A DNA stretch of 64,000 nucleotides from an uncultured Hyphomicrobiales bacterium (GTDB lineage: Bacteria; Pseudomonadota; Alphaproteobacteria; Rhizobiales; Ancalomicrobiaceae), in assembly GCA_903930435.1 (NCBI GenBank), contig CAIYYN010000054.1, positions 248,001 to 312,000 of the forward strand, written 5' to 3'. Within the stretch, counting starts at the first letter, position 1; every line of letters begins with the position of its first letter. Below, in pieces: positions 1 to 64,000 of this stretch. A program made the position numbers and the translations under genes. Below the pieces are notes generated by a model. That model was not told the DNA's origin and ran no database searches. It saw only the letters and a program-made list of their open reading frames with translations.

Positions 1-297
1 GATGGAAATCATTCAGCAATATCGGATCCGCAGCTTCTCACCATTGCGGAAGCCACAACTGCGCTTACTGCTGCTCTTAAGCCGCAGGTCTTCGGCTCCG
101 GCGCGCCGCTGCTGGCGGAAGCTCAACCCTCTGCCACTATTCAGGTTTTAGGCCTGACAGCCTATCCGGATATCGAAAACGTGGCGCGCATAACTGCGGT
201 TACTGCTGCCCAATCGGAACCACCGAAGCCGCTTTACTTGCGCGCGCCCGACGCAAAGCCGCAAACGCGCGGCGTGGTCGAACGGCGGGGAGACTGA
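1..297 (+). CDS. tsaB: TsaB, tRNA threonylcarbamoyladenosine biosynthesis protein (3' part only)
   Basis: Frame 1 is open from the first base to a TGA at 295-297 and encodes the last 98 residues of a protein; the start lies outside the window. The tail holds PKPLYLRAPDAKPQ, the typical C-terminal signature of TsaB. TsaB is the catalytically degenerate partner of TsaD in the cytoplasmic complex that makes the t6A modification next to the anticodon of ANN-decoding tRNAs. The following gene is rimI, one base downstream; tsaB-rimI adjacency is common in proteobacteria, which supports the call. Only the C-terminal part can be judged. Confidence 0.85.
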   Translation, partial: DGNHSAISDPQLLTIAEATTALTAALKPQVFGSGAPLLAEAQPSATIQVLGLTAYPDIENVARITAVTAAQSEPPKPLYLRAPDAKPQTRGVVERRGD

Positions 298-298
298 C

Positions 299-820
299 GT
301 GACTTATGCACCACCTCCAGCGTTTCGGTTGATGTTCGGCTGGATGTTCCCTCCGGCCCCCGTGAGCTTCGAGATGGCGCGCCCGGACGACACGCCGGCG
401 CTCCAGGCAGTGCACGCGGCGTCCTTTGCACATGACTGGAGCGTCGATGAACTGGCCTCGCTCATCGGTGAACCAAATGTTCTCTGCCTGGTGGCAAAGC
501 GGGCAAACGGGTTCGGGACCCGGCGTCCGGTCGGCTTCCTTTTGCTGCGGGTCGCTGTCGACGAAGCCGAGGTCCTGACGATTGCCATTGATCCACGTCG
601 CCGGGGACGCGGCTATGGTCGGCAGCTCATGCTCGCGGGGATCGAGCGGCTGGTCAGGCGCGGCGTCGCCTCCCTGTTTCTGGAAGTGGATGAAGGTAAT
701 TCGTCGGCGGTTGCGCTGTATCAGCGGCTTGGATTTGTCCGGGTTGGTGTTCGCAAAGGCTATTACCAGACAGCATCAGGTGAAAAAGCAACAGCGCTGG
801 TCATGCGACTGGACCTCTAA
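299..820 (+). CDS. rimI: RimI-like ribosomal-protein alanine N-acetyltransferase (GNAT)
   Basis: Encodes 173 residues from a GTG start one base after the tsaB stop, so the two are probably co-transcribed and coupled. GNAT motif A is visible as RRRGRGYG (about residues 100-107), the acetyl-CoA pyrophosphate loop, followed by LEVDEGNSSAVALYQRLGF (128-146), the typical RimI C-terminal motif with the conserved Asn and Tyr. The family acetylates the N-terminal alanine of ribosomal protein S18. The N-terminal 25 residues are longer than in E. coli RimI, so translation could start at one of the internal Met codons. The family is assigned confidently; the substrate is inferred from homology and the tsaB neighbour. 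Confidence 0.85.
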   Translation: MTYAPPPAFRLMFGWMFPPAPVSFEMARPDDTPALQAVHAASFAHDWSVDELASLIGEPNVLCLVAKRANGFGTRRPVGFLLLRVAVDEAEVLTIAIDPRRRGRGYGRQLMLAGIERLVRRGVASLFLEVDEGNSSAVALYQRLGFVRVGVRKGYYQTASGEKATALVMRLDL

Positions 821-857
821 CCTGTTTTGACCTGAGAGAGCAGCACGGGATCATTGC

Positions 858-1643
858 ATGCAGCGCATCAGTGCTTTCATCTCAGGGCTGTTGCTTGTCG
901 CAGTGACACTGCTGTTGTTACCCGTTCAGATGCTGGCGGATCGACTTGACTGGCCGCTGGCCCGCCGTCTGCCGGTCTGGTGGCACGGGTTCGCGCTGTC
1001 GCGGCTCGGCGTCCGGATCCGCGAGACCGGGACGCCTTGCCAGGATCGTCCGTTGCTGATCACTGCCAACCATAGTTCATGGCTCGATATTCCGATCCTC
1101 GGCAGCCGGATGCCCTTGTCCTTCGTAGCCAAGTCGGAGGTGGCGAAATGGCCAATTTTCGGGCTTTTTGCGCGATTGCAGCGCTGCGTCTTCGTTGAAC
1201 GCGAACGGCGGGCACGAACCGGTGCGACGACCACGGAACTGGCCGACCGGTTGGTCGCCGGTGATGCGATGGTGCTGTTTCCCGAGGGGACATCGAGCGA
1301 TGGTAACGAAGTCCTGCCGTTCCGGTCTGCCCTGCTCGGCGCGGCGACGGCGGCAATCCGGGGCACTGACGCCTCGATTGTCCGGGTCCAGCCGGTTGCA
1401 ATCCTCTACAAACGCCTGCAAGGTCTGCCGGTCGGCCGCTATGACCGCCCGCGCATCGCCTGGTACGGCGATATGGACCTTGTCCCGCACCTGCTCGGCG
1501 TTTTCTTGCTTCGGGCAATCGACGTCGAGATCATCTGGGGCGAGCCCGTTGACTTGACAGGCGATTTTGATCGCAAGCGACTGTCTGTCGAGTTGCAGCA
1601 AAGGGTCAGCGAGATGGTGGCCGGGGAAGGTCGATCCGTTTGA
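858..1643 (+). CDS. plsC: PlsC-family lysophospholipid (1-acyl-glycerol-3-phosphate) acyltransferase
   Basis: A 261-residue membrane-associated acyltransferase. The first 25 residues form one hydrophobic membrane segment. The family's catalytic HX4D motif is present as NHSSWLD (His72-Asp77), and the substrate-binding motif FPEGTSSDG lies at 141-149. It should transfer an acyl chain to lysophosphatidic acid, or, if it is the rhizobial OlsA relative, to lyso-ornithine lipid; sequence alone does not separate these. It follows rimI by 37 bases on the same strand. In related genomes the next gene is commonly miaB, which here lies 18.5 kb away, so the downstream junction marks the edge of an insertion. 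Confidence 0.85.
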   Translation: MQRISAFISGLLLVAVTLLLLPVQMLADRLDWPLARRLPVWWHGFALSRLGVRIRETGTPCQDRPLLITANHSSWLDIPILGSRMPLSFVAKSEVAKWPIFGLFARLQRCVFVERERRARTGATTTELADRLVAGDAMVLFPEGTSSDGNEVLPFRSALLGAATAAIRGTDASIVRVQPVAILYKRLQGLPVGRYDRPRIAWYGDMDLVPHLLGVFLLRAIDVEIIWGEPVDLTGDFDRKRLSVELQQRVSEMVAGEGRSV

Positions 1644-1972
1644 GAGGCATGGATGTAGACGGTTGCGCCATCCGCCAAAGGCTGGTGCCGATCCGCAGTG
1701 GCGTGACCCTGCATGCGCGATTTCGGTCAGGCCGTGCATGAATTTGCCCGCCCGGACCGTCCGGTCGAACGCGTCAATCGCCCGGTGTTCAAACGGCTTG
1801 AAGGGGCCACGCAACCGGCAGTGCCAGAAATCATGGCGCAGGGCTAAGGTTCCGGGCTCCTGTGCTGAGCGACATGAACAGGCGTCCCGTAGTGATAAGA
1901 CCCACCCAGTGGCGCGGCAGTCATGCCGAAGCCGACAAGAGAGTCCGCTAAGACCCGGTAGATGTTGAGGAA
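1644..1972. other. Intergenic region at the left edge of the polysaccharide island
   Basis: About 330 bases without a convincing gene. Short open stretches exist on the plus strand (1649-1741 and 1713-1847) with codon-like composition but no recognisable product, no good ribosome binding site and overlapping frames. They may be remnants of a gene lost at the insertion boundary. No repeat, tRNA or attachment-site duplication was seen. Confidence 0.4.
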
Positions 1973-2761
1973 TCAGATGCGAACAAAATCGAAGAACGGT
2001 TCGCGCTCATTCACCCCCCAACGGACCGGATCAATCTGCGGCAGGATTTCATCATGCGGAACGAGCCGCCCGGCGAAACCCGCAGCATGCAGGCGCGCCT
2101 CGATATCGGTACCAAACAGGCGGACGTGATCATTCTGACCGTAAAAGAACAGGCGATCGTCTGTATCCTGGAGGGCTGGTTCCTCAAAAGTGCGGCTCAG
2201 TTTGGATGAATAGGGGGTCTGACAGATGAAGCGACCGCCGACCTTCAGAACACGTCGAACCTCCGCCAGAGCTGCTTCAACGTTGGAGACATGCTCCAGA
2301 ATATGATTGCAGATGACAAGATCGAATGCCGCATCCGGGTAGGGAATCGCTTCTATGTTGATCTTCTGGATCGACTCATTTGCCGGAAATAGATCGCCCC
2401 TGACGTAATTCGCCGGTTGCGCCGTCATGATTGCGTCCGCGATGTGGCGTTCCGGGGCAAAATGCAGGATAGCTTTCCCCTCAAGCCCCTTCCAAAGGTC
2501 AAGCTTGTTGAAAAACAACATCAGATGCCGCTCGCGATCGTTTGAATGGCAACCCTCGCAGGCGAACCGCTCCGCATTGGACCCAACTGTCGCAAGCCGG
2601 CGGATGAAGGGCGAAGGCCCGCCCTCCGACCGATACGGCCGCCACCCCGCGACAGGCCTTTTACAAATCACACATTCAAAGTTCGATGCCGTTTGGCCGA
2701 ATGCGATCTGTTTAACCTTCAAATTGAAGGTCCTGATCTTCTTGCGAAATTTCCTCAGCAT
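1973..2761 (-). CDS. Class I SAM-dependent methyltransferase with an N-terminal four-cysteine motif
   Basis: A 262-residue protein. The N-terminal third carries two CxxC pairs (Cys30/Cys33 and Cys68/Cys71) that look like a zinc-binding knuckle. The rest is a Methyltransf_11-type fold: ILHFAPE (98-104) in place of the usual glycine-rich SAM loop, then FDLVICNHILEHV (146-158), the post-motif I acidic/His signature, and a strand containing RRVLKVGGRF. It lies in a glycan biosynthesis island and probably methylates a sugar, lipid or nucleotide-sugar intermediate, but the substrate is unknown. It points toward plsC, away from the AT-rich genes that follow. Confidence 0.7.
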   Translation of the reverse strand: MLRKFRKKIRTFNLKVKQIAFGQTASNFECVICKRPVAGWRPYRSEGGPSPFIRRLATVGSNAERFACEGCHSNDRERHLMLFFNKLDLWKGLEGKAILHFAPERHIADAIMTAQPANYVRGDLFPANESIQKINIEAIPYPDAAFDLVICNHILEHVSNVEAALAEVRRVLKVGGRFICQTPYSSKLSRTFEEPALQDTDDRLFFYGQNDHVRLFGTDIEARLHAAGFAGRLVPHDEILPQIDPVRWGVNEREPFFDFVRI

Positions 2762-3028
2762 TCACCAAACTCCAAATTCTTGCCTAAACTCGCTTCGAAG
2801 CCTATAGAACCAAAAACTTGGAGAGTGAATTGGAATCTGTCGTAATCTCTCGTTAAATCAAGCGAGCGATTTGGATTTTGGGACCTGTGAAATGTTGTGG
2901 CTAGACCTCTATAATAATTATAGGAGCTATGAGACGTATGATCGGATCAGAATATAATATTAAAATTCCAATGTATAATAAATTTTGAGATAGTGTTTAG
3001 CTGTGTTTAAATAATAAGGTGAGTAAGA
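2762..3028. promoter_or_regulatory. AT-rich divergent promoter region
   Basis: A 267-base divergent intergenic region between the methyltransferase (minus) and the acetyltransferase (plus). From about 2870 on, composition becomes strikingly AT-rich compared with flanking DNA. It must hold promoters for both directions, but no confident -35/-10 pair was chosen. Confidence 0.35.
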
Positions 3029-4156
3029 ATGGGCAATTTGATGGAGTTTCTCCCCTATCATCCGGATCAAAGTCCGGAAATAATTAAAATTTGGCGTCAA
3101 TCAGTTCGGGACTCGTCCGATATACGTTCTGTTTATTTGGGGCGCGAGTGGTGCAACATCAGGCATGATATCGAACACGGAGTGGTTCTCGCTGCTATGC
3201 GGGAAAACAATGTCGCACATGAATTTATTACCCCATTAAAAGAGGATCGTGAGAAAATCCGTATTTTGGGAATAGGAAAGAGATTGCGGGGGTATGTCAA
3301 TTATGGTGCGGGGTTGTTAATACCTGAAACTGAACAGGATTATGAGAAGTTTTTTAAGGAAATTTTTGCGAAGCGCGGCGTTAAATTTTTTAGATGTTAT
3401 TTGTCGACCCAAGATAAACTCGTCAAATACTTATCAAATAGCAAGAACGATGCATGGATTGTCGACAAGGTTGAATTCAAAAGCAGGGATTATCAGTGGA
3501 TTGACCTGAGAATGGGAGAAGAAGCCTATTGGGGCAGGTTCAAGAAGAAGCAAAGATATAATCTTGATCGCGAGTTGAAGAAAATTGAGCAGCACGGAAA
3601 AATAAATTTCGAGCGTATAACACATGCTGAAGAGATCGATCATTACGTGAAAATAGCATTACCTTTGGCCAAAAAATCTTGGCAGAGGCAGTTTGTTGGC
3701 CGAAATGTCGATCTCGTCGATGAGGTTAACATCAGTAAAATTTTGTGCGAGGCATGCAATCAAAATGTCATGAGGAGCTATTTGCTTTCTATTGGTGATG
3801 AACCCGTCGGTTATTGGACCGGATTTCAGATTAACAATATCTTCTGCTTGTATGATACTGGCTACGATCAAAATTTTTCTCAGTTTTCACCTGGGAAGGT
3901 GATGTTACAGTTGATTATTAAGGATCTATTTTCATTTAATTGCCCTAATACATTATCTTTCGGTGTCGTTCCTGATGACTATCCATACAAAAGCTGGTTT
4001 TGTACCGATAAGGCAGGCGAGGTTGAGGTGTTGTTATTCAAGAATACGCTGTTAAATCGTGTAGCATCGCGACTTCGACGGATGCGTTCGACTCTTAAGT
4101 CTGACAGGGCGAAGAATCCCACATCTTTTCCGCTTGTCGTTGACGAAGAAATCTAA
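3029..4156 (+). CDS. BioF2/FemAB-like GNAT-fold acyltransferase
   Basis: A 375-residue protein whose central and C-terminal parts match the BioF2-like (CelD/BcsL, Acetyltransf_6) family: KKKQRYNLDRELKK around 178-191 resembles the family's basic helix, then GYWTGFQINNIFCLYDTGYD and FSPGKVMLQLIIKDLF, the usual SPGk/t motif of the second GNAT-like domain. Members transfer acyl or aminoacyl groups in polysaccharide and peptidoglycan clusters. Two sugar aminotransferases lie 2.5 kb away, so N-acylation of an amino sugar is plausible; this is inference. The gene is markedly AT-rich and uses A/T-ending codons unlike the housekeeping genes, a sign of horizontal transfer. It ends two bases from the convergent glycosyltransferase. 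Confidence 0.65.
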   Translation: MGNLMEFLPYHPDQSPEIIKIWRQSVRDSSDIRSVYLGREWCNIRHDIEHGVVLAAMRENNVAHEFITPLKEDREKIRILGIGKRLRGYVNYGAGLLIPETEQDYEKFFKEIFAKRGVKFFRCYLSTQDKLVKYLSNSKNDAWIVDKVEFKSRDYQWIDLRMGEEAYWGRFKKKQRYNLDRELKKIEQHGKINFERITHAEEIDHYVKIALPLAKKSWQRQFVGRNVDLVDEVNISKILCEACNQNVMRSYLLSIGDEPVGYWTGFQINNIFCLYDTGYDQNFSQFSPGKVMLQLIIKDLFSFNCPNTLSFGVVPDDYPYKSWFCTDKAGEVEVLLFKNTLLNRVASRLRRMRSTLKSDRAKNPTSFPLVVDEEI

Positions 4157-4158
4157 AT

Positions 4159-5205
4159 TCATGACTTTGGCTTCAATCTACGTTCAGCTATTCTTTGATC
4201 GATCAGTTCATGGGCGTACCTCACCGCGAGGCGCGTCGGTTCATCGAGCGAAAGCATTCCGGGGGTGACGGGGGGGAGATCGATAAAAACCTGCAGTTCC
4301 GGAAATGCCTGAACATATTGCTGATAAAGAGCCAAAAGCCTTTCCCGCAGTCCACTCAGTTGGTCAAGTGAGAGATAACCGAGATCACAGGCGTGCCGGG
4401 CATTTACCTCCCACTCGAATAAGCCTGCGGAAAATCTCGGGCTCGATTCATTTGAGGTTTGCTGGTCGTGTTTTCGATACGCTGAACCCACCTTTGAAGT
4501 CCCGATAATGCCGTGCCCCGCGTTCACAAAAGTCGCGTAGAGTGCTACGTCCGATAAAAATCGCATTGGGACGCCGTTTACTGAATAGGGGTCGGCCATT
4601 CCTCGGAATGTTTCACTATGAAACATGATATTGGTTGGTTCACCTACGTGATTTGCTAATTGTGCGATCATGTTAGCATAAAAATATTCTGGTGAGACGG
4701 TTAGAAAATCTTTCTGGCTATAGGTGGAATGACGGAAGGGAAGCAGCCTTTCCAATAGTTGGGTTGATTTTCGTTGCAGCTTTTTGATCAAACCATTGCC
4801 GTCTTCGATGCGAAACCGTGGGCGACCAATAATTTGACCATCCGAGTTTACAACATCTCTACTGTGGAAGGCTAATTTAAACGGTGTTCCTCTAAGCATC
4901 GCCAAAAGCATTTCGACTGAATGTGGATACAAGAAATCGTCGTCGAATAGATGCTTTATGTACTCCCCTTGAGCCAAGCTTATTATATAATCGCGATTTG
5001 TTCCAGATTGACCTTGCTTGGGGTTTTTAAAATACTTTATGCGAGCGTCTCGCCAGACCGAAACGACTTTCTCCACGCTATCTCCAGGCGTGTCATCGCT
5101 GATAATGATTTCAATATCTTTGCATGTTTGATTGACGGCGCTCCGGATCGCTTGGTTGAGCCATTCAGTTCGGATCACGGGAATCAGAATTGAGACCAAT
5201 GGCAC
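4159..5205 (-). CDS. Family 2 glycosyltransferase
   Basis: A 348-residue GT-A fold enzyme. The nucleotide-binding N-terminus VSILIPV (4-10) leads to the acidic motif ISDD (35-38), and a DDD metal/sugar-nucleotide site lies at 88-90 (FDDDFLYP), as expected for GT2. No membrane segment is evident, so it should act at the cytoplasmic face on a lipid-linked acceptor. It is AT-rich relative to the core genes but less so than the acetyltransferase. Donor and acceptor cannot be told from sequence; the island supplies dTDP-rhamnose and probably amino sugars. Confidence 0.8.
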   Translation of the reverse strand: MPLVSILIPVIRTEWLNQAIRSAVNQTCKDIEIIISDDTPGDSVEKVVSVWRDARIKYFKNPKQGQSGTNRDYIISLAQGEYIKHLFDDDFLYPHSVEMLLAMLRGTPFKLAFHSRDVVNSDGQIIGRPRFRIEDGNGLIKKLQRKSTQLLERLLPFRHSTYSQKDFLTVSPEYFYANMIAQLANHVGEPTNIMFHSETFRGMADPYSVNGVPMRFLSDVALYATFVNAGHGIIGTSKVGSAYRKHDQQTSNESSPRFSAGLFEWEVNARHACDLGYLSLDQLSGLRERLLALYQQYVQAFPELQVFIDLPPVTPGMLSLDEPTRLAVRYAHELIDQRIAERRLKPKS

Positions 5206-5426
5206 GCGGGAACCCCTTCGTTAGCAACAATAAACCTACTTCTCAGCCTGCCGCTATACAATGGTGGCGACCAAACCGCAAACAAAGAATAATTAGGAAG
5301 GTATTTTCTAAAAAGAGAATAATATATGACATAATATGTATTTAAAAATTATTATGGAATAAAACGTTATCAAATTAGTTTCTTTGACCAATAGTTTTTG
5401 ATATGTATTCATAATATAAATTATAT
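5206..5426. other. AT-rich intergenic region
   Basis: A 221-base stretch upstream of the GT2 start and downstream of the next minus-strand methyltransferase. It is very AT-rich, with no ORF and no clear terminator. It probably contains the GT2 promoter. Confidence 0.3.
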
Positions 5427-6239
5427 CTAATTTGTGCTTTCTAGTCTAAATGACAGAATTAAATTCTGAATTGCAGCGTCGTTACAGAAAATCATTGTCC
5501 AAAGCGTATTGTTCCATCCTTTTTTCTCATAAATTAATTTGTAGCCGTGATCCACAAGGACAGAGGAATGAATTGGGTTAAGGTAAATAAAAACAAGAGC
5601 GGAGTGGGAATTTGCAATATTAGACAGGACTCGATCCAAGAGCTGTGCGTCGAAGGGGTTAAACATGTATACCATCAGGTATTGACCAAGGACAGAAAAA
5701 TCAAAATTTGTTGCGTCAACCGTATGAATATCGCAGTTTTGATGGAAGACTTTTTGATAGTTTTGACGCGCTATTTCGACGAGCGGGGCATAATATTCAA
5801 TCCCGATAACAGGGGATGGGATCTTTCGCTTGTTTAATTCATTTTGCCAAACAAGCATGGCTTTTCCTTTGCCGCATCCAAGATCGACAAAGCTATATTT
5901 TGAAAAATTTTCTCCTAAGGCGAATTGGACAACCTTAAACGAGTTTTTCAACTCGTTGGTCCCTGTCGCCATATAAAAAGTGCCTCGATCAAAATTTTCA
6001 GGTTTGTCGAGATATTTTCCTTGCGGCAGTGCCGTATGGGTGTCCGTTCCATTTATCAAATCAAACAAATGTACCTCGAAAAAATAAAAGAAGGGCATTC
6101 GAATGCCCCATAATTTATATAAATCCCGGTAGCCCCATGACATTTTATGTAAAATGTCTGGTGGTGGAAAGCGAACTTCTTCTCTACGGGGGAAGAAATG
6201 TCTGCGAATTTTGAAAAGAAGCTTTCGAATAAGTTTCAT
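5427..6239 (-). CDS. Class I SAM-dependent methyltransferase
   Basis: A 270-residue AT-rich gene. Motif I is clear as FVDLGCGKGKA (117-127), followed by GIEYYAPLVEIARQN (motif II region), so it binds S-adenosylmethionine. The preceding sequence, FYMATGTNELKNSFK, is seen in small methyltransferases of polysaccharide loci. No membrane segment is visible, although the first 20 residues are strongly basic. Substrate unknown; a glycan or lipid carrier is the obvious guess from context. Confidence 0.7.
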   Translation of the reverse strand: MKLIRKLLFKIRRHFFPRREEVRFPPPDILHKMSWGYRDLYKLWGIRMPFFYFFEVHLFDLINGTDTHTALPQGKYLDKPENFDRGTFYMATGTNELKNSFKVVQFALGENFSKYSFVDLGCGKGKAMLVWQNELNKRKIPSPVIGIEYYAPLVEIARQNYQKVFHQNCDIHTVDATNFDFSVLGQYLMVYMFNPFDAQLLDRVLSNIANSHSALVFIYLNPIHSSVLVDHGYKLIYEKKGWNNTLWTMIFCNDAAIQNLILSFRLESTN

Positions 6240-6625
6240 GACAGAACGAACCTCTTCAACGACCAGGTTTCATCAAACGAAATCAATAAGCGCTCCTTCG
6301 GCGCGCGAAAGCATTTTTCAGTTTTGACTTCCATCGACGCTAAACGGTTGACCTTCGTCAAGTCAACCTTTGAGGGGTCAATATTCGGCGCCTTTGAGTT
6401 TGAACATTCCGTCGAGGCCGCGTGCTTCATTCGGTATGCCAAACGGTTAGATGTAAATTCGGCATGGTGATCAGACAGAATATGTATCCCGCATCATGCA
6501 AATTAGAGTTGCTCGATTTGATTGGTACCCGTGCGCTTTAAAACGAAGTTGAAGCGTCAGCCTTTACAGAGCGACGCGGACGTTGAATAAACGGGTCGGT
6601 AATGGGACAGAGTTAGGAAACGTAA
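6240..6625. other. Intergenic region, divergent, no convincing gene
   Basis: A 386-base divergent region between the methyltransferase (minus) and the aminotransferase operon (plus). One 68-codon minus-strand frame (6236-6442) overlaps the methyltransferase start by ATGA, but it begins with TTG, has no ribosome binding site and resembles nothing known; I do not call it. The region must contain the promoter of the 6626-9745 operon. Confidence 0.35.
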
Positions 6626-7819
6626 ATGGAAAAGCGAGACATTGGCGACCTGGCGATTTTCAACGGCCCACGCGCTTTTCTAACGCCGATATCAACCTCC
6701 AATTTGCCTCAACCTGATATCGATAACTTTCTCGCCTATTCCAGGAAATTCTACGAAGCGAAACATTATACGAATAACGGACCGAATGTTCGCCTGCTCG
6801 AATCGAGGCTAGCGCAGTTTCATCAAGCAAAACATTGTATCGCGTTTGCGAATGGGTTCTGGGCAATCGTGCTGACGTTAAAGGCTTTGGCGCTACCTGG
6901 AAAGACAGAAATTGTTATTCCGTCACTTACATATCGTCGGCTGGCTGACATAACTGCGTGGCTTCGACTTGTGCCGCGATTTTGTGAGGTTGACGAGCAT
7001 ACTCTGTCCATTACTGCTGAAACCGTCACTAATTGTATCAACGACCAAACAGCTGCCATCCTCGCCGCCCATCCTATTGTAAATTGTTGCGACGCTGAAG
7101 CAATTGCCTCCGTAGGGCTGAGGGCTGGGATACCTACGGTTTTCGACTCGGTAGAATCAGTCTACGAAAGTGTTGCCGGGGGCAAAATAGGTTCTTTCGG
7201 AAACGCTGAATGTTTTTCGCTCCATGCCAGTAAACTTGTTAATGGATTTGAGGGGGGGTACGTCACGACAAACGACGGCGATTTAGCCCGTAGGTTGATG
7301 CACATGAGGGGGTTCGGTTTTATTGGGCAAGATACGATTGTGGAGCTTGGACTAAACGCCAAGCTCTGTGAGCCGCATGCTTGCATGGCGTTAGCATGTC
7401 TTGATGACCTAGAAGACCAAGTTATACGCAATCGTATGAGATATTATCGCTACAGAGATTCTTTACAAAAGATCCCAGGCCTTCGATTGCTTGAATTCGA
7501 TGAAAGTAATAGAACCAGCTACAAGAATATCGTCGTTGAAATTACGGCAGCATGGCCCTTAAGTCGTAAGCTGACTTTGGAGATATTGCATGCCGAGGGC
7601 GTTTTGGCTCGCCCTTATTATTCGCCACCTCTTCACAAGAAGAATATGAGTTACCCTTATATTCCGGCCGAACTTCCGGTTACTGAACAATTGGCTGACA
7701 AATTTTTATTGCTGCCTTGCGGACATTTTGTGACGACTGAAGATATAGATCGGCTCTGTGATCTGTTCGTATTTATGCAAGACAACGCTAATGGGATTAT
7801 GGAGCAACTACAACCATGA
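6626..7819 (+). CDS. DegT/DnrJ/EryC1/StrS-family PLP aminotransferase (first of a pair)
   Basis: A 397-residue sugar aminotransferase homologue of normal family length. The PLP Schiff-base lysine is Lys203 in FSLHASK, followed by the usual glycine pair (GFEGGY), and the cofactor-pyridine Asp174 lies in FDSVES. These enzymes aminate 3- or 4-keto nucleotide sugars. The phosphate-binding motif usually seen as NGTxAL is NGFWAI (76-81), an unusual form that may change substrate or activity. Its stop overlaps the next gene's start by ATGA, so the two aminotransferases are translationally coupled and could form a mixed dimer or act in sequence. Composition is AT-rich, as in the neighbours. Confidence 0.8.
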   Translation: MEKRDIGDLAIFNGPRAFLTPISTSNLPQPDIDNFLAYSRKFYEAKHYTNNGPNVRLLESRLAQFHQAKHCIAFANGFWAIVLTLKALALPGKTEIVIPSLTYRRLADITAWLRLVPRFCEVDEHTLSITAETVTNCINDQTAAILAAHPIVNCCDAEAIASVGLRAGIPTVFDSVESVYESVAGGKIGSFGNAECFSLHASKLVNGFEGGYVTTNDGDLARRLMHMRGFGFIGQDTIVELGLNAKLCEPHACMALACLDDLEDQVIRNRMRYYRYRDSLQKIPGLRLLEFDESNRTSYKNIVVEITAAWPLSRKLTLEILHAEGVLARPYYSPPLHKKNMSYPYIPAELPVTEQLADKFLLLPCGHFVTTEDIDRLCDLFVFMQDNANGIMEQLQP

Positions 7820-9015
7820 ATGCCCTGGATTCGAAGAAACTTGCAGTATTAGGCGGCGCTCCAGCATTCGAGCAGCCACTACCTGTCGGCCAGCTTTATT
7901 TTCCTTCGTGGGATGCCTACGAGGCACGCTTCAGAGATATATTTGCTCGTCAATATTACACCAACCATGGGCCCCTAGTACAAGAACTTGAGCGGCGTTT
8001 GGAGGTTTTCTTTGGAGTTAAACATGTCATCTGCGTAACCAACGCTACGATCGGCCTTATCATGGCCGCAGAAAGTCTCGGTCTGAAGGGAAAAGTGATC
8101 ACGCCAGCGTTCACTTTTATTGCAACTGCTCAGTCACTCGAATGGGCAAATGTTCAACCCGTTTTTTGTGACGTTGATCCCCTAACTCACTGTGTGACTC
8201 CAGAAACAATAGAACCACATTTGGATGCAGAGGTATCGGCGATCCTAGCTGTGAATCTCTGGAACGGAAGCTGTGATCCTGCGACGCTGCAAGCATTCGC
8301 GGAGAAAAGTGGAGTTAAGCTGTTTTTTGACTCTGCTCATTCGTTTGGTTGTGAGGTAGGTGGTGTTCCGGTGGGTGGGTTCGGAGATGTCGAAGTATTT
8401 TCTTTCCATGCGACGAAAGTATTCAGCTCAGCCGAAGGTGGTTGCTTGACCACAAACAACGACGAAGTTGCTATGCGTCTTCGGAACATTAGAAGTAGTT
8501 ATGGTGCAGGTGCTCCGATATCGGTTACCAAGACGAGTAATGGGCGCATGTCCGAAGCACAGGCTGCTATTGGATTAATGAGCCTAGATGACTTCCCGAA
8601 CTTAGTTGTTCGCAATAAAGAGATTTTCAGCGCTTATCAGGCTTGTATCAGACAGATCCCCGGATTGAGCTTGTTGGAACCTATGAATGTCAGCAAGACG
8701 AATTATCAGTACATAGTTGTCGATGTGGATGCTGAAGTCTTTGGTGTTTCGCGCGACCATCTGGTCCAGGCGCTTAAAGCAGAGAATATAATAGCGAGGC
8801 GATATTTCTATCCTGGTGCTCACAGGTGTCCACCTTGGCGTGAACAAAATCTAACGAGCGGGTATTCACTTCCGATTACAGAATCTCTTTGCGAACGGGT
8901 GATGCAGCTTCCTTCAGGCGCACTTATTTCAGATGAGCATGTCCGCAAAATCGGTGAACTTTTGAAAATGATTTCCGAAAAGGCACTGGACGTGCGGAAA
9001 GCATTGGAAAGTTGA
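7816..9015 (+). CDS. DegT/DnrJ/EryC1/StrS-family PLP aminotransferase (second of a pair)
   Basis: A 399-residue protein homologous to the preceding gene but with more canonical motifs: Lys201 in FSFHATK is the PLP lysine, Asp172 in FFDSAHSFG contacts the pyridine nitrogen, and NATIGL (76-81) fits the phosphate cup. It is likely a nucleotide-sugar aminotransferase. It overlaps the upstream gene by four bases and is separated from the WbqC-family gene by one base, so the three form a tight operon. Having two family members side by side suggests either a diamino-sugar pathway or a catalytic/regulatory pair; sequence alone does not decide. Confidence 0.85.
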   Translation: MNALDSKKLAVLGGAPAFEQPLPVGQLYFPSWDAYEARFRDIFARQYYTNHGPLVQELERRLEVFFGVKHVICVTNATIGLIMAAESLGLKGKVITPAFTFIATAQSLEWANVQPVFCDVDPLTHCVTPETIEPHLDAEVSAILAVNLWNGSCDPATLQAFAEKSGVKLFFDSAHSFGCEVGGVPVGGFGDVEVFSFHATKVFSSAEGGCLTTNNDEVAMRLRNIRSSYGAGAPISVTKTSNGRMSEAQAAIGLMSLDDFPNLVVRNKEIFSAYQACIRQIPGLSLLEPMNVSKTNYQYIVVDVDAEVFGVSRDHLVQALKAENIIARRYFYPGAHRCPPWREQNLTSGYSLPITESLCERVMQLPSGALISDEHVRKIGELLKMISEKALDVRKALES

Positions 9016-9016
9016 A

Positions 9017-9745
9017 ATGCGCCTTGGGATCATGCAGCCGTATTTCTTTCCTTATCCGGGACATTTCGCGCTGATATACAACGTCGATGAATGGGTGGTG
9101 TTTGACATCACCCAATATACACCGAAGAGCTGGATCAGCAGGAACCGGGTGCTCCACCCAAGTCAGGGAACGAACTGGGTCAGCGTACCGCTCGCCAATT
9201 CAAGCATTTCCATCAAGATACACGAAGCGCGGGTGCTCGATCTTGCAGCCGCCGAGCAATCGACACTCGGCAAATTAAGCCACTATCGCCGGCGCGCACC
9301 ATTTGCCCGTCAGGTGGAAGATGTTGTCAGGGCTGCTTTTGCGGGCGCGGGAAGTCGCAACTCGCTTGTTGATCTCAATGTGTCGAGTCTCGATGCGGTC
9401 TGCGCCTATCTTGGCATTCCGTTCCGCAGACGAATCTGTTCGGATCTGGCACTTGGACTGCCAGATGATCTGGGCGCAGGAGACTGGGCCCCGACCATTT
9501 CGGGGCTGGTTGGCGCAACGACGTATGTCAATCCGTATGGTGGCCGGGACCTGTTCAACCGTCATGCCTTCGACAGCCGAGGCATAACTCTGGAGTTTCT
9601 GACGTTTTCGGATTTTGTCTATTCGACGCGAGGTATGGAGTTCATTCCAAACCTGTCGATTCTTGATGTCATGATGTGGAACAGTCCCGAGACAATACGA
9701 AGTGCGCTCAAGGATTTGGCGCGTGTTGTACCGGCTGATACGTGA
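9017..9745 (+). CDS. WbqC-family protein
   Basis: A 242-residue protein of the WbqC family (PF08889). The N-terminal MQPYFFPYPGHFALI, the YTPKSWISRNR stretch and the C-terminal LSILDVMMWN are family hallmarks. WbqC-like proteins occur in O-antigen and capsule clusters beside aminotransferases, but their reaction has, to my knowledge, not been established. One base separates it from the second aminotransferase. GC content rises here relative to the upstream operon partners, so the cassette is compositionally mosaic. Confidence 0.85.
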   Translation: MRLGIMQPYFFPYPGHFALIYNVDEWVVFDITQYTPKSWISRNRVLHPSQGTNWVSVPLANSSISIKIHEARVLDLAAAEQSTLGKLSHYRRRAPFARQVEDVVRAAFAGAGSRNSLVDLNVSSLDAVCAYLGIPFRRRICSDLALGLPDDLGAGDWAPTISGLVGATTYVNPYGGRDLFNRHAFDSRGITLEFLTFSDFVYSTRGMEFIPNLSILDVMMWNSPETIRSALKDLARVVPADT

Positions 9746-9826
9746 CGTCGGCCAATGGCGTTTCTGGCGCGTTGGCCCGGATGCCAAGAGCTCTGAGCGG
9801 CGCGAGCTTCCTGCCGATTGCAGGGA

Positions 9827-11851
9827 TCATGGATGAATGGCATCAATGGCGTTGATCAGGAAGCGGCTGCCGTCCGGCGTCAGATGATCGCGCGTGGCGT
9901 ACAGAAGTCGGCCATCCCTTGAGCCGAAGCAAGTCGTTGCGTCACAAAGGGCGTCAGAGGCGTAGGCAAAGTGGAAGGCTGGATAGAGGACGCGATATTT
10001 TTCGATCAGGCTCAGAAAGCCAGCATTTCTTTGCAGGTAAATGCCTTTCGGCAAGTCAATTTGACAAGCGTGATCGAATAACCGCTTCGCACAGGCTTTC
10101 GGATCGACCAGCAATTCCGGATTGTCGACGATGAAGATAATGTCCTTGCCGGACGTTTCGAGCAGTTTGAACGTAGCCTGCAGTGCAGAATCGAGCGCGC
10201 CGAGATTTTGCCGCATTGCAGCGTCATCGAGAATTTGGGCCTCGTGAAGCCGACGGGTCTGGATCTGAAGGGCTGGATAGCCGCTCATGATGATTGTTCG
10301 GATCGACCGCGTCGCCAGTCCATAGTCAACGGCATGACGGATCATGTCTTCGGGACATTGAAAGCGCGCCGATCCGCCGAACGTGACTGGCACAACCGGG
10401 AAGCACCCGGCGTGCAAAATAATTGCAACATTCTTGTCCGTGGACGTAAACCGGGCCAGCAGACCTGAAGCCAGGTGTCCGGCGTGGCTATCACCAATCA
10501 CCAGGACATCCACTGGCCTATCCGGATGCAGTATTTCGCACCCACCACTGCCTGTATCCGGATGGGGTACAAAATCGCATTTTTGCCAGCCATCCCAGTG
10601 TCTTGCGTAATCGTACGCTGTATCGTTCACCTGATTGATCTGACGGAACTGAAGACCGTTGTTGCTTGAAACGATATTGCCGGCGCCAAAAATCGCCGTC
10701 ATCGCGCCTATCAGAACCAATGTCTTGAGATTGGCAGATCGACCGAGGCGAATTGGCCGTTCAACAAGCCGGTAAGTGAGTAAGGCCAAGGCCACGGAAG
10801 CGGCGACTGCCAGCATCCGATACATCACCCCGGCGGAATCCCCGTCCACAATGCGGAGAAACGACAAGATCGGCCAGTGCCAGAGATAAAGTGGGAAACT
10901 GACAAGGCCGAGCCAGACGAGCACCGGGTTAGCCAGGACGTAGCGGCTGATCCGGGTATTCGGTCCGGTTCCAATGAGCAGTACCGTACCTGCGACTGGA
11001 ATTACGGCCCAATAGCCGGGAAACCGGAGGTCGCTGGTGATGGCCCAAAATCCGTAAGCCAAAAGCAACAGACCCGTTAAGGCCAGAATATCCAGGGATA
11101 ATTGGCTCGAAGCTGCCTCTGCGCCTCTCTGACCCGGATCTGCGACCATGGGACTGACTGGGCGACCAAAGAGCGGGCGTGGCCAAAATTCAGAGAGTCT
11201 GGAAAGTGCCAGCAGGCTACCGCACTGCAATTCCCAAAACCGGGCCTGTGGCAAATAGAACGCGGCGACAGTGTCGTGATTGACTGCCCAGAGATTCGCC
11301 GCAAACGACGCAAGAGCCAGCAGCAGCGTCACAAGGATCGGATTCAGCTTGTGCTTTATGATCGCCCAGCTTAGGAGCGGCCAGAGAAGATAAAATTGTT
11401 CTTCAATCCCAAGGCTCCAAAGATGCAACAGGGGCTTGGTTTCGGCGGACGTATCAAAATATCCGGCCTCGCGCCAAAGTATAAAGTTCGAGACAAATCC
11501 TGCGCCGCCTTCAATATGTTTGCCTAATTGCTTGTATTCATCCGAAAGCAGGACGAACCAACCGACAGCAAGGCAGCAGAGCAGCACCATGATAAGCGCA
11601 GGAAAGATGCGTCTGATCCGTCGGCCGTAGAAATCAATGAAGGAAAATGTACCTTTATTGAGATTTTCAAAAATGATTGTTGAAATCAGAAAACCTGAAA
11701 TGACGAAGAAGATATCAACACCGATAAAGCCGCCACGCAGCTCATTGGGAAACGCATGAAATATAACGACCGAGACGACGGCAATGGCGCGCAATCCATC
11801 GATATCGGGTCGATATTTGGGATGGCTCGGACTTTGACTTGGGCTCGTCAT
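9827..11851 (-). CDS. OafA/YrhL-type membrane O-acyltransferase with C-terminal SGNH domain
   Basis: A 674-residue two-domain protein. Residues about 13-400 form an acyltransferase-3 membrane domain with around ten helices: it opens with YRPDIDGLRAIAVV and the catalytic His32, and carries LWSLGIEEQFYLLWP (144-158). Residues about 445-674 form a periplasmic SGNH hydrolase-like domain with GDSH (453-456; nucleophile Ser455) and the late RDHLTPDG block holding the Asp/His pair. Such fusions move acetyl groups across the membrane and O-acetylate LPS, peptidoglycan or capsule. It is the last gene of the minus-strand rhamnose operon (rfbCBDA, rgpF, this), so O-acylation of a rhamnan-like glycan is the natural inference. 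Confidence 0.88.
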   Translation of the reverse strand: MTSPSQSPSHPKYRPDIDGLRAIAVVSVVIFHAFPNELRGGFIGVDIFFVISGFLISTIIFENLNKGTFSFIDFYGRRIRRIFPALIMVLLCCLAVGWFVLLSDEYKQLGKHIEGGAGFVSNFILWREAGYFDTSAETKPLLHLWSLGIEEQFYLLWPLLSWAIIKHKLNPILVTLLLALASFAANLWAVNHDTVAAFYLPQARFWELQCGSLLALSRLSEFWPRPLFGRPVSPMVADPGQRGAEAASSQLSLDILALTGLLLLAYGFWAITSDLRFPGYWAVIPVAGTVLLIGTGPNTRISRYVLANPVLVWLGLVSFPLYLWHWPILSFLRIVDGDSAGVMYRMLAVAASVALALLTYRLVERPIRLGRSANLKTLVLIGAMTAIFGAGNIVSSNNGLQFRQINQVNDTAYDYARHWDGWQKCDFVPHPDTGSGGCEILHPDRPVDVLVIGDSHAGHLASGLLARFTSTDKNVAIILHAGCFPVVPVTFGGSARFQCPEDMIRHAVDYGLATRSIRTIIMSGYPALQIQTRRLHEAQILDDAAMRQNLGALDSALQATFKLLETSGKDIIFIVDNPELLVDPKACAKRLFDHACQIDLPKGIYLQRNAGFLSLIEKYRVLYPAFHFAYASDALCDATTCFGSRDGRLLYATRDHLTPDGSRFLINAIDAIHP

Positions 11852-11947
11852 TTGAAGCGTCTTCTAGACTTGGAGCGATAGTGATCTTGGATGGCCCGGT
11901 GGGGAGCCAACTTCCCGCTTACACGATGCTGCGTCAATTTGCGGATC

Positions 11948-13189
11948 TCATCCATCGATCGCATCAATATCTTCGATCACATAGCCGGCAAGGCGGGTGA
12001 CGGACCCGAAAATGCGCTCCACGGCATGTTCCAGTTCGCCTCCCGACGCGCCTTTTTCGGGACCGAAAGCCTGGCTCAACTCAATCTCCCCTAGCCGCCG
12101 GATGGCGGTGTAGCGGACCCAGAACATTGTGCCTTCGAAGAAATTTGGCTCGATGGTCTCGATATCGACACCGAGCATGGAGGCGAGCACACCGAGATAG
12201 TGCCGATCACCCTTCCAGAAGACATCGAGCGATTTCCGGCCCTGATGATGATGGAAGGATCGCGATCCGATCATGCCAACCTCTGGATCTGCGGCAAAGC
12301 GTGCGGTGATCCTTTCGATGGCGCGAGGACCAGCCAGCAGGTCAAAAAAACTGCGCCTGCGGCAGATATCGCCCAGATTACCTGAGGGGTCCCAGGCGAA
12401 TGACTTCTTGCCGTGGATCTTGCAAATCAGATCGTAGGTCGAGAGCGTCCCGTCCTCAAGCAACTGGATGAACGGGCGAACATCCCGGCCACGGTTTTCA
12501 AATGCGCGCGTGATGGCGCGTGGGCAGTCGGACTGGATCCGAGCGGCCAGTTCATCCCGGCCATCAGGCAGGGTGATGATGATGTCGATTGCATCCGGCA
12601 TTTTGGCCAGGATCGCCGCAATTTCCGGCCAGGAGTCTGGGTAATAGACGTGAGCGACGATCACGATCCGGGGCGCGGCGCTGATGGCTTGCGGGAGTAC
12701 TGACGCGGGCATTCGATCGTCCGTCCAGCCCGTCAACAATTGCGGATAGGTTTGAACGACGGCATCATCGGGCCGGCTTCGAATCCGGGTGAGCAAACGG
12801 TTCAGGTAGATCTGCAGGCGTCTGGTTGGCTTTGGGCCATCGAAGCGGAGGGTGAATTTGGGAAATCGCAAATAGGTCTTGCGGCGGAGGTCGAAGATAT
12901 TTGCAATGTGCCATTGGATACTTTGCCAAACCCCGAGCGTCTCAACCCGAAAATCGCTGCTGCGGAAATGGGGTGAGCCCAAAAGCCGCGGGATCAGGAC
13001 GAAGGCTGCATCGACACCGTTCAGAAGGTGGTAGGTCGTCGTCCCCTTGGGGGCCACCACATCGAACTGCAAGACCGGGCGGGCTCGGGCCTCGTGCAGG
13101 GACTGGAGGCGGGTCACGCTCAGGCGCGGAAGCCTTGCGACGGGGGGACTGTCGTGGTCTGACGTTTCGGTAATCTCCATCTGAGCCAT
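11948..13189 (-). CDS. RgpF-like rhamnan synthesis protein
   Basis: A member of the RgpF family (PF05045), 413 residues from the ATG at 13189, preceded by AAAGGA; an upstream GTG (13237) has no ribosome binding site. The signatures are HVYYPDSWPEI, ENRGRDVRPFI and the conserved CKIHGKKS stretch, with FFEGTMFWVR near the end. RgpF proteins are needed for rhamnose-glucose or rhamnan polysaccharides and behave as rhamnosyltransferases. It lies just downstream of rfbA in the same direction, next to its donor-sugar pathway. Which linkage it makes is unknown. Confidence 0.8.
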   Translation of the reverse strand: MAQMEITETSDHDSPPVARLPRLSVTRLQSLHEARARPVLQFDVVAPKGTTTYHLLNGVDAAFVLIPRLLGSPHFRSSDFRVETLGVWQSIQWHIANIFDLRRKTYLRFPKFTLRFDGPKPTRRLQIYLNRLLTRIRSRPDDAVVQTYPQLLTGWTDDRMPASVLPQAISAAPRIVIVAHVYYPDSWPEIAAILAKMPDAIDIIITLPDGRDELAARIQSDCPRAITRAFENRGRDVRPFIQLLEDGTLSTYDLICKIHGKKSFAWDPSGNLGDICRRRSFFDLLAGPRAIERITARFAADPEVGMIGSRSFHHHQGRKSLDVFWKGDRHYLGVLASMLGVDIETIEPNFFEGTMFWVRYTAIRRLGEIELSQAFGPEKGASGGELEHAVERIFGSVTRLAGYVIEDIDAIDG

Positions 13190-13255
13190 GCAACGCAGTC
13201 CTTTGGTCTTGCCGAACCCGTCACCGGGCAAGCGCACTTTGGCCAGATATTGGCT

Positions 13256-14128
13256 TCAGATGCCCTCGCTTGCGACTTCATGAAGATAGGCACCGTAGCT
13301 GCTCTTGCCGAGGCGGGCGGCGAGTTCGAGCAGGGCTTCGCGGGAGATGAAGCCATTGCGCCAGGCGATTTCCTCTGGCGCGCAAATGCGAACGCCCTGA
13401 CGCTTCTCCAGCGCGCGCACGAAGGTTGCCGCATCGATCATGGCTTCTGGCGTGCCGGTATCGAGCCAGGCGAAGCCGCGCCCGAGTGTCTCCACGTGCA
13501 GTTGACCGCGCTCGAGGTAAGCACGATTGACGTCGGTGATTTCAAGTTCGCCACGAGCTGACGGCTTCAGATTGCAGGCGATATCGACCACTTGTGCATC
13601 GTAGAAATAAAGGCCGGTGACGGCGAATTTCGATTTCGGCTTCTGCGGCTTTTCCTCGATGGAGAGCACGCGACCGGTGGCGTCAAAATCAACGACGCCA
13701 TAGCGCTCGGGATCCTGCACGCGGTAGGCAAAAACCGTGGCACCTGCCGGGCGTGCGGCAGCCCTTGCGCAAAGCTCCGGCAGGCCGTGGCCGTAGAAGA
13801 TGTTATCGCCGAGAATGAGGGCGGATGGCTCATTGCCGATGAAATCAGCCCCCAGAATATAGGCTTGCGCCAGTCCTTCCGGACGCGGCTGGGCGATATA
13901 ACTCAATTGCAGGCCCCATTGGCTGCCATCGCCCAGCAGATGACGAAACAGCGGCAGATCGTGGGGTGTCGTTATGATCAGAATCTCGCGTATCCCGGCC
14001 AGCATCAGAACGGACAATGGATAGTAGATCATCGGCTTGTCGTAGACCGGCAGCAATTGCTTTGATACTGCAAGCGTCATGGGATGCAGCCGGGTTCCGC
14101 TGCCGCCGGCGAGTATAATGCCCTTCAT
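13256..14128 (-). CDS. rfbA: Glucose-1-phosphate thymidylyltransferase
   Basis: A 290-residue enzyme making dTDP-glucose from glucose-1-phosphate and dTTP, the first step of dTDP-L-rhamnose synthesis. It starts at [13 protein letters not shown], whose GGSGTR loop binds the nucleotide, and carries [14 protein letters not shown] and ILGDNIFYG, all diagnostic of RmlA. The ATG overlaps the rfbD stop (ATGA), so it is the fourth cistron of rfbCBDA. A longer frame upstream exists but would run into rfbD. Allosteric feedback by dTDP-rhamnose is known for the family. Confidence 0.96.
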
Positions 14129-15015
14129 GACCAGTTTCCTTCCTTGAGCGCCTGCACCGCAGGTCCGATGCCATCCTGCCACGGCGGGAGGTCATATTGA
14201 AAGACGGTCCGGAATTTCGTGGTGTCGAGACAGGAATAGGCCGGGCGATGGGCGGGCGTGGGGTAATCCGCCGTGGTGATGTCGCGTACAGTCGCGACGG
14301 GGCCTGAAAGTTTCGCCGAAGAAGCGAAAATGGCGCGCGCGAAATCTGCCCAGTTTATCGGGCCAGCTGTCGCGGAGAGATGATAGATGCCGGGCAGTTT
14401 GTCCGGGTTGGCCCCGGAAACAAGCGTCTGCGCCACATGGCGGGTGGCAAGGGCCAGATCGAGCGCGCTGTTTGGTGTGCCGAATTGATCAGCCACGATT
14501 CCGAGTTCCGGTCGTGACGTGGCCAGTCGCAGCATCGTGCGCAGGAAATTGCTGCCCCACGGGGAATAGACCCAGCTTGTACGCAAGATCACGTGGTTGC
14601 CGCCCACGGCACGTATTTCGCGTTCGCCAGCCAGTTTGGAGAGACCATAGACATTGATCGGAGCGGGCGAGTCTTCCTCGCGCCAGGGAACGGTCTGGGC
14701 ACCATCGAATACATAGTCCGTGGAGAAGTGGATCAGCGGCACGTTCATCGACAGCGCGATCATTGCGAGCTGGCGTGGGCCCTCGGCATTGATCGCGAAG
14801 GCGCGGTCTGATTCCCGTTCGGCCAGATCCACGGCGGTATAAGCTGCCGTGTTGATGATCACATCCGGTGCGTGGGAGGCAATCTGCCCAGAGTGGATCG
14901 GACCAGCGAGATCCATATCGTCGCTACCAAGCGCGGTGACATGGAAAGCATCACTCCCAATCGATTGCAGGGCGCGGGCGATCTGACCCTTGCGGCCGAT
15001 GACGAGGACCTTCAT
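14125..15015 (-). CDS. rfbD: dTDP-4-dehydrorhamnose reductase
   Basis: A 296-residue SDR enzyme that reduces dTDP-4-keto-L-rhamnose to dTDP-L-rhamnose with NAD(P)H. The Rossmann loop appears as [14 protein letters not shown], the STDYVFDG stretch is the RmlD signature, and the catalytic Tyr/Lys pair lies in [10 protein letters not shown]. It overlaps rfbB by four bases at its start and rfbA by four at its end, so the order is rfbC-rfbB-rfbD-rfbA with coupled translation. Confidence 0.96.
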
Positions 15016-16070
15016 CCGGCCACCGAACCCAACAGGCCAATGCGCTCGCCTTTATAGACCTTGTCGCGCAGAGGTCGCCACCAGGCTTCATTATCGAGGA
15101 ACCAGCGCACGGTCTTGCGGATGCCGGTGTCAAAGGTTTCCTCGGCGCGCCAGCCCAGTTCGGTCTCAAGCTTCGTGGCGTCAATGGCGTAGCGGTGGTC
15201 ATGGCCGGGCCGATCCGTCACGAAGCGGATGAGGTCTGCATGCGGGTGCCCGGACGGAGCCCAGTCATCGAGCAACGCGCAAATCTCGCGCACGATATCG
15301 ATATTGCGGCGTTCGTTGCGGCCGCCGACGTTATAGGTTTCTCCCGGAAGGCCACGGGTCAGGATCAGGTAAAGGGCGCGGGCGTGATCCTCGACATAGA
15401 GCCAGTCACGCACGTTGGTTCCGTCGCCATAAACCGGCAGTTCACGCCCGTGCAATGCGTTCAGGATGGTCAGCGGAATGAGTTTTTCCGGGAAGTGATA
15501 GGGCCCGTAGTTGTTCGAGCAATTGGAGACAACGACCGGCAGGCCATAGGTTCGCTGCCACGCCTTGGCCAGATGGTCCGAGGCTGCCTTGGAGGCAGAA
15601 TAGGGTGAGGAAGGGTCGTAGCGCGTGGACTCAGAGAACAGTCCATCGGCACCCAGAGTGCCGTAGACCTCATCCGTCGAAACGTGGAGGAAGCGAAAGA
15701 CGTCACGCTCGCCCGGCGGCAATTGCTGCCAGTAGGCGCGGGCCGCATCGAGCAGGATGTAGCTGCCGACGATGTTGGTCTGGATAAAGTCCGAAGCACC
15801 GGTGATTGAGCGATCGACGTGGCTCTCCGCCGCCAGGTGCATGACCCCGTCCGGGCGGAATTCGGCAAAGGCGGCCTGCATGGCGGAGGCGTCGGCTATG
15901 TCGGCACGCAGGAAGCGGAACTCAGCGTGTCCAGCGACCGGCGCAAGCGAGGCGAGATTGCCGGCATAGGTCAGTTTGTCCAGCACCAGCACCGAGTGGC
16001 CTTCGCTGATCAGATAACGCGCCACCGCCGAGCCGATGAAGCCGGCACCGCCCGTCAACAGGATACGCAT
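15012..16070 (-). CDS. rfbB: dTDP-glucose 4,6-dehydratase
   Basis: A 352-residue extended SDR. It begins [16 protein letters not shown] with the NAD-binding GxxGxxG, has the dehydratase catalytic STDEVYG (Asp/Glu pair) and the [10 protein letters not shown] Tyr-Lys motif. It converts dTDP-glucose to dTDP-4-keto-6-deoxyglucose, the common precursor of rhamnose and of 4-amino-4,6-dideoxy sugars; the DegT aminotransferases in the same island might draw on the same intermediate. The start overlaps the end of rfbC. Confidence 0.97.
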
Positions 16071-16657
16071 CAGAGGATCTCCGGTTCGGGCTGGACCATC
16101 GGTATCCCGTCATAGTCGAAGGGTGATGCAAAATCACGCAAAAGCGGCAGGCCACGATCCTTGTCGGACAGGATGGGGGAGAGACCTGCGGGTAATCGCC
16201 AGTTGATTCCGAGTGCCGGATCGTTCCACGCGATGCCGAAATCGCAAGCGGGAGCATAAGGGGCTGAAACCCGGTAAAGAATTTCGGTTTCCGGTTCGAG
16301 CGTTACAAAACCATGGGCGAACCCGATCGGAATATAGAACTGAAGCCCGTTATCGGCGCTGAGTTCGGCACCAATCCAGCGGCCAAATGTTGGAGAACCT
16401 GACCGGACATCCACCACGACATCATAGAGAGCACCGCGAACGCAACGGACCAGTTTGGCCTGAGCCATCGGCGGGGTCTGGAAGTGGAGACCGCGAACGG
16501 TTCCGGCTGCGTGCGACCGCGATTGATTTTCCTGAACGAAGTGAACATCGATGCCAGCAGCCGCAAGCTTGGCATCACTGGAGATTTCGCTGAACCAGCC
16601 GCGGACGTCGACGAAGCGGCGGGGTTGAAACAATCGCGCTCCAGACATCATCAACAT
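16070..16657 (-). CDS. rfbC: dTDP-4-dehydrorhamnose 3,5-epimerase
   Basis: A 195-residue cupin-fold epimerase, first gene of the rfbCBDA operon. Family motifs are [24 protein letters not shown] with the catalytic His, and [12 protein letters not shown]. It inverts C3 and C5 of dTDP-4-keto-6-deoxyglucose. Two or three alternative Met codons lie at the extreme N-terminus, so the start is uncertain by a few codons. The 234-base region upstream probably carries the operon promoter. Confidence 0.95.
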
Positions 16658-16891
16658 CCCCGAGGCATTTGTAACGACCGCGCATCATGATCCCAATCAG
16701 GTCCAGGGCCGGACTTGAAAGACAAGGCGTTCGCCGGTTCCTGACCTGTGTCAGTGCTTAACCCGCCGGGCCGACATTTAGCGACAAGACCATTGCGTGT
16801 AAAGCCAATTGGCCGATGTACCGGTGTGGCTCGCGAAGACCAAACAGCGGGCTTTCGACGGAGCCGTGGTCAGTCCTAGTTTGAGGGCATG

Positions 16892-17932
16892 TCAGTCATT
16901 TATGTAATCGTAATTGCATTTTTGACGGGTGCGCGCCGAGTGCGCTTGCGGCGGACCTGACGTCAGCAATTGCCGGAACAGCGGGCGGTATTTCGGCGAA
17001 TAGATCGACTTCAGCATGTAGGAGACAAACTTCAGCAAGAAGAATGCGAGGTAATAGGGATAGCTATGATTTTTACGCATCACATACAGCAGTGACAGAT
17101 CGGATTCCTGCTTGGTTGTCACAGCCTTGTCGAGACTGGCCTGGCCGATGTGACGGAAGCCGACCCCGGGATAGAATACGGCGGAGTAGCCAAGTTTGCG
17201 CATCCGCAGGCAGACATCCATCTCCTCATAAAACAGGAAGATATTCGGATCGAATCCGCCGACTTCCGCCAGGACGCTCAGCCGGAACAGCATGAAGCTG
17301 CCGAAGGGGAAGTCGATGTCACGGGGCTGATCAGGCGCGACGTCCGCTGTGGTCGATTTGGCGGTCAATCGGGCGGCCAAACGCGGTCCGAACAAGCGGG
17401 CCGTGAGCGTATCGAATGTGCCAAATGAGCGATGCGGCGATCCATCGACATTGCGGTGTTGCGGCGTGATGACACCAACATTGGGATGGGCGCGCAGATA
17501 ATCAATCAGCGGCAAAAAGCAGTCTTCATCAAATTGGGTGTCGCTATTGACGAAAGCGACGAATTCGCCGGCAGAGTAATTCAGGGCGAGCATGCAGCCG
17601 AGCCCAAATCCTGCATTCAGGCTATTGCGGACGAGTTTGACCTTGGGATTGCCGATCTCGGAGAGATTTTCCGACAAAAATTGGAAGTTGTTTATCTCGG
17701 ATCGATTGTCCAGAACGACGATTTCGTACCTTCCGTCCAGCTGCGATTGCGCCAATACATTGGTAAGTGACGCAACACAGGCACCAGTGATTTCCGGCGT
17801 GTTGAAATGCACGATGATGATCGAGAGCGTCGGACGATCAACTGCCGAATTTGAACGGATGGACACGAGCGAAAAACACCCTGGTTGCATGTTAATGGCG
17901 GGATTGAATGCGTTAGCCGCCATGCTTGCCAT
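16892..17932 (-). CDS. Family 2 glycosyltransferase, rhamnosyltransferase-like (WbbL type)
   Basis: A 346-residue GT2. The GT-A core begins at about residue 35 (LSIIIVHFNTPEI), VVLDN (72-76) binds the nucleotide, FVNSDTQ (127-133) carries the DxD-equivalent, and PFGSFMLFR plus FLFYEEMDVCLRMRKLGY are the acceptor-side motifs of dTDP-Rha-using WbbL-type enzymes. A mildly hydrophobic C-terminal segment may contact the membrane. It lies upstream of and parallel to rfbCBDA, which makes its likely donor. The true start may be a later Met (17890), since residues 1-34 are not conserved-looking. Confidence 0.8.
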   Translation of the reverse strand: MASMAANAFNPAINMQPGCFSLVSIRSNSAVDRPTLSIIIVHFNTPEITGACVASLTNVLAQSQLDGRYEIVVLDNRSEINNFQFLSENLSEIGNPKVKLVRNSLNAGFGLGCMLALNYSAGEFVAFVNSDTQFDEDCFLPLIDYLRAHPNVGVITPQHRNVDGSPHRSFGTFDTLTARLFGPRLAARLTAKSTTADVAPDQPRDIDFPFGSFMLFRLSVLAEVGGFDPNIFLFYEEMDVCLRMRKLGYSAVFYPGVGFRHIGQASLDKAVTTKQESDLSLLYVMRKNHSYPYYLAFFLLKFVSYMLKSIYSPKYRPLFRQLLTSGPPQAHSARTRQKCNYDYIND

Positions 17933-18180
17933 GAACCGGCGAGACGCACGGCAGGCGCAGCAATGTGCAGCGCCTTAGTATCGCACTCACCGACGTTGAG
18001 CCAGCGACATCTGCGGGGCTAATAACCAAAGCTGACGCAGGGCAGGGCCTTGCCCGAGCAATCTTCAGGCTCTGAGATGGACGAGTTGCGTTTCAGGCTG
18101 TATTGAGGCTGCCGACAAGGTATCTGGTTCTGACCGGTTGCTCGCGGCCTAGACGCCGAGCAAGGCCGGGTTGACTGGAT

Positions 18181-20058
18181 ATGCATGCTTCCACGGTGGT
18201 GAAATCTGGGGCCAGATGGTCTCCAGCCTTTGCGTCGGCGAGGCCTGGAGATGTGATTTTGACAGACAGTGATAAGATCGTGACAACACCTTATTTGCGT
18301 TGGGGAAAATACGCGCCGCTGGTGCGATTGTTCAATTCGAATGCGCGTCTTTACAGTAAGCGTTATCTGATCGCATTTCTGATGATGGGGTTGACTGCTG
18401 TCACCACATCCGCAAGTGCTTACATCATCAAGAACATCATCAATGGCGTTTTCATCAACAAAGAGATCAATACTGTTTTCCTGATTTCATTTGCGATTAT
18501 AATTATTTATCTTGTTAAGGGCTTATCGACTTATTTTGCGTCGATTATTCTGACGTCCATCGGCAACAGCATCATCGCATCGATGCAGCGGGCCATGTAT
18601 GCGAATTTGTTGCGGCAGGATGTGGCCTATTTCGAGCGTTATTCGGCAGGGGATCTGGTTGCCCGCATCTCTCAAAATGCCCAATCGGCCCGGCAGGCGC
18701 TTGATTTAACCGTGATCGCGTTCGGACGTGATGCAACGACGGTGGTTGCGCTTGTGGCCATCATGGTCCTGCAAAATCCGCTATTGTCCTTGACGGCGCT
18801 CGTCATTCTGCCGTTGGCAGTGTTCGCGATTGCGCGACTCGTGAAGCAGGTGCGGTCGGCAGCACAGCGCGAGGTCGCCTCCATCGGCCGGATCATCACA
18901 CTCATTCAGGAAACGGTCCGCGGCATCCGCGTCGTCAAAGCCTTCGGGCTGGAACACCGGCTCACCGGGGCGACGGGTCAGGTGATCGGGGATGTGGAAG
19001 CGCAAGCCAACCGTATGAGTCGGCTGGCGGCGATGACAAGTCCGCTGATGGAGCTTCTCGGCGGGCTGGCCATTGCGGGCGTGGTCCTGTTCGGCGGACT
19101 GAGCGTTATCCGCTACAACGGCGATCCGGGCGCGTTCTTTTCGTTCATCACTGCCCTTCTGCTCGCCTATGAACCGGCCAAGCGGCTGGCACGACTACAT
19201 GTCGATCTCGAAGCGGTCATCGTCGGCGTACGGATGATGTATGAGATTCTCGATCATCGTCCGGAACTGACGGATCGGACCGATGCCATCGACGTGACGT
19301 TTGATGCCTGTTCAGTGCGGTTCGAGGGCGTGAGCTTTGCCTATGGCGACCGTCCTGTGCTTGACGACATCACGATTGAGGCACCGGCCGGACAGGTGAT
19401 CGCGCTGGTCGGGCCATCGGGGGCGGGCAAGAGCACGCTGTTTGCGCTGCTGGAGCGCTTCTATGATCCATCCTCGGGCAGCATCCAGATCAATGGCACG
19501 GATATCCGGGATCTGAAGCTGGACTGTCTGCGTCGGCATATCGCATTTGTGACGCAGGATACGTTCCTGTTCGATGGAACCATCGCCGCAAATATCGCCG
19601 ATGGACGCCCCGATGCCACGCGTGAGGAAATCATCGCCGCTGCCAGAGCCGCCAATGCCTATGACTTCATCATGGCCAATCCCGACGGATTTGACGCGCG
19701 CGTCGGCGATAGCGGCCAGATGTTCTCAGGCGGCCAGCGGCAACGACTGGCGATTGCGCGGGCGCTTCTGCGCGATGCGCCCATCCTGTTGCTGGACGAG
19801 GCGACATCCGCGCTGGATTCACGGGCAGAGGCAGAGGTTCAGTCCGCCATGAACCGGCTGATGGAAGGACGCACGACGCTCGTGATCGCCCATCGGCTCG
19901 CGACGGTTCGCGATGCCAATGTGATCTATGTGCTGGATGATGGGAAAATCGTGCAGTTCGGCACCCACGAGATGCTGCTCGCCAGCGGCGGGCTCTATGC
20001 CGAGCTCTGCGCCCGCCAGTTTCAGGCTGCCGCAACCCTGGCACCCGTAATTATATGA
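18181..20058 (+). CDS. MsbA-like ABC transporter, fused permease and ATPase
   Basis: A 625-residue half-transporter. Residues about 60-350 form a six-helix exporter membrane domain and 380-625 the ATPase: Walker A GPSGAGKST at 411-419, signature FSGGQ at 515-519 and Walker B LLLDEAT with Asp539-Glu540. It should work as a homodimer in the inner membrane, flipping a lipid or lipid-linked glycan. It is the only obvious exporter in the island and lies at its right edge, divergent from the rhamnosyltransferase, so it may flip the assembled unit; a general lipid A flippase role is also possible. The N-terminal 50 residues are unusually long and the start is not certain. Confidence 0.85.
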   Translation: MHASTVVKSGARWSPAFASARPGDVILTDSDKIVTTPYLRWGKYAPLVRLFNSNARLYSKRYLIAFLMMGLTAVTTSASAYIIKNIINGVFINKEINTVFLISFAIIIIYLVKGLSTYFASIILTSIGNSIIASMQRAMYANLLRQDVAYFERYSAGDLVARISQNAQSARQALDLTVIAFGRDATTVVALVAIMVLQNPLLSLTALVILPLAVFAIARLVKQVRSAAQREVASIGRIITLIQETVRGIRVVKAFGLEHRLTGATGQVIGDVEAQANRMSRLAAMTSPLMELLGGLAIAGVVLFGGLSVIRYNGDPGAFFSFITALLLAYEPAKRLARLHVDLEAVIVGVRMMYEILDHRPELTDRTDAIDVTFDACSVRFEGVSFAYGDRPVLDDITIEAPAGQVIALVGPSGAGKSTLFALLERFYDPSSGSIQINGTDIRDLKLDCLRRHIAFVTQDTFLFDGTIAANIADGRPDATREEIIAAARAANAYDFIMANPDGFDARVGDSGQMFSGGQRQRLAIARALLRDAPILLLDEATSALDSRAEAEVQSAMNRLMEGRTTLVIAHRLATVRDANVIYVLDDGKIVQFGTHEMLLASGGLYAELCARQFQAAATLAPVII

Positions 20059-20212
20059 CGGGCAAACGCGTCCATCAGCGATGTGACGATTTCAGATGTC
20101 AAGCCGCGCGGAAACGATCATCCGTGCAGATCATCCCGGCGGATGACAGCCAAACGTGGTCCATGCTAGAGCAATCGGCTTGATCCAGTGCCCGGAACAT
20201 GAACGGACCAGA

Positions 20213-21679
20213 ATGACGGACCAGTCCTTGCCTCCAGATCAGCCAGCAACCCGCAAGGTCTTCATCAAGACCTATGGCTGCCAGATGAATGTCTATGATA
20301 CCGAGCGCATGACGGATGTGCTGTCGGGTCAAGGCTTTGTCGCGACCGAGACTGCGGATGACGCCGATCTGGTGATCCTGAATACCTGCCATATCCGCGA
20401 GAAGGCGGCAGAAAAGGTCTATTCCGATATCGGGCGGATGCGCGAGATCAAGGAGACGCGCGCGAGTTCAGGTCAGTCGACCATGATTGCCGTCGCCGGT
20501 TGCGTCGCGCAGGCCGAGGGCGCCGAGATCACGCGGCGTGCACCGACCGTCGACATGGTCTTCGGGCCGCAGAGCTATCACCGGCTGCCCGAACTGATCA
20601 GACAGGCGGAGGCTCGCGCCGCAGGGTTCGGGGCCCGCCCGATCGCGACCGACTTTGAAGCCGATGAAAAGTTTGAGGAATTGCCTGCTGCGTCAGGGGC
20701 AGCAACGCGGGCGCGCGGCGTCACGGCGTTTTTGACCGTTCAGGAAGGATGCGACAAGTTTTGTACCTTCTGCGTCGTCCCCTACACGCGCGGGGCCGAG
20801 ATCTCGCGGTCGGTCACCCAAGTGCTGGCGGAAGCGCGCAGGCTGGCGGATGCCGGGGTGCGGGAAGTCACGCTGCTCGGCCAGAATGTCAATGCCTATC
20901 ATGGACTTGCGCCGGATGGGGCGAACTGGTCGCTGGCCCGGTTACTCTATGCCCTGGCTGACATTCCCGGTCTCGACCGCTTGCGCTACACGACCAGCCA
21001 TCCCCGTGACATGGGCGACGACCTGATCGCGGCCCACGCCGATCTTCCGCAACTGATGCCCTATCTGCATCTGCCGGTGCAGTCGGGGTCCGACCGCATT
21101 CTGGCGGCTATGAACCGTCGGCATACCCGCGCGGACTATCTGCGACTGATCGAGCGGATCAAGACAGCGCGACCGGATATCGCGATGTCGGGAGATTTCA
21201 TCGTCGGCTTTCCAGGTGAGACCGATGAAGACTTCGAGGCGACGATGTCGATTGTCCGCGAAGTCAGCTATGCCGCCTGTTTCTCGTTCAAATATTCGCC
21301 GCGCGCTGGCACTCCGGCTGCGACACTGGCAACCCAGGTTGACGAGGGCCTGAAAACCGAACGTCTGCTACGGCTCCAGGCGCTGATCAACGACGAGACT
21401 TACGCGTTTAATCGCAGTGTCGTCGGTCGGACCATGGACGTCCTTGTCGAAAAGCGGGGCAAACGCGCTGGTCAATTGGTCGGTCGTTCGCCCTGGCTGC
21501 AGCCTGTGCATTTCGATGGACCTGAGACGCTCATCGGCCAGATCTGTTGCGTGAATGTCGATCGGACAGAGAGTTTCAGTCTTTTTGGCAAAGCACTCTC
21601 GACGGATCGCCCGGAAGCAGGGATGATAGGGTCGTCGACTGGGAGAGCGATTCGAATCACTGGCGAAACTGCGCGGTAG
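20213..21679 (+). CDS. miaB: tRNA-2-methylthio-N6-(isopentenyl)adenosine37 synthase
   Basis: A 488-residue methylthiotransferase. The UPF0004 domain holds the sulfur-donating cluster cysteines Cys23, Cys59 and Cys97 ([21 protein letters not shown]); the radical-SAM domain has CDKFCTFC, the CxxxCxxC that binds the 4Fe-4S cluster and SAM; a TRAM domain ends the protein. It adds the methylthio group to i6A37 of tRNA. The ATG at 20213 starts the conserved protein; an upstream in-frame start at 20156 would add a non-conserved tail. First gene of the conserved miaB-phoH-ybeY-corC-lnt block. Confidence 0.97.
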
Positions 21680-21724
21680 CCAGACCCCGAAGGGCCTGCG
21701 ATACCTGCTTCAAGGAGGATCTGC

Positions 21725-22873
21725 GTGAGCGAGACGGGCCGTCCGAAGTCTCCGATCCCACATGCGGCAAGGCCGCTTCCCGCCTTCATCACAGGCAAAC
21801 CTGTGGGGCCATCGCTGGTGGCCCATGCGTCGGACCTGACGCATCTGGTGCTGGCCTTCGACGATAATCGAATGGTTGGCGACCTCTACGGCGAATTCGA
21901 TCAAAATCTGGCGGAAATTGAACGTGGACTTGGCGTCACGCTGGTCGCGCGCGGTAATCAGGTCACCATCAAGGGCGTGCATGAGGCCTGTGAACAAGCG
22001 CGCGACGTGCTCGAAGGGCTCTATGATCGCCTGACGGCCGGTGAACGGGTGCAGGCTGGCGATGTCGACGGCGCGATCCGCATGGCACGGTCGCGGGGTA
22101 CGCAATTGCCCCTGCCGACGCTGGAGCCGAAGGCTCGCATAGCCGCAGCGCAGATTTCGACACGACGCAAGACGGTCGTTGCCCGAACCCCGGGTCAGGA
22201 CGCCTATATCCGCGCCATGGACCGCGCCGACCTGATTTTCGGCGTTGGACCAGCCGGAACCGGCAAGACCTATCTCGCAGTTGCCTATGCGGCGGCGCTG
22301 ATCGAACGCGGTGAGGCGACCCGGCTGATCCTGTCGCGTCCGGCAGTGGAAGCGGGTGAACGTCTCGGCTTCCTGCCCGGCGACATGAAGGAAAAGGTCG
22401 ATCCGTACCTGCGCCCGCTGTACGACGCACTTTATGACATGATGCCTGCGGAAAAGGTCGAGCGTGGCCTGCAATCCGGCATGATCGAAGTGGCCCCGCT
22501 CGCGTTCATGCGTGGCCGAACCCTCGCCAATGCCGTGGTGCTTCTGGACGAAGCGCAGAACTGCACGACGATGCAGATGAAAATGTTCCTGACCCGACTG
22601 GGTGAAAACTCCAAGATGATCGTCACGGGCGATCCGACCCAGGTCGATCTGGGTCCCGGCCAGCGCTCGGGCCTCGTCGATGCGCTCGACGTTTGTAAAG
22701 ACATCCCGGGTGTCATCAGCGTCCATTTCAACGAGACTGACGTTGTCCGTCATGAACTCGTCGGCCGCATCGTCAAGGCCTACGATGATCAGTCGCGGGA
22801 CCGGCTGGCGAATGAACGCGCGACCCATGACGCCCGCACGGCACGCTTTGCCCGTGAAGGAGGCACTGCGTGA
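21725..22873 (+). CDS. phoH: PhoH-family ATPase
   Basis: A 382-residue PhoH/YbeZ protein read from GTG with a strong AAGGAGG 7 bases upstream. The P-loop is GPAGTGKT (175-182), and VVLLDEAQNCT carries Walker B. YbeZ-type PhoH interacts functionally with YbeY, whose gene overlaps its stop here (GTGA). Likely role: ATPase/RNA-associated partner in ribosome and RNA quality control. An N-terminal KH-like region (about 40-100) precedes the ATPase. Confidence 0.95.
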   Translation: MSETGRPKSPIPHAARPLPAFITGKPVGPSLVAHASDLTHLVLAFDDNRMVGDLYGEFDQNLAEIERGLGVTLVARGNQVTIKGVHEACEQARDVLEGLYDRLTAGERVQAGDVDGAIRMARSRGTQLPLPTLEPKARIAAAQISTRRKTVVARTPGQDAYIRAMDRADLIFGVGPAGTGKTYLAVAYAAALIERGEATRLILSRPAVEAGERLGFLPGDMKEKVDPYLRPLYDALYDMMPAEKVERGLQSGMIEVAPLAFMRGRTLANAVVLLDEAQNCTTMQMKMFLTRLGENSKMIVTGDPTQVDLGPGQRSGLVDALDVCKDIPGVISVHFNETDVVRHELVGRIVKAYDDQSRDRLANERATHDARTARFAREGGTA

Positions 22874-23385
22874 TAGAGACGCCTGACGCGGGGCCGATTG
22901 CCATCCAGATGACAATCGAAGCCGGTGACTGGGGCGATGAAACGGGGCTTGCCGACGCTGTGGATCGGATTATCGCAGCCGCGATCGAGGTCGGTCGGTT
23001 TGATTTGCCGCCTTCGGCAGAAGTATCGCTGGTCCTGACCGACGACGCTCATATCCGCGACCTGAACCGGACCTGGCGCGGAAAAGACAAGGCAACCAAT
23101 GTCTTGTCCTTTCCCGCAAGCGATGGCGATGAGCCTGATCCGTCAAACGATGACCCGGATCAGCCGATCCTTCTGGGTGATATCGTGATTGCGCGGGAAA
23201 CGCTCGTTCGTGAGGCCCACGATGAAGGCAAGTCCGTCGCTGATCATTTCAGTCACCTCGTCGTGCATGGGTTCATGCATCTCATGGGATACGACCATGA
23301 GGATGACGCGGAGGCCGACGAGATGGAGGGCATCGAGACGGACATCCTCGCCAGTCTCGGAATTGCCGACCCTTATGCAGATTGA
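22870..23385 (+). CDS. ybeY: Endoribonuclease YbeY
   Basis: A 171-residue UPF0054 metalloenzyme. The zinc site HGFMHLMGYDH holds His133, His137 and His143. YbeY acts in 16S rRNA 3' maturation and ribosome quality control. GTG start, overlapping the phoH stop by four bases. The insert DGDEPDPSNDDPDQ (86-99) before LLGDIVI is an acidic loop of the sort common in alphaproteobacterial YbeY. Confidence 0.95.
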   Translation: MIETPDAGPIAIQMTIEAGDWGDETGLADAVDRIIAAAIEVGRFDLPPSAEVSLVLTDDAHIRDLNRTWRGKDKATNVLSFPASDGDEPDPSNDDPDQPILLGDIVIARETLVREAHDEGKSVADHFSHLVVHGFMHLMGYDHEDDAEADEMEGIETDILASLGIADPYAD

Positions 23386-23478
23386 ACTTGAACGCCAGTA
23401 TCACACCCTCGCCGATTGAGTGCTTGAGACACAGGCGGATAACTGGCACAATCAGGGCACACTTGAAAAAGGAATGAC

Positions 23479-24582
23479 ATGTATTCGGTTCATCCTGCCA
23501 GACGGGATTGGCAATCAGATGATGGACGGAATCGAGACGAAGGTGAAATGAGCGACACGCAAGCTTCCAGTACCGTGTCCGGGGGTGAGACTGTCTCAGC
23601 CCCGGACGGATCTGATCGATCAGGCGAAAGTTGGTTCGACCGATTGCTGTTGGCGGTCGGGCTCAAGCAGTCCGCCGCCGACATTCGCGAAAATCTGGAA
23701 ACCGTTCTTGAAACGGAAGATGACGCTGATGCGGTGTTTTCACCGCTCGAACGCGTGATGATCCGCAAGATCCTGCACCTGAAAGAGACCAGTGTCGAAG
23801 ACGTGATGCTGACCCGCTCGGCGATTGATGCGGTTCCCGCCGATATCGATCTGGCGCATCTGATGATCATGTTCTCGCGCACGGGCCGCAGCCGCATGCC
23901 GGTCTATCGCGAAACACTCGATGATGCCTTCGGCATGATCCATATCCGCGATCTCATGAACTGGATCGCGCGCGCTGCCGCCGGTCCGGCCATCGACAGC
24001 GAAACGGCGCCGGATCCGCTGCAACCCGTCACGCTGGCCGGTGTCGACCTCACGATCAGGCTGTCTGACACGGATCTGGTGCGCAATGTGCTTTTTGTCC
24101 CCGCCTCGATGCCAGCGACCGATCTTCTGGCGCGCATGCAGACCAATCGCATCCAGATTGCGCTCGTGATCGATGAATATGGTGGCGTCGACGGGCTCGT
24201 CAGCCTGGAGGATATCGTCGAGACCGTTGTCGGCGATATCGAGGATGAACATGATACCGGTGAGGACGAGGGCACGATCCAGGCCGACGGCAAGGATATC
24301 TGGATCGCCGATGGGTCTGTTGTGCTCGAAGATGTCACCCAATTGACGGGTATCGATTTCGGGCCGGCGGGGCTTGAAGAAGAGGTTGATACGCTCGGCG
24401 GGCTCGCCTTTGCGCTGTTTGGCCGCGTTCCACGTCCGGGAGAAGAATTGTCGACCGATCTGCTGCCGGATCTCGTCTTCGAAGTGGTGGATGCGGACAG
24501 TCGACGGATCAGGCGATTGCGTCTGCGTCGACACGATCCGGACAGCACGCCGGTTTCGGAGACGCCCGCTTCGCACGAGTGA
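23479..24582 (+). CDS. CorC/TlyC-family CBS-domain protein (hemolysin-like)
   Basis: A 367-residue cytoplasmic protein with two tandem CBS domains (about 110-240, with TRSAIDAVPADIDL and RMPVYRETLDDAFGMIHIRDLM) and a C-terminal CorC_HlyC transporter-associated domain (about 270-355, GGLAFALFGRVPRPGE). Relatives bind adenine nucleotides and influence Mg/Co efflux or lnt-linked envelope functions; 'hemolysin' is a legacy name. An alternative start at 23548 (MSDTQAS) is preceded by GAAGG and may be the real one. Lies between ybeY and lnt, the standard order. Confidence 0.88.
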   Translation: MYSVHPARRDWQSDDGRNRDEGEMSDTQASSTVSGGETVSAPDGSDRSGESWFDRLLLAVGLKQSAADIRENLETVLETEDDADAVFSPLERVMIRKILHLKETSVEDVMLTRSAIDAVPADIDLAHLMIMFSRTGRSRMPVYRETLDDAFGMIHIRDLMNWIARAAAGPAIDSETAPDPLQPVTLAGVDLTIRLSDTDLVRNVLFVPASMPATDLLARMQTNRIQIALVIDEYGGVDGLVSLEDIVETVVGDIEDEHDTGEDEGTIQADGKDIWIADGSVVLEDVTQLTGIDFGPAGLEEEVDTLGGLAFALFGRVPRPGEELSTDLLPDLVFEVVDADSRRIRRLRLRRHDPDSTPVSETPASHE

Positions 24583-24700
24583 ACGGACCGCTTTTTCCTG
24601 CCGTTCGGAATCTGGGTGGCTGGGCGCGAAACCATTGGGTTGTCAAACGTATTTCCTCCGCCTTCGTAGATCACTTGGCGGCGCATGAAAGGTTGATCGC

Positions 24701-26308
24701 GTGTTTCAAGGGATCGCGGGTGTGATTGCCCTGCAGTGGGGATGGCGGCGGTATGCCATCGCATTGTTTGCCGGAGGGATCGCGGCGTTTTCGCAGGCAC
24801 CTTACCACGCTTTTCCGGTCCTCTGGCTATCGATGCCGGTGCTCGTCTGGCTGATCGACGGCGGTGTCGACGGGGGCGCGAGATCGCGGACGAGCAGTCT
24901 GCTGGCAGCCTTCCGGATCGGATGGGTCTTCGGCTTCGGGTATTTCCTGAGCGGGCTGTGGTGGATCGGCGAGGCGTTCCTGGCTGACGCTGAACACTAC
25001 GCCTGGGCCATGCCATTCGCGGTCGTTCTCTTGCCCGGTTTTCTGGCCGTCTTCAGCGGTTTTGCAACGCTTGCCGCGCGGGCATTCTGGCCCAGGGGTC
25101 CCTCAAGGGTCGCTGTTTTGGCTGTCTGCTGGACCATCGCCGAATATGGTCGCGGACATTTCCTGACGGGCTTTCCCTGGAATGATCTTGGTTACGCGCT
25201 CGCTGCCAATACAACCCTGATGCAGGTCGCTTCGCTCGTCGGCATACCGGGATTGACCCTGCCAGCTGTCCTGATTTTTGCCGCACCCGGCGCGCTTGAC
25301 GGTGGCAGGGGTGGCCGCAGGTTCGTGATCGCTGCCGCATTGCTGTATGCCGGGATTATCGGGTTTGGCATCGTTCGTCTTCAGTCAGCAACAACCGATC
25401 ATGTTGCCGATGTCAGATTGCGCGTCATTCAGCCTGCGGTCACCGACTGGCAGAAGTGGCAACCTGAATCCGCAGCAAAGCTGATGGCAACATATGCCGA
25501 TCTTTCAGTGAATAATTCCAGTGGCTTGCGGACGGGATTAAGCGGCATAACGGTCCTGGTCTGGCCGGAGTCGCCATTCTCATTCCTGCTGGCACGCACG
25601 CAATGGGCTCTCGCATCGATTGCCGACCTGCTAAAAACAGGCCCAACGGTTCTGGTCACCGGGGCTGTGCGCGCGGAACCGCCCGATGGCAACGAAACAG
25701 GACCACGGTATTATAACTCAGTCTATGTCATCGGCAGTGATGGCGAGATCAATGCCGCCTATGACAAGACCCATCTGGTCCCCTTCGGCGAATATATTCC
25801 GTTCAAACCCCTGTTTGATCTGATCGGACTGACACAGCTGACGCAGATCAAGTCGGGTTTCTCGACGGGTCCGGGGCCGCGCACCCTGGATATTCCGGGT
25901 GCACCGCCTGCCGGGATGTCGATTTGCTACGAGGCCGTCTTCCCCGGGAAAATCGTGGATCCTGCCAACCGGCCAAAGTGGATCGTCAATGTGACCGACG
26001 ATTCCTGGTTTGGCCTGTCGCCGGGCCCCTACCAGCATCTCGAGCAGGCGCGCCTGAGGGCTGTCGAAGAAGGTCTGCCGCTGGTCCGCTCGGCAAATGC
26101 CGGTATTTCTGCTGTTATCGATGCCTACGGACGCCCTTTTGCCCCTTTGCCACTTGGAAAGGCCGGCACATTTGATTCGGACCTGCCGGTCAGTCTCGAA
26201 CCAACACTCTACGTAGTAATCCGCGATAACGGTGTAATCGCCGAACTCATCATCATCGCTTTGTACATATTGTGGGCAAACCGCCGTCGCAAACGTTCGA
26301 CATGTTGA
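24701..26308 (+). CDS. lnt: Apolipoprotein N-acyltransferase
   Basis: A 535-residue inner-membrane enzyme that adds the third acyl chain to lipoproteins. About six N-terminal helices are followed by a periplasmic nitrilase domain with the catalytic triad in context: Glu in WPESPFSF, Lys in YDKTHLVPFGEY and Cys in SICYEAVFP. A last helix ends the protein. GTG start. It follows corC by 118 bases in a conserved order. Confidence 0.95.
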   Translation: MFQGIAGVIALQWGWRRYAIALFAGGIAAFSQAPYHAFPVLWLSMPVLVWLIDGGVDGGARSRTSSLLAAFRIGWVFGFGYFLSGLWWIGEAFLADAEHYAWAMPFAVVLLPGFLAVFSGFATLAARAFWPRGPSRVAVLAVCWTIAEYGRGHFLTGFPWNDLGYALAANTTLMQVASLVGIPGLTLPAVLIFAAPGALDGGRGGRRFVIAAALLYAGIIGFGIVRLQSATTDHVADVRLRVIQPAVTDWQKWQPESAAKLMATYADLSVNNSSGLRTGLSGITVLVWPESPFSFLLARTQWALASIADLLKTGPTVLVTGAVRAEPPDGNETGPRYYNSVYVIGSDGEINAAYDKTHLVPFGEYIPFKPLFDLIGLTQLTQIKSGFSTGPGPRTLDIPGAPPAGMSICYEAVFPGKIVDPANRPKWIVNVTDDSWFGLSPGPYQHLEQARLRAVEEGLPLVRSANAGISAVIDAYGRPFAPLPLGKAGTFDSDLPVSLEPTLYVVIRDNGVIAELIIIALYILWANRRRKRSTC

Positions 26309-26503
26309 CTTGTCACATATCTCAAGATCATGTTACAACCAGACGGGCTAGTAACGAGAGTTATCTGAATTAGGGATGCAACCCGCACCGTTATCATCAG
26401 ATACTTTCGCAAAAAAACCAAAAATAGCCCGTGTCTGCGACGATGCTTTGCTGATCACGTTAAGCACGTTGCAGAAGTTCCAATCAATAACACAGGTGCC
26501 AAA

Positions 26504-26917
26504 ATGGCTAGTAAAAAATCCCCGAATCCAATCGATATTCATGTGGGCAGTCGCGTGCGTCTGCGCCGTATGATGCTGGGCATGAGCCAGGAAAAGCTGG
26601 GCGAACACCTTGGCATTACATTCCAGCAGATCCAGAAATATGAAAAAGGGACGAACCGTATCGGCGCAAGCCGGTTGCAGGCGATCGCCCGTGTTCTGAG
26701 CGTTCCGCCAGCCTTCTTCTTCGAAGATGCGCCGGGTGTCATGCCGGTTGCAGGCAATCAAGGCTTCGACGAGCCGCAATCTGCGTCCTATGTCGTTGAC
26801 TTCCTGTCGAGCTCGGAAGGCCTGTCTCTGAACAAGTCCTTTGTTCGGATCAAGGATTCCAAGACCCGCAAGAAGATCGTCGATCTCGTGCGCGCCATTG
26901 CAGGCGACGACGACTGA
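26504..26917 (+). CDS. XRE-family helix-turn-helix regulator
   Basis: A 137-residue DNA-binding protein. The HTH_3 domain spans about residues 14-68 (SRVRLRRMMLGMSQEKLG, then ITFQQIQKYEKGTNRI as recognition helix). This orthologue sits between lnt and metK in many Hyphomicrobiales and resembles the rhizobial PhrR group. The C-terminal half is charged and probably dimerises. Its targets are unknown; metK downstream is a candidate by position only. Confidence 0.88.
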   Translation: MASKKSPNPIDIHVGSRVRLRRMMLGMSQEKLGEHLGITFQQIQKYEKGTNRIGASRLQAIARVLSVPPAFFFEDAPGVMPVAGNQGFDEPQSASYVVDFLSSSEGLSLNKSFVRIKDSKTRKKIVDLVRAIAGDDD

Positions 26918-27242
26918 GCAGCGCTCGGGGATCTCGGCGAGATCCGGAGACGTGACTGAATACGGATTTGGCCCGCGAGCTTTGCTCGCGGCCTGCCCGT
27001 AGATGAAGTCTGGATTTGAACGGTTCAGTCCGGTCGCGGGATTGCTGCGGGCGGATTTCGTTCGTGGACAAGCTTCAAAGTTTGTGAATTCGCTACCGAT
27101 GCGACCCACCCGGCGAAGAGGCCGCCTTTCGCGGATTTGCCGAAAGGCTTGACCTTCGCGCAATACCGCTGATAGACGGTACAGCTCATATCGACCCTGC
27201 CGGTATCGAATTTCCCTGTCAAATCGGTTGTGTGAGGCTTCA
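26918..27242. promoter_or_regulatory. metK upstream region with two hairpins
   Basis: A 325-base gap. Just after the regulator's stop lies GGATCTC-GGC-GAGATCC (26929-26945), and then CCGCGAGC-TTT-GCTCGCGG (26973-26991); neither has a T-run, so they are at best weak terminators or attenuators. I looked for, and do not see, a recognisable SAM-II or SAM/SAH riboswitch. The rest has no supported gene. Confidence 0.45.
26973..26991 (+). terminator. Hairpin downstream of the XRE regulator
   Basis: Perfect 8-bp stem with a three-base loop, 55 bases after the stop codon. No T-tract follows, so it might terminate through Rho or only protect the 3' end. Confidence 0.4.
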
Positions 27243-28433
27243 GTGATCCGTTCGAACTATCTGTTTACCAGCGAATCCGTTTCCGAAGGCCATCCTGATA
27301 AAGTTTGCGACCGGATTTCAGACGAAATCGTTGATGCGTTTTTCAGGCTCGGTCCGGAACATGGCTGGAATCCCTGGGACATCCGCTGCGCCGCCGAAAC
27401 GTTGGCGACAACCAATCGCGTCGTGATCGCAGGTGAGACGCGCGGCCCCAAGCAGATCACCCGGGACCTGATCGCGCATCTGGCGCGCCTTGCCATCCGT
27501 GACATCGGCTACGAGCAGGAAGGCTTCCATTGGGAGACCGCCCAGATCGACGTGCTGCTGCATGCCCAGTCCGCTGACATTGCCGTTGGCGTTGACGCGG
27601 CTGGCAACAAGGATGAAGGCGCGGGCGACCAGGGCATCATGTTCGGCTATGCCTGCCGCGAAACACCGGAACTGATGCCGGCGCCGATCTATTATGCGCA
27701 CAAGATCCTGCGCGATCTGGCAACGGCCCGCAAGTCAGGCGACAAGCGGCTCGAACCCGATGCCAAGAGCCAGGTGACGGTTGCCTATGAAAACGGCAAG
27801 CCGGTCCGAGCAACGCAGATCGTGGTTTCGACCCAGCACGCACCGGGATTGTCTTCGGCGGCGGTTGCTGAAATCGTCAAGCCCCATGCGATTGCGGCGC
27901 TGCCCGCAGGCTGGGTCGACGACAAGACGATCTGGCACATCAATCCGACCGGCAAGTTCGAGATCGGCGGTCCGGATGGCGACAGCGGCCTGACGGGGCG
28001 CAAGATCATCGTGGACACCTACGGCGGTGCGGCTCCGCACGGCGGTGGCGCGTTCTCCGGCAAGGATCCGACCAAGGTCGATCGTTCTGCCGCCTATGCC
28101 GCCCGCTATCTGGCCAAGAACGTGGTCGCCGCCGGTCTCGCCGACCGCGCCACGATCCAACTGGCCTATGCGATTGGCGTGTCCGAACCGCTGGCGATCT
28201 ATGTGGATCTGCACGGCACCGGACAGGTCGATGAGGCCCGGCTCGAGACGGCCTTGCGCGATGTGATGCGGCTGACGCCACGCGGTATTCGCACACATCT
28301 CGATCTCAACAAGCCGATCTATGCACGCACTGCTGCCTATGGCCACTTCGGCCGCGCCGCTGATGCAGACGGCGGTTTCTCCTGGGAAAAGACCGATCTG
28401 GTCGATGCTCTCAAGGCCAGCCTCGGCGTGTGA
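27243..28433 (+). CDS. metK: S-adenosylmethionine synthetase
   Basis: A 396-residue enzyme forming SAM from methionine and ATP. MetK motifs: [22 protein letters not shown] at the N-terminus (Mg/ATP site), [12 protein letters not shown], and the glycine-rich [16 protein letters not shown] phosphate loop. I place the start at GTG 27243, preceded by GAGG; an in-frame TTG at 27228 would add five residues. The protein ends 34 bases before trmB. Confidence 0.96.
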
Positions 28434-28467
28434 GGCTGGCTGCGCGGCGATTGGCGTGGACATCAGA

Positions 28468-29178
28468 ATGACCGATGACATCGACCAGTCGACCGCGCGC
28501 ATGGCGGCCTTCTACGGACGGCGCAAGGGCAAGCCATTGCGCAAGGGCCAGGCCAACGTCATGGAGACGTTGCTTCCCAAGCTGGCCCTAGATCTGGAGA
28601 CACCTGCGCCCGAGCGGATCGAGGATCTGTTCGAAGATCCTGTCCGCGACGTCTGGATGGAATCGGGCTTTGGCGGAGGCGAACATCTGATCGCGCTCGC
28701 CGAGGCCAACCCGGATATCGGCTTCATCGCTGCCGAACCGTTTCTGAATGGCATGGCCAAGGCGCTGCAGGTACTGGACGGACGGCCAGACCTGTGTCGT
28801 CGCATCCGGCTGCATCATGCCGATGCCGTTCCCCTGCTCGATTGGCTGCCGGACGCATCGCTCGGACGATTTTATCTGCTCTATCCCGATCCCTGGCGCA
28901 AGGCGCGGCACTGGAAGCGGCGGTTTGTCGGACCCGACAATATGACGCGCATAGCGCGTGTCCTGCGATCAGGCGGGCAATTCCGCTTTGCCAGCGACTG
29001 GGCGCATTATGTCGACTGGACCCTGCAGCGGGTCGCACCGGACCCCCGGTTTTGCTGGACGGCACAATCCGCCGATCACTGGCGGCGTCCTTGGGCGGGT
29101 TGGCCGGGAACCCGCTATGAGGCCAAGGCCTTGCGCGAGGGCCGAGTGCCAGCCTATCTGGATTTTTCGCGGGTCTGA
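28468..29178 (+). CDS. trmB: tRNA (guanine-N7-)-methyltransferase
   Basis: A 236-residue SAM-dependent enzyme methylating G46 of tRNA. The SAM site is WMESGFGGGEHL, and the substrate-binding signature YLLYPDPWRKARHWKRRFV is diagnostic for TrmB. The ATG at 28468 gives the conserved N-terminus; the long upstream extension of the frame lies inside metK. Likely co-transcribed with metK, which supplies its cofactor. In many relatives rimP follows; here the next gene is on the opposite strand. Confidence 0.95.
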   Translation: MTDDIDQSTARMAAFYGRRKGKPLRKGQANVMETLLPKLALDLETPAPERIEDLFEDPVRDVWMESGFGGGEHLIALAEANPDIGFIAAEPFLNGMAKALQVLDGRPDLCRRIRLHHADAVPLLDWLPDASLGRFYLLYPDPWRKARHWKRRFVGPDNMTRIARVLRSGGQFRFASDWAHYVDWTLQRVAPDPRFCWTAQSADHWRRPWAGWPGTRYEAKALREGRVPAYLDFSRV

Positions 29179-29190
29179 GTGGTCCTGAAC

Positions 29191-30057
29191 TCACTCTTCC
29201 ACGAGTACGAGTTCGAATGTCATCAGCACGGGATTGTCACCACGTGTCAGCGTGCCTTCAGCCGTGGCCCCGGTGTAATCAACGAGCGCTGCCGAAATTC
29301 GGGCGCATAGTTCGCCCGAGGCATCCCGTACGAACCGACCGTCGCGGATATAGACTTCTGTGGCAAAGTTCTGTGTGGGCGGGCGATCATCAAACCGGGC
29401 CTCGATGGTCGAGCCAACCCCGCCGCGAATGCGGGCGCGGCGAATGCCATGCGCGCGGCAGAAATCCTCAAGCCCGGTCAAAAGATCGATATTTGGCCGC
29501 ATCCGGATCGCGAAGCAGCGGCGGTCCGTTGTCACGGCTGTTGCCGTCGCTGCAAACGGCTCAAACAGCTTGAAATTGGTTTCGCGACAGGGACTGCCGT
29601 CGAAAATGGCACCGTCCAGGCCGAAGGCAGATACGGGAGTGGGCTCGGCGACAACAGTTTCCGGGGTCGGCAGGATATGGCCGCCCATCAGCATGCCATC
29701 GGCTTCACGCCACAGCGCATGGCAATGGAAGAATGGTGCTCCGTCGCGCGTGCCGAAGGTCATGGCGCCATCGATCAGCGTGGTTGGTCCTGCCGGACGG
29801 AAGGTCTCGCTGTAATAGGCGACAAACTCGGGGGAGTGGGGGAGTGACGGGATCACATAGGCAAATGGTTCAAGGACCGTCGGACCTAGCTCCAGTGCGC
29901 CGGAGACGAAGCCTTCAGCCGTAAATCCACGCCGGACGGATTCCAGCAGCGGGATGCCGGGGGTCAGGGTGAAGTCGAACGAGCGACCGCGAGCCTCGAT
30001 CCACTTGATGCGCTCCGGTTCGGGCATGCCCGGCTGCCGCTTGGCGCGGGGGGTCAT
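29191..30057 (-). CDS. Tandem PPC (DUF296)-domain protein
   Basis: A 288-residue protein built of two PPC/DUF296 domains. The first (about 18-150) keeps the metal-type motif HCHALW (111-116) and MGGHILP (124-130). The second (about 160-285) has the fold signature (FCRAHGIRRARIRGGVGS, TRGDNPVLMTFELVL) but lacks the His triad, so only one site may be active. PPC domains occur in plant AT-hook proteins and bacterial proteins of unknown function. It is the third gene of an operon with a thiolase and an acyl-CoA ligase, overlapping the ligase by ATGA, so a part in that catabolic pathway is likelier than DNA binding. Confidence 0.75.
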   Translation of the reverse strand: MTPRAKRQPGMPEPERIKWIEARGRSFDFTLTPGIPLLESVRRGFTAEGFVSGALELGPTVLEPFAYVIPSLPHSPEFVAYYSETFRPAGPTTLIDGAMTFGTRDGAPFFHCHALWREADGMLMGGHILPTPETVVAEPTPVSAFGLDGAIFDGSPCRETNFKLFEPFAATATAVTTDRRCFAIRMRPNIDLLTGLEDFCRAHGIRRARIRGGVGSTIEARFDDRPPTQNFATEVYIRDGRFVRDASGELCARISAALVDYTGATAEGTLTRGDNPVLMTFELVLVEE

Positions 30058-31709
30058 GCGTCCGCCTTCGCAGACGTGAGCTTCGGCAGCAATCCGCGCG
30101 CGGCGAGTTCATCCTTGACGAGACGCTTGGGTACCTTGCCATAGCCCGACTTCGGCAAGGCGTCCCAGAAGAAGAAGCGCTTCGGCATCTTGTATTTGGC
30201 GATCTTACCGTTGAGGAAGTCGATCAAGTCCGCTTCCGTCACGTGCATGCCGGGTCGGGCAACGCAGACGGCGTAGCCAACCTCGCCCCAGAGCGCATCG
30301 GGCACCCCGACGATGGCGACTTCGGCGACGCTGCCCTGCGTGAGGATCTTCTCCTCGATCTCGCGGGGATAGACGTTGGAACCGCCCGAGATGAACATGT
30401 CGGAGGCTCGCCCGGTGATATAGACGAAGCCCTCCCGGTCCATATGGCCGAGGTCACCCGTGCGGAACCAGCCATTGCGGAACGCCTTGGCATTGGCTTC
30501 CGGGTTATCGTAGTAGCCCGCGAAGACGGCCGGGCCGATCACGCAAATCTCGCCTGTTTCAAAGGGTTGCAGCTCGCGCCCGTCGTCGTCCTGAATGGAC
30601 ACCTGCATGCCGGTGCGCTCGAAGCCGCAGGTGCCAAGCTTGACATCCGGACCGTCCTCCTCGTCGTGCAGCGCCGCTGGCAGGACGGTGATATTGCCAG
30701 TAACTTCGCCGAGCCCGAAATATTGCACGATGACCTTGCCGAGCTTCTTCAACGCGGCCTTCTGATCCTCGCGGTACATGGGTGCGCCAGCGTAGATGAT
30801 ATAGCGCAGGCTCGAATGATCATGCAAATCCACTGCCGGATGCTCGACCAGCATCTTCAGGATCGTGGGAACCGTGAACATGTTGGTGACGCGATAGCGG
30901 GCGATCAGCCGGAAGGCCTCGTCGATGTCAAAGCGTTCGGTCGGCAGCAGGATGGTCGCAACACCACGGGCAGTCTGTACGAGCTGGTGGACACCGGCCC
31001 CATGGCTCAAGGGCGCGACGACAAGGGAAACGTCGTCCTCGGTCGTTCCCGGCATCAGGTCGCAGAGATGATTGGTGACGACAAAGGCCATCTGGCCATG
31101 GGTCAGCACTGACGCCTTCGAGCGACCCGTGGTGCCGGAGGTGAAGAAAAACCAGCAGGGATCGTCATGCTCGACGGCGGCATCGGCAAGTGTAGCACCG
31201 GCATTGTCCGAAATAATGCGCCTCGCGGATATGTTTCCGAGATCACCATCACCCAGACGCATGATGAACTGCAGTCCCCTGTCACGCATCGCGGCTTTGA
31301 CGGCCTCGGCGTGTTCGGGAAAATCACCATGGCACAGGAAGGCCTTGGCATGGGCGGCGTCGGCGAGATCGGCGACTTCCGCAGGCATCAGGCGGAAATT
31401 GGTCGGCACCCAGACGGCACCGAGCTTGAAGGTCGCGAACATCGAGAAAAACATCTCGTCGCAGTTCCTGGAATGGACGAGAACGCGGTCGCCCTTGCCG
31501 ATGCCGAGCGATTTCAGGCCAACCGCGAAGGCGTCGACCGCCTCCGCGATCTCCTTCCAGGTCCAGCTGCGATCGCCCCAGATGAAGCCGGGGCGACCAC
31601 CAAACCGGCGACGGTTCTGCGTCAGGAGATGGGCGAGGTTCATCACGCGCCGCGACGAACGCGCAACGCCGCCAAGCGGTTGCCCGTCCATACCTGAAGC
31701 TGACGTCAT
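30054..31709 (-). CDS. Acyl-CoA synthetase (AMP-binding, ANL superfamily)
   Basis: A 551-residue enzyme. The P-loop-like motif is FFTSGTTGRSKAS (188-200); the adenylate motif GWFRTGDLG and the hinge following it are present; PKSGYGKVPKR near the C-terminus holds the catalytic lysine. It activates a carboxylic acid to its CoA thioester; the substrate (fatty, aryl or other acid) is not readable. The ATG overlaps the thiolase stop by four bases, which favours this start over the later Met (31643). Probably the entry step for the acid imported by the divergent TRAP transporter. Confidence 0.85.
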   Translation of the reverse strand: MTSASGMDGQPLGGVARSSRRVMNLAHLLTQNRRRFGGRPGFIWGDRSWTWKEIAEAVDAFAVGLKSLGIGKGDRVLVHSRNCDEMFFSMFATFKLGAVWVPTNFRLMPAEVADLADAAHAKAFLCHGDFPEHAEAVKAAMRDRGLQFIMRLGDGDLGNISARRIISDNAGATLADAAVEHDDPCWFFFTSGTTGRSKASVLTHGQMAFVVTNHLCDLMPGTTEDDVSLVVAPLSHGAGVHQLVQTARGVATILLPTERFDIDEAFRLIARYRVTNMFTVPTILKMLVEHPAVDLHDHSSLRYIIYAGAPMYREDQKAALKKLGKVIVQYFGLGEVTGNITVLPAALHDEEDGPDVKLGTCGFERTGMQVSIQDDDGRELQPFETGEICVIGPAVFAGYYDNPEANAKAFRNGWFRTGDLGHMDREGFVYITGRASDMFISGGSNVYPREIEEKILTQGSVAEVAIVGVPDALWGEVGYAVCVARPGMHVTEADLIDFLNGKIAKYKMPKRFFFWDALPKSGYGKVPKRLVKDELAARGLLPKLTSAKADA

Positions 31710-32875
31710 TTCGTGCGTTCCAGGATCGAGACGTAATTGGCGACCGCAGCACCGCCCATGTTAAAGACGCCAGCCAGCCGGGCACCATCGAGCTGCATCG
31801 CACCGGCCTCACCCATGACCTGCATCGCGGCCATGATGTGCATCGACACGCCGGTCGCGCCAATCGGATGGCCCTTCGACTTCAGCCCGCCCGACAGGTT
31901 GACCGGCAGGCGACCGCCACGGCTCGAAATGCCTTCGCGGGCGATCTTCCAGCCTTCGCCGGGAGCGGCAAGCCCCATCGCCTCATATTCGATCATCTCG
32001 GCGATGGTGAAACAGTCGTGGCTTTCGACGAGGTCGAGATCATCCATCGTGACGCCTGCTTCCGCGCGGGCCTTGTCCCAGGCGCGGCGGGCCCCTTCAA
32101 AGGCGATCGGGTCACGGCGTGATAGCGGCAGGAAGTCATTGGCATGCTGGCGGGCACGGAACGACACCGCGCGTGACAGCGTGGCTGCCGTTTCCGCATC
32201 GGCAATCACAATTGCAGCTGCGCCGTCGGAGACAAGCGAGCAGTCAGTGCGGCGCAGTGGCCCGGCCACGAGCGGGTTCTTGTCGGACACGGTGTTGCAG
32301 AACTGGAAGCCGAAATCCTTGCGCATGTGCGCAAGCGGATTTGCCAGACCATTCACGTGGTTCTTGGCGGCAATCATGGCGAGTTCCTCGGAATGATCGC
32401 CATAGCGCTGGAAGTAATTCTGGGCGATGCGGCCAAAGATACCGGCAAAGCCTGCGTCAACGCCCGCCTCTTCCTTGCGATAGCAGGCGCTCAGCAGGAT
32501 ATCACCGACTTCGGCAGTCGGCGTGGCGGTCATCTTTTCGGCACCGACGACGAGCGCGATGCGGCCACGACCGGCTTCAATGAAATCGAGGGCGCTGTAG
32601 AGCGCGGCAGATCCGGTGGCGCAGGCGTTTTCCAGATGCGTCGCAGGCGTATTGGCCAGTTCCGGGATGCTGAGCGCGAGGAGCGATGCCTCAAAGCCCT
32701 GCTTGTTGAAGCCATTGTTGAAGACACCGACCGTGATTGCATCGACATCGGCGGGACCAACACCGGCATGAGCGAGCGCATCGGCTGCGACGCGGCCCAT
32801 CAGGCTCTCGACATCGGGATCTTCCAGCTTGCCGAACTGCGAATGCGCCCAGCCAACGATTGCTGCCTTTGACAT
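31706..32875 (-). CDS. SCP-x-type thiolase / acetyl-CoA acetyltransferase
   Basis: A 389-residue thiolase-fold protein. The acyl-accepting Cys85 sits in LENACATGSAAL, and the catalytic His in LKSKGHPIGATG. The second cysteine motif of classical thiolases (CxGGG) is replaced by FNMGGAAVANY, as in SCP-2/SCP-x-type thiolases. It would cleave a 3-keto acyl-CoA, or act on a bulky substrate. First gene of a three-gene operon (thiolase, ligase, PPC protein), divergent from the TRAP operon. Confidence 0.82.
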   Translation of the reverse strand: MSKAAIVGWAHSQFGKLEDPDVESLMGRVAADALAHAGVGPADVDAITVGVFNNGFNKQGFEASLLALSIPELANTPATHLENACATGSAALYSALDFIEAGRGRIALVVGAEKMTATPTAEVGDILLSACYRKEEAGVDAGFAGIFGRIAQNYFQRYGDHSEELAMIAAKNHVNGLANPLAHMRKDFGFQFCNTVSDKNPLVAGPLRRTDCSLVSDGAAAIVIADAETAATLSRAVSFRARQHANDFLPLSRRDPIAFEGARRAWDKARAEAGVTMDDLDLVESHDCFTIAEMIEYEAMGLAAPGEGWKIAREGISSRGGRLPVNLSGGLKSKGHPIGATGVSMHIMAAMQVMGEAGAMQLDGARLAGVFNMGGAAVANYVSILERTK

Positions 32876-33150
32876 TGATCTCTCCTCCAGGCTGCCAATT
32901 GGCAGCGCGTTCCCTCATCGACCCGGTTGCAGGTATCCGGCGACCGGAATTCTTATCCCAAGTTTGACGTTCGCCGCGTCATCACGCAACAGGCAATTCG
33001 GCGCAGGTCGAATGCCCGGAGTGCATGCGGCGCATCTGGCTAATGTCGTCGCACGTCAATCCCGTTCCGTGCATTGACAATATCAATGGACTGCGACAAT
33101 CGTTCGGGAAATGACACTTTAGCCAAAATGGCTTAGGGGAGGAAATCCAG
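32876..33150. promoter_or_regulatory. Divergent promoter region, thiolase operon / TRAP operon
   Basis: A 275-base region between two divergent operons that probably share control. A good Shine-Dalgarno, GGGGAGGA, lies before the dctP start. No regulator gene is adjacent, so the controlling factor must be encoded elsewhere. Confidence 0.4.
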
Positions 33151-34164
33151 ATGACGATCCTGTCTCGCCGCGCATTTGCGGCCGGTACTGCAGCGCTTGG
33201 TGTTTCAACATTCGCCATCGGACGCGCACGGGCGGCAGAATTCACCTATAAATTCGCGAATAATCTCCAGCTCAGTCATCCCCTGAACATCCGGGCGCTG
33301 GAAGCGGCAGACAAGATCAAGCAGGAAACCAACGGTCGTTTCGAGCTGCAGGTGTTTCCATCAAGCCAGCTGGGATCGGACACGGACACGCTCGGGCAGT
33401 TGCGCTCGGGGGCAGTTGATTTCTTCACGCTGTCCGGCCTGATCCTGTCGACCTTCATTCCCGTCGCTGCGATCAATGGCGTCGGCTTTGCCTTCAAGGA
33501 TTCGGATACGGCCTTCGGAGCGATGGACGGCAAGCTTGGTGACTTCGTGAAGGGCGAAATCGCCAAGTCAAAGACGATCTTCGCCTTCGACAAGATCTGG
33601 GACAACGGGTTCCGCCAGACGACGTCGTCGACCAAGCCGATCTCGTCACCTGCCGATCTCGCCAACTTCAAGATCCGCGTCCCGCCCGCCGCACTGTGGA
33701 CGTCGATGTTCAAGGCCTTTGGTTCGGCACCGACGACAATCAATTTCAACGAGGTCTATTCGGCGCTGCAGTCGAAGGTCGTCGATGGCCAGGAAAATCC
33801 GCTGGCGATCATTTCGACGTCCAAGCTCTATGAAGTGCAGAGCTATTGCTCGGAGACCAATCATATGTGGGATGGGTTCTGGTTCCTCGCCAACAAGGCC
33901 AACTGGGACCAGATTCCGGTGGATATCCAGGCCATCGTCTCCAAGCACATCAATGCTGCCGCGCTCAACGAGCGCGCCGATGTGGCCAAACTCAATGCGA
34001 CCGTCAAGGCGGACCTGATTGCCAAGGGCCTGAAGTTCAATTCGGTCGATGCAGCTCTTTTCCGCGACAAGCTGAAGTCGGCGGGCTTCTATTCGGAATG
34101 GAAGGGCAAGTTCGGCGCCGACGCCTGGGGCGCGCTGGAGGCGGCTGTCGGCAGCCTCGGCTGA
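33151..34164 (+). CDS. TRAP transporter substrate-binding protein, DctP family
   Basis: A 337-residue periplasmic receptor. It starts with a probable Tat signal (SRRAFAAGTAALGV, cleavage after ARA near residue 29). The mature part carries FANNLQLSHPLNIRA, the QVFPSSQLGSDTDTL stretch, the ligand-binding Arg in FKIRVPP and the VDGQENPLAII motif, all typical of DctP proteins that bind a carboxylate via that arginine. The ligand is an organic acid in general; its identity is unknown. Transcribed with the permease 7 bases downstream. Confidence 0.9.
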   Translation: MTILSRRAFAAGTAALGVSTFAIGRARAAEFTYKFANNLQLSHPLNIRALEAADKIKQETNGRFELQVFPSSQLGSDTDTLGQLRSGAVDFFTLSGLILSTFIPVAAINGVGFAFKDSDTAFGAMDGKLGDFVKGEIAKSKTIFAFDKIWDNGFRQTTSSTKPISSPADLANFKIRVPPAALWTSMFKAFGSAPTTINFNEVYSALQSKVVDGQENPLAIISTSKLYEVQSYCSETNHMWDGFWFLANKANWDQIPVDIQAIVSKHINAAALNERADVAKLNATVKADLIAKGLKFNSVDAALFRDKLKSAGFYSEWKGKFGADAWGALEAAVGSLG

Positions 34165-34171
34165 GCGTTGC

Positions 34172-36049
34172 ATGTCGCCGTCACATGAACCCGGTGCGGA
34201 TCTTCGAGCAATGAACCGGCCCGGCATGGCCGGGCTGATGCTGGCTGATCGCGTACTGGGCCAGATTGTCGCCATTCCGGCGGCTGTGCTCGTAGCGGCG
34301 GAAATTATCATCCTGTTTGCAGGCATTGTCGCCAGAGGCGTGTTCGGCCAGCCCTTGATCTGGTCGGATGAACTGGCGTCGATCCTGTTTCTCTGGCTCG
34401 CCATGCTCGGGGCCGTCGTCGCGATGCAGCGTGGCGATCACATGCGCATGACAGCGCTGGTCGCGCGGCTTCCCCTCGCCGGGCAACGCTTTTGTGATGC
34501 GCTGGCGGTCGCAGCGGGTCTGGTGTTTCTGGTCCTGATCCTGCCGCCAGCGACGCGCTGGGCGAGCGGCGAAATCGACATTACGACGCCAGCTCTGGAA
34601 ATATCGAACGCGTGGCGGGCAGCAGCCTTTCCGGTTGGTGCCGCGCTGATGGCGGTGTTCTCGATCCTGCGACTGGCGACGCGCACGACGTGGTTTCATG
34701 CACTCTTGGCGCTGATAGTGGTTGTCGGGCTGGCAAGCGCTCTCTGGGTGATGGGGCCGACGCTGAAGGGGCTTGGCAACCTCAATCTGCTGATCTTTTT
34801 CGTCGGCATTGTCGCGGCCTGCGTCTTTTCCGGCGTGCCGATCGTGTTTTCCTTCGGGCTCGCCACATTCGGCTATCTGGCCCTTACAACACGGACCCCG
34901 GTGACGGTTCTCGTTGGGCGGATGGATGAGGGGATGAGCCACCTGATCCTTCTCGCCGTGCCGCTGTTTGTGTTTCTGGGTCTGCTGATCGAAATGACCG
35001 GCATGGCGCGGGCCATGGTGCGGTTTCTTGCCGCCCTGCTCGGCCATGTGCGCGGCGGATTATCCTATGTGCTGATCGGCGCGATGTATCTTGTATCAGG
35101 GATTTCCGGGGCCAAGGCAGCGGATATGGCGGCTGTGGCACCGGCCCTGTTTCCGGAAATGAAGGCGCGCGGTGCCAAACCCGGCGATCTCGCCGCCTTG
35201 CTGGCGGCAACCGGCGCGCAGACCGAAACGATCCCGCCATCCATCGTGCTGATCACCATTGGATCGGTCACAGGCGTGTCGATCTCGGCGCTGTTCACCG
35301 GTGGCTTGCTGCCCGGACTGGTGCTCGCCATCGGCCTGCTGTTTGTCGTCTCGCGACGCTATCGAACGGATGATCTGAGCGCCGTCAAGCGCGCGTCGTT
35401 GGGCGAAATCGCCCGGACATTCGTCGTCGCCTTGCCCGCACTTGCCTTGCCATTCGTGATCCGGCTGGCTGTCGTCAAGGGCGTTGCCACCGCGACCGAG
35501 GTCTCGACGATTGGCATCGTCTATTCCTTCGTGGTGGGTGGACTTGTCTACCGGACATTCGACTGGCGGCGACTGGGGCCGGTTCTTGTCGATACGGCCT
35601 CGCTGTCCGGGGCGATCCTGATCATCATTGGCGCTGCCTCGGGCATGGCCTGGGGGCTGACGCAATCCGGCTTTTCGCGCACCCTCGCCGAGGCGATGAC
35701 ACACTTGCCGGGTGGCGGGGCCGGCTTCATGGCCGTATCGATCGTCGCCTTCATCGTGCTTGGCAGCGTTCTGGAGGGTATCCCGGCGATCGTGCTGTTC
35801 GGGCCGCTGCTGTTCCCGATTGCACGAACGGTCGGACTGAACGAAGTGCATTATGCCATGGTGATCGTGCTCTCGATGGGGCTTGGCCTGTTTGCGCCGC
35901 CGTTTGGCGTCGGCTTCTATGCGGCCTGCGCCATTGGCAAGGTGGACCCGGCGGAGGCGATCCGGCCGATCTGGGCCTATCTGCTGGCGCTCGTCGGTGG
36001 CCTGATCGTCGTTGCAGCGGTGCCCTGGATTTCGACAGGCTTTCTCTAG
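34172..36049 (+). CDS. TRAP transporter fused small and large permease (DctQ-DctM)
   Basis: A 625-residue membrane protein. Residues about 20-190 are a four-helix DctQ-like domain (WSDELASILFLWLAMLGA), and residues about 200-620 the large DctM domain (VPLFVFLGLLIEMTGM, SGISGAKAADMAAV, GATGAQTETIPPS, FAPPFGVGFY). It drives Na+-coupled uptake of the ligand delivered by the preceding binding protein. Fusion of the two subunits is a known arrangement. A start at 34211 is also possible. Confidence 0.9.
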   Translation: MSPSHEPGADLRAMNRPGMAGLMLADRVLGQIVAIPAAVLVAAEIIILFAGIVARGVFGQPLIWSDELASILFLWLAMLGAVVAMQRGDHMRMTALVARLPLAGQRFCDALAVAAGLVFLVLILPPATRWASGEIDITTPALEISNAWRAAAFPVGAALMAVFSILRLATRTTWFHALLALIVVVGLASALWVMGPTLKGLGNLNLLIFFVGIVAACVFSGVPIVFSFGLATFGYLALTTRTPVTVLVGRMDEGMSHLILLAVPLFVFLGLLIEMTGMARAMVRFLAALLGHVRGGLSYVLIGAMYLVSGISGAKAADMAAVAPALFPEMKARGAKPGDLAALLAATGAQTETIPPSIVLITIGSVTGVSISALFTGGLLPGLVLAIGLLFVVSRRYRTDDLSAVKRASLGEIARTFVVALPALALPFVIRLAVVKGVATATEVSTIGIVYSFVVGGLVYRTFDWRRLGPVLVDTASLSGAILIIIGAASGMAWGLTQSGFSRTLAEAMTHLPGGGAGFMAVSIVAFIVLGSVLEGIPAIVLFGPLLFPIARTVGLNEVHYAMVIVLSMGLGLFAPPFGVGFYAACAIGKVDPAEAIRPIWAYLLALVGGLIVVAAVPWISTGFL

Positions 36050-36071
36050 TCCAGACTGAAGGCGAACCGTC

Positions 36072-36863
36072 ATGAAGTTGCTTGATCGTACGGCGCTGGT
36101 GTTTGGTGCGGGCTCATCGGGTCCCGGCTGGGGAAACGGCAAGGCGACAGCCGTTGCCTATGCGCGCGTAGGGGCGCGGATCGCCGCCATCGACATATCA
36201 CTCGAAGCCGCGGAAGAAACCGCCGGGATCATCGAATCCGAGGGCGGCAAGGCCATTGCCATCCGCTGTGACGTTACAGATCTCGACGCGGTCGAGGCAG
36301 CGGTGCGCCTGTCGTTAGATACATTGGGACGTATCGATATTCTTCATAACAACGTCGGCGTGGTCGAGCACGGCGGGCCCGTCGAGCTTGATGAGGCTGC
36401 ATTCCAGCGCAATCTCGATGTGAACGTCGGGTCGATCTTTCGCACGGCAAAGGTAGTGCTACCGACGTTTCTGGCCCAAAAGAAAGGCGCGATCGTCAAT
36501 ATCTCGTCGCTCGCCAGCGTCCGCTGGACCGGATACCCGTATTTTGCCTATTACGCGTCGAAGGCGGCGGTCAACCAGGCGACGGTGGCGCTCGCGTTGC
36601 AATATGCCAGACACGGCATCCGGGCCAACGCGATCCTCCCCGGCCTCATCGATACACCCCTGATTTACAAGCAGATTTCATCCCAATATGGCTCGGTGGC
36701 GGAGATGGTCGCGGCGCGCGATGCGCTGGTGCCGATGGGCAAGATGGGCACAGCGTGGGATGTGGCGGCGGCGGCTGTCTTCCTTGCGTCCGATGACGCG
36801 AAATTCATCACCGGCGTTCTGTTACCGGTCGATGGTGGCGGAAGCTGCGTGGCGGGGGTTTGA
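36072..36863 (+). CDS. Short-chain dehydrogenase/reductase
   Basis: A 263-residue classical SDR. Cofactor loop GAGSSGPGWGNG (12-23), acidic Asp41 after the second strand (IDIS) suggesting NAD preference, NNVG (93-96), and the active site Ser146, Tyr160 and Lys164 (YASK). It oxidises or reduces a hydroxy/keto group; third gene of the TRAP operon, so it probably acts on the imported compound or its CoA ester. Confidence 0.87.
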   Translation: MKLLDRTALVFGAGSSGPGWGNGKATAVAYARVGARIAAIDISLEAAEETAGIIESEGGKAIAIRCDVTDLDAVEAAVRLSLDTLGRIDILHNNVGVVEHGGPVELDEAAFQRNLDVNVGSIFRTAKVVLPTFLAQKKGAIVNISSLASVRWTGYPYFAYYASKAAVNQATVALALQYARHGIRANAILPGLIDTPLIYKQISSQYGSVAEMVAARDALVPMGKMGTAWDVAAAAVFLASDDAKFITGVLLPVDGGGSCVAGV

Positions 36864-37606
36864 CCCTAGTTCAAAACACGGGAAGCGGCGGTTATGTAGA
36901 GATCACGGCTGCCGGAGGGCCTTCTCGCCTTTGAATCTGGATTTCTATCGATGATTGAACCAAGAACATAACAAATATGGATAGCATATTTATAAAATAA
37001 ATAAATTGATTGGGCTAACCTCTTCAATTCAATTTATAATCTCCAAAAATTATTTGGTCAGAAAATAATCAAAAACGAAATTATATAAATCTGCAGCAAA
37101 TCAAAATTATCAGAGAGTATTCATGAAAAAAAGACACGCAAATATTTGATATTTTTTACTATTCAGTGAAATATTATAAGGAAATCAGGACTCTTGAACG
37201 ACGAAGAGGATGTCAAAAAGCCAGCATTATTGCCAATTTTTTCAAAACAGTAAAAAGAATCAAATAGAACGAACATAACGCCTCAGCAAGAGACGTGAAT
37301 GGCATTTGAAACGGCATCATTGAATAAAATTAGGAGTTGTGGATAAAACAGTCGAGATCATAACTAGAGAAACAGCGGATTGAACGTCTCTGTTCTGGCT
37401 ACTTCAGACATTTAATACAATCTCTCGATGTGAATGCGAAACTGTTGATTCACCGTAAATAATACAATACACTGAGACACAACTCGATTATCTATGCGTT
37501 TGAGGGTGTACCATCCATCGCGCAGCCTTGAGTGCAGGTTGATCCGTCACTGATCCAGAACGAGCGTGGGTCTTCAGTCCCACCGAGATCGACGAGCAGG
37601 TTTTGA
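36864..37606. other. Long AT-rich non-coding region upstream of luxR
   Basis: About 740 bases with no gene; 36960-37480 is far more AT-rich than the surrounding genome, with many stop codons in all frames. It may hold the luxR promoter and binding sites for nucleoid proteins, or be the remains of transferred DNA. No lux-type palindrome like the one before luxI was found close to the luxR start. Confidence 0.5.
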
Positions 37607-38341
37607 ATGTCCAAGTTCGATGACACCTTGAGCCTGATTGAAGAAATCGAACGGACGTCGACGCCGGACGCCGTCTGCCAGCAACTGTTGAATCTGAGTT
37701 CCCAATATGGACTGACCTGTCTTTTGGCGGGAACATTGCCCCGTCCACGCGAAACGGCCTCGAAAATTCGCGATCAGAATGTCTTTTTGAACGGTTGGCC
37801 GATGGGGTGGGCCGAGCGCTATTTTGAGCGCAACTATATTTTCATCGATCCGATCGCCACAAAGCTGCAGTCGGATCTGACAGCGTTTACCTGGGATCAG
37901 GCGCGTATTGATCCTGCAGTGGCCACCGATGCCAATCGCATGTTTGGCGAGGCGACCGAGTTTGGCCTGTGTGCCGGGTTTGCCATTCCGTTTGTGACGC
38001 TCGAAGGATCCATTGCGTCAATTTCATTGGGCGGTCAGCGGATTGAATTGCCGCCGCGCGCGAAGGGCATGTTGAGCCTGATCTCGACCTATACGATGGG
38101 TCGGGCGATCCAGCTGCGCAACAACACCAAACAGCAGACCCTTTACCGACCACTCACGCACCGCGAAATCGAAGCCATGCGGTGGGCGGCCGACGGCAAA
38201 ACCGAATGGGAGATTTCCGTGATCATGTCGATCTCGGAACACACGGCCGCAAAGCATCTGAATAATGCGCGGACAAAGCTCGGGGCCGTCAACAGGGTGC
38301 AAGCGATTGCCAATGCAATCCGATCCGGCATCATAAGGTGA
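37607..38341 (+). CDS. LuxR-family quorum-sensing transcriptional regulator
   Basis: A 244-residue acyl-homoserine-lactone receptor. The N-terminal autoinducer domain keeps every key ligand residue with LuxR/TraR spacing: Trp68, Tyr72, Asp81, Pro82 and Trp96 (equivalent to 57, 61, 70, 71, 85). The C-terminal HTH_LuxR runs from LTHREIEAMRW to about residue 240, including EISVIMSISEHTAAKHLNNA. It should bind the signal made by the synthase encoded 75 bases downstream and control that gene. Whether it is active with or without ligand cannot be read. Confidence 0.93.
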   Translation: MSKFDDTLSLIEEIERTSTPDAVCQQLLNLSSQYGLTCLLAGTLPRPRETASKIRDQNVFLNGWPMGWAERYFERNYIFIDPIATKLQSDLTAFTWDQARIDPAVATDANRMFGEATEFGLCAGFAIPFVTLEGSIASISLGGQRIELPPRAKGMLSLISTYTMGRAIQLRNNTKQQTLYRPLTHREIEAMRWAADGKTEWEISVIMSISEHTAAKHLNNARTKLGAVNRVQAIANAIRSGIIR

Positions 38342-38391
38342 TTTCAATACCAGAATAGAGCCATTTTTGGCCGAACGGCTTTGACAGATAA

Positions 38392-38409
38392 TCCCGACCA
38401 GAATCGGGA
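38392..38409 (+). promoter_or_regulatory. Palindrome (lux-box-like or RNA hairpin) before luxI
   Basis: TCCCGA-CCAGAA-TCGGGA: perfect 6-bp arms, 18 bp in all, the size of a lux box. The right arm runs into the Shine-Dalgarno (CGGGAG) seven bases before the luxI ATG, so in RNA the same sequence can fold and hide the ribosome binding site. Function is inferred. Confidence 0.5.
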
Positions 38410-38416
38410 GTATCAC

Positions 38417-39064
38417 ATGATTAAAGTCATATCTGGAGCAGATGAAAGCGTTTTCCCCGACATCTTCGAGCAAGCAGCTATACTTCGCCATTCGGTCTTT
38501 GTTGAAGAGATGGGATGGGAAGATCTGCGTCGTCCGGATGGCCGGGAGCGCGATCAATTTGATGATGCTTACGCAGTGCATCATTTTTGTATGAGAAATG
38601 ATCGGGTCATTGGCTACATCCGGATGTTGCCGACTTTGCGACCCTATTTGCTGTCTGAGGTATTTCCGGACCTGTGCGAGGGCGCACCGCCAAGAGCTGC
38701 CAATTGCTATGAATTGACCCGTTACTGCGTTGCACCGGCCTATCGGGAGGGCAAGCGCGGCGTGTCCTCGGCTGGCAGCGAGCTGATCGCCGGCTTCGTC
38801 GAATGGGGACTGGCGTGTGGCGTCAATCGCGTGATTCTCGAATTCGAGCCGATGTGGGTGCTGCGGGCGATGCAGTTGCGTTTCCTGGTCCGGCCGCTCG
38901 GCTTTCAGCAAAAGATCGGCGATCAGCAGATCGTGGCGACCGAGGTCACGTTCGACAAGCGGACGCTGGCGACGATCCGGGAATTCCGGGGTCATCCGTA
39001 CCCGGTTGTCGAGTTTTGTGGACAGTTGGCCGAGCAGATCCCCAGACAGGCCTACGCAAGCTGA
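38417..39064 (+). CDS. LuxI-family acyl-homoserine-lactone synthase
   Basis: A 215-residue autoinducer synthase. Conserved catalytic and binding residues are all present: Arg24, Phe28, Trp34, Asp46/Asp49, Arg69, Phe83, Glu99 and Arg102, matching LuxI numbering only if translation starts at the ATG at 38417 (an upstream TTG would shift them). It makes an N-acyl-homoserine lactone from SAM and an acyl donor; acyl-chain preference is not evident. Follows its cognate luxR in the same direction; a small unknown gene follows. Confidence 0.93.
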   Translation: MIKVISGADESVFPDIFEQAAILRHSVFVEEMGWEDLRRPDGRERDQFDDAYAVHHFCMRNDRVIGYIRMLPTLRPYLLSEVFPDLCEGAPPRAANCYELTRYCVAPAYREGKRGVSSAGSELIAGFVEWGLACGVNRVILEFEPMWVLRAMQLRFLVRPLGFQQKIGDQQIVATEVTFDKRTLATIREFRGHPYPVVEFCGQLAEQIPRQAYAS

Positions 39065-39180
39065 GTATCCGGTGTCGCCCCGCGAGACGGATGGTCTGCG
39101 ATCCCGAAATCGGACTGCCAAGCCCGCCCACGTTGATTTTGACTTTCCATGCGTCTGATCATCGAGTGAAAGAGTTGAGC

Positions 39181-39381
39181 ATGTCAAAAAAAATCAAACG
39201 GAGCCAAGACGATAGCGAGACACTCTATCGACTGCTGCGGCAGGCGATCCGTACCGCCGAGGCGGTTGCTGAGCCAGAGTATCCGATGACCACCTATCTG
39301 CTCAGGGTCGCCTTCGTCGCCCTTGAAGACGAAATGCGTGCGGCCATCGAGGCTGAGATCCGTGAGCTGACGATTTCATAG
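39181..39381 (+). CDS. Small protein of unknown function downstream of luxI
   Basis: A 66-residue protein, ATG preceded by AAAGAG. It begins with a basic stretch (KKIKRS), then an amphipathic, probably all-helical body (LYRLLRQAIRTAEAVAEPE, YLLRVAFVALEDEMRAAIEAEI). No known domain is recognised. It follows luxI by 116 bases on the same strand and may belong to the quorum-sensing operon, for instance as a modulator of LuxR or as a target. The regular heptad-like pattern favours a folded helical protein over a chance ORF. Confidence 0.55.
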   Translation: MSKKIKRSQDDSETLYRLLRQAIRTAEAVAEPEYPMTTYLLRVAFVALEDEMRAAIEAEIRELTIS

Positions 39382-39411
39382 CCGAATTCCGGCCACACGT
39401 TCTGTCTGCAA

Positions 39412-40908
39412 TCAGCGGAGAAGACCATTTGGCTGATCCGCAGTAGATGCGGTTCGGCGGCCCCGCTTCAGTTCGATCACCCGGTCGGGGATTGTAAGTT
39501 CAAACGTCGCACCCTGACCTGTCCCGATGAGCTCGATTGTTCCACCGTGGACCCTGACGAGTTCAGCGCAGATTGCCAGCCCGAGGCCGGTTCCGCCGCG
39601 TCTTACGCCGCCCTGAAAGGCCTTGAACAGATTTGCGCGTGCGCGATCTGGCACGCCCGGCCCCGTGTCGGCGACGCGGATGACCACGACGGACCCGCTG
39701 CGTTCGGCCAGAAGCGAAATGCGCTTCACGATGGCAGGATCACTATCGGCCTCAAGAGCCTGAACGGCATTGCGGCACAGGTTCATCAGAACGCGAAACA
39801 GATGGTCGGGGTCGGCATCCACCTCGATGTCATGGCCGACGCGCGCTTCAAAATCGATAACCGGGTGGTTTGCGAGGCCGAGCACGTCACTGACATCTTC
39901 GACGACTCGATTCAGCGAAACCAGTCGACGCTCAGGCGGGGCTTCACGGGCCTTGCCATAGTTGAGAACGGCCTGACTATAGCCAATCGCCCGATCCAGC
40001 GAGGCGATCAGCTTCGGTGCGAAGCGGGTCGCGGTCGGATCCGATGTCAGCAGCAGGCGTTCGGTCATCAACTGCGCAGATGCCAGGATGTTGCGCAGGT
40101 CGTGGTTGATCTTCGAGACGGCGAGGCCGAGATCGGCAAGATGGCTTTTTTGCTGAAGCGTATTTTGCAGCTCGCGCTGGATTTCGGCGAGATGCCGTTC
40201 GGCCTCACCGATCTCGTCGCCGCGTGACGAGGGAACGATGATGGCTGCGGGATCTTCGGGGCGTTCCCGGAACACCTCGAGCGCCTTGCGCAATTGCAGC
40301 ATCGGTCTGAGGAACAGGCGGCGCAGGCTGAAGAACACCAACGCGGCGCTGATCACCGAAATAATCGCCGAAAGCCCCAGGATCCGGCCGACAAGGTTGA
40401 TCATATCGGTTCTGAGCGGGGTTTCTGCCATCACGAGTTCGATGATTTCACCGCGCTCATTGGGCGCTCCCAACACGTGGATAAAGCGTCCGTTCCCGGA
40501 TTGCAGCGTATCGATTGCTTGCCAGATCGAATTGACGAGCCCCATATCCGCCATGTTCACGTGGAGGCTGACATCCGGCGGCATTTCGGCCATGGCCACC
40601 AGTCGCCGCATCCGGCCCGCCCGGACCGCAATCGTCATGGCTCCCGTTGCCGCCAGCAGCTTGTCCTGAACAGTCCGTGGGACGTCGGTCATTTCACTGA
40701 GGGAAATCGACACGACGCCTGCCGTCGTCAGGCGGTCACGGAGCCAGTTGGTGCGAAAATTCGCGATGGTTGGGACAAAGACGACGATTTCGGCCAGCAT
40801 GACGAAGATGATCGTCAAGATCAGGAGTTTGGTCGACAGTCCAAGCCGCAGTCGACCGAACCGGGTGCCGGACGGCGGCGGAAAGGGCGGCAGTGAACGG
40901 TCCTCCAT
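39412..40908 (-). CDS. Orphan membrane sensor histidine kinase
   Basis: A 498-residue kinase. Two membrane helices (about 27-49 and 172-194) enclose a periplasmic domain of about 120 residues; then HAMP (about 195-250), HisKA with phosphoacceptor His269 in KINHDLRNIL, and HATPase_c with N box NLCRNAVQAL, G1 DTGPGV and G2 GGTGLGLAI. It autophosphorylates and passes phosphate to a response regulator that is not encoded nearby. It ends 30 bases from the small gene behind luxI, convergent with it. Its ligand is unknown. Confidence 0.9.
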   Translation of the reverse strand: MEDRSLPPFPPPSGTRFGRLRLGLSTKLLILTIIFVMLAEIVVFVPTIANFRTNWLRDRLTTAGVVSISLSEMTDVPRTVQDKLLAATGAMTIAVRAGRMRRLVAMAEMPPDVSLHVNMADMGLVNSIWQAIDTLQSGNGRFIHVLGAPNERGEIIELVMAETPLRTDMINLVGRILGLSAIISVISAALVFFSLRRLFLRPMLQLRKALEVFRERPEDPAAIIVPSSRGDEIGEAERHLAEIQRELQNTLQQKSHLADLGLAVSKINHDLRNILASAQLMTERLLLTSDPTATRFAPKLIASLDRAIGYSQAVLNYGKAREAPPERRLVSLNRVVEDVSDVLGLANHPVIDFEARVGHDIEVDADPDHLFRVLMNLCRNAVQALEADSDPAIVKRISLLAERSGSVVVIRVADTGPGVPDRARANLFKAFQGGVRRGGTGLGLAICAELVRVHGGTIELIGTGQGATFELTIPDRVIELKRGRRTASTADQPNGLLR

Positions 40909-41029
40909 CGGGTGTTGGCTCCGGATCAGATGCTGGGCCCGTCGAGGGCCTGCGGTTGGCTGGTTGCAAGTCTAGCACGTTGGAAAATTTGCGCGAGGCC
41001 AGCGGGCTCCTGATCTGGCTAAGTCCTTG

Positions 41030-43492
41030 TCAGGTGCCGCGCGGCTTGGCTCGGGCCGTTGCGGTGGCCGTAACGGGATCATCCGGCCAGAGGTGCTTGG
41101 GATAGCGGCCTTTCAACTCCGTCTTCACATCCCGCCAGGACCCGCGCCAGAAACCGGGCAGATCGCGTGTGAGCTGGATCGGACGATGCGCCGGTGACAG
41201 GAGTTCCAGAAGGAGCGGCACCTCGCCGTTGGCCACCGTCGGATGTCGGTCGAGGCCAAACAGTTCCTGGACCCGGATCGACAGGACGGGACCATTCTCC
41301 GCCTCATAGTCGATCGGGATCGACGAGCCGGACGGTGCGGCGAAATGGCTGGGTGCGAGTGAGTCGAGCCGTTGGCGAAGCGACCAGTCGATCAGGCTAT
41401 CAAGTGCTTCAGCCATATCGGCGGCCGTGATTGCCGACAGAGAACGCTTGCCGGTGATCTGAGGCTCGAGCCAGTGTTCGAGATTGGCGAGCAGGGCCAT
41501 GTCCGAGAGGTCCGGCCAATCGGGATTACCGCGACGGGCAAAGGCAGCGCGCGCGCGCAGTTGGGTCGCCGCTTTCGAAAAGGGCAGTGAGGCAAGTCCT
41601 TTCGACCGGATGCCTGCCAGGAGCGCCTTGGTGACGAGAGCCGGGTCCGGTTTCTCGACGGGCTGCTCGTGCAGAACCAGCTTTGCCAGCCGCCGAACCC
41701 GTCGGGCACGAACACTGTCGCTGTCGGCATCAAACCGGACTTCCGTTTCTTCGATAATATCGTCGGCAAATGTTGCTTCGATGTCTTCGAGCGTCATCGG
41801 AGCAGCCAGTGAGACGCGGGCATTCTGCGCCGCTCCCTGCAAGTCGGCGACAACGATGAACGCTGATCTGGCGAGCGATTCATGCGGCTCAACCTGGGCA
41901 CCGCGCCCGTTTGCCAGACGGAATGCGCCTGGCGCGCCGCGCGCCTGTGCTATCCGGTCAGGATAGGCAAGTGCCAATATGCAGCCCGTGGATAGGGAGT
42001 CCGAGCTTGATGCTTCCTGTGCATGTTCGACGGTTCGCGCCCACCGTTCAGCCTGTCGCCGCGCTTCCGCCGCCTGGGGCGTGCGGTCGGTGCGAAATCG
42101 GCGCAGGCGGTCATCGAGATCGACAGACGTGCCGCCCAAACCGCGCTCTTCGATAACGGCCGCAATCTCTGCCGCAAGGCGGGCGGCACCAAGATCTGCC
42201 GCTGCGGCGATCATATGACCGAGGCGCGGATGCAGCGGCAACCGACGCAACGCCTGTCCGGACGATGTCAGCCGCCCATCTGCGTCGATGGCGTGGAGAT
42301 CGCGCAGAAGGTTCTGAGCTTCCTGCCACGCGGGACGGGGCGGGGGATCGAGAAACGCGAGTTGAGACGGGTCCGAAACGCCCCAGCTTGCGAGGTCAAG
42401 CACGAGGCCGGCCAGATCGGCCTCCAGAATTTCCGGCGTATTGAAGGGCTTGAGCGCATTCGTCTCGGGTTCGTGCCAGAGGCGGTAACAGATACCGGGT
42501 TCGATGCGACCGGCGCGACCACGCCGCTGATCGGCTGACGCCCGCGAGACGCGGACCGTTTCCAGCCGCGTCAACCCGGTCGCGGGCTCATAGACAGGAA
42601 CCCGCGACAGGCCGCAATCAATGACAATCCGCACACCTTCAATCGTCAGCGATGTCTCGGCGATGGATGTGGCGATCACCACCTTGCGTCGACCGGGAGC
42701 AGCGGGGCGAATGGCGCGATCCTGCTCGGCACCGGTCAAGGCACCATAAAGCGGCGCGATATCAACATCTTCGCCAACCTGATCACCCAGCAAGCTCGCC
42801 AGTCGCCGGATTTCGCCCTGGCCCGGCAGAAAGACCAGAATGGAGCCGGTTTCCTCGACCAGGGCCCGACGCACGGCGGAAGCGGCCTCAACCGAGATGT
42901 GCGCGGATTGTGTGCGCCCGAGATAGCGTGTCTCAATCGGAAAAGCACGACCTTCGCTGGTCACCTGACGTGCATCGCCGAGAATGGAGGCTACGCGCGC
43001 ACCATCGATGGTTGCCGACATCACGAGAATGCGCAGGTCCTCCCGCAAGCCGGATTGGGCATCGAGTGCCAGCGCCAGGCCGAGATCGCCGTCGAGGCTG
43101 CGTTCGTGAAATTCGTCAAAGATCACCGCCGCAATTCCCTCGAGCGCGGGATCATCGGCAATCATGCGGGTGAATACGCCTTCAGTGACGACTTCGATCC
43201 GCGTGCGGTTCGAGACCCGACTATCCAGCCGGACCCGGTAGCCGACGGTCTCGCCGACCTCCTCGCCGAGTGATGCCGCCATCCGCGCGGCCGCCGCGCG
43301 TGCCGCGAGCCGGCGCGGCTCCATCATGATGATGCGACCATCCTGTCGCCATGGCACATTCAGCAGGGCCAGCGGGACCCGCGTCGTCTTGCCCGCGCCC
43401 GGTGGTGCGACCAGCACGACATTCGGACAGGCATCGAGCGCGTCGCGAAGCTCCGGCAGGGCAGCATCAATGGGAAGGCTTGGCAAGGACAT
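41030..43492 (-). CDS. hrpB: ATP-dependent helicase HrpB
   Basis: An 820-residue DEAH/DExH-box helicase. Walker A APPGAGKT (29-36), DEFH (126-129) with HERSLDGDLGLAL, SATIDG (motif III), QRRGRAGRIEPG (motif VI), then the HA2 domain and the C-terminal HrpB domain (FWRGSWRDVKTELKGRYPKHLWPDDP). RNA helicase-like, function poorly defined. Full length for the family. It is divergent from infC. Confidence 0.96.
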   Translation of the reverse strand: MSLPSLPIDAALPELRDALDACPNVVLVAPPGAGKTTRVPLALLNVPWRQDGRIIMMEPRRLAARAAAARMAASLGEEVGETVGYRVRLDSRVSNRTRIEVVTEGVFTRMIADDPALEGIAAVIFDEFHERSLDGDLGLALALDAQSGLREDLRILVMSATIDGARVASILGDARQVTSEGRAFPIETRYLGRTQSAHISVEAASAVRRALVEETGSILVFLPGQGEIRRLASLLGDQVGEDVDIAPLYGALTGAEQDRAIRPAAPGRRKVVIATSIAETSLTIEGVRIVIDCGLSRVPVYEPATGLTRLETVRVSRASADQRRGRAGRIEPGICYRLWHEPETNALKPFNTPEILEADLAGLVLDLASWGVSDPSQLAFLDPPPRPAWQEAQNLLRDLHAIDADGRLTSSGQALRRLPLHPRLGHMIAAAADLGAARLAAEIAAVIEERGLGGTSVDLDDRLRRFRTDRTPQAAEARRQAERWARTVEHAQEASSSDSLSTGCILALAYPDRIAQARGAPGAFRLANGRGAQVEPHESLARSAFIVVADLQGAAQNARVSLAAPMTLEDIEATFADDIIEETEVRFDADSDSVRARRVRRLAKLVLHEQPVEKPDPALVTKALLAGIRSKGLASLPFSKAATQLRARAAFARRGNPDWPDLSDMALLANLEHWLEPQITGKRSLSAITAADMAEALDSLIDWSLRQRLDSLAPSHFAAPSGSSIPIDYEAENGPVLSIRVQELFGLDRHPTVANGEVPLLLELLSPAHRPIQLTRDLPGFWRGSWRDVKTELKGRYPKHLWPDDPVTATATARAKPRGT

Positions 43493-43754
43493 GCGTGCGT
43501 TTTAGTTATCAGTTAAGAGAAGTCAAAGGGTGCCGAGCCATTTGCCATCTGGCGGGTGCAAAACCATTGACTTTCTGCCAAAAAGAGCGGAGTCTGTTTC
43601 GTACCGGTCGATCAGAGACGGATCGTACGGCAGACGCTCCGGCGCATTGGCGCTCGGGGCTTTCTGTTCTGGCAGGGCAAAAAGATTGCGCCTGTCGGTA
43701 CGGTTCCGTGTCATGCATGATTGAGACCGCAGGATCACAGAGGAGAAGACCACC

Positions 43755-44294
43755 ATTCGCAGACCGTTTCGCGCGCCGCCGCCCACCAAGGATGGGCCGC
43801 GTATCAACAGGGAGATCCGTGGCGTTCCCCAGGTTCAGCTTATCGATGACGAAGGCAAGAACCTCGGTGTTCTCAGCTATTTTGACGCGCTGACCCGCGC
43901 GGAGGAAGCCGGACTGGATCTCGTCGAGATTGCTCCGCAGTCCGTACCGCCGGTCTGCAAGATTCTGGACTTTGGTCGCTACAAGTATCAAGCCCAGAAG
44001 AAAGCCGCCGAAGCACGCAAGAACCAGAAGATCGTCGAAATCAAGGAGATCAAACTCCGCCCGAATATCGACGACCATGACTATGACGTGAAGATGCGTC
44101 AGTCGCGCCAGTTCATTGAGGAAGGCGACAAGGTCAAGGTAACGCTCCGGTTCCGCGGTCGCGAAATGGCGCATCAGGATCTTGGCTATCAGTTGCTGGA
44201 TCGCGTCAAGGCCGACATGTCCGATGTGACGAAGGTGGAGTCCGAGCCGCGTTTCGAAGGCAAGCAGATGATCATGATTCTGGCTGGTCGGTAA
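43755..44294 (+). CDS. infC: Translation initiation factor IF-3 (ATT start)
   Basis: A 179-residue IF-3 whose start is the non-canonical ATT at 43755, followed by codons for [22 protein letters not shown] lies nine bases upstream. The N domain ([15 protein letters not shown]), linker helix ([17 protein letters not shown]) and C domain ([23 protein letters not shown]-like GREMAHQD) are complete. IF-3 discriminates against non-AUG starts, so the ATT start gives negative autoregulation, known in E. coli infC (AUU). ORF callers miss or truncate this gene: an ATG-based call would begin at 44088. Confidence 0.95.
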
Positions 44295-44324
44295 CAGCGG
44301 CGTTGAAATCTCTGGATATCTTGG

Positions 44325-44346
44325 AGGGCGGGGTTTCCCGCCCTTT
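44325..44346 (+). terminator. Rho-independent terminator after infC
   Basis: AGGGCGGG-GTTT-CCCGCCCT, an 8-bp GC-rich stem 31 bases after the stop, followed by TT. Short T-run, so moderately strong. It separates infC from the next gene. Confidence 0.65.
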
Positions 44347-44397
44347 GCATGTCTGCTCTTGTAGGTTGCCGTCCCAGTCTGCGCGAGGTGAGTGCCC

Positions 44398-44979
44398 ATG
44401 AGTGATGTGACGCGGTCGATCCGCTGGCGAGAGGTCGCAGAAGGCGGCACTGCACCCGACCTCATTGAACACTGCGTCGTGAAGATCGGGTCCGCCAATA
44501 TTGCCGCCGAAGGCATTGTCATTGGCGGAGCGGGCGAAGCCGAATACGGACTGCGGTACAGGATCGTGTTCGACGCGGAATGGGCGGGTTTGCGCAGCCT
44601 GCACATCACCAGACTCGGCGGCGCGACGGTTGCCCTGCGGCATGACGGCTACGGCAACTGGACCGATGGCGAAGGCAAGAAGCGCGACGATCTCGCCAAA
44701 TGCCTCGATCTCCATCTGGAAGGCTCGCATCTTGCCTTTACAGGGACCGTCAAGCGGCAAGCCTGGAAGGCGAAGAAAGCGCTGGACCTGCCGATGATCC
44801 TTGTCGATGTCCCGTCGCTGGAAGTCAAGCAGGTGCTGGTCAAGGTAACAGCCATTGAGCCGGGCAAGCACTATCGATTGGAACCCGAAGGCGGCACGGC
44901 GCGCGAGGTGATGCTCGATGCGGATGGGTTCGTCCTGGATCGATCCGCTGAAGTTGCGGCGATTGCGGAACAGGCGTGA
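44398..44979 (+). CDS. Putative glycolipid-binding family protein
   Basis: A 193-residue protein of the PF06475 family (formerly DUF1089). Recognisable family stretches are GLRYRIVFDAEWAGLRSLHI, GNWTDGEGKKRDDLAKCLDLHL and the C-terminal YRLEPEGGTAREVMLDADGFVLD. Structures in this family have a curved beta-barrel suggested to bind lipids; biological function is not established. ATG at 44398 is chosen over GTG at 44392 on ribosome-binding-site spacing. It stands alone after the infC terminator. Confidence 0.7.
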   Translation: MSDVTRSIRWREVAEGGTAPDLIEHCVVKIGSANIAAEGIVIGGAGEAEYGLRYRIVFDAEWAGLRSLHITRLGGATVALRHDGYGNWTDGEGKKRDDLAKCLDLHLEGSHLAFTGTVKRQAWKAKKALDLPMILVDVPSLEVKQVLVKVTAIEPGKHYRLEPEGGTAREVMLDADGFVLDRSAEVAAIAEQA

Positions 44980-44980
44980 C

Positions 44981-45030
44981 GTATTTATGTGTACGAAAAA
45001 TCTTGACGGAATGAATTTCCGTGTACATAA
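44981..45030 (+). promoter_or_regulatory. brnTA promoter/operator with nested inverted repeats
   Basis: The bases before brnT contain ACGGAA-TGAAT-TTCCGT (45006-45022; perfect 6-bp arms) nested in near-symmetric TTATGTGTACG / CGTGTACATAA half-sites, with TTGACG at 45003 as -35. BrnA-type antitoxins repress their own operon, so this is the expected operator. The brnT ATG directly follows, with no Shine-Dalgarno, so translation may be leaderless. Confidence 0.55.
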
Positions 45031-45288
45031 ATGACGATATTGATCGTCTGGGACGAGGCTAAGCGCCAGACGAACCTGGCCAAGCATGCCATGGATTTCG
45101 CGGAACTGGACCCGACGTTCTTTGCAGAAGCCTTGGTTGCGCCGACGCGTGATGGCCGTTTTGTTGCCGTTGGGCGATTTCGTGGCGAAGTGATTATCGT
45201 TGTTGTGTTCCGGCCTCTCGGTTCCGAGGCCTTGTCTGTGATCTCGATGCGGCCCGCAAGCCGCAAGGAACGGAGCTGGCTGTGCTGA
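45031..45288 (+). CDS. brnT: BrnT-family ribonuclease toxin
   Basis: An 85-residue RelE-fold toxin. Family hallmarks are VWDEAKRQTNLAKHAMDFAE near the N-terminus and the C-terminal ISMRPASRKERSW, with Arg and His residues expected for RNA cleavage. It blocks translation when free. The toxin gene comes first, as is usual for brnTA, and overlaps the antitoxin start by seven bases. Confidence 0.88.
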   Translation: MTILIVWDEAKRQTNLAKHAMDFAELDPTFFAEALVAPTRDGRFVAVGRFRGEVIIVVVFRPLGSEALSVISMRPASRKERSWLC

Positions 45289-45590
45289 GCAATTTGATCA
45301 AGCCGTTGTCGGACGAAGAAGAATCCCGCATTCAGGCCGGGATTGCCCGCGATGATGACAGCCCCCAACTCACTGACGAGCAACTCGCCCATTTGCGACC
45401 ATTTTCCGAAGTGTGTCCGGACTTGATGACGTCCATCAAGCGGTCACGAGGACGACCGAAAGCTATCAGTCCGCGTGAGGCCGTCACGCTGCGGCTTTCT
45501 CCGGACACGATTGCGCGTTTCAAGTTAGTGGCTGGGAAAGACTGGCGGGCGCGAATGACCAATGTACTTGAACATAGTCAGGATGATTGA
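45282..45590 (+). CDS. brnA: BrnA-family antitoxin
   Basis: A 102-residue antitoxin read from GTG. The C-terminal RGRPKAISPREAVTLRLSPDTIARFKLVAGKDWRARMTNVL is the ribbon-helix-helix DNA-binding part of BrnA; the N-terminal acidic half (LSDEEESRIQAGIARDDD) should wrap the toxin. It neutralises BrnT and represses the operon. The pair lies between infC and rpmI. Confidence 0.87.
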   Translation: MLSNLIKPLSDEEESRIQAGIARDDDSPQLTDEQLAHLRPFSEVCPDLMTSIKRSRGRPKAISPREAVTLRLSPDTIARFKLVAGKDWRARMTNVLEHSQDD

Positions 45591-45662
45591 CCCAGATCCA
45601 GATACCGGGTTGCGTCATGGGTCGGGTGGGAATGCCGTGAGGGCGAATCCTGACGGCCCGTA

Positions 45663-45691
45663 TTGCAATCTCGTGACAATTCCCCTATAGA
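45663..45691 (+). promoter_or_regulatory. Sigma-70-type promoter for rpmI-rplT
   Basis: TTGCAA, 17-base spacer, TATAGA: a close match to the housekeeping consensus, about 195 bases before rpmI. The long leader that results contains the hairpin described next. Confidence 0.65.
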
Positions 45692-45794
45692 CCCTCCAGC
45701 TTTCGAACAGGCCGGCTAAAAGGGCTGCCGTGTCCGTTCATGAATGCTCGAACCCAATCAATTCGATGCCACCATGGCGACGAGGGTTCACGCG

Positions 45795-45843
45795 GACCGA
45801 AATCCGGTCTCGCGGGTTGCGATCTGTTCGCCGGATTTCGGTC
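45795..45843 (+). promoter_or_regulatory. rpmI leader hairpin, possible L20 autoregulation site
   Basis: GACCGAAATCCGG and CCGGATTTCGGTC form a perfect 13-bp stem around a 23-base loop, ending 44 bases before the rpmI ATG. Ribosomal-protein operons with L35-L20 are known to be controlled by L20 binding to leader RNA; whether this hairpin is that site is inference. No strong T-run follows, so it is not a classical terminator. Confidence 0.55.
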
Positions 45844-45887
45844 TTGCGCGCTGATTGCATCGTTGCCGCAACTGATGAGAGAGCAAA

Positions 45888-46091
45888 ATGCCCAAGATTA
45901 AGACCAAGAGCGGCGCAAAAAAGCGTTTCAAGCTCACGGCCACCGGCAAGGTCAAGGTCCAGCAGGCCGGAAAACGTCACGGGATGATCAAGCGCACGGC
46001 GAAGTTTATCCGCAATGCGCGTGGAACCACTGTGATGAGTGAATCCGACGGCCGCAACATCCGGAAATTCTATCTGCCCAACGGCCTTTGA
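45888..46091 (+). CDS. rpmI: 50S ribosomal protein L35
   Basis: A 67-residue basic protein with the L35 signature [15 protein letters not shown] and the [14 protein letters not shown] stretch. Component of the large subunit. 54 bases before rplT, co-transcribed with it. Usual length for the family. Confidence 0.97.
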
Positions 46092-46145
46092 GCCGTTAGC
46101 AGTTTCCGGACCTTGAACCCCATTTTCCCGTAAAGGAGAACCGTA

Positions 46146-46523
46146 ATGGCACGTGTGAAACGCGGTGTTACCGCCCACGCCAAGCATAAGAAGGTTTTGG
46201 AGGCCGCCAAGGGCTTCTACGGCCGTCGCAAGAATACCATCCGTACCGCCAAGGCTGCCGTCGACAAGTCGATGCAGTATGCCTATCGCGATCGCAAGGT
46301 GAAGAAGCGGAACTTCCGTTCGCTCTGGATCCAGCGCATCAACGCCGCCGTGCGCGAACTCGACTGGAACATGAACTATTCCAGGTTCATCGACGGTCTG
46401 ACGAAGGCTGGCATTGAAGTCGACCGCAAGGTCATGTCCGATCTCGCGATCACCCAGCCGGAAGCTTTCAAGGCGCTGTTCGACGCCGCCAAGGGCGCTC
46501 TGGCAAAGGCTGCGACGGCCTGA
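46146..46523 (+). CDS. rplT: 50S ribosomal protein L20
   Basis: A 125-residue rRNA-binding assembly protein: [27 protein letters not shown] at the N-terminus and [14 protein letters not shown]-like [14 protein letters not shown]. Preceded by AAAGGAG. L20 is an early assembly factor and, in other bacteria, translational repressor of its own operon; the leader hairpin upstream of rpmI could be its target here. A terminator follows. Confidence 0.97.
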
Positions 46524-46549
46524 GTTTCAGGTTATCGTCCCATTTCAAG

Positions 46550-46576
46550 AGCCCCGCCGATGAAGCGGGGCTTTTT
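46550..46576 (+). terminator. Rho-independent terminator after rplT
   Basis: AGCCCCGC-CGATGAA-GCGGGGCT followed directly by a T-run: a textbook intrinsic terminator 26 bases after the rplT stop. It separates rpmI-rplT from pheS. Confidence 0.9.
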
Positions 46577-46672
46577 GCATTTGAGCATGCGCCAAGGTGA
46601 CTGGCGAGAACGTCAAAGTCTGCTAAAAGGGCGCAACTTCCGGCACTGCGCCACCATTCGGGACCCCAATCC

Positions 46673-47755
46673 ATGTCCGATCTGACGAGCCTTGAAACCG
46701 ACCTCCTTGCCCAGATTGAGGCTGCCAGCGATGAAACAGCATTGGAAGCGATCCGCATTGCCGCGCTCGGCAAGAAGGGATCGATTTCTGAACAGCTGAA
46801 ATTGCTGGGCAGCATGAGTCCGGAGGACCGCAAGACCATCGGACCGATCATCAATGGATTGAAGGACAAGATCGGTGATGCGCTGACGGCCCGCCGCGAA
46901 GTGCTGAAGGACGCGGCCCTGACGGCCCGGCTCGCGCGCGAAACCGTTGATATCACGTTGCCGCTGCGACCCAACCCGACCAGCGAAGGCCGGATTCACC
47001 CGATCGCGCAAGTGATCGACGAACTGACCGCGATCTTTGCCGACATGGGCTTCGGTGTTGCGGAAGGCCCGGATGTCGAGACCGATTATTACAATTTCAC
47101 GGCGCTGAATTTCCCGATCGGCCATCCGGCTCGCGAAATGCACGACACGTTCTTCTTCAACCCGAAGGAAGATGGCAGCCGTCTTTTGTTGCGCACGCAT
47201 ACGTCGCCGGTTCAGGTGCGCACGATGCAGGCGCAAAAGCCGCCGATCCGGGTCATTTGTCCGGGCCGCACCTACCGCTGCGACAGCGACCAGACGCACA
47301 CGCCCATGTTCCATCAGGTTGAGGGGCTGGTGATCGACAAGACGTCGACCATCGGCACGCTGAAATGGGTGCTGGAAGAATTCCTGAAGGCATTCTTTGA
47401 AGTGCCGTCGGTTGAAATGCGGTTCCGCCCGTCATTTTTCCCGTTCACGGAACCGTCCTACGAATGCGATATCCGCTGTGATCGCTCTGGCCCGGAAATC
47501 AAGTTCGGCGAAGGCAACGACTGGCTCGAAATCCTCGGCTGCGGCATGGTGCATCCCAATGTCTTGCGCATGAGTGGCATTGATCCGGCCGAATATCAGG
47601 GCTTTGCCTTCGGCATGGGTATCGACCGCATTGCCATGCTGAAATACGGCATGAACGATCTGCGCGCCTTCTTCGATGCCGATGTCCGCTGGATCAAGCA
47701 GTACGGCTTCCGCCCGCTCGAAGTCCCGACATTGTTCGGTGGCGTGAGCGGCTGA
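46673..47755 (+). CDS. pheS: Phenylalanyl-tRNA synthetase alpha subunit
   Basis: A 360-residue class II synthetase subunit. After an N-terminal coiled-coil (about 1-85) come the catalytic motifs: [19 protein letters not shown] (motif 1), [12 protein letters not shown] and [10 protein letters not shown] (motif 2 region), and [14 protein letters not shown] (motif 3). It charges tRNA-Phe together with PheT as a heterotetramer in the cytoplasm. In this genome pheT is not directly adjacent: a DUF559 gene and repeat DNA of about 750 bases separate them. Confidence 0.97.
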
Positions 47756-47786
47756 GCAACCACTAAGACATAGTCTGGACTAAGGG

Positions 47787-47907
47787 ACCCCTCATCCGGC
47801 CTTCGGCCACCTTCTCCCGCAAGGGGAGAAGGCGACACAAACCGAGCGCTCTCGTTATGGCCCTTCTCCCCTTGCGGGAGAAGGTGGCCAACGGCCGGAT
47901 GAGGGGT
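47787..47907. repeat. MITE-like inverted repeat, copy A
   Basis: A 121-bp element with near-perfect ~46-bp terminal inverted arms: it opens ACCCCTCATCCGGCC and ends with GGCCGGATGAGGGGT. Each arm has its own hairpin, CTTCTCCC-GCAA-GGGGAGAAG. The centre is similar, in reverse complement, to the centre of copy B (48345-48460). Such palindromic GC-rich elements are common as dispersed intergenic repeats in Hyphomicrobiales. It lies just after pheS and could form a strong RNA structure. Confidence 0.85.
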
Positions 47908-47950
47908 AACGAACTACCGATAGACGCATAATTCCTGCGAAAGACGTCCA

Positions 47951-48505
47951 ATGCCGCATCGCTCCGTCCCATCTTTTCAACGTCAGAACGCGCGCAGCCT
48001 GCGTCGCGAAATGACGGATGTGGAGCGGAAGCTATGGTATGCGTTGCGAGCGCAGAGGTTTGCGTCGGTCAAATTCCGTCGACAGGTGCCGATTGGTCCC
48101 TACATCGTCGATTTTCTATGTAACGCGGCAAAGCTGGTCATCGAACTCGATGGCGGCCAGCACAATGAGACCGAACATCGCCAGCGTGATGAAATCCGTG
48201 ACGTGTATTTGACGAACGACGGTTATCGCGTTCTGCGCTTCTGGAATTTTGAGATCAATTCGCAGTTTTCGGCCTGCATGGATCGTATCTATCTGGCCTT
48301 GATCGAACAGGGACTTCCGCTTGAAGCTTCTGGAATTGCTGCTGACCCCTCATCCGGCCGTTGGCCACCTTCTCCCGCAAGGGGAGAAGGGTCAGACGAG
48401 AGCGGTTCGTATGTGTCGCCTTCTCCCCTTGCGGGAGAAGGTGGCCAACGGCCGGATGAGAAGTTCAAATCAGACACCTTTTACTCACCCGTGAGCGTCC
48501 AATGA
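47951..48505 (+). CDS. DUF559 (restriction-endonuclease-like fold) protein between pheS and pheT
   Basis: A 184-residue protein. Residues about 8-117 form a DUF559 domain related to very-short-patch-repair-type endonucleases: ARSLRREMTDVERKLWYALR, KFRRQVPIGPYIVDFLC, KLVIELDGGQH (the Asp and Glu/Gln-type catalytic positions) and YRVLRFWNFEI. Residues about 132-170 are not part of the domain: they are translated from the repeat copy B and are low-complexity and Pro/Gly/Arg-rich. Its stop overlaps the pheT start by ATGA. DUF559 genes recur at this spot in related bacteria, as far as I know; the function is unproven, possibly DNA repair or a stand-alone nuclease. Confidence 0.85.
   Translation: MPHRSVPSFQRQNARSLRREMTDVERKLWYALRAQRFASVKFRRQVPIGPYIVDFLCNAAKLVIELDGGQHNETEHRQRDEIRDVYLTNDGYRVLRFWNFEINSQFSACMDRIYLALIEQGLPLEASGIAADPSSGRWPPSPARGEGSDESGSYVSPSPLAGEGGQRPDEKFKSDTFYSPVSVQ
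48345..48460. repeat. MITE-like inverted repeat, copy B (inside the DUF559 gene)
   Basis: A 116-bp element with the same arms as copy A (ACCCCTCATCCGGCC at the left, GGCCGGATGAG at the right) but in the opposite overall orientation, judged from the asymmetric centre. It sits in the last third of the DUF559 ORF without disturbing the frame and supplies its C-terminal tail up to pheT. Confidence 0.85.
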
Positions 48506-50922
48506 AATTCACTCTCTCCTGGCTCAAAGATCATCTCGACACCTCGGCCACGCTGGACGAGATCACGGACAAGCTGACCATGATCGGCCTTGAGGTCGAT
48601 GGTGTCGAGGACAAGGCGAAGACGCTGAAATCCTTCATCACGGCGCGCGTGGTGTCGGCGGTCCAGCATCCCAATGCGGATCGCCTGCGTGTCTGCATGG
48701 TCGACGTGGGGCAGGGCGAACCGATCCAGGTCGTCTGCGGCGCGCCGAATGCGCGCGAGGGACTGAAGTCGGTGTTCTCGCCGCCGGGCACCTATATTCC
48801 GGGCAAGAACATCACGCTTGGCGTCGGGTCCATTCGCGGCGTCGAAAGTCGCGGCATGCTATGTTCGGCGGCGGAACTGGAGCTGTCGAATGATCACGAT
48901 GGCATCATCGAGCTGCCTGCCGACGCGCCGGTCGGCGTGGCCTATACCGACTATGCCGGGATCGGCGATCCCGTCATCGACATCAATCTGACGCCGAACC
49001 GGGCAGATTGCACCGGGGTACGGGGTGTGGCGCGGGATCTGGCGGCAGCCGACATCGGCACGCTGAAGCCCGATCTGATCCGCGCATTGCCGGGCAGCTA
49101 TCCCTCGCCTATCAACGTCGAACTACGCTTTGCGCCTGGCGAGACCGTCGCCTGTCCGGCCTTTTACGGGCGCTACATCCGGGGCGTGAAAAACGGCCCG
49201 AGCCCGGAATGGCTGCAAAAGCGGCTCCGGGATGTGGGCCTGCGTCCGATCAGCGCACTCGTTGACATGACGAACTTTATCTCGCTGGATCGCGGGCGTC
49301 CCTTGCATGTGTTTGATGCGGCGAAGATTACCGGCACCATCCATGCCCGCTTTGGCAAGACGGGTGAAAACCTGCTGGCCCTGGACGGCAAGACTTACGC
49401 CATTGATGAAAAAATGTGCGTCATCGCAGATGACACCGGGCCGCTTGGCCTTGGCGGCATCATGGGCGGTGAAGCCTCGGGCTGCACGGACGAGACAACC
49501 GATGTCTTCATTGAATGCGCCTATTTCGATCCGTTGGTGATCGCGGAAACCGGGCGTCGCCTCGGCATCGTGTCAGACGCGCGCTATCGGTTCGAACGCG
49601 GCATTGATCCGGCCTTCGTCGGGCCTGGCCTCGATTATGCGACCCAGATGGTGCTGGATCTGTGCGGCGGCACGCCATCCGATGCCGTTCGCGTCGGGAC
49701 GCCGCCGGATCTGGAGCGGGTCATCGAATTCCCGCTGTCCGAGGTTCGCAGATTGTCCGGCCTCGATCTGCACCGGATCGAGATCCGTCATATTCTGGAA
49801 CGCCTTGGTTTTCTGGTCGTCGCCAACAATGACCCATGGCGCGTGGCCGTTCCGTCCTGGCGGGCGGATATCCACGGCAGCGCCGATCTCGTCGAAGAGG
49901 TCGTGCGCATCCATGGCGTCGGCCATGTGCCCCTGAAGCCGTTGGAGGCCACGGGCACGGTGAACGGCAAGGTCCTGACCACGACGCAGTCGCGCCGGTC
50001 GCGCGCCCGTCGTCAGCTGGCTGCGCGTGGAATGCTTGAGGCCGTGACCTGGTCGTTCATTTCCAAGGCACAGGCGACGCATTTCGGCGGCGGTTCGGCA
50101 GAGCTGGCGCTCGCCAATCCGATTGCTGCCGATCTCTCGGACATGCGCCCAAGCCTGCTGCCCGGCCTGATCGCGGCAAGCGGGCGCAATGCCGCGCGCG
50201 GCCATGGTGACGTCGCCCTGTTCGAAGTCGGCCAGGTGTTCAAGTCGGATGCGCAGGAAGGCCAGAAGGCCAATGCAACGGGCATTCGGCGTGGCACGGC
50301 GGGTCTGAATGGCGCGGGCCGCCATTGGTCGGCTCCAGCGAAATCCGTTACCTGGGAAGACGCCAAGGCCGATGCGCTCGCCGTTCTGGAAGCCATCGGC
50401 GCGCCGGTCGACAAGCTGCAACTGACGCGCAACGTGCCCGCATGGTTCCATCCAGGACGGTCCGGGACGCTTCAACTCGGACCGCAGGCAATTCTGGCGC
50501 ATTTCGGTGAATTGCATCCCAAGACACTGGGATCGCTGGATGTGACCGGTCCCGTCGTCGGCTTCGAGGTGTTTCTCGAAGCGCTCGCAGAGCCGAAGGC
50601 GCGGTCCACGCGGTCCAAGGGCGCGTTGCAGGTCTCGGAGTTCCAGGCGGTCAGTCGTGATTTCGCGTTTGTTGTCAAGGACTCCGTCGAAGCCGACAAG
50701 ATCCTGAAAGCCGTTCGGGGAGCCGACAAGGCGCTCATCACCGAGGTGAATGTGTTCGACGTGTTCCGGGGTCCCGCCATCGGCGAGGGCAACAAGTCGG
50801 TTGGTATCGAGATCACAATCCAGCCGAAGGACAAGACGCTGACCGACGAGGAAATTGACGCGATCAGCCAGAAGGTGATCGCAGCGGTGACAAAGGCGAC
50901 TGGGGCGACCCTGCGCGGCTGA
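48502..50922 (+). CDS. pheT: Phenylalanyl-tRNA synthetase beta subunit
   Basis: An 806-residue subunit of full length. Domains in order: tRNA-binding OB fold (about 40-150, VVSAVQHPNADRLRVC), B3/B4 with the editing site (about 200-400; PRPLHVFDA-like GRPLHVFDAAK), B5 (about 410-475), catalytic-like core, and the C-terminal anticodon-binding FDX-ACB domain (about 710-806, VSRDFAFVVK). The ATG overlaps the stop of the DUF559 gene, so translation depends on it or is independent via GAGCG upstream; this is unusual for an essential gene. Confidence 0.97.
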   Translation: MKFTLSWLKDHLDTSATLDEITDKLTMIGLEVDGVEDKAKTLKSFITARVVSAVQHPNADRLRVCMVDVGQGEPIQVVCGAPNAREGLKSVFSPPGTYIPGKNITLGVGSIRGVESRGMLCSAAELELSNDHDGIIELPADAPVGVAYTDYAGIGDPVIDINLTPNRADCTGVRGVARDLAAADIGTLKPDLIRALPGSYPSPINVELRFAPGETVACPAFYGRYIRGVKNGPSPEWLQKRLRDVGLRPISALVDMTNFISLDRGRPLHVFDAAKITGTIHARFGKTGENLLALDGKTYAIDEKMCVIADDTGPLGLGGIMGGEASGCTDETTDVFIECAYFDPLVIAETGRRLGIVSDARYRFERGIDPAFVGPGLDYATQMVLDLCGGTPSDAVRVGTPPDLERVIEFPLSEVRRLSGLDLHRIEIRHILERLGFLVVANNDPWRVAVPSWRADIHGSADLVEEVVRIHGVGHVPLKPLEATGTVNGKVLTTTQSRRSRARRQLAARGMLEAVTWSFISKAQATHFGGGSAELALANPIAADLSDMRPSLLPGLIAASGRNAARGHGDVALFEVGQVFKSDAQEGQKANATGIRRGTAGLNGAGRHWSAPAKSVTWEDAKADALAVLEAIGAPVDKLQLTRNVPAWFHPGRSGTLQLGPQAILAHFGELHPKTLGSLDVTGPVVGFEVFLEALAEPKARSTRSKGALQVSEFQAVSRDFAFVVKDSVEADKILKAVRGADKALITEVNVFDVFRGPAIGEGNKSVGIEITIQPKDKTLTDEEIDAISQKVIAAVTKATGATLRG

Positions 50923-51099
50923 TACGGTGACAGGGGGGTGGTGCTGAACAGGCACCGTCCCGTTGCGTCACACGACCGTCATTGAGGAATTGCGCAAAGG
51001 ATCGGCAGGCGCTATAAAAGGACCAATTCCCGTTAATTGATGATTTGGTCAGCCTCGCCCCGGCGGAAGTCCCGGGCGAAGCAACAAGGAGAGACTGTC

Positions 51100-51813
51100 A
51101 TGTCGACTGCGCTGAATATGCCGCTGATGCCGAAGGCGACGGCGGTCTGGCTTGTCGAGAACACCGCCCTCAGTTTTGAGCAGATAGCGGCTTTCTGTCG
51201 CCTGCATCCGCTCGAGGTGAAGGCGATTGCTGACGGTGAAGCGGCGCAGGGCATCAAGGGCATGGACCCGATCATGACGGGCCAATTGACGCGCGATGAA
51301 ATCGACCGCGCCCAGCGCGAGCCGGCCTATCGTCTGAAACTGGCGGATCGCAAGGTGAAGGTGCCGGAGTCCAAGCGTCGTGGCCCGCGCTATACGCCGG
51401 TTTCGCGTCGCCAGGATCGTCCGAACGCCATTCTCTGGATCCTGCGCAATCATCCGGAACTGAAGGATGCGGCCATCATGCGGCTGGTCGGCACGACGAA
51501 GACCACGATCCAGCAGATCCGTGAACGCAGCCACTGGAATGCCGCCAATCTGGCTCCGATGGACCCGGTCACGCTCGGTCTGTGCTCGCAGCTTGATCTT
51601 GATCTTGAAGTCGAACGGGCCTCGAAGGGTCTGCCGCGTCGCGACGAGCATGATCCGAATGCTTCGATCCTGTTGCCGGTCGATGAAACCACGGCGGACA
51701 ATGCGCTGCAGGATTATGGCCGCACTGAGGACAAGTCGGACGAACTGGATGCCGACAAGATCTTCGCCAAGCTGAAGAGCATGAATGCGCCGAAAGAGGT
51801 CGAAGAAGACTGA
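51100..51813 (+). CDS. trcR: TrcR/DUF1013 cell-cycle transcriptional regulator
   Basis: A 237-residue protein of the alphaproteobacterial DUF1013 family, called TrcR. Recognised by PLMPKATAVWLVENTALSFEQIA, the SKRRGPRYTPVSRRQDRP stretch, and LRLVGTTKTTIQQIRERSHWN-like MRLVGTTKTTIQQIRERSHWN, a second HTH. It is a nucleoid/RNA-polymerase associated regulator in relatives. ATG at 51100 preceded by AAGGAGA; the upstream Met codons at 51037 are not supported. Followed by a very stable hairpin. Confidence 0.85.
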   Translation: MSTALNMPLMPKATAVWLVENTALSFEQIAAFCRLHPLEVKAIADGEAAQGIKGMDPIMTGQLTRDEIDRAQREPAYRLKLADRKVKVPESKRRGPRYTPVSRRQDRPNAILWILRNHPELKDAAIMRLVGTTKTTIQQIRERSHWNAANLAPMDPVTLGLCSQLDLDLEVERASKGLPRRDEHDPNASILLPVDETTADNALQDYGRTEDKSDELDADKIFAKLKSMNAPKEVEED

Positions 51814-51836
51814 TTGACACACCGTTGACCAATGTC

Positions 51837-51883
51837 CAAGAGCGGGTTCAAGGCGGTAGATCTCCGCCTTGAACCCGCTCTTG
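51837..51883 (+). terminator. 20-bp perfect hairpin after trcR
   Basis: CAAGAGCGGGTTCAAGGCGG (51837-51856) pairs perfectly with 51864-51883 around a seven-base loop. No T-tract follows. It starts 23 bases after the stop and probably ends or stabilises the trcR transcript; its symmetry means it works in both directions. Confidence 0.55.
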
Positions 51884-52034
51884 CATGTGGCCCATTGTCA
51901 TCCCATATTCACTGTAGGGTTTTGGTAACCCGTCTGGATGCCTAATAGGATTCAGACAGTCTGTTCGGGATGATCGCGTGCTCCATATGATGACGCGTGA
52001 TCGTCTCAGGTCGCTTTCATGAGGGCCTTCATCG

Positions 52035-52466
52035 ATGTCGCGTATTCCGGGCTTTTCCAGCCCATTTCTGCTGGGATTTGACGAAATCGAGCGTGTGCTC
52101 GACCGTGTCTCCAAAGCCGCCAATGACGGCTATCCGCCCTACAATATCGAGCGATTGCTCCGCACGGGTCGTAACAGCGATATCCTGCGCATCACGCTGG
52201 CGGTTGCCGGTTTCACCCGTGATCAGCTCGAAGTCACGATCGAAGAAAGCCAGTTGGTCATTCGCGGGCGTCAATCCGATGACGACAAGACGCGCCAGTT
52301 CCTGCATCGCGGGATTGCTGCGCGTCAGTTCCAACGCATGTTCGTGCTGGCGGAAGGAATTGAGGTCATCGGCGCGGAGCTGAAGGACGGGCTGTTGTCG
52401 GTTGATCTGGCGCGACCTGAGCCGGAGCGGATCATTCGCCGGATCGATATCGCCATCGGGGACTGA
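52035..52466 (+). CDS. Hsp20 family small heat-shock protein
   Basis: A 143-residue chaperone of rhizobial class (IbpA/HspX type). The alpha-crystallin domain spans about 38-130, with YNIERL, ILRITLAVAGFTRDQLEV and the C-terminal GLLSVDLARPEPE; the IxI-like tail is RRIDIAI. N-terminus MSRIPGFSSPFLLGFDEIERVL is typical. It holds unfolding proteins for the ATP-dependent chaperones. 33 bases ahead of a DUF1150 gene, a pairing seen throughout the order. No clear heat-shock promoter or ROSE element was identified. Confidence 0.9.
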   Translation: MSRIPGFSSPFLLGFDEIERVLDRVSKAANDGYPPYNIERLLRTGRNSDILRITLAVAGFTRDQLEVTIEESQLVIRGRQSDDDKTRQFLHRGIAARQFQRMFVLAEGIEVIGAELKDGLLSVDLARPEPERIIRRIDIAIGD

Positions 52467-52499
52467 ATTCGAAGTCAAGTTGCGTGAAGGAGTAGTCAA

Positions 52500-52757
52500 A
52501 TGCCCAATCATCATGTGCCGTTGCCGTTGCCAATCGAAACCTTTGCGGGGCTCGGTGAAGGCAAGCTCGCCTATGTCCGGCAGATCCGCTCGGAAGATCT
52601 CAGCGGTCTGTTCCCGGACGCACCGCCCGTCGTGCCTGGCCTCAAGCTCTGGGCGCTGTCCCACGCGAATGGTCGACCAATCCTGATCTCAGACAGTCGC
52701 GAAGCCGCCATTGCAAATGCAGCCGAACACGACCTGCTGATGGTCTCGGTGCACTGA
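52500..52757 (+). CDS. DUF1150 protein
   Basis: An 85-residue small protein of the DUF1150 family, identified by LAYVRQIRSEDLSGLFPD and LWALSHANGRPILISDSREAA. Function unknown; its constant position behind hsp20 in these bacteria suggests involvement in the same stress response. Preceded by AAGGAG. Convergent with the transporter gene 2 bases downstream. Confidence 0.85.
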   Translation: MPNHHVPLPLPIETFAGLGEGKLAYVRQIRSEDLSGLFPDAPPVVPGLKLWALSHANGRPILISDSREAAIANAAEHDLLMVSVH

Positions 52758-52759
52758 TA

Positions 52760-53665
52760 TTAGGGATGCGTCTCGGATCCCGACCGGGATGACCACATGA
52801 TATGACCGATTACCGCCGCGACGACGATGGCACCGCCCAAAATCGTCGTCAGTCGCGGCGTTTCGGCGAGGACCAGCCACACCCAGAATGGCGACAACGG
52901 CGCGTCAAGCGCTGCAATCAGGCCGGATACGGTTGCCGGAATAAACCCGGCCCCGACGAAAAACAGGATGAACCCGAACCCGGTATTGACCATGCCGAAG
53001 AGAGCGAGCATCCCGAGGTCGCCGGCGGTCAGGTCAAAGGCATGGGCAAAGGGCGCCGAGCAGAGCGTGCAGGCAAAGCCTGACATGGCCGCGCTTGCGA
53101 CGGGGTCGACCGTCGTGCCCGACCGCTGGATCAACAGCGATCCGACCATGGATGCGGTCATCAGGATGGCGACGAGATCGCCGGAGAGCGCGCCTTCGCC
53201 AGCGCCTGCCACCACCGTCAGCGTGACGCCAAACATCGCAAAAACACTGGCGATCACGCTTGAGCGGCTCGGCCTTTCCTTGAGCCAGACCCAGGAAAAC
53301 AGTGCAGCAGCAAGGGGCATCGTCGAATAGATGATGGTCACGTGGGCGACAGTCGTCAGCTTCATGGCCGAAATGAACGTGAGCATGCCGATCGTGTTGG
53401 TCGCGGTAAACGCCCAGCCGCGCCAGCCAAACGCCCGGAAGGTGCCGAGAATGCGACTCCGGTCGCGCGCCACGACGAACGCGAGTGCGGTCAGTCCGCC
53501 GAAGAAGCCGCGCCAGTAGAGTTGCGTCCAGGCATCGAGCGGAATGAGCCGGACGAACAGCCCGGTCGATGACCAGCAGATCGCCGAGAACAGCGTGATT
53601 GCTACGCCGTAATGGTAATCCGACGCGAAACCGGCCCTCAGACGTGTAGCAATCGCTGCGATCAT
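52760..53665 (-). CDS. EamA/DMT-family membrane transporter
   Basis: A 301-residue ten-helix permease made of two EamA repeats: first from about residue 17 (YGVAITLFSAICWSSTGLFVRLI), second from about 150. WAFTATNTIGMLTFISAMKLTTVAHVTIIYSTMPLAAALFSWVWLKER is the typical repeat end. Substrate (drug or metabolite) unknown. I choose the ATG at 53665 with AAGG upstream; a longer frame begins at 53749 but adds 28 non-membrane residues. Confidence 0.85.
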   Translation of the reverse strand: MIAAIATRLRAGFASDYHYGVAITLFSAICWSSTGLFVRLIPLDAWTQLYWRGFFGGLTALAFVVARDRSRILGTFRAFGWRGWAFTATNTIGMLTFISAMKLTTVAHVTIIYSTMPLAAALFSWVWLKERPSRSSVIASVFAMFGVTLTVVAGAGEGALSGDLVAILMTASMVGSLLIQRSGTTVDPVASAAMSGFACTLCSAPFAHAFDLTAGDLGMLALFGMVNTGFGFILFFVGAGFIPATVSGLIAALDAPLSPFWVWLVLAETPRLTTILGGAIVVAAVIGHIMWSSRSGSETHP

Positions 53666-53774
53666 CGGTCGGGGCCTTGCGGGTAATACGGTCACGGGAG
53701 CGCGAGGATAAACGCCCGGAAACCAGCGGGGCTGGCCTGAATGCGTCAATCCTGCCGAAATTTCGGACCCCGGT

Positions 53775-54764
53775 TCAAGTCAGATTATCGGGATCGAAAT
53801 CGTATTTTTCGCCGCAAAACTCGCAGGTCACGACAATTTTGCCGTCAACGGTCATGTCGGTGACATCCTCGGCCGTGAACTGATGCAGCATGTCGAGGAC
53901 GCGTTCGCGGTTGCAGCGGCATTTGTCCTGGACCGGCTGGGCGTCGAACACACGCACGCCGCGCTCGTGAAACAGACGAAACAGCAGCCGCTCCGGACTG
54001 ACGTCGGGATCGGTCAGTTCCAGATCCTCGACGGTGTCGACGAGGCTCTTGGCTTCTGCCCAGGCGTCATCGTCATCATCGGGCAACGGCAGCGAACCCT
54101 CAGGCGCATCGCCCGGCGCAAGATCGCGGCGGCGTTGACGATCTTCGGATTGCGGCAGGAACTGCACGAGCAATCCGCCCGCCCGCCAGGTATGCCGGGG
54201 CGCTTGACCGGGTTCACGCGTCAGCATCTCCGCCACGGCAAGCCGGATACGCGTCGGAATCTGTTCCGACTGGTCGAAATAGGTATGCGCGACATCCTCG
54301 AGCGACTGGCCTTCCAGCGACACGATGCCCTGATAGCGGCTGGCATCGGTGCCCTGATCGACGGTCAAAGCCAGATGACCGCGCCCGAGCAATTCCGGCG
54401 GGCTGGCGCGACCTTCGTGCTCTGCCGCTTCAACTGCCGCTGCATCATAGGCGGCATAGGCGCGGATCCGGTCCGGTGTCGTGAAATCGACAACGAGCAT
54501 CGAGACGGGACCATCGGTCTTGGTTTGCAGCAGGAACCGGCCCGAGAATTTCAGGGAGGTTCCAAGCAAGGTCGTCAAGGTGATCGCTTCACCCAGCAGC
54601 TTCGCGACCTTGCCGGGGTAGGCGTGACGCACAAGGATCTGGTCGAGCGCGGGCCCGAGATGGACGACGCGGCCACGCACATCCAGCGCATTCACCGCAA
54701 ACGGCAGCACACGATCATCGGCAACGGCCTGCGGCAGCCGACCTTCAACAAGACTGTCTGTCAC
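53775..54764 (-). CDS. hslO: Hsp33 redox-regulated chaperone
   Basis: A 329-residue holdase. The N-terminal substrate domain is followed by the C-terminal redox switch with CRC (near residue 290) and CEFC (near 320), the CxC...CxxC zinc site that unfolds on oxidation to activate the chaperone. GTSLKFSGRFLLQTKTDGPV and DISRYQGIVSL-like DASRYQGIVSLEGQSLED match the family. Downstream of argF by six bases, same strand; argD-argF-hslO is a conserved operon in this order. Confidence 0.95.
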   Translation of the reverse strand: MTDSLVEGRLPQAVADDRVLPFAVNALDVRGRVVHLGPALDQILVRHAYPGKVAKLLGEAITLTTLLGTSLKFSGRFLLQTKTDGPVSMLVVDFTTPDRIRAYAAYDAAAVEAAEHEGRASPPELLGRGHLALTVDQGTDASRYQGIVSLEGQSLEDVAHTYFDQSEQIPTRIRLAVAEMLTREPGQAPRHTWRAGGLLVQFLPQSEDRQRRRDLAPGDAPEGSLPLPDDDDDAWAEAKSLVDTVEDLELTDPDVSPERLLFRLFHERGVRVFDAQPVQDKCRCNRERVLDMLHQFTAEDVTDMTVDGKIVVTCEFCGEKYDFDPDNLT

Positions 54765-54770
54765 GATTGT

Positions 54771-55706
54771 TCAGCTCCCGATCGCGCCCATGCACCAGGC
54801 GAGAATGCCCTTCTGCGCATGCAGCCGATTTTCAGCCTCGTCGAAAACGACTGACTGCGGTCCGTCAATGACCTCGGATGTCACCTCTCCTTCGCGATGT
54901 GCCGGCAGGCAATGCATGAAGATGGCATCGGGATGGGCGGCTTTCATGAGGCGCGCGTTGACCTGATAGGGCTTCAGGAGATTGTGGCGACGCTCCGAAC
55001 CGTCATCACCCATGGAAACCCAGGTATCGGTGACGACACAATCCACGCCATCCACGGCTTCGAAGGCGTCGGCGGTGAAATGAACGCTTGCGCCGTTCTT
55101 GCGGGCCCAGTTGACCATTTCCGCACGCGGTGCCAGCTCCGGCGGCGTTGCAACGCGCAAGTTGAAGTCGAACCGTGCCGCCGCATGGATCCAGGAGGCG
55201 AGGACGTTGTTGGTATCGCCCGTCCAGGCAACCGTGCGGCCCTTGATCGGGCCGCGATGCTCTTCAAATGTCAGAACATCCGCCATGATCTGGCAGGGAT
55301 GGGTCTGCTTCGTCAGGCCGTTGATCACGGGCACGGTGGCATTTGCCGCGAGTTCATTGAGCGCGTCATGGTCCAGGATGCGGATCATGATCGCATCCAC
55401 ATAGCGTGACAGGACCTTCGCCGTATCGGCAATCGTCTCACCGCGACCGAGCTGCATTTCTTCGCCCGTCAGCATCAGCGTCTCGCCGCCGAGTTCGCGC
55501 ATGCCGACATCGAAGGAGACGCGCGTCCGGGTCGACGGGCGCTCGAAAATCATCGCAAGGACCTTGCCGGCGAGCGGACCCTGGCCGCGATGTGCGCCAT
55601 TGCGTTCAGACTTCAGCTTGCGGGCGGCATCGAGAATCCGGCGCAATTCGGCGCTTGAGACTTCGGTCAGATCCAGAAAATGCCGTTGATCGGGGAGGAG
55701 GGTCAC
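54771..55706 (-). CDS. argF: Ornithine carbamoyltransferase
   Basis: A 311-residue enzyme making citrulline from ornithine and carbamoyl phosphate. Carbamoyl-phosphate loop [12 protein letters not shown] (55-66, with STRT at 58-61), TWVSMGDD (ornithine loop SMG) and [11 protein letters not shown] with the catalytic Cys-Leu-Pro-Ala. Overlaps the argD stop by four bases (ATGA) so is translationally coupled. Confidence 0.97.
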
Positions 55707-56905
55707 GCTGCGGCTCCCTGTTGACCGAGCGATTGCTCAAGCTCGGTGGCGGCGGCATCGGCCCGCCTGATCAGTTCATCGATTTCCGCATCGGAAATGA
55801 CCAGTGGCGGGATGAACCGCACGACATTTCCGCCCGCCGGGCAGGCAAGCAGCTTGTGTTTGCGGAAGGCATCGTTGACGGTCATGTTGTTGGGCTTGCA
55901 CTCAACGCCGAGCAACAGGCCTTCGCCACGCACAGACTTGAAGATCGTGGGATGCGTATCAACGAGGCCAGCCAGTTTCTGCTTCAGCAGCAGGCCCTTG
56001 CGGGCAACGTCATCAAGAAAGCCGGGCGCCGTCAGCACGTCAAGCACGGCACTTGCGACCGCCATGGCGAGGATGTTGCCGCCAAACGTCGAGCCATGTG
56101 TGCCGGGAGTCATGCCTTTTGCTGCCTCGGCCGTCGCAAGGCAGGCACCCAAGGGGAAGCCCGCGCCAATGCCCTTGGCAACGGCCATGATATCCGGCTC
56201 GACGCCTGTTAGTTCATACGCGAACAGCTTGCCGGACCGACCCATGCCGGTCTGGACCTCGTCAAAAATCAGGAGAATGCCATGCTCGTCGCACAATTCG
56301 CGCAAGCCACGCAGGCACATCGGCGGAACCGGGCGAATACCGCCTTCGCCTTGCACGGGTTCGATCAGGATCGCAGCGGTTTCCGGGCCAATGGCGACCT
56401 TCAGGGCTTCGTGATCGCCGAAGGGAACCTGATCGAAGCCTGCGACGACCGGGCCGAAGCCTTCGAGATATTTCGGCTGGCCACCGGCGGCGAGCGTCGC
56501 CAGTGTGCGTCCGTGGAACGCGCCTTCAAACGTGATGATCCGGTAACGCTCCGGGTGGCCATTGACGTATTGATAACGCCGCGCCGTCTTGATCGCACAC
56601 TCCAGCGCCTCGGCACCGGAATTGCAGAAAAACACCTTGTCGGCGAAGGTGATATCCGTCAGCCGCCTGGCCATGGCGGCCTGTTCGGGGATCTCGAACC
56701 AGTTTGAAACATGCCAAAGGGTCTCGCCCTGGCGCTTGAGGGCGTCGACGACATGCGGATGGGCATGTCCGACAGAGGTCACGGCAACACCGGCCATCGC
56801 GTCAAGATAGGCGTCACCATCGGCGGTATAAAGCCAGCAGCCCTCGCCCTTCTTGAAGGCAACAGGAGCGCGGGAGAATGTTGAAAACAGGGAATCGTCG
56901 GTCAT
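55703..56905 (-). CDS. argD: Acetylornithine aminotransferase
   Basis: A 400-residue class III PLP aminotransferase that makes N-acetylornithine in arginine synthesis (and may serve in lysine synthesis). The PLP lysine is in [29 protein letters not shown] and [15 protein letters not shown] fit the family. The ATG at 56905 is preceded by GGAG at seven bases; an earlier ATG at 56929 would add eight residues. First gene of argD-argF-hslO. Confidence 0.96.
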
Positions 56906-57453
56906 GGAGGTTCTCCAATGGTCGGTCATACGAGGCAGCAGAGGGACTGTGGCGATCAGGCAGGATCTACATCGCCGATTACAGCATCATGTCGATGCTG
57001 ATCCAGCTTAGCCTCGTCGTCGCGAAAACCTGACCATGTGACCATTTCCATCGGGCCGGACCGTCTCTTCGGCGCATTTTCAAACACGCTCGTCAATACC
57101 GGGTCCAAAAACGACTGATGCCGCCCTAGCGGCGGCAGCTCTGTGTTTGACTATGCTCGGTTTTGGGCGGTTCTGTCAATGGTTCCGGCCAAATCGGTGC
57201 GGACAGGAGAGGCTCACTGCTCCGGAACGTGCTCACTTGGGATGAATGGCAGTCATTATGTTCGTGAGTTATGACATTAATATGCATAAAAATCGATTTG
57301 CTTCAAGGAATCGGGGTGCCTGTTAACAGTAATAAGTATTCTTAACAGCATAATTTCCGTTAAATAACCAAAAATGGCCACTTGTAACGGAAAATTAATT
57401 TGCCGACTGTCGATAGACAATTATAGAACCGCTGCTCAAAGCGGAGAGATATC
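56906..57453. promoter_or_regulatory. Divergent region between argD and the acyl carrier protein
   Basis: A 548-base region without a gene. The part next to the carrier protein (57250-57430) is AT-rich and has three TTAA-containing units, at 57323, 57342 and 57360, starting with TTAACAG in the first two, spaced 19 and 18 bases. Spacing does not fit a CtrA site (TTAA-N7-TTAA). A regulator site is possible. Confidence 0.35.
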
Positions 57454-57744
57454 ATGAATGTGATCGTTACGAACCGGATACCGACGACGGTTGACATCGT
57501 TCATCACATTTTGAATCTCATGCGTCGGCAAGCTGGCGTAGCTGGCGAAGGTTGGAACGGCGCAACGACATTTGAGCAGGCTGGCGTCGACTCCCTCGAA
57601 TTGACGCAGTTGCTGATGGAGCTTGAAAGCCAGTATCACGTCACGCTGAATGTGCGTCGCGAGCGCTTCGAGCCGATATTGGCATCCGTTGACGACGTTG
57701 CGCGCTTCGTCCAGAAGGCGATGCGCCAGAGCCCCACAGTTTGA
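57454..57744 (+). CDS. Orphan acyl carrier protein
   Basis: A 96-residue carrier protein. The 4'-phosphopantetheine attachment is Ser47 in GVDSLELTQLLMELE, the canonical DSL motif, in a four-helix ACP fold. It is longer at both ends and more basic than housekeeping AcpP. No fabF, ligase, ketosynthase or thioesterase is next to it, so its partner enzymes are unknown; it may serve lipid A long-chain acylation, a modified fatty acid or signalling lipid. It stands alone between a long AT-rich upstream region and the convergent adenine deaminase. Confidence 0.85.
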   Translation: MNVIVTNRIPTTVDIVHHILNLMRRQAGVAGEGWNGATTFEQAGVDSLELTQLLMELESQYHVTLNVRRERFEPILASVDDVARFVQKAMRQSPTV

Positions 57745-57785
57745 ACTGACCTGCGACATCGCGACATTTTTATTGAGCGGTTGGC

Positions 57786-59513
57786 CTAATCGACAATCAG
57801 CTCGAACCTGTCCACATCGACCATGCCCTTGTCCGTGATCTTCAGGTGCGGGATCACAGGTAATGGTAGGAACGCGACTTGCAGGAAGGGTTCGGCAAGT
57901 GTGACGCCGAGCGATTTGGCGGCGGCGCGCAAGGGAACGAGCGCGGCATGGACCCCTTCAAAGCTGAGAAGGCTCATCAAGCCTGCGACTGGCAATGCGA
58001 TTTCGGCGAGCACGCGTCCGCCCTCGGCCACCACGAAGCCACCCTCGATCTCCGCCAGCCGGTTGACCGCAACCGCCATGTCGGCATCATCGGCACCGAC
58101 CACCGTGATATTATGGCTGTCGTGGCCAACCGATGACGCAATGGCTCCACGCTTCAGGCCGAACCCCTTGACGAAGCCGCGCCCGATCCCTGCGTTGCCG
58201 CTCGTCTTGCCGTGTCGCTCGACAACGGCGACCCTGACGACATCCTGATCGAGATCGACCGAGCGGCAACCATCGGAATAGGGCAGGGTGAGGATCAGCT
58301 TTTCCGTGATGATCTTGCCCGGCAGGACGCCCATGACAGCTGTCGTCGGTCCAGACCCCGGTGTGCGGAAATCCTCAGGTATGACCCGGCGCGCCCTGAT
58401 GCTGTTGCGACCAATGGGAGCCACCGACGGCCGCGTCTCGAACAGAGCCTCGTCGACCAGTCGCCCGGCAGACAATACCTTGGCCACGCGGCAATCAACG
58501 AGATCATCCAGCAAGACCAGATCAGCACGATAGCCGGGGGCGACCAGCCCGCGATCATGAAGCCCAAACGCACGGGCAGCCGACCATGAGGCAGCGCGAT
58601 AGGCGGCCAGTGGCGGCGCGCCCAGCCGGATCGCGGTCCGGATGATGAAATCGAGATGACCTTCCTCATGGATATCGAGCGGATTGCGATCATCCGTGCA
58701 GAAGGCGAGGAATGGCGACGTCCGCTCGGTCAGGATTTCGGCAAGCGCATGCAGATCCTTTGAGACGGACCCCTCCCGGATCAGGACCGTCATGCCCTTC
58801 CGCAATTTTTCCAGCGCTTCAGCCGCCGTCGTCGACTCATGTTCGGTGCGGATTCCGGCACTCAGGTAGCCGTTGAGGTCTCTACCGCGCACGAGCGGTG
58901 CGTGACCATCGATGTGGCGGCCGCTGAACCGTTCGAGCTTGGCCAGCACCTGGGGATCGCGATGGAGGACGCCGGGAAAATTCATGAATTCGGCGAGGCC
59001 GATGACCTTGGCATCATCCATATAGGCCGCGAGATCATCGGCTTCGATGCGCGCGCCAGCTGTTTCCAGATGCGTTGCGGGTACGCATGACGAGAGCTGG
59101 ACCCGAAGATCCATGACGGTCGCGCGTGCAGACGCAAGGAAATAGTCAAACGCCGGGGTTCCCAGCACATTCGCCATTTCATGCGGATCGCAAATGGCCG
59201 TCGTCACGCCATGGGGCAGGACGCAGCGATCAAACTCGTGCGGCGTGACAAGCGAGGATTCCACATGCAGGTGCGTGTCGATAAAGCCGGGAACGATGAT
59301 CTGCCCGCGCGCATCGATCTCTGTTCGACCGCGATAATCGGCCATCGTGCCGACGATGCGGCCATTGGCGATGGCAACGTCGGATTCGCTGAGGTCACCG
59401 GTGGTCAGGTCCAGAAATCGGCCATTCTTGATGACCAGATCGGCCTCGGTCTCGCCACGCCCGGCGGCAATCGTCTGGCCGAGATCCTCGATTGTCCGCT
59501 GTTGCGACTGCAT
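57786..59513 (-). CDS. ade: Adenine deaminase
   Basis: A 575-residue amidohydrolase converting adenine to hypoxanthine and ammonia in purine salvage. The metal site is built from [12 protein letters not shown] (His-x-His), [17 protein letters not shown], and later His and Asp residues ([15 protein letters not shown]). C-terminal domain [17 protein letters not shown]. Usual length for Ade. Transcribed alone on the minus strand. Confidence 0.95.
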
Positions 59514-59609
59514 GATCCGGCTCCGTTCTTGTCCACTATGTCCCGCACCGGACCAAGCGATCCTGACTGAAGGCAGAGTAGGCTCAAACGGCGATCCGGG
59601 GAACAGGGC

Positions 59610-60314
59610 TTATGCGGCTTTGGCCATTTCGTCGATGGAGTCGATGTGCTCGGAAGCCTGATCAAGGCGCGCGTTCATCATGGTCCAGCCGCTGAAACGG
59701 GGCAATTCGGCCATGATGGCGTCCGTTGCCGTGTCAGGGGCGATCAGGGCAACGCGCGGGCTATAGTTTCGGGCGATGGTGATCGAGTCAGCGCCCAGCA
59801 CCGACGAATCCAGCATCAATGCGACAGATCCATCCACATGGGCGAACAGGGTATCGATGGTCCTGGCGGATGAAATGATGGTGCCTTTGGCCGGGCGATA
59901 GACAAGCCGGACGCCAGCGTCCGCGAAGAGTTTGGAGAGGGCCGTGAGTCGTTCGCCGAACCTCTCCCAGTGCGGCTCTGACAGGACGGCGCGGGATTGT
60001 TCGCAAACCGAAACCTCGGTTGCGCCGAGTGCCCTTGCGCCGCGAATGTGGCGTTCGATCTCGTTGAAGACCAGGTGCGCGCTGCGATGGCTGAGGTCGA
60101 TCACATGGGTTGGCGCAATGAACTGAAGCCGATGCCGCGCAAGCGATGCCTGAACGCACGCAACCTCGCGGGCAGATCCCGGATTGAGGCAAAGGCCGTC
60201 AAATCGTGCCCGCGCAACGGCATAGAGGTGAGCTTCGCGGACCGACTCATTGCGAAAGGCGCTGAAATCATCTTCAAACCAGCCGACTGGTCCGGCACCG
60301 ATGCGAATTGTCAT
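59610..60314 (-). CDS. IolE-like sugar-phosphate isomerase/epimerase-family protein (TIM barrel)
   Basis: A 234-residue protein from the ATG at 60314. RIGAGPVGWFEDDF at the N-terminus is the IolE-type opening, and the strand/helix pattern (LQFIAPTHVIDL, VSVCEQSR, VRLVYRPAKGTI, ALMLDSSV) fits a xylose-isomerase-like TIM barrel. It is shorter than the ~300 residues of IolE, and the metal-ligand residues typical of the family are not all visible, so the reaction is unsure. Divergent from an IolG-like dehydrogenase gene, which points to inositol or related sugar catabolism. Confidence 0.6.
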   Translation of the reverse strand: MTIRIGAGPVGWFEDDFSAFRNESVREAHLYAVARARFDGLCLNPGSAREVACVQASLARHRLQFIAPTHVIDLSHRSAHLVFNEIERHIRGARALGATEVSVCEQSRAVLSEPHWERFGERLTALSKLFADAGVRLVYRPAKGTIISSARTIDTLFAHVDGSVALMLDSSVLGADSITIARNYSPRVALIAPDTATDAIMAELPRFSGWTMMNARLDQASEHIDSIDEMAKAA

Positions 60315-60553
60315 GCGGCTCACTCCCGTGACAGGCAGATTGCTCCATGACGCAAAGAGTGGCAGAGACACCTGAAAGTTCGCCGAGAAAATTCGATCAA
60401 ATTTGAATGATCTCGCGATTTATCCGGTCTCCCGCATGCAGGAGGTCGCCGGGCAAGGCACCTGCCACGGGAACGGACTTTTCATTCCGCGCTTTTGCAA
60501 TTACAGAACGGACGATCCGGTTGACGGAAAATCAAAAGTTTCGAGGAAACGAC

Positions 60554-61540
60554 ATGATCAGGATAGGCTGTCTCGGGGCCGGACGTATCGGCAAGATCCA
60601 CGGTGGCAATGCTGCCAAGCACGCCAAGGCGCACTTGGTCGCGGTCTCCGATCCCTTCGCCGCAAGCGCCGAAGCGCTGGCTGCGGAGACAGGCGCTTCC
60701 GTCAGGTCTGCTGAGGCGATCATCGGCGCAGACGATATTGACGCGATCCTGATCTGCACCCCGACGACGACGCACGCTGATTTTATCGAAGCCGCAGCCA
60801 AGGCTGGCAAGGCCGTCTTCTGTGAAAAGCCCATTGATCTCACATCTGACCGGATCCGCGCCTGCCTCGCCGTGGTGAAGGCAGCGGGCACGCCGCTCAT
60901 GATCGGCTTCAACCGCCGCTTTGATCCGAATTTTGCCGAGCTGAAGCGTCGCATTGATGCCGGAGTCGTTGGCAATGTGGAACTGGTCACGGTGCTGTCA
61001 CGCGATCCGAACCCGCCGCATGCGGGCTATGTCGCCTCAAGCGGTGGCCTGTTCCGGGATATGATGATCCACGATCTCGACATGGCGCGCTTCCTGATGG
61101 GCGAGGACATCGCGGAAGTCCATGCTGTCGGTTCAAGCCTCGTCGATCCCGCGATCGGCCGCGAAGGCGATGTCGATACGGCAGCGGTCCTGTTGAAGAC
61201 GGCTTCGGGACGGATTGCGCAGATCTCCAATTCGCGGCGGGCGACCTACGGCTACGATCAACGCATCGAAGTGCATGGATCGGCGGGCATGATTCGCGCC
61301 GGCAACGTGCATCGCACGACGGTTGAAGTGGCAACGGGCGCAGGCATCAACGCCGATCCGGTGCAGGATTTCTTCCTGGAGCGCTATGCAGAGGCCTATC
61401 GGCTTGAAATGGACGCCTTCATCGCGGCGATCATCGAAAAGCGTCCGCCGCATCCGACCGGCGAAGACGGGCTGGCGGCCCAGATCCTGGCTGATGCGGC
61501 CACCGAATCCTGCTTCAGCGGCAAGCCAGTCCGCCTTTGA
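60554..61540 (+). CDS. IolG-like inositol 2-dehydrogenase (GFO/IDH/MocA family)
   Basis: A 328-residue NAD-dependent dehydrogenase. Rossmann loop GCLGAGRIGKIH (5-16), the family EKP motif with Lys92 (FCEKPIDL), and RDMMIHDLDMARFLMG with the catalytic Asp/His pair. IolG oxidises myo-inositol to 2-keto-myo-inositol. ATG at 60554 is preceded by GAGGAAAC; a longer frame upstream is not supported. No other iol genes are present in the window, so related substrates are possible. Confidence 0.85.
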   Translation: MIRIGCLGAGRIGKIHGGNAAKHAKAHLVAVSDPFAASAEALAAETGASVRSAEAIIGADDIDAILICTPTTTHADFIEAAAKAGKAVFCEKPIDLTSDRIRACLAVVKAAGTPLMIGFNRRFDPNFAELKRRIDAGVVGNVELVTVLSRDPNPPHAGYVASSGGLFRDMMIHDLDMARFLMGEDIAEVHAVGSSLVDPAIGREGDVDTAAVLLKTASGRIAQISNSRRATYGYDQRIEVHGSAGMIRAGNVHRTTVEVATGAGINADPVQDFFLERYAEAYRLEMDAFIAAIIEKRPPHPTGEDGLAAQILADAATESCFSGKPVRL

Positions 61541-61557
61541 TATGACGGAAAACGGCA

Positions 61558-61584
61558 AAAAGGGGAGCGATGGGCTCCCCTTTT
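61558..61584 (+). terminator. Rho-independent terminator after the IolG-like gene
   Basis: AAAAGGGGAGC-GATGG-GCTCCCCTTTT: 11-bp stem, ending in four T. Works in both directions because of its A/T-flanked symmetry, so it may also end the convergent DUF1127 transcript. Confidence 0.85.
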
Positions 61585-61660
61585 CGTCTTTACGGTCAGG
61601 CTTGGGATCAAGTGCATCGCAGGTGGTTCAGGCACCGGCGATACGAATCCAATATCATTC

Positions 61661-61828
61661 TCAGTTTGCGACGGCTTCGCGAGCCAGACGCGTGATGTCG
61701 CTGCGACCGATGCCGAGATCAGCCAGTTCACGATCATCAAGGGCACGCAATTCGTTGATGGTTTCACGATAGTTGCGGAACTTCATCCAACGCTGGGTCA
61801 GTGTGTAGGCGATATGGGGAAGGGACAT
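61661..61828 (-). CDS. DUF1127 (YjiS-like) small protein
   Basis: A 55-residue protein of the DUF1127 family: RWMKFRNYRETINELRALDDRELADLGIGRSDI is the near-universal core. Members are arginine-rich small proteins linked to RNA binding, phosphate and carbon metabolism in agrobacteria; in this context no role is evident. Start at 61828 (GGAG seven bases before); longer frame to 61894 rejected as non-conserved. Confidence 0.85.
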   Translation of the reverse strand: MSLPHIAYTLTQRWMKFRNYRETINELRALDDRELADLGIGRSDITRLAREAVAN

Positions 61829-62086
61829 TTGAGCGTCTCCTGCAATCTGCGCAGTGCGAAAGAAATGCTGCACTGCAATGTCGAGAAGATACATAATCCC
61901 GGATGACGTAATTAGTCAGGGGGTTTAAAACCAACCAGCTATGCAAAAAACGACTGTCTAGTTAAAATTGCTCAATAAATTTGTCTAAGCTGGCTAATAT
62001 CAATGCAAAAATAGTGGGTCGGCTGTTCGGACGGCGACAAAACGACATTGCAATGCAGCAAAATAGGGCTCTCCGAACCCTTTTGC
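61829..62086. other. AT-rich intergenic region before DUF1127 and after coaA
   Basis: About 260 bases, AT-rich in 61890-62000. Probably holds the DUF1127 promoter. No terminator for coaA identified. Confidence 0.3.
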
Positions 62087-63091
62087 TCACAATTTGCGCA
62101 GGTGGACCGTCTCAATCCGATGGCTGCGACCCTTTTTCATGATCAGGTCAGCGCGCGGACGTGTTGGAAAGATGGTTTCCTGAAGGTTAATCAGATTGAT
62201 GTTGCTCCAGAGGTCATTCGCATAGGCGATCGCTTCCTCGTCGGTGATCTTGGAATAGCGATGGAAATAGCTGTCCGGATTAAGAAACGCGGTTTTCCGC
62301 AGCCGCATGAAGCGCTCGACATACCATTGCGTCAGCAGGTCCTCGTCCGCATCGAGATAGATCGAGAAATCGAAGAAATCCGAGACGAACGGTACGGCGC
62401 TGCCGTCGCGTGGCATTTTCGAGGTTTGCAGGACGTTTAGGCCTTCCAGAATCAGGATGTCGGGCTGGTCAATGGTGATCGTCTGACCGGGTACGACGTC
62501 ATAGACGAGGTGAGAATAGACCGGCGCCGTAACACTCCCCTTGCCCGCCTTGATGGCCGAGAGGAAATGCAGGAGCGCGCCAATATCATAGCTTTCGGGG
62601 AAACCCTTGCGCCGCATCAGGCCTTCGCGTTGCAGGACGGCATTGGGGAAGAGAAATCCATCCGTGGTGACGAGAGCCACCTTCGGGCTCGACGACCAGC
62701 GTGACAGGAGCGCCTGCAGGATACGGGCTGTTGTCGACTTGCCGACGGCGACCGAGCCAGCCAGCCCGATCACGAAGGGAACCTTGGTGTCATTGACGCC
62801 GAGAAACCGCTTTGTGACGCGAAACAATTGCTGCTTGGCCTCGACATAGAGCGATAGCATGCGTGACAGCGGCAGATAGATCTCGATGACTTCATCAATC
62901 TGGATGGGATCGTTCAGCGAACGCAAACGGGCGAGGTCCTGCTCATCAAGGGTCAGCGGAGCCCCGCCGCGCAAGCGCGACCATTCCATGCGCGTAAACT
63001 GCAGGAACGGCGAGAGTTCACCACCGAGATCAGGCAGGATCGGACTTGCAGCCGCCGGAACCGGCGGGTCGATGGGCATCGGATTGGTCAC
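62087..63091 (-). CDS. coaA: Pantothenate kinase (type I)
   Basis: A 334-residue P-loop kinase for the first step of coenzyme A synthesis. Walker [10 protein letters not shown] (111-119); [17 protein letters not shown] and [26 protein letters not shown] match CoaA. I place the start at GTG 63091, nine bases after AGGAGG; the ATG at 63079 is 21 bases from it. Second-last gene of the hisF-hisE-coaA order typical of the order. Confidence 0.95.
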
Positions 63092-63218
63092 CGCAGCCGG
63101 CCTCCTGTGCGAACAACGGATGCGAGGATGATCAATTGACAACACTCGCTTCTGTCTCAACAGCAAACCACAGCGGGGTGAATAAATTGCAAGCAGGCAA
63201 TTTTGCGCCCCTGGTGGT

Positions 63219-63542
63219 TCAGTCTGCCGGGCGGGCGGCCTTTTCTTCCAGTCCCGTCCGACCGGTGCGCGATTTCAATTCCGCCATGACTGCGTCCAGC
63301 GGAATCTCGGCCATGTGCAGCACGACGAGCAGGTGATAGAGCACGTCCGCTGCTTCTGCCTTCAGTTCTGCCTTGTCGCCACCAACTGCCGCCAAGGCAG
63401 CCTCGACGGCCTCCTCGCCGAGTTTCTTGGCCGCGCGCGACATGCCCTTGCTGATAAGCTTGCGCGTATAAGACATCGCATCGTCACTGGCCGCACGCGT
63501 TGCGACGATGGCCTCCAGATCGGACAAAGTGAAGTTGGACAT
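63219..63542 (-). CDS. hisE: Phosphoribosyl-ATP pyrophosphatase
   Basis: A 107-residue MazG-like enzyme for the second step of histidine synthesis: [13 protein letters not shown] with the EExxE-type metal helix, [13 protein letters not shown]. Lies 33 bases after hisF on the same strand. Confidence 0.95.
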
Positions 63543-63575
63543 TCGGCTGATCTCGTCTGGTTCTCGTGAAGGGGA

Positions 63576-64000
63576 TCAGGGATCCAGTCGCACAGGGATT
63601 CCCGCCGACTGCATGTGCAATTTGGCCTGACGGATCGTGAATTCCCCGAAATGGAAGATCGAGGCAGCCAGAACCGCACTGGCGCCGCCCTCGACGATGC
63701 CTTCCACCAGATGATCCAGCGTGCCGACGCCCCCGGACGCGATCACCGGAACGGACACGGCGTCGGAAATGGTGCGGGTCAATTCGAGATCGAAACCAGC
63801 GCGGGTGCCATCGCGATCCATCGAGGTGAGCAGGATTTCGCCAGCCCCGAGCGCAACCACCTCCTCGGCATAACGCACTGCATCAATCCCGGTCCGCGTC
63901 CGTCCGCCGTGCGTAAAGACTTCCCAGCGCAGGGGCTCACCCGGCTCCGAGACCCGCTTGGCGTCGATCGCGATCACGACCGATTGGCCGCCCACTTGCC
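63576..64000 (-). CDS. hisF: Imidazole glycerol phosphate synthase subunit HisF (C-terminal part)
   Basis: The frame is open to the right end of the window, so only about the last 140 residues are seen. [19 protein letters not shown] holds the catalytic Asp equivalent to Asp130; [15 protein letters not shown] and [15 protein letters not shown] are the phosphate-binding loops. With HisH it forms the IGP/AICAR synthase. Confidence 0.95.

Follow-up and report, generated by a model that had tools for sequence, protein, structure and literature searches.

A palindrome ahead of an alphaproteobacterial luxI gene as a probable Shine–Dalgarno-sequestering RNA hairpin of a widely conserved kind

Results

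A palindrome over the luxI Shine–Dalgarno sequence

The window, by which we mean the whole 64,000-nucleotide stretch of DNA analysed here, comes from a Hyphomicrobiales genome and carries a luxR-type regulator gene that ends 75 nt upstream of a co-directional luxI-type gene. The features on which our argument draws are the following.

37607–38341, + strand: luxR-type regulator gene, a possible source of read-through (open reading frame; Pfam Autoind_bind 1.6e-22, GerE 7.3e-15)
38344–38365, + strand: candidate LuxR operator, a weak dyad TCAATACC-N8-GC-ATT centred near 38355 (alignment with three Pinisolibacter-type leaders; position as for other luxI dyads)
38387–38392, + strand: candidate −10 element GATAAT (from the sequence, with a spacing that fits the predicted start)
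38392–38397, + strand: left hairpin arm TCCCGA, anti-Shine–Dalgarno, extended arm 38387–38397 (sequence, repeat search, leader comparison)
38398–38403, + strand: hairpin loop CCAGAA, with the predicted transcription start at 38399–38400 (operator centre plus the 44-bp rule, PMC5882170)
38404–38409, + strand: right hairpin arm TCGGGA, extended arm 38404–38414 (sequence, repeat search, leader comparison)
38406–38410, + strand: luxI Shine–Dalgarno core GGGAG (sequence; predicted opening costs)
38417–39064, + strand: luxI-type AHL synthase gene, 215 aa (Pfam Autoind_synth 1.1e-17; relatives up to 68% identity)

The LuxI relatives at 58–68% identity belong to Pinisolibacter, Hansschlegelia, Methylopila, Nitratireductor and Mesorhizobium, and the host genome shares its family-level group with genomes in which the luxI locus matches Pinisolibacter records. 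No luxI match was found in the two other genomes sampled from the genus, so the luxR–luxI pair is patchily distributed within it. Just after luxI lies a small open reading frame of 66 aa (39181–39381, MSKKIKRSQDDSETLYRLL...) with only a sub-threshold match to DUF6457; none of the compared luxI loci contains a relative of it. Within the window we found no terminator-like site on the forward strand between luxR and luxI, and a search of 37200–39300 with the Rfam covariance models returned no match at E up to 1.

An exact 18-bp palindrome, TCCCGACCAGAATCGGGA (TCCCGA-CCAGAA-TCGGGA), occupies 38392–38409, its centre 16.5 bp before the luxI ATG, exactly where the original prediction had placed it. 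Its right arm does, as also claimed, contain the ribosome binding site: the GGGAG core is followed by six bases and then by the ATG at 38417. The luxI reading frame is open also from a TTG at 38381. By repeat search the arms can be extended to 38387–38397 and 38404–38414, 11 nt that are 91% complementary with one mismatch. As RNA it is predicted to fold into a 6-bp hairpin (−8.0 kcal/mol) and, in the extended form, into one with 10 pairs (−11.4 kcal/mol). Opening the Shine–Dalgarno (SD) sequence in this leader would cost 9.4 kcal/mol, a value reached by 0.6% of control genes. Taken alone, the hairpin is moderately unlikely to have arisen by chance: when the upstream 28 nt are dinucleotide-shuffled, 34 of 2000 cases equal or exceed its SD opening energy (p ~0.017), and an SD-overlapping stem with a score of at least 6 appears in 110 of 2000 shuffles. 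Rather, the palindrome stands above chance because its pairing is conserved in relatives.

Inexact copies of the 18-mer, with up to 3 mismatches, are not above chance frequency in the window. The pattern TCCCGAN6TCGGGA has one further exact copy in the genome, just 3′ of an open reading frame resembling 3-hydroxyacyl-CoA dehydrogenase and not at a start site; with the only other exact copy lying behind an unrelated gene, we rejected a regulon of such sites.

Pairing with the SD sequence recurs across alphaproteobacteria

Leaders anchored on luxI start codons were grouped into 22 close lineages, 68 further Hyphomicrobiales lineages, 64 lineages from other alphaproteobacterial orders and 17 from gamma- and betaproteobacteria. 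In the wider sets an SD-aware rule picked the start codons, and it treated the gamma/beta set equally. SD opening energies are predictions at 37 °C, the controls are 157 SD-bearing genes drawn from the window and from the luxI loci compared, and the lineage statistics rest on clustering without phylogenetic correction. The mean opening energy is 8.5 kcal/mol in the 22 close luxI lineages versus 3.1 in the controls (p=1.2e-11). The 68 further Hyphomicrobiales lineages show the same SD-hiding effect. It holds as well in alphaproteobacteria of other orders (mean 6.6, p=1e-9), where about half of the lineages have no strong hairpin. The effect is absent from the 17 gamma/beta lineages (mean 3.0, p=0.8), a contrast that is confounded with phylogeny. 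Within the same loci the SD of luxR is less hidden than that of luxI (4.2 versus 6.9, p=0.007).

What is kept near −25 is the pairing itself: arm sequences and loop lengths differ among relatives, and each inverted repeat includes the SD. The leader repeats read TCCCGT-TTTGAT-ACGGGA in lineage L055, TTTCCTTC-GTAAAA-GAAGGAGA in L072, TCTCTCC-AAAACCAAA-GGAGAGA in L050 and CCTTGA-GACA-TCAAGG in L073, and the L140 leader has an 11-bp stem. More distant luxI genes (L253, L254, L319, L338, L262 and L329) carry perfect or near-perfect stems of 9–12 bp, of which that of L253 spans 12 bp and that of L319 is a perfect 9 bp, and many stems reach well beyond the SD. Leaders of Pinisolibacter, the nearest relatives, do not have this DNA palindrome, and in them GGCCUC and GAGGUC can pair around their own SD.

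When left arms are swapped between lineages the SD opening energy falls (z=7.5), and not one of 20000 permutations attains the value observed. With stricter clustering at 62%, the swap z is 6.8 across 32 alphaproteobacterial lineages and −0.6 across 32 control genes. Arms and loop lengths that vary in this way around a conserved pairing argue that selection acts on pairing in the RNA rather than on a DNA site bound by a protein. On these comparisons, conservation of the SD pairing by compensatory change is well supported, and the luxI palindrome is probably one case of a widely conserved SD-sequestering RNA hairpin. The covariation thus favours one of the two readings originally offered, that the palindrome as RNA hides the SD; as for the suggested check in relatives, SD pairing was kept and arm sequence and loop length were not.

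Operator-like dyads lie further upstream

In forty alphaproteobacterial luxI lineages an 18-bp dyad lies between −90 and −46 with 7 or more of its 9 positions paired, where 6 such lineages would be expected by chance, and the dyad centres mostly fall at −60 to −76 from the luxI start. The candidate operator of the window at 38344–38365 occupies a similar position, and its dyad symmetry is weak, with no more than 5 of the 9 pairs matching. In class II lux/tra box promoters, such as those of Agrobacterium tumefaciens TraR and Mesorhizobium TraR, the operator centre lies ~44–45 bp upstream of the transcription start (PMC3907764, PMC5882170); published RNA-seq of Mesorhizobium maps the traI1 and traI2 5′ ends to a distance of 44 bp from the centre of the box (PMC5882170). 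The luxI family resembles these promoters, with an operator ~44–45 bp before the start and ~60–70 bp before the gene, whereas the palindrome is a separate element downstream of the operator, over the predicted start and the SD. At −25 close relatives share neither the sequence nor the half-site spacing expected of a lux/tra box, and the palindrome does not lie ~44 bp (class II) or 65 bp (class I) upstream of the start. The palindrome is therefore probably not a LuxR box.

Two copies of the 8-mer ACCAGAAT, 48 bp apart, lie in the candidate operator (38349–38356) and across the hairpin loop (38397–38404); they may reflect chance or a second weak regulator contact.

Predicted starts within the hairpin and two kinds of message

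Both the candidate operator and GATAAT would place the window's transcription start at 38399–38400. Across the 14 lineages in which box and hairpin are both clear, the 44-bp rule predicts a start no more than 5 nt from the final left-arm base in 13 and within 3 nt in 12. With luxI leaders aligned on the hairpin, no shared −10 motif is enriched at the predicted position across lineages.

In the window, opening the SD would cost ~1–1.5 kcal/mol if the transcript starts in the loop and ~10 if it comes from luxR; over 28 lineages the means are 3.3 for native transcripts versus 8.1 for read-through (p=7e-8). For traI1 of WSM1271, whose 5′ end is published, the values are 1.9 for the native message and 6.8 for read-through.

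Of the 154 alphaproteobacterial lineages, 118 have a co-directional luxR 35–242 nt upstream of luxI; among the 17 gamma/beta lineages, 1 does. Within alphaproteobacteria the hairpin is slightly stronger beside a co-directional luxR (7.6 versus 6.6, p=0.07), and several lineages in which no luxR was detected still carry it. This weak trend led us to reject a strong dependence of the hairpin on co-directional luxR, and the silencing of read-through accordingly stands as a proposed purpose.

Discussion

Our comparison of luxI leaders outlines how a palindrome of the size of a lux box could instead act in the message, by pairing with the SD in transcripts that carry both arms. In the mechanism we propose, a LuxR-type protein bound ~60 bp upstream of the ATG would direct transcription to begin near 38399–38400, within the hairpin loop. 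The native, LuxR-driven message would then lack the left arm, leaving the SD free and luxI translated, whereas messages entering from luxR would contain both arms, fold, and leave luxI silent. The signal synthase would thus be made only from its own quorum-activated promoter and be insulated against leakage from luxR. We infer the position of the start within the hairpin, the read-through and its silencing from predicted folds and promoter spacing, and we lean towards the palindrome being an SD-sequestering hairpin across the luxI start that silences read-through while sparing the native message. For the class as a whole our confidence is evenly divided: alphaproteobacterial luxI genes, mostly downstream of luxR, may carry a promoter-embedded anti-SD hairpin that silences luxR read-through and sharpens the quorum switch, and the same balanced judgement extends to its having been repeatedly rebuilt by compensatory change. 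A start downstream of 38392, which had been named at the outset among the findings that would speak against the palindrome, is probably part of the truth but does not remove the function of the hairpin, since a start inside it would free the native SD with read-through messages still silenced.

If transcription instead began upstream of 38387, the same pairing would set or regulate translation of the main luxI message directly, as an RNA switch whose opening might depend on an sRNA, a protein, processing by RNase or some other signal. Conserved pairing alone fits any such RNA-level control, and Pseudomonas lasI, another synthase gene, is treated as under RNA-thermometer control. An alphaproteobacterial precedent is the 5′ UTR of sinI in Sinorhizobium meliloti, which is under post-transcriptional control by RNase E and the sRNA RcsR1 (PMC5977203, PMC7143759). 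Against such a switch, the Mesorhizobium box-to-start spacing would have transcription begin within the left arm or beyond it in most lineages, and the arms and loops have no common sequence that a shared sRNA or protein might recognize. The window hairpin is also too stable for a simple thermometer, its predicted −8.0 and −11.4 kcal/mol at 37 °C declining to −5.8 and −7.9 at 50 °C, and we rejected that variant; a switch on the main message therefore strikes us as rather unlikely. Still less probable is that the pairing has no function and that a pyrimidine-rich stretch near the start is complementary to a purine-rich SD by chance. Left arms are indeed C/T-rich across lineages, pairing with swapped arms (5.0) still exceeds that in ordinary genes (3.1), and the window hairpin on its own is only moderately unlikely by the shuffling test. 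Yet each lineage's own arm outperforms swapped ones under both clusterings, as is not seen for control genes, and many stems, such as those of L253 and L319, extend far past the SD.

The alternative that the palindrome is an operator at which LuxR or another repressor blocks transcription over the start site and SD, the DNA half of the original prediction, draws on its 18-bp length, its dyad symmetry, its overlap with the predicted start and the recurrence of the loop 8-mer in the candidate upstream operator. At −25, however, pairing is conserved while arm sequence and loop length vary freely, operator-like dyads lie ~60–76 bp upstream of the gene start, and Pinisolibacter keeps the upstream site without the palindrome. 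Nor was a set of such sites at promoters seen among exact copies in the genome and inexact copies in the window. We rejected the LuxR roadblock on the lack of sequence conservation at −25 and the presence of operator-like dyads elsewhere, and regard an operator of this kind as very improbable.

The proposed read-through insulation has counterparts in other systems. Late-gene leaders of phage T4 (gene e, soc) have late promoters inside a hairpin that hides the ribosome binding site, so that long upstream transcripts with both arms are silent and the gene's own transcript, which starts in the stem-loop, is translated. The transposases of IS10 and IS50 are protected against read-through by a hairpin that hides the ribosome binding site in incoming transcripts. 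By analogy, the luxI hairpin may work by a design like that of the T4 leaders and of IS10/IS50 protection. As in T4, the proposed inner start would drop one arm; at luxI, however, this predicted start would be a LuxR-activated synthase promoter found on chromosomes and plasmids. IS200 likewise has a stem-loop that occludes the ribosome binding site (cited in PMC3196728). All three insertion sequences resemble luxI in hiding the site in transcripts from outside; unlike them, luxI is not a mobile-element terminus, and its arms vary from relative to relative and do not form terminal inverted repeats. Control of S. meliloti sinI likewise targets an alphaproteobacterial AHL synthase mRNA in its 5′ leader and around the SD, with RcsR1 binding near the SD, but depends on RNase E and a trans-acting sRNA; a cis anti-SD arm is not described in the text consulted (PMC5977203, PMC7143759). 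Our search of the open-access literature yielded no description of the luxI hairpin or of a quorum-sensing insulator of this kind.

A leaky synthase makes autoinduction circuits misfire, and in most sampled alphaproteobacteria, with luxR just upstream in the same direction, any luxR transcript could yield signal. If our reading is right, a hairpin that silences precisely the luxR messages, and that the native start leaves behind, would explain how these circuits stay off and offer a cis-element to search for more generally. It also cautions against taking every conspicuous palindrome at luxI for a LuxR box.

Two further observations concern the surroundings and the upstream dyads. Upstream of luxR, ~600 bp (36900–37500) are AT-rich, with 25–40% G+C against 58% for the window, and contain no gene of size by the look of the sequence; the stretch may have been acquired, or may be a silenced regulatory region. 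The operator dyads at about −65 differ between sister luxI clades, with TAGGGGAATTCCCCTA in L049 and L129 and TTACGTGATCACGTAA in L051 and L072, suggesting fast coevolution of LuxR and its operator.
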